From an uncultured Porphyromonadaceae bacterium (GTDB lineage: Bacteria; Bacteroidota; Bacteroidia; Bacteroidales; Muribaculaceae), in assembly GCA_947177015.1 (NCBI GenBank), contig CAMWSV010000003.1:1-35650 (forward strand): DNA of 35,650 nt. Reading direction: 5' to 3'. A model generated the notes under the pieces. It was not told the DNA's origin. It was given only the letters and a program-made list of their open reading frames with translations, and did no database searches. Both the position numbers and the translations under genes were made by a program. Shown here one piece after another: positions 1-35,650 of the stretch (its first letter is position 1; every line of letters begins with the position of its first letter).

Positions 1-710
1 ATATAGGGATAGTCTTGCGCATCGTCAGCCGCGGTCCATCCCTTCCCTTTGATCCAGATAGCGCGGCAACCGATTGCCGATGCCGGAAGAATATCTTTTT
101 TATACGTATCCCCTATCACTACCACATCCTCCGGTGCCATTCCCAAGGCTTCGACTCCGAGTGAGAATATGGCGGGATCCGGCTTACGGATACCCACTAC
201 GGCACTCTCCACCACAGCATCGAAATATCGCGCCACATCGTATGCTGCGAGCACACTCTCCACATTACCGTAAAAATTCGACACCAGCACCATCGGATAT
301 TTCTCTCTGAGTGCTTCAAGCACCCTCCGGGCTTCCTCCACGCTGGCGCGCGCCATGCCGTCGCACGCATTGGCTATATCTCCGGCAATTATCTCCGGGG
401 ATTGACTAAAACTCCCGGCGACTTCGTCGCCTTCGGGGGAATGGGCGGCATAATGACGAAGTTCCACCAGGATCTTCTTATATAGTGTGGTGCGGAAATC
501 ATCTTCGGGCATGATGATACGCTCACGTGCCATGGCGCGCTCCCCCTCCACGTAAGCATCACGAAATAGCGTGCGGTCCACACCGTCGCCGAGCACGGCA
601 TGCCATCCGCGGAGCAGCACCTCACTCCAATGATCGCCGCGCGAATCGATAGTGCCGCCATAGTCGAAGATTATCCCCTTCACCCCCCTGCAATATTCTT
701 TAAGTGTCAT
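1..710 (-). CDS. HAD-family hydrolase/phosphatase, 3' end truncated by window start
   Basis: Reading the minus strand from ATG at 708-710 gives MTLKEYCRGVKGIIFDYGGTIDSRGDHW...; the HAD motif I FDYGGTID and a late GIRKPDPAIF...VVIGDTYKKDI segment are typical of HAD enzymes. The frame stays open to position 1. Confidence 0.8.
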   Translation of the reverse strand, partial: MTLKEYCRGVKGIIFDYGGTIDSRGDHWSEVLLRGWHAVLGDGVDRTLFRDAYVEGERAMARERIIMPEDDFRTTLYKKILVELRHYAAHSPEGDEVAGSFSQSPEIIAGDIANACDGMARASVEEARRVLEALREKYPMVLVSNFYGNVESVLAAYDVARYFDAVVESAVVGIRKPDPAIFSLGVEALGMAPEDVVVIGDTYKKDILPASAIGCRAIWIKGKGWTAADDAQDYPY

Positions 711-728
711 TCGGCTCAGTGTTTAAGG

Positions 729-1676
729 TTATGCTTCTTTATTTTCGGGAATCCAGTCGTAAGCCTTACGACACAATCTCTCATGACGCCACATCATATA
801 TACGAGAATCACATTAAGCACAGTCAACTCAAACGCGAAATAAAGCCAGGGCATTCTGAAAATCAGTATCGCGGCAAAGAGGGCAAACGTGCGGGTGTTA
901 AACGACAGGATGTTAGTATATTTCATTAATCCCTTGCCTGCCTGACGAAACCTGTTGCGGAATTCCTGCGGCACATTATGTCCGTAGACTTCAAAGAGCC
1001 TGCGGCGCAGACGCTGCATGGCAGGAGTACGTTTCTCCTGTCCTACCGTATAGTTGATATAGAACGTAAGCACGAGTTTACGCCAAAAATCCCTCTTCCA
1101 ACTGAGAGAGGCGTATTTCTCGCGGAGTCCCTCTAAGGATTCGAGTTCGCTGCCCCCCTCGCCCTTTACGAAATAGAGATGAAACTGGCGGTAATAGTCA
1201 GCCATGGCGGCTTGAATGGCGTGAAATGCCCCCGTGACTACAGCGAGCACCCAGATAGCCCACTTATGATCCATGAAAAATTCACTCGTCACATTCTCAC
1301 GCAGGCAAATGGCGGCATAGATGCACACAAACCATATATCACCGCTCAATCCGTCGAGGATTCTCCCGAGCCTTGAATATTGGTGGGTCATTCGGGCGAG
1401 TTGACCATCGGCAGAGTCAAAACTGTCTGCCCACATCAGCAATATCACCCCTGCGAGGTTTATCCAGAAATTATTGAAATAGAAAGCCACAGCCGCACCG
1501 ATACCCAAGAAGATGGAAGCGATGGTGATAACGTTGGGGGTTATGCCCAATCTGCGGGCTATCTTCGCCCACACGAACCCTATAGGACGGTAAAATATGA
1601 GATCGAATGTCTCCTCAGTATCCATCGATTTGAGCGACGACCTATATTCGGCCCGCAGACGCCGGAAGGTATTCAT
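729..1676 (-). CDS. CDP-alcohol phosphatidyltransferase family protein (315 aa)
   Basis: Hydrophobic protein with DSADGQLAR...GRILDGLSGD, close to the CDP-AP motif DxxDGxxAR..GxxxDxxxD. Confidence 0.85.
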   Translation of the reverse strand: MNTFRRLRAEYRSSLKSMDTEETFDLIFYRPIGFVWAKIARRLGITPNVITIASIFLGIGAAVAFYFNNFWINLAGVILLMWADSFDSADGQLARMTHQYSRLGRILDGLSGDIWFVCIYAAICLRENVTSEFFMDHKWAIWVLAVVTGAFHAIQAAMADYYRQFHLYFVKGEGGSELESLEGLREKYASLSWKRDFWRKLVLTFYINYTVGQEKRTPAMQRLRRRLFEVYGHNVPQEFRNRFRQAGKGLMKYTNILSFNTRTFALFAAILIFRMPWLYFAFELTVLNVILVYMMWRHERLCRKAYDWIPENKEA

Positions 1677-1707
1677 AAAAGTAGAAATGTGAGATACTAA
1701 TGTTTAA

Positions 1708-2634
1708 TTATCGGATGTTGCTATTGCCCGCAACTCGGCGCTCGCCTGTTTTTACTGCTGATTCCTCTTTAATGCGCTTGCGGATTATATTCAGCACATA
1801 CCTGGCGATAATGGGGGCTGCCTCTTCACGGCAGGGGGCGAAACTGGGCCAGTCGTTGAAGTCGATGATACTCATATCCCCTTCGCTGCTGATGATGACA
1901 TCGCCGCCATAAATATCCACTCCGGTGACTTCAGCCGCCTTGACACAAATCTCTTTCAGACGCGTCTCATCAAAATTATAGTGATGAGAGGCACCGTTGA
2001 TAAATTCATCCCCGAATTTGGAATGTCCCTCATCCAGTGGATAAAACCAGTAGAAGAACGATCCATCCTTAAGTCCGTAAAACTTAATCAGATCTCCGTC
2101 AAGATGCTTATTGATTACAGCGCGCCGAATTCCGCGATAGAAGAATTCGTGCAGCACTCCCTGAGTCTCCTCGATGTGCCGGCAGTAAGCCACGTCCTCC
2201 TTATGCTGCGCATGAAATTCGCCACGCTTCACCCAACAGCGTTCGTAGCCGCCGCGCACCAGTTCGGCTCGCGCATCGGAATTGGTGTCCACCATCAACG
2301 ATGGCGGATAAGGCACTCCGTTGGAGAGAAGCAGGAGTGTCATACGTTCCCGGGTGCAGTTGGCGATAGCATCGCCGGAGTTCACCACAATGATTCCGGA
2401 TTCCTCCAAATTGCGCAGTTTTTCGAGCGATTCCGGTTGTCGGCACATATTAAGAATCAGGTCAGCCTCAACATCCGGCTGATTCAGAAACTGCTCTTCA
2501 TTATATTGCAACACCTTGCAACCGCGGCGACGCAACTGATCCACCACCCCCTGCAGGATGGCGGCATCATTCCCTATATGATTCGGAGAGAACGCTCCGG
2601 CGCGCGATACGGCAATTATCTTTATTCTTGCCAC
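1708..2634 (-). CDS. ATP-grasp-like protein (308 aa)
   Basis: ATP-grasp-like organisation: ...CWVKRGEFHAQ...VINKHLDGDLIKFYGL...VDIYGGDVIISSEGDMSIIDFNDWPSFAPCR. Confidence 0.6.
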   Translation of the reverse strand: MARIKIIAVSRAGAFSPNHIGNDAAILQGVVDQLRRRGCKVLQYNEEQFLNQPDVEADLILNMCRQPESLEKLRNLEESGIIVVNSGDAIANCTRERMTLLLLSNGVPYPPSLMVDTNSDARAELVRGGYERCWVKRGEFHAQHKEDVAYCRHIEETQGVLHEFFYRGIRRAVINKHLDGDLIKFYGLKDGSFFYWFYPLDEGHSKFGDEFINGASHHYNFDETRLKEICVKAAEVTGVDIYGGDVIISSEGDMSIIDFNDWPSFAPCREEAAPIIARYVLNIIRKRIKEESAVKTGERRVAGNSNIR

Positions 2635-2780
2635 GATATATGGTAATTTTATATGCTATTCTCTAATTATCAATCTACGGATGATTAGAAAACTCACTCT
2701 TATTATTTAATCTTTAAGTAAATAAATTCCTCCCACCTATCCACACTTTCCCCCTCATATATCTTCTACATCCCCTCTAT

Positions 2781-3518
2781 CTATTCATTCCCTTCGCGGA
2801 GAAATTCGCAGGCTGTCTCGATATCGGCGGCATGATCCACGTCGATAATCTTTCCCATCGGGAATGCCCTCACATCAAGCCCCTCACTCACCAGCCGGCG
2901 CTGATAGTTCCTCATCCGGCTCACATCCTGCGCCATACACCTGCGAAGCACTCCGATAGCCGCATCGCTCAATCCATATATACCCCCTGAGATATAGCGT
3001 GCATCTTCCGGACACTCATCCAGAAATGCCTCAATACGCATATCCTCGGCATCAGCCACAACCCATAGAGGTTTCTCATCGTCCACGAAGCCGGTCACAG
3101 CCATCATCACGTCAGTAGACTCGGGAGCGCTCTCCCATGCCTCAACATAGCGCCTGAAATCAGATTCATGGAAAATCGTATCCACCGTAGTGGCAATCCA
3201 TCTGCCGTGTCCCTCCATCTCTTCGGCTATCTCAGCCATAGTGTGCATCGACGAGGGGGTAGTCTTCACCTTCAGTATTAATTCCGGGGCATGACCGGCA
3301 TCTACAGACTCGAACTGATAATCAGCGAGATATTCTTTCACTTCCGGCATAAATTCATTGACACACACCACGATGCGCTTAGCGCCGCATCTTGCGAAGA
3401 TTTCGAGCAGACGTGATATCATGGGTTGATGATCTATCTCCACAAGAGGTTTCGGGAGCATTACCCCCTCCTGCGCGAGTCGCGAACCCTCACCGGCGGC
3501 TATGATTGCGAAATTCAT
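2781..3518 (-). CDS. Sugar/polyol-phosphate nucleotidyltransferase (NTP_transferase family, 245 aa)
   Basis: N-terminus MNFAIIAAGEGSRLAQEGVMLPKPLVEIDHQPMISRLLE matches the NTP-transferase signature GxGxRL..PKPLxxI. Confidence 0.8.
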   Translation of the reverse strand: MNFAIIAAGEGSRLAQEGVMLPKPLVEIDHQPMISRLLEIFARCGAKRIVVCVNEFMPEVKEYLADYQFESVDAGHAPELILKVKTTPSSMHTMAEIAEEMEGHGRWIATTVDTIFHESDFRRYVEAWESAPESTDVMMAVTGFVDDEKPLWVVADAEDMRIEAFLDECPEDARYISGGIYGLSDAAIGVLRRCMAQDVSRMRNYQRRLVSEGLDVRAFPMGKIIDVDHAADIETACEFLREGNE

Positions 3519-3526
3519 ATTGTAGT

Positions 3527-4729
3527 TTACTTATAGAGGGGGTTGGAGGTCATTTCTTCATATTGTGCGCGCCGGCGATAGATGTCGATGGCGCTGAAAA
3601 TAGCGTTGCGCATAGAGGCTGCATCGGCTTTCTTCTTTCCGGCTATGTCGTAGGCTGTGCCATGATCGGGCGAAGTGCGGATTATATCGAGGCCGGCAGT
3701 GAAGTTCACACCCTCGGCACCTGCAAGCGTCTTAAACGGCGCAAGTCCCTGATCATGATACATGGCGAGCACTCCGTCAAACTTCTTCCACTCGCCGCTG
3801 CCGAAGAAGCCGTCGGCGGCATACGGTCCGAAAGCGAGTATGCCGTTATCGCGAAGCATACCGAGCGCCGGGAGTATCACCTCCTTCTCTTCGCTGCCGA
3901 GCAGACCATTGTCGCCTGCATGGGGATTGAGCGAGAGCACCGCAATGCGCGGACGGTCGCAACCGAAGTCGCGACGCAGTGTATCATCGAAACGGCGCAC
4001 TGCATCCACCACATTTTCAATCGTGACGTGGCTGCTGATTTCCGAGAGTGGGAGATGAGTGGTGAGCAATGCCACCCGCAGGTCATCATTAAAGAGAATC
4101 ATCTGCGCCTTCGGTTGCAATTCTCCGAAAAGATCGTCATTAACCTCTTTTTTCGGCTCCTCTTTTTCGTTTCCCTTTTCGGCATCCTCTACATTTTCGA
4201 CTTCAGTATTCTCGTCGGAGTCAGACTCCACCGGCTCAGCATTATCTTCAACTTCTGCACTATCTTCAATAGCATCATCGGAGTCGTCCTCTGCGAGCCG
4301 CACTTCGAGATATTCCGTATGTCCGGGGAAGTGGAAACCCTCAGACTGGATAGTTGCTTTATTAATCGGAGCGGTGACGAGCACATCGATATCACCTTCC
4401 TCATACGCTCTGAGGGCTGCTTCGAGGGCTTCAAACGCACTGCGTCCTGCCGTCGCCGACGCCACTCCATATTCGGGCTTCAAGGCTTCTTCGCCCACGC
4501 TGACGAGATTGATGGCATCTTCTTTGGCATCCGCGGCGGAAGCCACGGGTACGAAACTGAATTTCTCACCTTTCAGGCGCTGCATATTGCCGAGCATGAT
4601 CCCTTTATTGGCGAAGATCACGGGAGTAAACATCTCCGTCATACCCTCCGGGGCAAGTGCCTTTATAATTACTTCAGGTCCGATACCATTGGCATCCCCT
4701 TGAGTGATTCCTACTTTGATTTTTTCCAT
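3527..4729 (-). CDS. pdxA: 4-hydroxythreonine-4-phosphate dehydrogenase with acidic insertion
   Basis: MEKIKVGITQGDANGIGPEVIIKAL..., APINKATI..FPGHTEYLEVRL, MYHDQGLAPFKTLAG.EGVNFTAGLDIIRTSPDHGTAYDIAGK are PdxA hallmarks. The internal Met at 4729 is the likelier start than 4759. Confidence 0.93.
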   Translation of the reverse strand: MEKIKVGITQGDANGIGPEVIIKALAPEGMTEMFTPVIFANKGIMLGNMQRLKGEKFSFVPVASAADAKEDAINLVSVGEEALKPEYGVASATAGRSAFEALEAALRAYEEGDIDVLVTAPINKATIQSEGFHFPGHTEYLEVRLAEDDSDDAIEDSAEVEDNAEPVESDSDENTEVENVEDAEKGNEKEEPKKEVNDDLFGELQPKAQMILFNDDLRVALLTTHLPLSEISSHVTIENVVDAVRRFDDTLRRDFGCDRPRIAVLSLNPHAGDNGLLGSEEKEVILPALGMLRDNGILAFGPYAADGFFGSGEWKKFDGVLAMYHDQGLAPFKTLAGAEGVNFTAGLDIIRTSPDHGTAYDIAGKKKADAASMRNAIFSAIDIYRRRAQYEEMTSNPLYK

Positions 4730-4755
4730 TTTATTGTAAAATAGGGCCTTACATT

Positions 4756-5787
4756 TCACTTAGCCAACATTCCACATGCAGCCTCGATGTCTTCACCGCG
4801 CGAAGCGCGTATGGTGGCTGTGATGCCATGCTGATTGAGTATGTTTCTGAACATAATCATGCGTTCCTCCGAACAAGGCTGAAGATCGATACCCGGGATA
4901 GCATGATAGCGTATAAGATTGACACGGCAGTCGATGTTGCCGATAAGTTTTATTAGAGCGTTGGCATGAGCCACATCATCATTGACCCCGCGCCACATGA
5001 TATATTCGAGCGATAGACGGCGCTGATGCGAGAAGTCATAACCGGCGAGCAGATGCATCACGCCGGAAATGGGGAAAGCCTTCTGAGCCGGCATCATCGC
5101 GGCGCGCTCGCGAGGATCGGGAGTGTGGACGCTGATAGCCACGTGCACCTGTGTCTTATCCAGCAGATCCTTCAGTTCGGGGAGTTTACCCACGGTACTC
5201 ACCGTGATGCGCTTCGGGCTCCACGCCAGTCCCCACGGAGCAGTGAGGATGTCGATCACGCGCTTCACCGCGCTGAAGTTATCGAGCGGCTCGCCCATAC
5301 CCATGAAGACGATATTGGATAACGGCGTGGCGGGCGCACATCCCGGAGCGGGAGCGGGCGGTATGCTAAGAATCTGATTTATGATTTCGGCGGCTGAGAG
5401 TTGAGCCTTGAATCCCATCTTGCCCGTAGCGCAGAAGTAGCAATTCATCTTGCATCCCGCCTGCGATGACACACACAGAGTGGCTCTGTCTCTATCCGGG
5501 ATATAGACAGATTCTATCTGCCTGCCCCCTGCCACTGCAAACACATACTTCACTGTGCCGTCCTGACTCTTCGACGCCTTGATCGGAGCAGTACGTCCCA
5601 CGCAATATTTTTCTGCCAGCAGAGCCTTATTCTTTTTCGAAAGGTTTGCCATCTCGTCAAATGATACTGCACGCTTGCTATAAATCCATTCTGCAAGTTG
5701 CCTGCCCACGAATTTGGGCATCCCCAATTCGACAGCCACATCCTGCAGCCCCTTTTCTGTCATCCCTATCAATGGAATCTTTTCCAT
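4756..5787 (-). CDS. rlmN: 23S rRNA (adenine2503-C2)-methyltransferase, radical SAM
   Basis: SSQAGCKMNCYFCATGKMGF (CxxxCxxC), NIVFMGMGEPLDN, RITVSTVG and SLEYIMWRGVNDD are RlmN motifs. Confidence 0.93.
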   Translation of the reverse strand: MEKIPLIGMTEKGLQDVAVELGMPKFVGRQLAEWIYSKRAVSFDEMANLSKKNKALLAEKYCVGRTAPIKASKSQDGTVKYVFAVAGGRQIESVYIPDRDRATLCVSSQAGCKMNCYFCATGKMGFKAQLSAAEIINQILSIPPAPAPGCAPATPLSNIVFMGMGEPLDNFSAVKRVIDILTAPWGLAWSPKRITVSTVGKLPELKDLLDKTQVHVAISVHTPDPRERAAMMPAQKAFPISGVMHLLAGYDFSHQRRLSLEYIMWRGVNDDVAHANALIKLIGNIDCRVNLIRYHAIPGIDLQPCSEERMIMFRNILNQHGITATIRASRGEDIEAACGMLAK

Positions 5788-5925
5788 ATCAATATCTTAT
5801 ACTTTTAATAGTATGTGTTTGCCAATTAGTTTGACACTAATATGTTGCTATTTTTCTCAAAATTTAATATTGCCTACGAATTATATTGCGCTCACACTGA
5901 TTGCCACCGTGACTTTTCCGGAAGT

Positions 5926-6810
5926 TCATTTCAGCGTATGCAGTTCGTAGGTCTTCTCTCTCAGATATTTGCCCAAAGCCTCGGCATCACCTTTGAATCT
6001 CGCCTGCTCCTCGGGCATAATAGGCTCCCCTATCGAGATATGAATCTCCTTGCCCTTCTTGCTGAAGAGTTCGCGGGGCAGCATCAATGAGCGCAGCGGC
6101 CAGCAGATATGACCGAGCAGATTAAACATAAAGCGGTTGTTGCCATGAAAATAGATAGGTATCACGGGCACTTTGGCACGCGCAATTATTTCCAACACCG
6201 ATTTCTGCCACGGGCGGTCCACCAGGAAGTTATGGCGGTCCGTCTTCGACATAGCCCCGGCGGGGAAGAAACCTACGGGATGACCATCCTTGAGTTGACG
6301 CAATGCCTGACGGATCCCATTGACGGATACCTTTCGCTTTGACGGATCGTCTGATTGCCACGCGTCTACAGTGATGAAGTTATCACGCATGGCCCAAAGT
6401 CTGCCGAGAATCATATTCACCATCACTTTATATTCGGGGCGATAGCGGGTCACAAGATTTATCAGTGCGATTCCATCCAGACTTCCGAAGGGGTGATTGC
6501 TCACCGTGATGAATGGTCCATCGGGGAATTCCGCCAAAATCCGCTCATTGTCCACGCGGAGCGGAGTCTTGAACTCATCTTCTATAAGATGGCGCGAAAA
6601 CTCCGGGCCGGGAGTCGATGCCCACGCGGCATGCACGCGGTTCACTTCATCTATCTGAAGCCAGTGAAGCACTTTACCCACAAGTTTTTCATGCCCCTTG
6701 AGTTTGGGCACCATGTCAGTGACATCAGTCACACTGATCACCTCACGGTTCGTATCTTCGGCAGGAGCGGGAGCCGCCTTCTCCTGTGTATTTTCGATAG
6801 GTTTTTCCAT
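5926..6810 (-). CDS. 1-acyl-glycerol-3-phosphate acyltransferase-like / hemolysin-like acyltransferase
   Basis: PlsC-like motifs FITVSNHPFGSLDGIAL (NHxxxxD), VGFFPAGAMS, and VPVIPIYFHGNNRF. Confidence 0.8.
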   Translation of the reverse strand: MEKPIENTQEKAAPAPAEDTNREVISVTDVTDMVPKLKGHEKLVGKVLHWLQIDEVNRVHAAWASTPGPEFSRHLIEDEFKTPLRVDNERILAEFPDGPFITVSNHPFGSLDGIALINLVTRYRPEYKVMVNMILGRLWAMRDNFITVDAWQSDDPSKRKVSVNGIRQALRQLKDGHPVGFFPAGAMSKTDRHNFLVDRPWQKSVLEIIARAKVPVIPIYFHGNNRFMFNLLGHICWPLRSLMLPRELFSKKGKEIHISIGEPIMPEEQARFKGDAEALGKYLREKTYELHTLK

Positions 6811-6847
6811 ATTGATACCTTTCTATAAATTAAAGCGGGCTGATAAT

Positions 6848-7798
6848 TTAAGCGGATTTGCCGGATATGTAAGCGGCATAACTATTCAGCCAACTGCGGA
6901 ATCCGGGGAGTCGCATCAGCAGATATTCAAAGAGGCAATAGCCCAGGAGCGAAACCCCTATTCCTCCCAACACATCCAGCAGGTAATGATGTGAGGTGTA
7001 GACGGCTGTGGTCCATATACCTGCCGTCACCACCCCGAGAATGATTTTCCAAGCCATACTGCTATGGGCTTTCAGGGCATACAGGAACGCCACAAACGTA
7101 TATGCAGAGTGAAGCGACGGCATAGCCGCGAATACATTGGCATTTCTTGCATAAAGCGCATTGAAGATGCCCAGACCCGTCATATCATCAAATGCTCCGA
7201 GACCTGCCACATCGCCGGGAGTGCCGGTAATCATCTCGAACCCATATTTTGCCACATACCATGGCGGAGCGGCAGGATGTATATAGTAGCCGGCAAATCC
7301 GAGCAGGTTCACCAGAAGAAACACCAAGGCGAAGTGCAGATATACCTCGGTCTTGCCGGTGAAATATAGCCATAATCCGAAGAAAATGGGGAGCGGAACC
7401 CAGCACAGATAGAATATTCCGCTCAAAAAATCCATCAGAGCACTGCGGTGCAACGCGAAAAATTCGTTGGGTGTCAACAATGTTCCGTCGGCGGCAGTGA
7501 TGCCGAAGAGGTCTTTCTCAGTCTGATAAATTCCCTCCACATCTACCGGATTCACCTCATAGTTAGGGAGGAGATTCATCCAGTCGTAGGATATTCCGAA
7601 GAGGAAAAACGGGAGCAGAGCCACAATCAGGCGACGCGTCGAAGGGAGGGCGAAATAGAGTGCCGCCATAGCGATGGCGAGGACGAGATGTTCCGGACGA
7701 AACCCTATGAAGAGTATCGTTACGGTGAGCCAGACGGCAATCCCCGCCACACACCACAATGCTTCCTTAAAGCGCGGACTCTGATATTTCATTTCCAA
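6848..7798 (-). CDS. PAP2-superfamily membrane protein, inositol phosphorylceramide synthase-like candidate
   Basis: Multi-pass protein with AAMPSLHSAYTF and YTSHHYLLDVLGGIG (PAP2 motifs SxHxxxx and SxxHxxxD). Confidence 0.8.
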   Translation of the reverse strand: MEMKYQSPRFKEALWCVAGIAVWLTVTILFIGFRPEHLVLAIAMAALYFALPSTRRLIVALLPFFLFGISYDWMNLLPNYEVNPVDVEGIYQTEKDLFGITAADGTLLTPNEFFALHRSALMDFLSGIFYLCWVPLPIFFGLWLYFTGKTEVYLHFALVFLLVNLLGFAGYYIHPAAPPWYVAKYGFEMITGTPGDVAGLGAFDDMTGLGIFNALYARNANVFAAMPSLHSAYTFVAFLYALKAHSSMAWKIILGVVTAGIWTTAVYTSHHYLLDVLGGIGVSLLGYCLFEYLLMRLPGFRSWLNSYAAYISGKSA

Positions 7799-7866
7799 TT
7801 TTTTTATTTCAACTGTTCTTAATGACGATTTTTGAAATTCATATCGGGATTTTCAGAAATCTGCCG

Positions 7867-8553
7867 TTACTGCATTTTCTCCATAGCGCGACGGCAATGC
7901 TGAATGCGGGCTGCGGCGGTGATATTGGCAAAGACGGCAATCAGCGTCATGGCACCCGCCAGCACCAGATTTGCCCACTCCACTCCTGCCTGGCCGAGGA
8001 TTCCGGTGAGAATCACACCCAGGCATGTCACCACCACCCGCTCAGGGCGTTGCATGAATCCGATCTTACATTCGATACCCAACCCTTCGGCACGTGCTCG
8101 CACATAACTCACGAGCAACGACCCGATGATAGCCATATATGTGATGAGGGCTTCCCAGAGTCCGCCAAACTGAATGAAGTAATATGTCACGCCGCCAAGA
8201 CTGATAAGTTCGCAGTATCTGTCGAGCACGCTGTCATACATCGCTCCGAATTTCGATACCATATTGCCGAGACGCGCCACCTGCCCGTCGAGCATATCGA
8301 AAAGTGAGAAAAGTATGATCACTACGCCCGCCCACGTCACGAGTGAATAGGGCACGATTCCGGTATGTCCGGCAACGTAACCGGCCCGTATCAGCAAAGC
8401 GGCTCCGAGCACCTGCCCCAACATTCCGATAGTGGTCACCATATTGGGTGTGATACCGCACTTTATCATAAGGCGAACAAGTGGATTTATCACTACATAT
8501 ATCCCTTGCTGCAGAGAATCACGTCCCTGCTTAGAACGTTGTTTTAAATTCAT
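7867..8553 (-). CDS. CDP-alcohol phosphatidyltransferase (phosphatidylinositol-phosphate synthase-like candidate, 228 aa)
   Basis: Canonical motif DMLDGQVARLGNMVSKFGAMYDSVLDRY, with flanking TM segments. Confidence 0.87.
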   Translation of the reverse strand: MNLKQRSKQGRDSLQQGIYVVINPLVRLMIKCGITPNMVTTIGMLGQVLGAALLIRAGYVAGHTGIVPYSLVTWAGVVIILFSLFDMLDGQVARLGNMVSKFGAMYDSVLDRYCELISLGGVTYYFIQFGGLWEALITYMAIIGSLLVSYVRARAEGLGIECKIGFMQRPERVVVTCLGVILTGILGQAGVEWANLVLAGAMTLIAVFANITAAARIQHCRRAMEKMQ

Positions 8554-8731
8554 TATCTTATAAATTTTGTATAATTATTTAATAAGATATTTTTTACTAA
8601 GATTATATTTGAAATAAGTAAGAGGGTAATTTATTACCTGCCTTACAAACTTATTCAGTAAATCCAAGAGTCATATCCATCAGTAAATATGAGAGTTATT
8701 CCCTCCGGATTCAGATTATTTACAAGTGGAA

Positions 8732-9244
8732 TCAGATGATATTGACGAGCACTTCGAGTATCACCGCCGAGTATATAGCCGCAAGAATATCATCCGCCAT
8801 CATGCCGTAGCCCCCGGGCAGTGATTCCATCTTGCGGATGCCGAGCGGCTTGAATATATCGAAGAATCGGAACAGCGCCAGCGACACGATGATGAGCCAC
8901 CACGGACATTCCTCGACTCCGCGACAAAGGGGCAATAGGGAGATCCATTGACCCACAGTCTCATCCGCACATGCCGCCACGGGGTCTTTGCCCCAATATT
9001 TCTCTGCTTCGGTGCTCGCCCACGTGCCTGCAACGCAATAGATTATTGCCGCCGCTAACGTAACGATAAACGATACCATCGGATTCACCCACAGATACAA
9101 TGGCAACCATAACACTATGGCAAGCAACGCTCCCCATGTGCCGGGCGCTACCGGGAGAAAGCCCACTCCGAAACTCGTGGCTATCAATTTCGGAATTATC
9201 GGAAACGGGCGTCCGGCTATATTCACCGGTTTACGATTTTTCAT
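8732..9244 (-). CDS. pgpA: Phosphatidylglycerophosphatase A family protein
   Basis: TSFGVGFLPVAPGTWGALLAI..., CADETVGQWISL, FRFFDIFKPLGIR, GGYGMMADDILAAIY are PgpA signatures. The substrate may be PIP rather than PGP. Confidence 0.88.
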   Translation of the reverse strand: MKNRKPVNIAGRPFPIIPKLIATSFGVGFLPVAPGTWGALLAIVLWLPLYLWVNPMVSFIVTLAAAIIYCVAGTWASTEAEKYWGKDPVAACADETVGQWISLLPLCRGVEECPWWLIIVSLALFRFFDIFKPLGIRKMESLPGGYGMMADDILAAIYSAVILEVLVNII

Positions 9245-9368
9245 TGTCGATTTACGTATTTACTGAAGTTGACCGCTCCATATCCCGAAGAAGACTTCAC
9301 GCAGGCTAATCTTACCGGAAAATCTTTCTTTCAGATACAGTAAGGCAACATTTATTCACAATAATACA

Positions 9369-9399
9369 CAAAATTAGCAAATTCCCCTCACCCATCAAA
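9369..9399 (-). promoter_or_regulatory. Bacteroidetes-type promoter for the pgpA-led operon
   Basis: Minus strand TTTG - 19 bp - TAATTTTG (-33 at 9396-9399, -7 at 9369-9376), upstream of the gene starting at 9244. Confidence 0.55.
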
Positions 9400-9410
9400 A
9401 TATAATCATA

Positions 9411-9446
9411 AAAAAACCGAGGATTCCTCTGTCGGGAATCCTCGGT
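9411..9446 (-). terminator. Intrinsic terminator of the PpiD/SurA-like gene
   Basis: 11-bp perfect stem CCGAGGATTCC/GGAATCCTCGG (9417-9427 / 9435-9445), followed on the minus strand by TTTTTT, just downstream of the stop at 9480. Confidence 0.85.
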
Positions 9447-9479
9447 GGTCCGTATTACCTCTCTACCTTGAGGAGCGAA

Positions 9480-11618
9480 TTACTCGCCTGCCTCGAATTT
9501 GTAGATGTTATTTTCAATCTTGTTGGCACCGCGCATCATGCGTTCGATATCGGGCTGGAACATCTGGCGATACTGAGCATCGTAAGTAGCGGCATCGTAG
9601 GGAGTGGTATCCTTCTTAGCGCCGTTGACCACATAGCCGTATACACCATCATCACCCTTCACGAGGATAACCTTCTTGCCGGGCTTGCTGCCTGCGATCT
9701 GACCCATAACTACGGGATCCTGAACGCCGCTGCGCATTGAGAAGCGGAACTGATCGAGTTGGTTGGGTTCTACGCCCATCGCAGTGGCGAGTTGCTGGAG
9801 CGAACCGGTCTTCGAGCCGTATTGCTTCATCATCTCATCGCCTGCCTTAGAACGACGTACCTTATCAGTGAGATATTCCTTAACCTCCTTGTTGGTCATG
9901 GGGATGTAGTCCTTATATTCGCTGTTTACAGCGGCTACGTAGAGCGCCGGAGATGCCGCATCTTTAGATTCGTAGATTCCTGAAACCTGACCGGGCTTTC
10001 CGTCGATCATCACCCAACGCACCACCTGGCGTGAATCGGGATAATACATATTGTAACCCTTCATACGGGGCACAGCGTCTGAACTCTGAGTGAGTTCGAA
10101 TTCCTGGATATTGTAGCCTTCCTTCTGAGCGTTCTTGGCGAAGGCAGCCGCAGTGTTATTGGCGGCAAGGAACTTCTCAAGTTTTGTACGGGCATCGTTG
10201 ACAGTCACTGCCGAGGGGTGCAATTCATATTCCACGATTTCGTAGTCATAGATTTCCTTAGCGGGGCTCTGCTTGGCGAGTTGGGCGATTACTGCGCCAC
10301 CTTCGTTCTCAACGAGAGTGATGTATTTGCCACCTGCATTCTTCAATGAGTCGAGTTGACCTGCCTGCAGAGCGTCAACCTTGCCATTGGCGTTATAGAG
10401 AGCGATCCATTCAGCAGCCTGCACCATCACACTGTCGGCGGGGAACTTGCCAGCGATTGAATCTACGGGCACACCGCCATTAAGCGATGCGAGCACCTTT
10501 GCGGGGAGGGCCTTGCCTGCCACCTGAACGAGATTGAGTTGGATTGAGTCAACTTCCACGCTCTTCTTGCCCATCTTGACGATAGTGAATCCGCGAAGAC
10601 TCTCTGCAACTACGCTCACGCTGTCTTTGGGAGCGGAAGTCACGAAGTTCTTTACCGCGCCTGCCGGGATGTCGGAAGCACGCTGCGAACGTTTTTCCAC
10701 CGCGATACCTTCCTTGCGGAGATTTTTGTCGATAGAGCCGCTGCTGTCGCGCATGGCGATGGCAGTGTTCAGAGCGAGTTGGGAAGCCGCTGCACGGTCG
10801 GCTTCGCTCGGAGAAACGTTGACGGCGATGAATGAGATAGCCTTTGTGGGCTCTTCAACCTTGAATTTACCCTTTTCGGCATCGTAAGCCTGCTTGAGGT
10901 CGGCATCGCTAACAGGATATTTCTTCTCGTCGAGTTGTCCATAGGGGCGATATGCGAGGCTCACCTGCATGAGTTCCACGGCATCGTTGTAGAGAGCCTT
11001 GCGGTCGAGGTCATTGGCTTGCACTGTGCCGGCGAGGAGTTGCACGTATGCCTGGCGGGCGATTGTCTGCTTAGCCTCGGCTTCGAGAGCGAGCCATGCC
11101 TTCTGGAGGGGCTCCACCTGCTGCTGGGTGAGGTTGTTGCGTTTAGGATTGAAAATGATTTCGTGCACCTGAGCCATGCTGGTCACGTTGACGTTCATGC
11201 CCTGCAGGGCGCGTACGATCTGCATCTGCTCCGGTGTGGGCTGCGGGCTTTCCAAAAGATAGCGGCGAAGCATTGTCTCCGATGAGGGGACACCCAACTT
11301 ATTGACGGCGCGATCCACGAGTTTTTCGCTCACGAGTTGGTTGAGCGCCATCTGCGGCAGGAGTTGCACGTCGAAGTTAGCCACCTGCTGGGGGTTCTGC
11401 TGGCGGGCCTGCTCAAGTTGCTGATTGAGTTCCTCGCGCTTACGCTGATAATCCATGTAATCGATTTTCTCGCCTCCTACTTTCGCCACGCGGGTGTGGT
11501 CGCCGAAGAGGTTACGGCCGTTGGTGATCGCATCTCCGAGGATGAATGCAAGGAGCGCGACGAAAATCACGACCAGTAGAAACACTGATTTGCTTCTGAT
11601 TTTCTCTAATGTTGCCAT
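9480..11618 (-). CDS. SurA N-terminal domain / PpiD-like peptidylprolyl isomerase, membrane anchored (712 aa)
   Basis: MATLEKIRSKSVFLLVVIFVALLAFILGD N-terminal TM followed by VAKVGGEKIDYMDYQRKREELNQQ, typical of PpiD/SurA_N_3 proteins. Confidence 0.85.
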   Translation of the reverse strand: MATLEKIRSKSVFLLVVIFVALLAFILGDAITNGRNLFGDHTRVAKVGGEKIDYMDYQRKREELNQQLEQARQQNPQQVANFDVQLLPQMALNQLVSEKLVDRAVNKLGVPSSETMLRRYLLESPQPTPEQMQIVRALQGMNVNVTSMAQVHEIIFNPKRNNLTQQQVEPLQKAWLALEAEAKQTIARQAYVQLLAGTVQANDLDRKALYNDAVELMQVSLAYRPYGQLDEKKYPVSDADLKQAYDAEKGKFKVEEPTKAISFIAVNVSPSEADRAAASQLALNTAIAMRDSSGSIDKNLRKEGIAVEKRSQRASDIPAGAVKNFVTSAPKDSVSVVAESLRGFTIVKMGKKSVEVDSIQLNLVQVAGKALPAKVLASLNGGVPVDSIAGKFPADSVMVQAAEWIALYNANGKVDALQAGQLDSLKNAGGKYITLVENEGGAVIAQLAKQSPAKEIYDYEIVEYELHPSAVTVNDARTKLEKFLAANNTAAAFAKNAQKEGYNIQEFELTQSSDAVPRMKGYNMYYPDSRQVVRWVMIDGKPGQVSGIYESKDAASPALYVAAVNSEYKDYIPMTNKEVKEYLTDKVRRSKAGDEMMKQYGSKTGSLQQLATAMGVEPNQLDQFRFSMRSGVQDPVVMGQIAGSKPGKKVILVKGDDGVYGYVVNGAKKDTTPYDAATYDAQYRQMFQPDIERMMRGANKIENNIYKFEAGE

Positions 11619-11744
11619 TCTTTTGGTATACCTATTGTTACGTTGTTGTTACGATATTGATTCTTACACACTTACGCCATCCTCTCACCTCATTCTGAAT
11701 GTCACGGGCCTTTCAGATGGAGCGAGATCGGCGCTATTATCGGG

Positions 11745-11776
11745 CAAAGATAATGATTTTTATTATATTACGCAAG
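11745..11776 (-). promoter_or_regulatory. Bacteroidetes-type promoter for the PpiD-like gene
   Basis: Minus strand CTTG - 20 bp - TATCTTTG (-33 11773-11776; -7 11745-11752). Confidence 0.6.
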
Positions 11777-11833
11777 ATTTTTCCTGGTTTAGACGCGTTT
11801 TTAAAGGCTTTTTAACCGCCTGATTTACTTTTT

Positions 11834-13282
11834 TTATGGAATTCTACCTCCTAATGCCTCTATCTCTCCGCGCCGTTCGCGGGCGAGTTGCAGCAAATAA
11901 TCGAGGGCTGCCTGGCGACTGTTCTCAACCTTGCCGTCGAGAATGGCATCTTTGATTTCCTGCTTGAGGACGGCGAGTATCGGACCATCCTGCAGTCCGA
12001 GAATTTCCTTGATGTCGTTGCCGTTGACGGGATTCTTCCATGTGCGGTAGTCGTCGGCGGCTATAATCTCTTCCATGCGCTTGCGCAGTCGGGAAAAGCC
12101 GTCGAGTTGCCGGCGCACCTTGTCGGGATTCTTCGAGGTGATGTCTGCCTCGCAGAGCATCATGAGGTCTTCGAGATCCATCCCGGAGTCGGTGATAAGG
12201 CGGCGCACGCCGCTGTCGCTGACCCCGGCATCAGCCACACTCTGCGGGCGCATGTGAAGCCCCACGAGTTTAGCCACGTATTTCATCTTGTCGTTCTGGG
12301 GGAGTTTCATGCGCTTGAAGATGCGCGGTATCATCTTCTCGCCGATGAAGTTGTGGTTATGGAAGGTCCAGCCTATATGTTCGTCCCAGCGTTTCACGCG
12401 GGGTTTGGCGATGTCGTGCAGCAGCGCTGCCCAGCGCAGCCATTCGTTGTCGCTTTTCTCAGCCACGTTGTCGAGCACCTGCAGCGTATGGAAGAAGTTG
12501 TCCTTGTGGCCGCGTCCTTCGTGAGTCTCCACCCCTTTGAGCGCCACCAATTCGGGAAAAATTATCTCCAAGAGCCCCGCCATATCGAGGAGTTTGAAAC
12601 CCACCGAGGGGCGCTGGCTGCGCATGATCTTGCCGAGTTCGTCGTTGATGCGTTCCTTGGTGATAATCTCTATGCGCTTGCGGTTGCGGGCAATCGCCTT
12701 GAAGGTTTCGGGATGGATACGGAAGTTTAATTGGGTGGCGAAGCGGATGGCGCGCATCATCCGGAGGGGATCGTCGGAGAAAGTGATATCCGGATCGAGG
12801 GGCGTACGGATTATGCGTGCTTCGAGGTCGGCGATTCCGTCGAAGGGGTCGATAAGTTCGCCGAAGCGATCTTTATTGACGCATATCGCCATGGCGTTGA
12901 TTGTGAAGTCACGGCGCTCCATATCATCCTTGAGGGTGCCGTCTTCCACTATGGGATTGCGCGATTCGCGGTGGTAGGATTCTTTGCGCGCCCCCACGAA
13001 TTCGAGTTCCATGTCACCGTCGCGGAGTTGGGCGGTGCCGTAGTTGGCATACACCGCGAGATGAGGCTTACGATGCTTCACTTGCGCAAGATTATCCGCC
13101 ACTTTCTGCGCCAATTCGATACCCGAACCTACCGTGACGAAGTCCACATCCTTCGAGCGGCGGTCAAGGAATATATCGCGCACATAGCCTCCCACCACGT
13201 AGGCTTCTCTGCCGAGCGAGTCGGCGGCATCGCCCACGAGCCGGAAAGCCCGATGCGTAAGTCTATCTTTAAGATTCATCAA
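11834..13282 (-). CDS. CCA tRNA nucleotidyltransferase with HD domain
   Basis: AYVVGGYVRDIFLDRRSKDVDFVTVG (class II NTase), RRDFTINAMAI, LRMMRAIRFA, and HD domain LLHDIAKP. Confidence 0.93.
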   Translation of the reverse strand: MMNLKDRLTHRAFRLVGDAADSLGREAYVVGGYVRDIFLDRRSKDVDFVTVGSGIELAQKVADNLAQVKHRKPHLAVYANYGTAQLRDGDMELEFVGARKESYHRESRNPIVEDGTLKDDMERRDFTINAMAICVNKDRFGELIDPFDGIADLEARIIRTPLDPDITFSDDPLRMMRAIRFATQLNFRIHPETFKAIARNRKRIEIITKERINDELGKIMRSQRPSVGFKLLDMAGLLEIIFPELVALKGVETHEGRGHKDNFFHTLQVLDNVAEKSDNEWLRWAALLHDIAKPRVKRWDEHIGWTFHNHNFIGEKMIPRIFKRMKLPQNDKMKYVAKLVGLHMRPQSVADAGVSDSGVRRLITDSGMDLEDLMMLCEADITSKNPDKVRRQLDGFSRLRKRMEEIIAADDYRTWKNPVNGNDIKEILGLQDGPILAVLKQEIKDAILDGKVENSRQAALDYLLQLARERRGEIEALGGRIP

Positions 13283-13346
13283 TTTCAGTTTAAATTAACC
13301 CCGTCACCATCCTCACATTCCGCTTATTTAAAGCGGATGGGCGAGT

Positions 13347-14549
13347 TTAAAGCAGATCGGTGAGTTCTTCGGGGAAGGGGGTCAGATTCTGCAATCCGCC
13401 GGGGGTGACTACATAGGTATTCTCCACGCCTACGGCTCCCACTCCGGGGATTACGAATTTCGGCTCGATGGCGAGGGTCATGTCGGCTTCGAGTCTGACA
13501 CGGTTTCTGGGCGTGATCGGGGGCGCCTCGTTGAGTTCGATACCTACTCCGTGACCGATGAAGGCGGCCTGCTGGCGATGCCCCATGAAGTATTGTTCGA
13601 GCCCCTCCTCTTCCACAATGGCGTGGGCGCGGTCGTAGAGTTCGCGCACCTCAACTCCGGGCACTGCGATTTTCTCAAGTTCGCGCAGGATACGGCGCGA
13701 ACATTCGTGGGCGTCGCGTGCGAGTTGGTCAACCTCTCCGATGGTCCATACACGGGTCATATCAGTCTGCCATCCGTTGAAGCATCCGTTCATGTCTACC
13801 ATCACGGTCTGCCCGGGTTTAAGTATATCGCCGCAGGCGCCGCAGGGCAATGCGGGTGATACTCCGGCTCCTCCCATAGCGAAGTCGTAGGGGGAGGGAG
13901 CGTCGGCATTATCACCGCTTATCACTGAACCGAGGTTGATCTCCATAAGGTTGCCGGAGGTGCGCAGGAATCCGAGATTACCTTCAAGTCGGAGCACTCT
14001 CTCTATTTCCACCTGGAGTTCCACATCGGTCATGTCGCGTTTATAGAGTCCGGTGATGCGGGAATATGCCGCCATCTGATGCTCACCGTCTTCGCGCATA
14101 AGTCTGATTTCGTAGGGGGTCTTGGTCATTCTCGCCTTGCGCATCACATCGGAGGCATTGCATATCGTGGCATCGGGATATAGTTTGCCAAGTCGCTGCA
14201 CTTCACTATAGGACAGCGTGTCGAGTTCGAGGCCGAAGGCGGCAGGCGCAGCAAATCCGAGGCGGGTCAATTCGGCGGGGATCATCTCGGGCTTGCGTAT
14301 CTCCACCACGTCTTTGCCATTGACATTAAAGCAGTTCGGGCGTATAAGGAAATATACCATTTTACCGGATTTCTCCATATATATATATCCTCTGAAGAAT
14401 CTGCCAGCCATATAGAATACGTTGGCGTTTGAAGCCAGGAGCATGGCGTCCATACCGGCTTCATCCATCAGCGTAGTTATTTTTTGTAAGCGGAGCCCCA
14501 CCTCTGGGCGGAGCTCCGGTATAAGTAATTCGATATTATTGTTTTCCAT
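13347..14549 (-). CDS. M24-family Xaa-Pro peptidase / aminopeptidase P-like
   Basis: MVDMNGCFNGWQTDMTRVWTIG, FIGHGVGIELNEAPPI, TLAIEPKFVIPGVGAVGVENTYVV match M24 metal-ligand blocks. Confidence 0.9.
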   Translation of the reverse strand: MENNNIELLIPELRPEVGLRLQKITTLMDEAGMDAMLLASNANVFYMAGRFFRGYIYMEKSGKMVYFLIRPNCFNVNGKDVVEIRKPEMIPAELTRLGFAAPAAFGLELDTLSYSEVQRLGKLYPDATICNASDVMRKARMTKTPYEIRLMREDGEHQMAAYSRITGLYKRDMTDVELQVEIERVLRLEGNLGFLRTSGNLMEINLGSVISGDNADAPSPYDFAMGGAGVSPALPCGACGDILKPGQTVMVDMNGCFNGWQTDMTRVWTIGEVDQLARDAHECSRRILRELEKIAVPGVEVRELYDRAHAIVEEEGLEQYFMGHRQQAAFIGHGVGIELNEAPPITPRNRVRLEADMTLAIEPKFVIPGVGAVGVENTYVVTPGGLQNLTPFPEELTDLL

Positions 14550-14704
14550 TACTTAAGGGATTTTCAAGACTGCGGATGAAAAGTCGCGGAGTCTGATGGG
14601 GTGTTTAGAGATGGTTGATTTGCAAAATTAGTAATTTTTTTGCAAAAATCAAGTTTTTGGGATAAAATATAGGGGAGGAGCGGGGCGGGCTAATTCGGGT
14701 TGGA

Positions 14705-14736
14705 GTTGCGGGAAACGAAAATTTGTTGTAATTTTG
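14705..14736 (+). promoter_or_regulatory. Bacteroidetes-type promoter for the SulP gene
   Basis: GTTG - 20 bp - TAATTTTG (14729-14736), 60 nt upstream of the start codon. Confidence 0.55.
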
Positions 14737-14795
14737 CAGAATCTTTTTCAATTTTGATCAGTGCCTGAGGGCGCTCATGAGTAACATTTTGACTT

Positions 14796-16493
14796 ATGGA
14801 TTTTCATCATTCTTTAGACTTCCGCCCTGCTTCGCTCAAATTATTCAAGGGTGGCTATTCATTTTCCAAATTTAAGTCTGATCTTATAGCGGGCATCATC
14901 GTGGGCATCGTGGCGCTGCCGCTGGCTATCGCGTTCGCTATCGCTTCGGGTGTGAACCCTTCGGTGGGTCTGATCACTGCCATCATCGGCGGCTTCATCG
15001 TGTCGGCACTCGGAGGCAATTCGGTGCAGATCGGGGGTCCCACAGGCGCCTTCATCGTGATCGTCTATAATATCATCTCACTCTATGGGCTGTCGGGTCT
15101 TGCTATCGCTACTTTCATGGCGGGCGGGATTCTGGTACTGATGGGGGTGTTTAAGTTAGGCACGGTAATCAAGTTTATCCCCTACCCTATCGTGGTGGGT
15201 TTCACGGCGGGTATCGCGCTCACTATCTTCTCGACTCAGATGCCGGATTTCTTCGGCCTCTCGATCGCTGAGAAATTGCCGGCTGATTTCATCGGCAAGT
15301 GGGGCGTATATTTGCGATATTTCCATACTATCGATTGGGCCACTGCCGGTGTGGGCATAGTCTCACTCCTCCTTATTATATGGACTCCCAAGATTTCCAA
15401 GAAACTTCCGGGCGCGCTGGTGGCTATCGTGGTAATGACTATTTTCGTATGGATCATGAATTCCATGGGTTATCTTGAGGGGGTGGAGACGATCGGTATG
15501 CGTTTCAAAAACCTCACCACGGACATCCCGCATCCCCACTCCATCGGCATCAATATGGAGAGCATCAATCTCCTTCTCCCCTCGGCGTTTACTATCGCGG
15601 TGCTCGGCGCCATCGAGTCGCTGCTGTCTGCCACGGTGGCTGACGGTGTCACCGGCGGTCGCACCAATTCCAACACCGAACTTATCGGTCAGGGTCTTGC
15701 CAACATCACGGTGCCTTTCTTCGGGGGTATTCCGGTCACCGGCGCTATCGCGCGCACTATGACCAATATCACCAATGGCGGTCGCACTCCGGTGGCAGGT
15801 ATCATCCATGCCGTTGTGCTCCTCCTTGTATATCTCTTCCTCATGCCGCTCATCAATCTCGTGCCTATGGCTTGTCTGGGGGCTGTGCTTATCGTGGTGG
15901 CTTACAACATGAGCGGCTGGCGCACGGTGGTGGGTATCTTCCGCAATCCCAAGAGTGATATCTCTGTGCTTATAGTGACATTCCTTCTCACCGTGATATT
16001 CGACCTTACTATCGCTATCGAAATGGGTCTGCTCCTGGCGGTGGTGCTCTTCCTTCGCCGCGTTATGGAGAATACATCGGTTCGCGTATATGGTCAGCAA
16101 TTAGATGCCGCCGACGGCGATCTCTCCACACATGAGGTTCTTGACCTCGCGAAGGGTGTGGGAGTGTATGAGATTGACGGACCGTTCTTCTTCGGTGTTG
16201 CCACTAAGTTTGATGAAGTGATGCGCACCTCACGCATGAACGAGACTCCGAAGGTGCGTATCATCCGCATGAGGAAGGTGCCCTTTATCGATGCCACGGG
16301 CGTTCACAACCTTGAGATTCTCATCACTTCTGCCAAGGATGAGGGAATCGTGACCGTACTTTCGGGCGTAAATCCGGGCGTGAGCGAGACTCTGCATAAG
16401 GCGGGAATCGACAAACTCATCGGCAGCGAAAATATCTGCTCTCACATCTCGGAGGCTGTAGAAAGAGCCAATGCGATCGCTGAAGCAAAATAA
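14796..16493 (+). CDS. SulP-family inorganic anion transporter with C-terminal STAS domain
   Basis: SDLIAGIIVGIVALPLAIAFAIASGVNPSVGLITAIIGGF, GGIPVTGAIARTMTNITNGGRTPVAGI; C-terminal VRIIRMRKVPFIDATGVHNLE STAS. Confidence 0.95.
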   Translation: MDFHHSLDFRPASLKLFKGGYSFSKFKSDLIAGIIVGIVALPLAIAFAIASGVNPSVGLITAIIGGFIVSALGGNSVQIGGPTGAFIVIVYNIISLYGLSGLAIATFMAGGILVLMGVFKLGTVIKFIPYPIVVGFTAGIALTIFSTQMPDFFGLSIAEKLPADFIGKWGVYLRYFHTIDWATAGVGIVSLLLIIWTPKISKKLPGALVAIVVMTIFVWIMNSMGYLEGVETIGMRFKNLTTDIPHPHSIGINMESINLLLPSAFTIAVLGAIESLLSATVADGVTGGRTNSNTELIGQGLANITVPFFGGIPVTGAIARTMTNITNGGRTPVAGIIHAVVLLLVYLFLMPLINLVPMACLGAVLIVVAYNMSGWRTVVGIFRNPKSDISVLIVTFLLTVIFDLTIAIEMGLLLAVVLFLRRVMENTSVRVYGQQLDAADGDLSTHEVLDLAKGVGVYEIDGPFFFGVATKFDEVMRTSRMNETPKVRIIRMRKVPFIDATGVHNLEILITSAKDEGIVTVLSGVNPGVSETLHKAGIDKLIGSENICSHISEAVERANAIAEAK

Positions 16494-16504
16494 TTTTGAA
16501 AAAA

Positions 16505-16536
16505 TTTGCTAAATTGAAAAAAAACGACTAACTTTG
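16505..16536 (+). promoter_or_regulatory. Promoter of tRNA-Pro
   Basis: TTTG (16505-16508) - 20 bp - TAACTTTG (16529-16536), about 20 nt before the tRNA. Confidence 0.7.
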
Positions 16537-16556
16537 CAGTCGCAAACTAAAGGAAT

Positions 16557-16629
16557 CGGGGTGTAGCGCAGTTGGTAGCGTGCTACGTTCGGGACGTAGA
16601 GGTCGGGCGTTCGAGTCGCCTCACCCCGA
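16557..16629 (+). tRNA. tRNA-Pro (anticodon CGG)
   Basis: Acceptor stem CGGGGTG/CACCCCG, anticodon arm CTACG-TTCGGGA-CGTAG, T arm GGGCG-TTCGAGT-CGCCT. No encoded CCA. Confidence 0.93.
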
Positions 16630-16638
16630 CAACCTTTA

Positions 16639-16670
16639 AAAAGGAATCGGCTTTTCAGCCGATTCCTTTT
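16639..16670 (+). terminator. Terminator of tRNA-Pro
   Basis: AAAAGGAATCGGC-TTTTCA-GCCGATTCCTTTT hairpin with T-rich tail. Confidence 0.85.
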
Positions 16671-16731
16671 ATTTTCCCCCCAATTTCATCGATACATTAA
16701 AATTTTTGGTAAGATTTGATGATTGATACTA

Positions 16732-16771
16732 AATTTTGTCGGTTTTTTTACGTAAAAAAACCGACAAAATT
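16732..16771. repeat. Perfect 19-bp inverted repeat, 2-nt centre (bidirectional terminator-like)
   Basis: AATTTTGTCGGTTTTTTTA-CG-TAAAAAAACCGACAAAATT between converging SulP/tRNA and metK. Confidence 0.8.
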
Positions 16772-16802
16772 ATTATCTCCATCTATTTAAGTGGTTAATA
16801 GA

Positions 16803-16848
16803 AAAGAAAGCTGTGAGTTTGGGAGTACCCAAACTCACAGCTTTCTTT
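16803..16848. terminator. Bidirectional terminator-like hairpin, 21-bp perfect stem
   Basis: AAAGAAAGCTGTGAGTTTGGG-AGTA-CCCAAACTCACAGCTTTCTTT, downstream of the metK stop. Confidence 0.8.
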
Positions 16849-16978
16849 CTGATATTCGATATTTTCCGAGTACTAAGCGAATGCTAAGGAGACACTAACA
16901 TAGAATTTTGATTAGCGGACACTTAGTGATAATTTAGTGCATTTTAGCGTTCGGTACAATATTCATATAAGATGTGGA

Positions 16979-18301
16979 TTACTGGATATTAAAGATGCGG
17001 CGGATTTCGTCAACGGCATCGAGTTTCTCCCAGGTGAAGAGTTCGACTTCGCGCTCGATGGGGTCTTTCTCGTAGCGTGAGTGGAAGGTCTTCTTCACGG
17101 TGCGCGGTTCGCGACCTACGTGGCCGTAGGCGGCTGTCTCCAGATAGATGGGGTTGCGGAGTTTCAGACGGTCTTCGATGGCACGCGGGCGCATATCAAA
17201 CAGATCTTTTACCCGGGCTGCAATTTCAGCATCACTGAGGTTTACCTTGGCTGTGCCGTAAGTGTTGATGAAGAGGCTCACCGGCTCTGCCTTACCGATG
17301 GCGTATGCCACCTGCACGAGCACTTCGCCAGCCACTCCGGCCGCCACAAGATTCTTGGCAATGTGACGACACGCATACGCTGCCGAACGGTCTACTTTAG
17401 ACGGGTCTTTGCCCGAGAATGCACCCCCGCCGTGTGCGCCGCGACCGCCGTAGGTGTCTACGATAATCTTGCGTCCGGTGAGTCCGGTATCTCCGTGCGG
17501 ACCTCCGATGACGAATTTGCCGGTAGGATTCACGTGGAGTTTCAGATCAGCGTCAAAGAGTTTCTGCACATCTTCGGGGAGAGTGGCGATCACTCTCGGC
17601 AGGAGCACGTCGCGCACATCGCGGTAGATGATGTCGTGCATCTCCTGATCGGCTTTATCCTGAGCCTGCTTGGTGTCGTCGAGAGGGAGCACAAATTCAT
17701 CGTGCTGAGTGGAGACTACGATTGTGTCGATACGCACGGGCTTGCCGTTCTCATCATATTCCACAGTGACCTGGCTCTTGGCGTCGGGACGCAGATATGT
17801 GGAGAGTTTCCCCTTGCGGTAATAGTTCATTGCGTCCCCCTCGCGACGAATCTTGGCGAGTTCCACGAGCAAGCGGTGAGAGAGGTCTATTGTGAGGGGC
17901 ATATAAGTGTCGGTCTCATCTACGGCGTAACCGAACATCATTCCCTGGTCGCCGGCTCCCTGTTCCTCCTCCACTTCGCGGCTCACACCGCGGTTGATGT
18001 CGGCACTCTGTTCGTGAATGGCAGAGAGCAGACCCAATGAATCGGCATCAAACCGGTATGCCCCGCGATTATAACCGATGCGATTTATAACGTCGCGCGC
18101 AGCGGCGGGGATATCTACGTATGCCTGCGATGTCACCTCGCCAGCCACTACCACCTGCCCGGTGGTGCAGAGTGTCTCGATAGCCACGTGGCTCTGAGGG
18201 TCGCGCGCAAGGAATTCGTCGAGGAGTGCGTCGGAAATCTGGTCCGATACTTTGTCGGGGTGTCCCTCCGACACTGATTCAGAAGTGAATAAATAGTGCA
18301 T
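16979..18301 (-). CDS. metK: S-adenosylmethionine synthetase
   Basis: [60 protein letters not shown] are MetK signatures. Confidence 0.97.
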
Positions 18302-18383
18302 ATTCTAATTTTCTTGTTTATTTTTCAATTTTATTATACGTATGGACGCAAAATATACGTTCGAGCCTGCACATATCTACATA

Positions 18384-18422
18384 AAGAAAGCATTTCCGGC
18401 TTATTGCTGAAAATGCTTTCTT
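18384..18422 (-). promoter_or_regulatory. Hairpin in the metK leader (possible expression platform)
   Basis: AAGAAAGCATTT...AAATGCTTTCTT pairing between the aptamer-like element and the metK start codon. Confidence 0.45.
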
Positions 18423-18503
18423 AACTCTTTATGCAGTCTGCGGCGTCAGGCATAGCGCGCAGATTGATTTTTCATTTCAAGGGGAGAGACGCTACGTGGG
18501 CGA

Positions 18504-18609
18504 CATCATCCTTGCAAAGAGCAGTTTTAGCATTTTTTTTGGAGGTTGCAAGCAGCCAAATTTGTCCTCCTGATATTTCAACTCATACGCACGGGGCGTA
18601 AGGATGATG
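18504..18609 (-). ncRNA. SAM-riboswitch-like leader (SAM-I clan candidate) upstream of metK
   Basis: On the minus strand a closing 10-bp helix CATCATCCTT/AAGGATGATG encloses GGAGG-ACAAATTTGGCTGCTTGCAA-CCTCC followed by AAAATGCTAAAAC. The GCTTGCAACC and TGCTAAAAC segments resemble the conserved SAM-I core. It sits between a promoter and metK. Confidence 0.62.
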
Positions 18610-18641
18610 CAAAGTTAATACTTTTTTCCGATATTTCCAAA
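18610..18641 (-). promoter_or_regulatory. Promoter of the metK leader
   Basis: Minus strand TTTG (18638-18641) - 20 bp - TAACTTTG (18610-18617), abutting the aptamer-like element. Confidence 0.7.
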
Positions 18642-19592
18642 TCAGAAAAGTTCATACATCGAAGCGCTGGGATATCCGCAGGCTATCCAGAATATAAGCA
18701 TCACCATACCTGTAAACAAAAAATTGAGTTTACAGAGCAGGTTGAGGAAGTTCAACTCCCCTATCGTGGCATTGTGCATTCTGATCACTAGGAAAGTATT
18801 GAGTGCAAATCCCATGAAGGCGGGCAGACTCGCGAACAGGGGCTTCAGGAAGTTGCAGATGAATACGCCGAAGAATATCATGGCGAGCATCAGCACGCCG
18901 TTGATAAACATCAAGATCCGCACTCCGGTAGGGGTAAGATTATACACCACGCCACCCTTTATGTTCGGTGTGATGCGATACATCAGGTAATTATACATCA
19001 GATGCACGTTGCACGCCAGGAATCCCATCGCCGGCCCCACAAAGAGTCCCGGTGCCTGGTCAAAACCGGCGAAGGCTTGCGCCTGATTCTGCAATTCGGC
19101 GAGTGATGTGCCGAGCACACCTATCGGACCGAATATCAGCCATGTGATAAATATCATGCGATAGGTGCCGAAAATCGGTCGCTTCGCAGTATTAATTATG
19201 AAGATAAACCCCACTAATACTATGCCTGCAATAAATACCCAAAAGGAATTGGGAGAGGTGGCCATTATCACAAGTCCGAGCATACCTGCTATGATGAAGC
19301 AGGCGAAGGCTCCTTCGCGAAGCACACGGTTGTGCAGGGCGTTCATCACATCCTCCTTATGCTCATAGCGCGGATGGATGGATTGGTCGTAGTTGCGTTT
19401 GGCGCGTGTGTAGAAGTACATCAGATTCGCTCCCATCTGAAGAAATATGGCGAAGAACACACACAGTGAGGCTGCAAACCACTCCAGACTGCCGCGAATG
19501 GCGGCACATGCCGTGCCGGCAAATACAGTGCCTGCCCCAAGCATCAGCGAGGGGATATTTACCTTTTCTTTTACGTATGACAGTACGTCCAT
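18642..19592 (-). CDS. UbiA/MenA-like integral membrane protein with degenerate catalytic motifs (316 aa)
   Basis: MenA-like N-terminus (VNIPSLMLGAGTVFAGTACAAIRG...IFLQMGANLMYFYTRAKRNYD). The usual NDxxDxxxD is not present. Confidence 0.55.
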   Translation of the reverse strand: MDVLSYVKEKVNIPSLMLGAGTVFAGTACAAIRGSLEWFAASLCVFFAIFLQMGANLMYFYTRAKRNYDQSIHPRYEHKEDVMNALHNRVLREGAFACFIIAGMLGLVIMATSPNSFWVFIAGIVLVGFIFIINTAKRPIFGTYRMIFITWLIFGPIGVLGTSLAELQNQAQAFAGFDQAPGLFVGPAMGFLACNVHLMYNYLMYRITPNIKGGVVYNLTPTGVRILMFINGVLMLAMIFFGVFICNFLKPLFASLPAFMGFALNTFLVIRMHNATIGELNFLNLLCKLNFLFTGMVMLIFWIACGYPSASMYELF

Positions 19593-19779
19593 TGGGCTTT
19601 ATTTGCTTTTCTCTGCATTTATACGCAGGTTGTGTTATTGCTGTTTTTTTGCTCCCTATCAACTCAGACGCTCTCTGATTGACAATCTTCAATTCTGCAA
19701 GTAATTAATTCTGCAAGTCGTCAATCCTGAAAATCCCCTACTCCCTGCTTTCCCGCTATATTTTCGGGCGAAAATCAGA

Positions 19780-20787
19780 TCATGCCGCGGTGGTCATCAC
19801 CACAAAGAGACTTATGGCTCCGATAAATACCCAGAGTGTCACAGCCTGTATGAGCGGCTTCACACCCACAGAGCGGATTACTTTCAGACTCAATCCGGCG
19901 CCGATGGCAAACAGCACCGCCACAAGGCATTTCCTTGCCAGGGCATAGATAAAGTCGTAGACTTCGGGGAGCACGCTCCAGGCGCTGCGGGTATAGGTGT
20001 TGATGATCATTGCCAACACGAAATAGAAGATAAACCAGGGAATTGATACCTTTGCCTTACCTTCAGGCACCTTCCCTTCGGCTGCCATCTTGCGGGCATT
20101 GAGTTTGGGGAAGAACCACATAGTGAAGAATGCCAGGGGGATAATCCATAACGCACGGGTGCATTTGATAAGAGTGGCGATATCGCAGGCTTGCGGTCCG
20201 TAGGCGGCGCCGGCTCCCACCACGCTGCTCGTGTCGTGGATGGCGATTGCCGCCCATGTGCCGAATTGATTCTGCGAGAGTCCGAAGAAATGACCCATCG
20301 GGGGAAAAATAAAGAGCGCTATGGCATTGAGGATGAAGATAACTCCGAGCGATACAGCCATCTCATCCTTATCGGCACCCACCACCGGACCGACGGCTGC
20401 GATAGCCGAACCCCCGCAGATTGCCGTGCCGGCAGAAATCAGATAGCCCGTCTTGGCGTTGATACGCATATACTTGGCGAGCAACACGCCGATTACCATG
20501 ACTCCGATCACGGATGCTACGGTGAAGATCATACCCTCGGCTCCGCTCTGCAGACTCGCTATGAGATTCATGCCGAATCCCAAGCCTACCACTGATGCCT
20601 GAAGCAGTGTCTTCGAGAGCACACGGTTGACCTTCGGAAACGGCGTGCCGAAAATGATTGCGAACACGAGCCCGAGGGCAAGTCCCACGGGGGCAGTCAC
20701 AAAGTCAGGCAATCCTATAGCCCCAAACGGAAAAAATACTACAATCAGAAGCACCCAATAGAGCACTCTACCGATACTATCCTTCAT
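19780..20787 (-). CDS. YeiH-family putative sulfate exporter (UPF0324)
   Basis: KVNRVLSKTLLQASVVGLGFGMNL, GYLISAGTAICGGSAIAAVGPVV, WAAIAIHDTSSVVGAGAAYG are YeiH-family blocks. Confidence 0.9.
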   Translation of the reverse strand: MKDSIGRVLYWVLLIVVFFPFGAIGLPDFVTAPVGLALGLVFAIIFGTPFPKVNRVLSKTLLQASVVGLGFGMNLIASLQSGAEGMIFTVASVIGVMVIGVLLAKYMRINAKTGYLISAGTAICGGSAIAAVGPVVGADKDEMAVSLGVIFILNAIALFIFPPMGHFFGLSQNQFGTWAAIAIHDTSSVVGAGAAYGPQACDIATLIKCTRALWIIPLAFFTMWFFPKLNARKMAAEGKVPEGKAKVSIPWFIFYFVLAMIINTYTRSAWSVLPEVYDFIYALARKCLVAVLFAIGAGLSLKVIRSVGVKPLIQAVTLWVFIGAISLFVVMTTAA

Positions 20788-20963
20788 ATCTTCTGTTAAT
20801 TTTTACAAATTTAACCAAATATTTTTAATCCACAAAATTACCCCATCCTCTCGCTGTATAAATCGGACGAAAGGAGGGGGTATTATAGAGATGCGGGGTA
20901 TCAAGAGGTAAGAATAGAAGTATATATCCGGCGGGTTGACGGACTATGCGCTCCCGGCGGGGA

Positions 20964-21320
20964 TTAACTGCGGACGTAGTGGGGCATCTCTTCGGGGATG
21001 ATCATGGAGAGTTCTACAAGGCCGCCGAGCGAGCCGTCGGCGTGGTGCCAGGTGGTCTGGTAGATCATCTTGCGCAGTCCCTCTTTGGAGATGGTGTAGG
21101 CGTTCGATCCCCCTTCAGTGAGCAGGCGACGGATAATTCCGCGCGAGCGATCATTGTGGTAGTCCATAATATTGTGGCCGATGAGGTCGCCCCCGCCCCG
21201 GGCAGCGAATGTGGCGCGCGAACGCTCGTTCATGAAGATAATGCGGCAGTCAGTGTCCACCACCGTCACCGCACAATCCATTCCATACGCCCATTCGGGC
21301 AGATATTGTTTCTCTTCCAT
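20964..21320 (-). CDS. Small stand-alone PAS-domain protein (118 aa)
   Basis: CAVTVVDTDCRIIFMNERSRATFAARGGGDLIGHNIMDYHNDRS...YTISKEGLRKMIYQTTWHHADGSLGGLVELSMIIPEE reads as a PAS fold. Confidence 0.75.
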   Translation of the reverse strand: MEEKQYLPEWAYGMDCAVTVVDTDCRIIFMNERSRATFAARGGGDLIGHNIMDYHNDRSRGIIRRLLTEGGSNAYTISKEGLRKMIYQTTWHHADGSLGGLVELSMIIPEEMPHYVRS

Positions 21321-21566
21321 TTTTATCGGTATGATTGATTTTTATATTTTTTAATTCCGGCGTAAAGTTATATAATTTTCGGTAGATATTTTTCTGCAAC
21401 CTGCCAATTTTTTGCTCCTCCCTACCAAAATTATCCCATTTTCAACCATTTTCTACGTCTCACCAACCAATTTTTATATCCCGATGTTATTAATGAAAAG
21501 CGGAAAAGATGGAATTTTGCAGAAAATCCGTTCCCGGACAGGTCTGAAATAATATAATAATTACAG

Positions 21567-21607
21567 ATCCGGAATAAATAAATTTTATCCGGAATAAATA
21601 AAATTTT
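21567..21607 (+). repeat. Tandem imperfect direct repeat upstream of the DXS-like gene
   Basis: ATCCGGAATAAATAAATTTT followed by ATCCGGAATAAATAAAATTTT. Confidence 0.8.
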
Positions 21608-21639
21608 ACCCTAAGTAAATAGATAGAATAGATATAATT

Positions 21640-23379
21640 ATGGAAATCAATCTTTCGGAAATACATTCTCCCGCCGATATTAAGGGGATGGATCTTGATA
21701 CTCTCGAATTACTCAGCGATGAACTTCGCGCGGTACTGATAAAGAAACTTGCCGCCCACGGCGGACACGTGGGTCCGAATCTCGGAGCGCTTGAAGCCAC
21801 TGTGGCTTTGCATTACGTGTTTGACGCTCCGAAGGATGAAATTGTCTTTGACGTCTCCCACCAGAGTTATGTGCATAAGATGCTCACCGGACGTATCGGT
21901 GCATTCCTCGAGCCCGCCCGCTATGACGAGGTGACGGGCTATACTTCCCCTCATGAGAGTGAATATGACCTTTTCGAAATCGGACACACCTCAACTTCCA
22001 TCTCTCTCGCCACCGGCCTTGCCAAGGCGCGCGACATGAAGGGAGGCAAGCAGAATGTAATAGCATTCATCGGCGATGCGTCGCTCGGCGGCGGAATGGC
22101 TCTCGAAGCCCTTAACTATGCTCCCGAACTCCACAGCAATCTCATCATCGTGCTCAACGATAACCAGATGTCGATTGCCGAAAATCACGGTGAACTCTAT
22201 CATCACCTCGCCGAGTTGAGAAGGACCAACGGTCAGTCAGGAAATAATATCTTCAAGGCACTCGGCTATGAATATATCTACGTGGAGGAGGGCAACGACC
22301 TGCGCCATCTCATCAAGGCTTTCCGCGAAGTTAAGGATACGGATCATGCCGTCGTGGTGCATATCAACACTATGAAGGGACACGGACTCCCCGTGGCGGA
22401 GGCTCATAAAGAGAACTTCCACTATGCCGGTCCGTTTGATGCCAAGACGGGTGCCCCGGCATATCCCTCGGGTGGTGAATCATACGATGATCTCTTCGCC
22501 CGCCGTATGCTCGGGCTGATGAAAGATAATCCCCGGATCGTGACACTCACTGCCGGCACGCCCGCCGCCTTCGGATTCTCCGAAGACCGCCGTAAGGCTG
22601 CCGGACGCCAATTTGTGGATGTCGGCATCGCTGAGCAGGATTGCGTCACCATGGCTGCCGGACTCGCAAAAGGGGGTTGCCGTCCCGTGATGGGTGTAGT
22701 GGCTCCATTCCTGCAGCGTGCCTACGACCAACTCAGCCATGACGTGGCTATCAATAATCTCCCGGCGGTATTTGTAGATTTCTACGGAGGCATATTCGCC
22801 ATGAACGATGTCACTCACCTGGGCATATTCGACGTGGCTATGGTATCCAATATCCCCAATATCGTGATGATCTCTGCCACCAACGCCGAGGAATATCTCG
22901 CCATGGTGGAGTGGGCGGTCAATCAGACAGAGCATCCGGTCGTGATCCGCACTCCGGGCGGCGCAGTGCGTCATTCAGACCGTGACGTAGATACTGACTT
23001 CATGCGCTATGAAGTGGTGGAGGAAGGTGAGGAGGTAGCCCTCATCGCTGAGGGCGCTCTCTTTGAGAACGCTCTCAAGGCAGCCGAAATCCTCAGATCC
23101 AAAGGACTCAACCCCACGGTGATCAATCCCAGAATCCTGTCGGAGGTAGATGCTGAATGTCTCGACCGGCTCAAAGATTATCGCCGCGTTATCACAATTG
23201 ACGACGGCATCATCAACGGCGGATTCGGTCAGAAAGTGGCTGCATACCTCGCGCCCGCCGGCGTCAAGGTGAACTGCCTCGGGCTGAAGGGCGAATTCAT
23301 CGATCGCTTCGATGCCGCCGAGGTAGTTAAAGCCAACGGACTCACTCCGGTACAGATTGCCGAACTCGCCCTCTCCTGA
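21640..23379 (+). CDS. 1-deoxy-D-xylulose-5-phosphate synthase-like thiamine-diphosphate enzyme (short form, 579 aa)
   Basis: AAHGGHVGPNLGALEATVALHYVFDAPKDEIVFDVSHQSYVHKMLTGR, GHTSTSISLATGLA, FIGDASLGGGMALEALN (ThDP motif), and a C-terminal transketolase domain. Confidence 0.85.
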   Translation: MEINLSEIHSPADIKGMDLDTLELLSDELRAVLIKKLAAHGGHVGPNLGALEATVALHYVFDAPKDEIVFDVSHQSYVHKMLTGRIGAFLEPARYDEVTGYTSPHESEYDLFEIGHTSTSISLATGLAKARDMKGGKQNVIAFIGDASLGGGMALEALNYAPELHSNLIIVLNDNQMSIAENHGELYHHLAELRRTNGQSGNNIFKALGYEYIYVEEGNDLRHLIKAFREVKDTDHAVVVHINTMKGHGLPVAEAHKENFHYAGPFDAKTGAPAYPSGGESYDDLFARRMLGLMKDNPRIVTLTAGTPAAFGFSEDRRKAAGRQFVDVGIAEQDCVTMAAGLAKGGCRPVMGVVAPFLQRAYDQLSHDVAINNLPAVFVDFYGGIFAMNDVTHLGIFDVAMVSNIPNIVMISATNAEEYLAMVEWAVNQTEHPVVIRTPGGAVRHSDRDVDTDFMRYEVVEEGEEVALIAEGALFENALKAAEILRSKGLNPTVINPRILSEVDAECLDRLKDYRRVITIDDGIINGGFGQKVAAYLAPAGVKVNCLGLKGEFIDRFDAAEVVKANGLTPVQIAELALS

Positions 23380-23424
23380 ACTCTAATTTTAACTATTACC
23401 GAACTCTGAGAAACTTCATATTTT

Positions 23425-23476
23425 GATTAACCCCGGATTCCCTACACATTCAGGTGTAGGGAATCCGGGGTTAATC
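23425..23476. terminator. Bidirectional terminator-like hairpin with 23-bp perfect stem
   Basis: GATTAACCCCGGATTCCCTACAC-ATTCAG-GTGTAGGGAATCCGGGGTTAATC between the convergent DXS-like gene and the Ter cluster. Confidence 0.75.
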
Positions 23477-23559
23477 CGTCATATCAACAGATTGAGCGCC
23501 ACCTGCCATCGGATACCCCTAATCCGTAAGGACTTACGTCGCCACACGAAATCATCCGA

Positions 23560-24963
23560 CTAAGATTCCATCTGCCGCCACATTCTGTAGAGGCGCGATT
23601 CGAGGAGCGGCACGGGTTCGTCGCTATCAAGTTGCGCCACAAATACCTTCTCGGGCTCTATATGCACCGAGAATGAGCCATCCTTCCCTTTACTAACGTT
23701 ATAGTCTTCCGGATTATAGAGCGCCTGCAGATTCTTCAGCGCGCTCCTGAGCCGGCTGAACATGGGACGGCGTATCTCGGGCACCGTCAGATCCGGTGCC
23801 GCTCCCTTTTCGCCGCCAAATAGTTCGTAGATCGCCGCATAGCGCTTCTGAAGGCGCTGCATCCTGACCTTAAACTTATCCAGTGCGGCCGCCGATCGGG
23901 GAGCATTGAAATTGATGCCATCCTTGCCTTGACAGAGAAGAAGGGCATACAGCGCACGCTCACGGCGGTGAAGTCCCTGCGCCTTGGCGTCGATATCAGG
24001 AAAGAACACTTCCTCCTTATATGGATTCAGATGGATGGCACTGCGTATATTGCGGCGGATAAGAAATATATCGAGCAACTGCTTATAAAATCCGTGAAAG
24101 TGGAAACGGTTGCCACTCTCATCTGCCGTGCTCACCATAAAGGAGTCACTGCTGAGTATGCTCGTGAAGCGGTCGATAAAACTCTGCACCGTGAGGTCTA
24201 TATCCTCGTCTACCTCTATCTTCAGATAATTGGCGTATGGATCATCGCCCACATAACTATTACCTATCTTTATCAGCAGCGAGGGAGTGGTGTTGCGCAA
24301 TTCGGTGATACCGCACTTGTTGCAGAGGAGATCTTTGCAGAAATCTCCCGTAGTGATCTTCATAAGTGAGCGGCGTGTATTGTCGAGCCCTTCATCACTC
24401 ATGGATGGAGCCAGAAATGAGAGGATATCCTTGAAGAGCACTTCATCCGTGTGGCGATAATGATCTATCACCTTCGGGATATAGAGGAAGTGAAAGCCCG
24501 CCAGTCGGAATTCCTTGAAAATCGACCGGTAGTGAGTACGTATGGCGGCGTTAGCGGCGGCGTCATATTCATCCTCCACATAGAGGGCGGTGGCGTTATT
24601 GATATTGAAATTGGCACGCGGCATCGAGAGCACCTCCGCCTCAAATTCAGAATCGGAATCAAGCACGAGCATCAACGCAATCATCAGCAACGCCTCGGAA
24701 TGGGCACAGAAGCCGTCGCTCACCGTCATCGACCTGCAATCCTGCAGAAGATCTTTCTTGAGTCCCGACACTCCCGACTCGCAAATCAATTCCAAAGCCC
24801 GGGCAAATGATATTTCCCGCGCCTTGACCCTCACTTCGCGGTCAATATCATATTTCTCACATAGACTGCGCCAACATTCCATCTCGCCGGTATTGATTAT
24901 CCTGTCGGCTTTGATAAGATCGGCGAAAATCCGGGCTATCGCTACTTTATGGGTCTGAAGCAT
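23560..24963 (-). CDS. TerB-like N-terminal domain protein of unknown function (467 aa)
   Basis: Helical N-terminus IARIFADLIKADRIINTGEMECWRSLCEKYDI...MTVSDGFCAHSEALLMIALML reads like a TerB-type module. The remainder is unassigned. Confidence 0.6.
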   Translation of the reverse strand: MLQTHKVAIARIFADLIKADRIINTGEMECWRSLCEKYDIDREVRVKAREISFARALELICESGVSGLKKDLLQDCRSMTVSDGFCAHSEALLMIALMLVLDSDSEFEAEVLSMPRANFNINNATALYVEDEYDAAANAAIRTHYRSIFKEFRLAGFHFLYIPKVIDHYRHTDEVLFKDILSFLAPSMSDEGLDNTRRSLMKITTGDFCKDLLCNKCGITELRNTTPSLLIKIGNSYVGDDPYANYLKIEVDEDIDLTVQSFIDRFTSILSSDSFMVSTADESGNRFHFHGFYKQLLDIFLIRRNIRSAIHLNPYKEEVFFPDIDAKAQGLHRRERALYALLLCQGKDGINFNAPRSAAALDKFKVRMQRLQKRYAAIYELFGGEKGAAPDLTVPEIRRPMFSRLRSALKNLQALYNPEDYNVSKGKDGSFSVHIEPEKVFVAQLDSDEPVPLLESRLYRMWRQMES

Positions 24964-25077
24964 AGTGAGTTGTTATAATTTCGGGTGTGGATTATAATAC
25001 TTTACTGCAGTTATTATTAACTCAAGCCATTAACTCAGGCTGTTGATACTGTTTATTTCTGAAGATACCGGACTGCT

Positions 25078-25902
25078 TCACTTCAAATTCGAGATCACAT
25101 TATAGCAGAACCAACTGTCGAGACCTTCAAAAAACATCGGTTTCTCCCTCGCGCCTTCCTTCTGCACGTGCAATCCGTTGGAATAGGCATCCAAGGCGAT
25201 AATCTTAGAGAAGGGTATCTTGAGTGCCTTTTCTGGTGAGTGGAAATAGAGGTGCCGGTCGGTGAGACACACACTGCCGGTGCCCACGCGGTCCATGTAG
25301 GTGGTCTCTACGGGAGTGCCGCGGAATCCTCCGGTGCGGTAATATACTCCGCGGCATACTCGGAAACTCATGCCACGACTGCGCCCCACCATCTCGCGAC
25401 GCACCTTCTGCATCTGCAGGGTCACATTGCGGAAGAGCCATATCAGATTCTCATTCTTGGCGAGCAAAAAGGGGAAATTGCCGCTGATTGTGATGCACGG
25501 TGCCGGCACTCTTCCCTGCAATATCTCCTGCAGCACTTTCGATTGCACCACCCTTTCCAATGAGCGGTTTGAGTTGAGCGTCTGCTGCGGGAGTCCGGTA
25601 AATTGCACGAAGCGGGCTACGGCGCGTTCCTCGTCGGGCTGAATTATGCCATCGTCGAGATAGCGCGTTATGGCGCTGTCGAGTGCCGAGCAGTATAGAC
25701 TGCCGCACTCTTCGGGGGTGACATACGAATCCCGGCAGATGGCGGCAAGTTCATCCCGATGCAGATAGAAATCCTCTTTAGTGCGGAAGCACTCCGCCAA
25801 TATATCCCCGATCCGCATCAGAGCGGCAGCGTGCCGCTCTTCGCACCCGGCGTGTTTACTACGGAAAAATCCCGCATCCTCTCCGCAATATTTGCACTTC
25901 AT
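25078..25902 (-). CDS. Zinc-finger plus PH/GRAM-like domain protein of unknown function (274 aa)
   Basis: N-terminal MKCKYCGEDAGFFRSKHAGC (Cys cluster). C-terminal GSVCLTDRHLYFHSPEKALKIPFSKIIALDAYSNGLHVQK resembles bacterial PH/GRAM strands. Confidence 0.55.
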   Translation of the reverse strand: MKCKYCGEDAGFFRSKHAGCEERHAAALMRIGDILAECFRTKEDFYLHRDELAAICRDSYVTPEECGSLYCSALDSAITRYLDDGIIQPDEERAVARFVQFTGLPQQTLNSNRSLERVVQSKVLQEILQGRVPAPCITISGNFPFLLAKNENLIWLFRNVTLQMQKVRREMVGRSRGMSFRVCRGVYYRTGGFRGTPVETTYMDRVGTGSVCLTDRHLYFHSPEKALKIPFSKIIALDAYSNGLHVQKEGAREKPMFFEGLDSWFCYNVISNLK

Positions 25903-25976
25903 CTCTATCTTTAAATTTGAAGATTATAAAATATATCGAAAATCTGCCTGATAGCAAACCTCTGCAACTCTGAATT

Positions 25977-27458
25977 TTAATTATTTACCAGTTGCACCAC
26001 AATCAGTCTGCCCCCATCCTCGCCCGAGAGCAGAATCTTGCGTCCCTCGGTGAGTTCGACAAATTCTCCCACCTTGATCTGTTTTTTTTCAGATTCGGTG
26101 ACATCCCACATATCCGGCAGGCGGCGATTGATGAGAATCCACTTACCATTATGGAAGTGGAAGTCTCCCACGGGCTTCTTATCTTCGGGGCGGGTGCGTT
26201 CGTTGGGAGTGATGAATCGGTTGACGTGCCACATATAGAGTGATTGCTTATCGTAGACCATCAGTCGGTAATTCTCCGGCAGGAACTTACCCTTCGAGGG
26301 GGAGTAATATAGATTGAGCACCGGGAGTTGCCCCTTATATTCAGTGCCGCAGAAGGGACATTTCGGTTTGGTAGTGTTGTCAAACACAAACCAATGCGCC
26401 TCGCAGTCGGGATTCCTACAGGGTTGCATAAGGTCGGTCGTCTTCACCAGGGCGTTCTCCCACTCATCAGCCGTAGGGCGCTTCATGGGGTCGTGGAGTC
26501 CGTCGATAAACGCGCGGTCAAAGAGTTCTCTGAGATATGGACCGCAGATGGTGTAAGGGCGCTTATTCACATCCCCCTGCGGTAATTCCGAGGGTGCCAT
26601 ATTCTTCAGGTTCGGACGATTGCTCTTATCCGTGGGATGCTCCACGAAGAGAGCCTTCTCTCCCATGGAGAGTTCCTCATCGCGGGCTGCATCCAGATCG
26701 TTGACCTTGCCGCCGCGCAGCGGGTGGCGATTGAGCAGATACATATATATCAGCACGGCAAGGGCATGGCGGTCGGTCTGTATGCTCGGTAATTTCTTGG
26801 CAGCGTCTCCCATTTTGAGCGCGCGAGTCTGCAGCACCTCGGGCGCTATGAAATCGGGCGTGCCCACCACGTCGGGCGGATACTTACCGGGCACCACGAG
26901 TCCGTCGCAGTCAATCACGGCTGCCTTACCCGTCTCAGGGTCTACCAATACGTTCTTATATGAAAGGTCAGAGTGTGCCAGTCCCGCCGCATGAAGCCGT
27001 CGCACGGCACGCGCTATCTGCAGGCAGAGATGATAGTGGCTCAGCCATGTACCCTTCTGCGCCGGGGTGAGGAATTTATTGCGCAACTTGGCGGAGGCAA
27101 ACCATTTGCCCTCCTTCTCTTTCCCCTTGAACATACCGTCTTTGAAGAAGAATTGCTTCTGATACGCCGGGCACACGATACCCAATTTGCCGTTCCACTC
27201 CACAAGTTTCGTGGGCCAGCAGAAGAGATTCTCCCAGTAGTCGCCTCCGATCTGCCCGAAAATCTTCTCGCGGTATTTTCCCACGATATTCTGCAGGCGG
27301 TCTTTGGCATTGGCATCCTGCGGCTGACGGAAGAAGCCAACTACATAATCCTTCTTCGGACTGAAGTAAACATCCTTCATGGCTCCGCTACCAATGATTT
27401 CGTCTACGAATTCTACGGTAGACCCGTCGGTCGCTGTCAGTTTTATAGTCTTTGCCAT
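25977..27458 (-). CDS. Ser/Thr protein kinase-like protein with zinc-ribbon and extra C-terminal domain (493 aa)
   Basis: IIGSGAMKDVYFSPKKD, LAHSDLSYKNVLVDPETGKAAVIDCDG (HxDxxxxN and DxDG), GTPDFIAPEV; then CRNPDCEAHWFVFDNTTKPKCPFCG zinc ribbon. Confidence 0.85.
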   Translation of the reverse strand: MAKTIKLTATDGSTVEFVDEIIGSGAMKDVYFSPKKDYVVGFFRQPQDANAKDRLQNIVGKYREKIFGQIGGDYWENLFCWPTKLVEWNGKLGIVCPAYQKQFFFKDGMFKGKEKEGKWFASAKLRNKFLTPAQKGTWLSHYHLCLQIARAVRRLHAAGLAHSDLSYKNVLVDPETGKAAVIDCDGLVVPGKYPPDVVGTPDFIAPEVLQTRALKMGDAAKKLPSIQTDRHALAVLIYMYLLNRHPLRGGKVNDLDAARDEELSMGEKALFVEHPTDKSNRPNLKNMAPSELPQGDVNKRPYTICGPYLRELFDRAFIDGLHDPMKRPTADEWENALVKTTDLMQPCRNPDCEAHWFVFDNTTKPKCPFCGTEYKGQLPVLNLYYSPSKGKFLPENYRLMVYDKQSLYMWHVNRFITPNERTRPEDKKPVGDFHFHNGKWILINRRLPDMWDVTESEKKQIKVGEFVELTEGRKILLSGEDGGRLIVVQLVNN

Positions 27459-27523
27459 CTATGAGCAAGTTTATATATTGATATTATCAAATAAAATAAG
27501 TGGTCCTGATTCCGGACTTATTT

Positions 27524-28966
27524 TTAATATAGAATTGCTATCGTGCGGTCGTCATGATTGCCGGGGCTCCAGAAATCGAGCCAACCGAGGAGTTGATCTT
27601 TCGCCGCTTCGTTATCGTCGGTGAGGTCTACCCCGCCGATCTCGTCTGCCGGGAATCCCGCACGCAGATTGTGGTAAAATTCCTCCCATTTGGCGTAAGA
27701 ATTCAGGTTCTTGTCGGTCTCAAACATAGGGTCGGAGACTCCGTCGCTCATCAGGAAGAGTGCCGTGAAGTCGGGCACGATAGTCATTCTCAATCGATTA
27801 TACACATCTGAAGTGCGGAATATAGCGGGCATCGTCAGGAAGCGGGTCTGACCCGAGAACTCTCCCTCGTCGGGAACACCGAGCAGTTTGGCAGTCTTGG
27901 TGGTCTCATCGTAGAGGCACATTGCGCCGTCGCCCACCCAGAATGATGCGATAAACCATCCGAATTCAAATTTCTTGCATATCGCAAACATCAGTGTGGT
28001 AGCGAAGTCTTTGGGTTGCAACCCCTCCTGGGCGGCGGCAATCTCGTTGATCTTGTCGTGGGCTTTCTTAGCGCCTTTGAGCAGTATGTCGTGAATGTTG
28101 CGTGTCAGAGCCGCACGCTTTTCCTGATTATCCCTATCCTCCACATAGTCACGGAGTGTATTTTCGAATTCCTTATTATCGAGAAGCATGGCCTTGCAAT
28201 GCTCGGTGACTGTGTTGCAAGCCACCTCCGAACCCTTGCGCGAATACCTGGCGCTCCCGGCTCCGTCTGCCACTGCCATGATATACCAGTCGGAATCATC
28301 GCAATGATAAAGACTGAAGTGGTCGTCGCGTGCCTTACCTTCCTGGGCATGACTGCGTCCGCGCTGGCTGGCGGCTATCATATCCTTGCGTGGCTTGCCT
28401 TCGGCGCCTGCCTCTACCTTTATGTATTCCGTGGCACTATCGGGTTTGTAATATGGGATATTTTCGTCAGTAGGGATATTCTTCCACAAGTCTCGCGGAT
28501 TGGGGTTGAATGCCACGGGGATGGCAAGTTGCGAGCAGGGTTCCCCCTCCACAGTGGCATATCGCAGCGTGAGGGTGTAATCGCCTGATTTCAGGGGGTG
28601 ACCGCTGAGGGTGCATCTGCCGTCGGATTCCACCTTCAGGGTGAGTCCGAGTTCCTCGGCTCCGTCAAGTGTGATATCCGAAATTTTATCTACGGGGAGA
28701 TCGAAGGATACCTTATATTCCTTCTTCACCGTGCCGTTGGGGAATCGGATTCCGCGCTGACGCACTTCGTTTTCTATTACGATTCGTTGATTCATACGTT
28801 CTTCTTTGAATTGGCTCCATAATGTGCCTACTGCCCAGTCGAGAAAGCGTTCTTTCTCTCCGCGCGCCATTCCGGCGCTCTGCATGGCATTTTCGAGGAT
28901 CTCCGCTGCATCGTGCAACTTCGATGCCGCGTTCCGGCGTGCTATGTGTCGTTGCTCTCTATTCAT
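27524..28966 (-). CDS. PP2C-family protein phosphatase with N-terminal helical and Ig-like regions (480 aa)
   Basis: ARDDHFSLYHCDDSDWYIMAVADGAGSARYSRKGSEVACNTV, ATTLMFAI, LFLMSDGVSDPMF, HDDRTIAILY are PP2C motifs. Confidence 0.88.
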   Translation of the reverse strand: MNREQRHIARRNAASKLHDAAEILENAMQSAGMARGEKERFLDWAVGTLWSQFKEERMNQRIVIENEVRQRGIRFPNGTVKKEYKVSFDLPVDKISDITLDGAEELGLTLKVESDGRCTLSGHPLKSGDYTLTLRYATVEGEPCSQLAIPVAFNPNPRDLWKNIPTDENIPYYKPDSATEYIKVEAGAEGKPRKDMIAASQRGRSHAQEGKARDDHFSLYHCDDSDWYIMAVADGAGSARYSRKGSEVACNTVTEHCKAMLLDNKEFENTLRDYVEDRDNQEKRAALTRNIHDILLKGAKKAHDKINEIAAAQEGLQPKDFATTLMFAICKKFEFGWFIASFWVGDGAMCLYDETTKTAKLLGVPDEGEFSGQTRFLTMPAIFRTSDVYNRLRMTIVPDFTALFLMSDGVSDPMFETDKNLNSYAKWEEFYHNLRAGFPADEIGGVDLTDDNEAAKDQLLGWLDFWSPGNHDDRTIAILY

Positions 28967-28973
28967 ATATATC

Positions 28974-30026
28974 TTAACCTAATCCACGTGATAAATCGAA
29001 ACCATCGCCGTCGGCGCGTCCGAGTGTACCCTCCATGCCGCACCACGGACATTTATTCACCCCCTCGGGCGATACACAGAAGAGTTTGCCGCACTCACAC
29101 ATCACGGCTCCTATCTGATTGCCGCAGCAGGGACATGAGGGGACTCCGCGGAGTTCAGTGCTGTGAATCTTCACCTGCTCCCCTGCCGACATCGCGGCGT
29201 ATTCAGCCGAGTCTATAGGATAGGCTCCCACCAGGCGGAATCCTGAGCGACCTATAGTTTCGAGCAGTTCACCCTTATGGTTGCAACGCGAATATTTTAT
29301 CAGATAGTCGCGTCCGGTATTCTGGCATCGTGCCTGCAGCACTGCGAAATTCTCGTCGGGGGCAGCCGCTGCCGCCGGGTACTCCCGGACATCCACCTTC
29401 TCAAGATTTATACCGGATGTGGGTGCGAGTTTGATATCGTCGGAATATTGCTCGCTCACCGACATACTCGTGGTCTGAATCGAAGCGGTGACCCACTTGA
29501 AGAATTTGCTGAATGATTCTGCATCAGTCTCCTTAAGCAGCAGGATTTCATCAGTGATCTGCGCTAATGTGAGCACATTCACGTTGTCGCCGATGGAGAT
29601 AGCCACAAGGTTGCAGTGGCTGCGGTATTTCTCATTCCAGCGGCGGAAGGCGGCTGCATAATCATCCGTGGGGTTACCGTCGGTAAAGAGGAATATGATC
29701 GGTTTCCAGTCCCCCTTGGTGTCGAGAGTGGTCTTTTGGATATTCCTGTCCATATCATCCATGAGGGCTTCCAGCCCCTTGCCGAGCGAGGTGCCTCCGC
29801 CGATGGGGAATATCGGAGGATAGAACTTATATAGTTCGGTGAGCGGCGAGAGCACTTTAGCCTTGCCGGCGAAGGCGATGATCGACACGAAGACAGTCTC
29901 CAAAGCGTAGGGATCCACGCGGAGTGTCTGTATGATGGTGCGCATTCCGCTCTGCACCTGCTCGATGGGTTCCCCCACCATTGATTCTGAAACGTCTACA
30001 AGGAAGTAAATCGGTAGTCTACGCAT
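28974..30026 (-). CDS. TerY-like VWA domain protein with C-terminal zinc ribbon (350 aa)
   Basis: RRLPIYFLVDVSESMVGEPIEQVQSGM (MIDAS DxSxS), FLFTDGNPTDD; C-terminal CPCCGNQIGAVMCECGKLFCVSPEGVNKCPWCG. Confidence 0.87.
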   Translation of the reverse strand: MRRLPIYFLVDVSESMVGEPIEQVQSGMRTIIQTLRVDPYALETVFVSIIAFAGKAKVLSPLTELYKFYPPIFPIGGGTSLGKGLEALMDDMDRNIQKTTLDTKGDWKPIIFLFTDGNPTDDYAAAFRRWNEKYRSHCNLVAISIGDNVNVLTLAQITDEILLLKETDAESFSKFFKWVTASIQTTSMSVSEQYSDDIKLAPTSGINLEKVDVREYPAAAAAPDENFAVLQARCQNTGRDYLIKYSRCNHKGELLETIGRSGFRLVGAYPIDSAEYAAMSAGEQVKIHSTELRGVPSCPCCGNQIGAVMCECGKLFCVSPEGVNKCPWCGMEGTLGRADGDGFDLSRGLG

Positions 30027-30040
30027 ATTCTGTTGTTGCT

Positions 30041-31918
30041 TTAATTTTTAGGGAGGTAACGGTTGTCGGTAGCCAACTGCCGGCGAGGAGAGCGGATCAC
30101 GTCGGTGTATATCTCGAAGATAGCGTTAAGATTGTAGCGGCAATCTTCTGATGTAGGCGATTTGCTCCTCATCATTTCGAGCATATCTTCGTAGCGATCG
30201 GTGACGTAACTCCCGTTTATGAGGTCGATCACCTTTAGCAGTTCGGCGAGCGCGAGGTCAATTCTGCCCAAGGCGAACACTGATTTGTAACTTTCGAGCG
30301 TATGGCATAGAAAGTCGCGCATTGAGTCGTTATGCTCGTTGCTCAGGACGAAACTTATGAAATCGTCGCATCTGGGGTTTGACACTGCGCCGGATGGCGC
30401 AGATTCCGATGATGGCTTGCCGGGGTTGGAAGCACCGCTGTTGAAGAGGCGGATAGTGTTGAGGAAGAGGAATATGGAATTATCCGAAATGATGTCGCTG
30501 TAACTGATATTGTCTGTGAGATACAGTCCGCTCAAAGACTTCACACGGCTCAGCGCCACGTATAGTTGACCGGGGGCGAAGATATGGCTGTTGAGGTCGA
30601 GAATCACCTTGTCGTAGGTCTGACCCTGCGATTTATGGATGGTGAAGGCATACGCGGGCTTGATGGGGTATTGCGTGGTGCGCTGTATGTATGGCTGCAG
30701 GCGTATTATCTTGTGGCTCTTGGCATCATACTCGAAGTCGAAACGATCTGTGATCTTCTGCCGGTAGCCGTATTTGCCGTCGGGGGGCGGACACTCCACT
30801 ATAGCGCCCGAGTCGAGGGCTATGGTGAATGTGGAGCCGTCGAAACTCCGGATTGTGCCGCGTTCGCCATTGGAATAATATCTTTTGTAGTTCACTTTTG
30901 CACTCTTGGTGAGCATCACCCTTGCTCCGGGCTTGAAACTGAGCACCCCTTCGCATTGCGAGGGTATCACGATAGGTTCGATATCCTCCTTGCAGGGGAG
31001 TTGGTTGTGACTCACCTCCACATAGCCGCTCTTATCCTTGAGCCTGATCTTATACTCGGCTTCTATCTGCTCCACGTCGCCGGGGAGGGCATCGAGTTTC
31101 TCGGTGTTTATGTGGCTCACCTCTTCGTTGGATGAGGCGATATACACGGCATCATCGGGCAGATTGCGGGTGACTCTTGTGTTGAGCGCCTCGATGAGTT
31201 CCACCTTGCGTTCCGGCGAGAGCGGCTGCCGGAAAGCGTCGAGGAGTTTTACGAATTCGGGATCGTTCTGCTGGCGATAGGAGGTGGTGAGTTCGAAGAG
31301 TTTTATCTTGTCGGGATTATTCTTGATGATATGACTGTCAAAGAAATAGATGCCGCCGTATTCGTTGAGCAGATAGTTATGGATGGCTTCATCGCTCACC
31401 ACCGGCGGGAGTTGGAAGAGGTCGCCGACCACAACTACAGGGATGCCGCCGAAGGGTTCGTCGTTACCTTTGGCACGCTTGCACAACTGATGCATCATCT
31501 CGAAGGTGTCTGCACGCACCATCGAGATCTCATCTATCACAATCATCGTCACGGCTCCCAACTCAAACCCCATATTGCTCACCTTGGCGGGTGTGATGTT
31601 GCCGGTGTCCTGAATCCCTTCGTCAAGCCCGTCGAATCCGCGCCAGAAGAAGGAGTGGATGGTGCGTCCGCGCTTATAGAGCCCGGCGGCGAGATTGGTG
31701 GGGGCGAGCACCTGGCATCCACGGTCGGAAGCCTCAAGTTGCTTGATCAGATATGTCTTGCCGCAGCCTGCCTTGCCGTGTATGAAGGTGATCCCCTTCG
31801 GACGCGATGCCAGATAGTCAAGCACATCCTGCCTGGTGGATGCTACGGGAGCCACAATCGGTATGTCGGTCTGTGTGGAGTCGTAATCGTTTGCCATTTT
31901 AAATGTCTTACCCGCCAT
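30041..31918 (-). CDS. Pif1/RecD-like SF1 DNA helicase (625 aa)
   Basis: FIHGKAGCGKTYLIKQL (Walker A), MIVIDEISMVRADTFEMM (Walker B), VVVVGDLFQLPPVV, AYAFTIHKSQGQTYDKVILDL, LYVALSRVKSLSGLYL. Confidence 0.9.
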   Translation of the reverse strand: MAGKTFKMANDYDSTQTDIPIVAPVASTRQDVLDYLASRPKGITFIHGKAGCGKTYLIKQLEASDRGCQVLAPTNLAAGLYKRGRTIHSFFWRGFDGLDEGIQDTGNITPAKVSNMGFELGAVTMIVIDEISMVRADTFEMMHQLCKRAKGNDEPFGGIPVVVVGDLFQLPPVVSDEAIHNYLLNEYGGIYFFDSHIIKNNPDKIKLFELTTSYRQQNDPEFVKLLDAFRQPLSPERKVELIEALNTRVTRNLPDDAVYIASSNEEVSHINTEKLDALPGDVEQIEAEYKIRLKDKSGYVEVSHNQLPCKEDIEPIVIPSQCEGVLSFKPGARVMLTKSAKVNYKRYYSNGERGTIRSFDGSTFTIALDSGAIVECPPPDGKYGYRQKITDRFDFEYDAKSHKIIRLQPYIQRTTQYPIKPAYAFTIHKSQGQTYDKVILDLNSHIFAPGQLYVALSRVKSLSGLYLTDNISYSDIISDNSIFLFLNTIRLFNSGASNPGKPSSESAPSGAVSNPRCDDFISFVLSNEHNDSMRDFLCHTLESYKSVFALGRIDLALAELLKVIDLINGSYVTDRYEDMLEMMRSKSPTSEDCRYNLNAIFEIYTDVIRSPRRQLATDNRYLPKN

Positions 31919-31982
31919 GCGCTCCGGATTTTATTTCTGCACACGGTCTTTATTCCTGACCTTGGGTTAATTTTCGGAGTTT

Positions 31983-32627
31983 TTATTTTTGAATCGGAGA
32001 ATACATATCGAATTTGCCCGGCGAAAGATACACCGTGCCGGGACCTGTCACCCTCATCATGCTCAATCCCTCGCCGCCGATAAGATTACCGAGCGACCAG
32101 TTGGATTGCATCTGCTGCTCCGTGATATTGAGCAGGGCTATGATGTGGTTTTCGTCGATCTCTATCGACTCGCCGGGACGCAGACTGATCACGATGGGTG
32201 TACCCGTAGTGTCGAGGAATACGGTAGACACACCCTGAATCTTCTGCAGAAACAGACCCATGCCACCCACCATACCGGAAATCGAGAGTTTCGTGGTGAC
32301 GTTGACCCGGTTATTGGAGCCCACATATACTCCGGAGTGGCATATCATGGTGTCGCCGTTGAGTTTGATCGGAAGCAACCCGAACCGGCTGCCGATAACT
32401 AATTTGCGAGGCACCCCCGCCACATTATAGAGCCTGATGATGAATAGGGATTCCCCCGAGAGTTTCGCGCCCAATATGCGGCGCAGCCCGGAGCCGTTAA
32501 AGGCGAGTTCCTTCTCTACTCCCGCCTCAAGATATATCACCGCGCCCTTCTCTGCATAGAAGTCCTCGCCGGGCTGGAGCGTCACCTCCAAATGCTGCAC
32601 AAATTGACCTACAAGTTTGCAATCCAT
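31983..32627 (-). CDS. AIM24 / TIGR00266-like beta-rich protein (214 aa)
   Basis: VTLQPGEDFYAEKGAVIYLEAGVE...SGLRRILGAKLSGESLFIIRLYNVAG and VFLDTTGTPIVISLRPGESIEIDENHIIAL are AIM24-like. Confidence 0.75.
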   Translation of the reverse strand: MDCKLVGQFVQHLEVTLQPGEDFYAEKGAVIYLEAGVEKELAFNGSGLRRILGAKLSGESLFIIRLYNVAGVPRKLVIGSRFGLLPIKLNGDTMICHSGVYVGSNNRVNVTTKLSISGMVGGMGLFLQKIQGVSTVFLDTTGTPIVISLRPGESIEIDENHIIALLNITEQQMQSNWSLGNLIGGEGLSMMRVTGPGTVYLSPGKFDMYSPIQK

Positions 32628-32641
32628 TCTTTCTTTTTCTC

Positions 32642-32671
32642 CTTATATCTACTTATATCTGCTTATATCTG
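32642..32671. repeat. Three tandem 10-bp repeats (CTTATATCTa/g) upstream of the AIM24-like gene
   Basis: CTTATATCTA CTTATATCTG CTTATATCTG. Confidence 0.85.
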
Positions 32672-32717
32672 CGATTAATACTCTTTTCCATGACTGACTC
32701 CTCATCGATGCATCAAT

Positions 32718-33353
32718 TCAGACAATCACATTGACCTCGGCAGGAGGTGGCGGAAGCACGAGGTTGTCAGTGGCACCGATACTGCGGTTGCCCACGCCGA
32801 TAGAGTCAGATACCCATTTGAAGAATTTCTTGAAGGCGGTGCTGTCTACCGTATCGAGCGAGTACACTTCGTCGGTGAGTTCTTTCAGCGGTTCGATCTT
32901 TGCGCTCATACCTGCCGCGCAGGCTATGATGCCGGCGAAATGACGCTTTTTAATCTCCGGAATCATCTCCTTATAGAGTTGGATATCTGAGGGCTTGCCA
33001 TCCGTCATCAGAAACAGCAGCGGCATCCAGTCACCTTTCTGGTCGGGTGTGCTCAGGCGCACCTCCGTATCAATCTGTTCGCAGAGCAGTTTCAGTGCCT
33101 GCCCCGTATGAGTGGGTCCACTCTCGGGTGTAGTGATTTCCGGCAGTTGGAGTTCGTCGAGCGGTGTGAGGGGGAGTATCTGCTTCACCTCGCGATCAAA
33201 CGTGATGATACTTATATTCACGGATTCCAATGCAAACGGATCCTGACGCAGGCTCGAAAGCATAGATTCAAGCCCCACCTTGACCGATTCTATCGGTTCG
33301 CCTCGCATCGATCCGGATGTGTCGATAAGTAGGTATACTGGGAGACGTCTCAT
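32718..33353 (-). CDS. TerY-like VWA domain protein (211 aa)
   Basis: RRLPVYLLIDTSGSMRGEPIESVKVGLESML (MIDAS DxSxS), LFLMTDGKPSD; C-terminus LPPPPAEVNVIV. Confidence 0.87.
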   Translation of the reverse strand: MRRLPVYLLIDTSGSMRGEPIESVKVGLESMLSSLRQDPFALESVNISIITFDREVKQILPLTPLDELQLPEITTPESGPTHTGQALKLLCEQIDTEVRLSTPDQKGDWMPLLFLMTDGKPSDIQLYKEMIPEIKKRHFAGIIACAAGMSAKIEPLKELTDEVYSLDTVDSTAFKKFFKWVSDSIGVGNRSIGATDNLVLPPPPAEVNVIV

Positions 33354-33376
33354 TCTTTATTACTGTATTTGTTAAG

Positions 33377-33432
33377 ATTTCCGTCTTACCCCTCCCCCGC
33401 CGTGAAGGCAGATGAGGGGGCAAGACAGAAAT
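33377..33432 (-). promoter_or_regulatory. Strong RNA hairpin between two VWA genes
   Basis: Minus-strand RNA AUUUCUGUCUUGCCCCCUC pairs with GAGGGGUAAGACGGAAAU (about 18 bp, G-U pairs plus one bulge). No U-tract follows. Confidence 0.55.
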
Positions 33433-33489
33433 TAATCTGATTCTGCATATTTTCTCATACGGAGAGGGGGATGAGTGATATGCGGGCTT

Positions 33490-34128
33490 TTATACCACGA
33501 TATTTACTTCAGGCGGGGGTGGCGGGAGTTCGCTGAGCGAAGTGGCTTCGGCACCGGTCTCCTCCACTTTCATGCTGCCCGAACTTACAGAGGCGGATAC
33601 CCACTTGAAGAATGCCTTGATTGTGGCGCTGTCGGCTGTGTCGAGCGATACCACACATTCGGTGATTTTCTTCAGAGTGTCGGTGTTGGCGCCGGCACCT
33701 GCCGCACAAGCCACCACCATGCCCCATTTGCGCTTCTTAAACTCAGCCAGACCCTTATTCAGGTCGTCGGTAGGTTCGCCGTCGGTCATGATAAATACGA
33801 GGGGTTTCCAGTCACCTTTCTGATCTACGGTGGTCTTTGTCACCTCCTGGTCAGCCTTATGTGCCAGCAGGGCGAGAGCCTCGCCGAGAGCCGTGCATCC
33901 GCTTGCCTGGATGTTGGGCTGCTGGAATGCAGAGAGTTCGGTAAGCGGAGTCACCTGCTGCGCGGTGCTGTCGAAAGTAATTATACTTAGGTAGGCGGTC
34001 TCAAGTGCGTAGGGATCCTGACGCAGGGTGGAAACCAATACCTGAACTCCATTCTTAACTGCCTCGATCGGTTCGCCATACATCGAACCCGAGCAGTCCA
34101 AAAGGAGATATACGGGGAGTCTTCTCAT
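33490..34128 (-). CDS. TerY-like VWA domain protein (212 aa), paralog of 32718-33353
   Basis: RRLPVYLLLDCSGSMYGEPIEAVKNGVQVLV (MIDAS), VFIMTDGEPTDD; C-terminus LPPPPPEVNIVV. Confidence 0.88.
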   Translation of the reverse strand: MRRLPVYLLLDCSGSMYGEPIEAVKNGVQVLVSTLRQDPYALETAYLSIITFDSTAQQVTPLTELSAFQQPNIQASGCTALGEALALLAHKADQEVTKTTVDQKGDWKPLVFIMTDGEPTDDLNKGLAEFKKRKWGMVVACAAGAGANTDTLKKITECVVSLDTADSATIKAFFKWVSASVSSGSMKVEETGAEATSLSELPPPPPEVNIVV

Positions 34129-34135
34129 CTTTTTT

Positions 34136-34188
34136 ATTGGAATTATTGGAGTGAATCTGAGTAATTGGAGGGAATTGGAAGTATTGGA
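34136..34188. repeat. Five phased ATTGGA (TCCAAT on coding strand) repeats in the leader of the VWA gene
   Basis: ATTGGA at 34136, 34145, 34164, 34174, 34183, a spacing of about 9.5 bp with one position missing. Confidence 0.8.
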
Positions 34189-34262
34189 GATCTATATATA
34201 TGTACTTTTGATTCAATACTAAAATTAGATCTCATCATTATCCAATTCACCGACGAAGGGGA

Positions 34263-34925
34263 TTAGTGAGCATAATTTGTCACAATCCGGCGGATAGTTT
34301 CGCAGAGATTGGCATCGGGATATGCGTCGCCGATTGCTGAGAATTTCCATTCGCCGTTGCGACGGTAGAGTTTGCCCATTATCAGAGCCTTCATCCCCTT
34401 ATATTTGGGTTCTGCCGCTACGTCATAGGATGCAAACACTTCCTTCACGCGTGTAGGTGTACCCTCATACATTCTGATCGAAGCGTAGGGGATCTGCGAG
34501 AAGTCTTCGCCACCGCAGTTGTTGAGGAAGAAGAAAATCTGATCTACGTTGGGACTGACGCGGTTAAGGTCTACGGTGATGATTTCGTTGTCGAGTCCGT
34601 CATCGCCTGCCTGATCGCCTTTCAGGTCGTCGCCGCTGTGATGCAACGCAAAATCCACTGAGTCTACCTTGCCTGCCGGCATGCCGTAACGCGCCAGGAA
34701 TTCGCGTTTATAGAGGGGTGAATAAATATGGTCGCAGAGATTGCCTGCTGCATCAAGCATCACGCATGAGAGGTCAAGATCCACATCCTGCACCGATTTG
34801 CCGATACCAAGAAAGCCGCTCGATACGATTGCGCCCCAGTTGCAGCCCACACAGAATTCAGTGAGTTTGGAGCCGTTATTCTTCTCAAGATTGATGCGTT
34901 GCCCTTTTTCAAGACGTATTGCCAT
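34263..34925 (-). CDS. TerD-family protein (220 aa)
   Basis: MAIRLEKGQRINLEK..., DVDLDLSCVMLDAAGNLCDHIYSPLYK, VDFALHHSGDDLKGDQAGDDGLDNEIITVDLNRVSPNVDQIFF. Confidence 0.88.
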   Translation of the reverse strand: MAIRLEKGQRINLEKNNGSKLTEFCVGCNWGAIVSSGFLGIGKSVQDVDLDLSCVMLDAAGNLCDHIYSPLYKREFLARYGMPAGKVDSVDFALHHSGDDLKGDQAGDDGLDNEIITVDLNRVSPNVDQIFFFLNNCGGEDFSQIPYASIRMYEGTPTRVKEVFASYDVAAEPKYKGMKALIMGKLYRRNGEWKFSAIGDAYPDANLCETIRRIVTNYAH

Positions 34926-34971
34926 AATTATATTATCGTTTTTTAGAGTACTGAAAATTTAGTGTTGAGTA

Positions 34972-35526
34972 TTAATTATACTTGTTGAGATATTCAGCGA
35001 GACCTGCTTTCTGTCCGGTGCCGATAGCCTCAAACTTCCATTGGCCGTTGCGCTTATAGAGTCTGCCGAATTCCACTGCTGTCTCGATCGAGAAGTCTTC
35101 ATCGAGGTCGTAGCGGAGTATCTCCTCGCCATTGTCGGCATTATAGATGCGGATGAAGGCGTTGCGTACCTGTCCGAAGTTCTGGCGGCGCTCTTCTGCC
35201 TTATGGATGGTCACCACGAATGTAATCTCCGTGGCACGCGGATCTATCTTCGAGAGGTCGATCTTGATCTGCTCGTCGTCGCCTTCGCCCTCGCCGGTGA
35301 GGTTATCGCCGGTGTGCTCCACCGCATTATCGGGCGATTTCAGATTATTGTAGAAGACGAAATATTCATCTGCGAGAATCTTCCCGTTCTCCCCCAGAAT
35401 GAACGCCGAAGCGTCAAGATCGAAGTCCTCGCCTGTGCTCGATTGATTCGTATCCCAACCCAAACCGATTGTGAACTTCGGGAGTTCTACAGCCACACGC
35501 TGACCTTTTTCCAGATTAATTGCCAT
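34972..35526 (-). CDS. TerD-family protein, canonical form (184 aa)
   Basis: MAINLEKGQRVAVELPKFTIGLGWDTNQSSTGEDFDLDASAFILGENGKI...AVEHTGDNLTGEGEGDDEQIKIDLSKIDPRATEITFVVTIH. Confidence 0.92.
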   Translation of the reverse strand: MAINLEKGQRVAVELPKFTIGLGWDTNQSSTGEDFDLDASAFILGENGKILADEYFVFYNNLKSPDNAVEHTGDNLTGEGEGDDEQIKIDLSKIDPRATEITFVVTIHKAEERRQNFGQVRNAFIRIYNADNGEEILRYDLDEDFSIETAVEFGRLYKRNGQWKFEAIGTGQKAGLAEYLNKYN

Positions 35527-35650
35527 AAATATCTATATCTTATTTTATCATACACTTTTTTTTCATACCTTTCAGCAAACAACACTTGCTGAAGAATAGA
35601 GATTGGAGTTACGAAGTATGTGATTTAACGTCGATTATTCCCATCAACTC

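Follow-up and report, generated by a model that had tools for sequence, protein, structure and literature searches.

A conserved TerD/TerY-P cluster in the window (the whole stretch of 35,650 nt that was analysed, from a gut bacterium related to Bacteroidales/Muribaculaceae) carries a Pif1-family helicase with an added, conserved helical tail, and this helicase is not a constant member of the cluster type. The reading we favour, and consider probable, is that of an optional Pif1 ATPase module, which would give the cluster an extra nucleic-acid-processing output from the same transcript and would be recruited through the tail bundle.

The genes of the cluster, in their order on the minus strand, are as follows:

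34972..35526, minus strand: TerD (PF02342, E=1.4e-76)
34263..34925, minus strand: TerD-like protein (PF02342, E=4.7e-29)
33490..34128, minus strand: VWA 1, TerY-like (PF00092)
32718..33353, minus strand: VWA 2, TerY-like (PF00092)
31983..32627, minus strand: AIM24 protein, commonly encoded immediately upstream of the helicase (PF01987, E=1.9e-36)
30041..31918, minus strand: Pif1-family SF1B helicase with an extra C-terminal domain, 625 aa, ATG start (Pfam PIF1)
28974..30026, minus strand: VWA + TerY_C zinc protein (VWA-Zn), a TerY-P component (PF15616, E=2.7e-39; PF00092)
27524..28966, minus strand: PP2C-type phosphatase (PP2C_2; PF13672, E=6.8e-40)
25977..27458, minus strand: Ser/Thr kinase with a C-terminal CxxC Zn-ribbon-like segment (PF00069, E=3.4e-12; CRNPDC...CPFC read in the sequence)
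25078..25902, minus strand: 274-aa protein with an N-terminal CxxC motif (CKYC) and no Pfam family, a candidate helicase partner

Two TerD and two VWA genes precede AIM24, and all genes from 28974 to 35526 are on the minus strand. The VWA genes all keep DxSxS...T...D, as judged by eye, and the Zn ribbon of the kinase (CxxxxC...CxxC) was likewise seen by eye only. Genes for a TerY-like VWA protein, a PP2C phosphatase and a Zn-ribbon kinase adjoin one another, as in a TerY-P triad. In the Ter clusters of this genus the kinase gene is often followed on its 3' side by a gene for a 467-aa protein (window 23560-24963, minus strand) that belongs to no Pfam or NCBIfam family.

The distance from the helicase TAA to the VWA-Zn ATG is 14 nt and from the VWA-Zn TAA to the PP2C ATG 7 nt, exactly as the preliminary description gave them, and 64 nt separate the AIM24 stop from the helicase ATG. 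The close spacing of helicase, VWA-Zn and PP2C therefore fits one transcript, and no exact Bacteroidales-type promoter consensus (TTTG...TAnnTTTG) was found inside the cluster on its coding strand. Translational coupling of these three genes, which that description also suggested, may occur, but the 14-nt gap is not conserved: it is 27-39 nt in clusters of the genus and 116 nt in L044.

The helicase itself shows the following parts:

30440..31840, minus strand: Pif1 helicase core, about residues 27-493 (phmmer and Foldseek alignments stop at ~residue 490)
31754..31777, minus strand: Walker A, GKAGCGKT, residues 48-55 (G48, K49, G51, G53 and K54 invariant in 22 proteins)
31523..31534, minus strand: Walker B, DEIS, residues 129-132 (D129, E130 and S132 invariant in 22 proteins)
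30545..30562, minus strand: motif VI, YVALSR, residues 453-458 (invariant in 22 aligned Pif1 proteins)
30092..30379, minus strand: five-helix bundle, family-specific, about residues 514-609 (AF2 model of the isolated tail)

The protein had been described as Pif1/RecD-like with clear SF1 helicase motifs. The motifs are indeed all intact, including GDLFQLPP (residues 165-172) and TIHKSQGQT (residues 426-434), and their key residues are invariant in the alignment of 22 Pif1 proteins. The Pif1 half of the name holds in both sequence and fold: the protein exceeds the cut-off of Pfam PIF1 (PF05970, E=8.9e-22), solved Pif1 proteins in PDB match it with E down to 2e-57, and its AF2 model (mean pLDDT 84) fits Pif1 structures best, which fill the top ranks of Foldseek (TMt 0.83 for Thermus Pif1). 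The RecD half was rejected, with 44 bits against the NCBIfam RecD2 cut-off of 500 and a TMt of 0.45 to the RecD2 structure 3gpl. On sequence grounds an active Pif1 enzyme is well supported; it would be expected to unwind DNA, presumably with the 5'-to-3' polarity of the Pif1 family. An ordinary (housekeeping) Pif1 paralog, 34% identical to the window helicase, is also present in the genome, whose assembly is 2.04 Mb and 84% complete.

The N-terminus of several orthologs (L034, L003, L168, L035, L037, L040) is formed by a short segment of the pattern M-x-[IL]-[FIL]-D-x-[IL]-[FLY], for example MGIFDFIFGKK, which resembles an amphipathic membrane or docking tag and is absent from the window helicase. 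The ortholog in genome G009 has an intact frame of 603 aa, with stop codons only upstream of the frame.

About 120 aa after the last motif had been noted as having no assignable domain, and we found no curated Pfam family there. When this tail was modelled alone, AF2 predicted the five-helix bundle with high confidence (block-mean pLDDT mostly 92-97 across helices), preceded in the predicted model by a low-confidence linker at about residues 494-513. The bundle is conserved in 20 helicase orthologs, with an invariant N-x-I-x-E-x-Y near its end. Searches with the tail gave no Foldseek match among PDB folds at E<1 and no confident relative among PDB sequences, and in 393 genomes sampled in the order it was found in the window itself only. 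A HEPN nature of the tail was rejected: hhalign against 22 HEPN proteins gave 4% probability, and the Pfam HEPN hints are weak (5e-4 at best, in one of 20 orthologs; 0.22 for the window). A phage or plasmid origin of the helicase was also rejected, as relatives match only the core at ~30-35% and the tail was not found in viral contigs. The most likely function of this lineage-specific bundle is docking or regulation.

The core cluster runs TerD-TerD-VWA-VWA-VWA/Zn-PP2C-kinase, and the neighbourhoods were taken from fragmented MAGs with mechanically called genes. A TerY_C match is found in 40 of 111 genus genomes (full-length in 31 of them) and a helicase ortholog in 20 of 111. Of 36 clusters, 6 have the helicase in the interval between VWA2 and VWA-Zn (that of the window genome and those of G104, G022, G072, G032 and L044, the last from another family), and the other 30 have no helicase there. 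At 10 TerY_C loci sampled in further genera of the class, no Pif1 was detected within the surrounding 12-19 kb examined (0 of 10). On the core-gene tree the helicase state changes six times, at least four of which are forced by well-supported branches, with gains and losses indistinguishable on this tree; 12 changes are counted on the species-tree sample, and helicases in the junction position form no clade on the helicase tree. In G032, PP2C follows the helicase directly because the cluster lacks a VWA-Zn gene (L036/L119, 8237-11619), with no TerY_C elsewhere in this 95%-complete genome; the two are therefore separable. Many orthologs have no kinase, PP2C or VWA gene around them, and at least seven have no Ter-type gene nearby (G129, G080, G077/G119/G131, G128, L046).

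The core TerD/TerY-P cluster is old, and in most cases it has no helicase. The preliminary description had taken the helicase for the arm of the cluster that acts as effector or processes DNA, a claim that would fall if most homologous clusters lacked the helicase at this position. This is largely the case: only 6 of the 36 clusters contain it, its occurrence on the core-gene tree is scattered, and orthologs are found elsewhere too. Since most relatives carry the cluster without it, the helicase seems to be an optional addition and not an essential output.

The place of insertion is itself variable. Additional genes lie between VWA2 and VWA-Zn in 21 of 35 Ter clusters, compared with 3 of 34 for VWA1 to VWA2, 0 of 35 for VWA-Zn to PP2C and 0 of 36 for PP2C to kinase; the interval from VWA2 to VWA-Zn is the accessory slot of the cluster. 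AIM24 is its commonest content and AIM24 plus helicase the next. In unrelated operons, a different ATPase is inserted between TerY-like VWA genes in each CoCoNuT III-A subtype (PMC11090510), which the accessory slot parallels. The 274-aa protein (L035, L045, L181, L182) also occurs directly after AIM24 in G009 and G128, and a relative of 366-373 aa is found in TerY modules of a second type (G028, G069, G018).

The attachment of the helicase to Ter-type genes is non-random. A Ter-type gene lies within 1.5 kb of 14 of 26 helicase orthologs but of none of 25 housekeeping Pif1 paralogs (p=1e-5, uncorrected for shared ancestry), and the neighbour differs by genome, being AIM24, VWA1, VWA2, TerD, TerY_C or the 274-aa protein. 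Full-length TerY_C is present in 16 of 20 helicase genomes (p=9e-8, uncorrected). Co-occurrence of TerY_C and helicase was not significant in independent pairs on the rpoB tree (median p 0.5), where informative pairs are few and on average 2.4 agree versus 0.3 that disagree. A real helicase in the operon, its uncharacterised C-terminal domain and its tie to Ter-type genes are supported; its rank as the effector arm is not.

In G090 and L045 the helicase is held by a second TerY-type module. This module consists of a short stand-alone TerY_C protein (~120 aa) with its own kinase, VWA and PP2C; it was also found in G000:C104 6929-7171, G028, G069, G092, G008 and G018, and radical SAM genes sometimes accompany it (L045). 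A further two orthologs follow rows of conflict-type genes, namely HSP70 + kinase-AAA in L037 and Tubulin_2 + VWA in L043, although 190-270 nt separate them from these rows; gene sets of tubulin, HSP70 and VWA have been described as conflict systems (PMC7159879).

We therefore weighed several explanations. In one of them the kinase and the phosphatase switch the helicase, which is the effector of the TerY-P triad. The tight spacing of the cluster genes on one strand and the recurrence of the helicase beside two different TerY-type modules (G090, L045) speak for it, as do literature reports of helicases at TerY-P loci (quoted in PMC4978471). However, 30 of 36 clusters have no helicase in the slot, G032 keeps the helicase without VWA-Zn, and some orthologs have no kinase or PP2C nearby, so that we hold this explanation to be improbable; the triad mostly works without the helicase and therefore needs another output. 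A passenger, that is, a mobile or rapidly relocating repair helicase in a permissive slot without functional link to Ter genes, is somewhat less improbable but still unlikely. Its patchy occurrence with 12 changes on the species-tree sample, the varied gene contexts of the orthologs and its faster divergence (~67% identity to the same congeners to which kinase and VWA show 90-95%) speak for it, whereas the excess of Ter-type neighbours over the control paralogs (14 of 26 against 0 of 25) and the repeated adjacency to different members of one small gene set speak against it, as does G009, where the Ter genes are distributed over three separate loci but the helicase is still next to a VWA gene.

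It is also conceivable, though very improbable, that the helicase forms with AIM24 and/or the 274-aa protein a unit of its own that moves and works together, instead of belonging to the triad. AIM24-helicase pairs exist outside the triad, with a 4-nt overlap in G120 (where the pair is upstream of TerD) and G067, and the same order is also seen in G075, which like G067 has it outside the Ter cluster. The 274-aa protein accompanies the helicase in 7 of 8 genomes (Fisher p=1.6e-5) and lies directly downstream of it in G017 (L035), as does a 36% relative in L045. However, most clusters without helicase contain AIM24, and several orthologs have neither AIM24 nor the 274-aa protein as neighbour.

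For the optional module speak the Pif1 family and predicted fold, the conserved tail bundle, the patchy accessory distribution, the non-random attachment to Ter-type genes and the insertion-prone slot; against it speak the non-significant co-occurrence in independent pairs, the orthologs with no Ter-type gene nearby and the variable spacing to VWA-Zn. The helicase would have entered the variable slot between VWA2 and VWA-Zn repeatedly, or entered it and been lost again, and, when present, is probably made from the same transcript as the cluster. Its C-terminal bundle may recruit it to VWA, AIM24 or TerD partners, and it would probably serve as an extra output that, after stress or an attack by phages, unwinds or remodels DNA or R-loops. 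Kinase and phosphatase may control the helicase, and it may have a role in defence or stress. More speculatively, the tail might be a new docking domain that recruits a Pif1 helicase to TerD/VWA/AIM24 systems, making a distinct DNA-processing version of TerY-P in gut Bacteroidales, with the interval from VWA to VWA-Zn as a general plug-in site for ATPases; we regard this wider proposal as tentative and rather doubtful.

The literature already knows Pif1 helicases and TerY-P triads, as well as the presence of helicases close to TerY-P (PMC4978471, citing Anantharaman 2012). A Pif1 subfamily that carries this tail and is repeatedly attached to Ter genes, together with the counts that mark out the accessory slot, appears to be new, and no paper joining TerD with Pif1 in this sense was found in the open literature searched. 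TerY-P clusters are widespread, and the Pif1 plug-in is a concrete, testable candidate for joining signalling to DNA processing; one operon alone should not be taken to prove the core mechanism.

Compared with known systems, the window helicase shares the core, the motifs and the 2B-type beta insertion with bacterial Pif1 structures (Bacteroides 5fhg/5fhd, Thermus oshimai 7oar, Deferribacter 8bnv) but differs by the added conserved helical C-terminal bundle. Known C-terminal additions of bacterial Pif1 include the WYL domain (PMC9964779), which was not matched in the window tail. Among PADLOC models, VWA-Zn, PP2C, AIM24 and TerD had no match, the helicase had only generic RecD-like and candidate-system matches and the kinase only generic kinase matches; no single catalogued anti-phage system fits.

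TerY-P triad clusters have VWA/TerY, PP2C and a kinase with a Zn-ribbon-like end in common with the window cluster, which differs in its three VWA and two TerD genes and in the AIM24 gene and optional Pif1 helicase that its gene row includes. Anantharaman et al. 2012, as cited in PMC11090510 and PMC4978471, reported that genes for helicases and further DNA-processing proteins lie near TerY-P loci. CoCoNuT systems of type II and III-A (PMC11090510) likewise combine TerY-P with an SF1 helicase and place ATPase cassettes between TerY-like VWA genes. McrB, McrC (coiled coils), CnuH/CnuE or a HEPN gene were not found by Pfam among the window proteins scanned (25078-35526), and the helicase of CoCoNuT is UPF1-like (PMC11090510), whereas that of the window is a Pif1.
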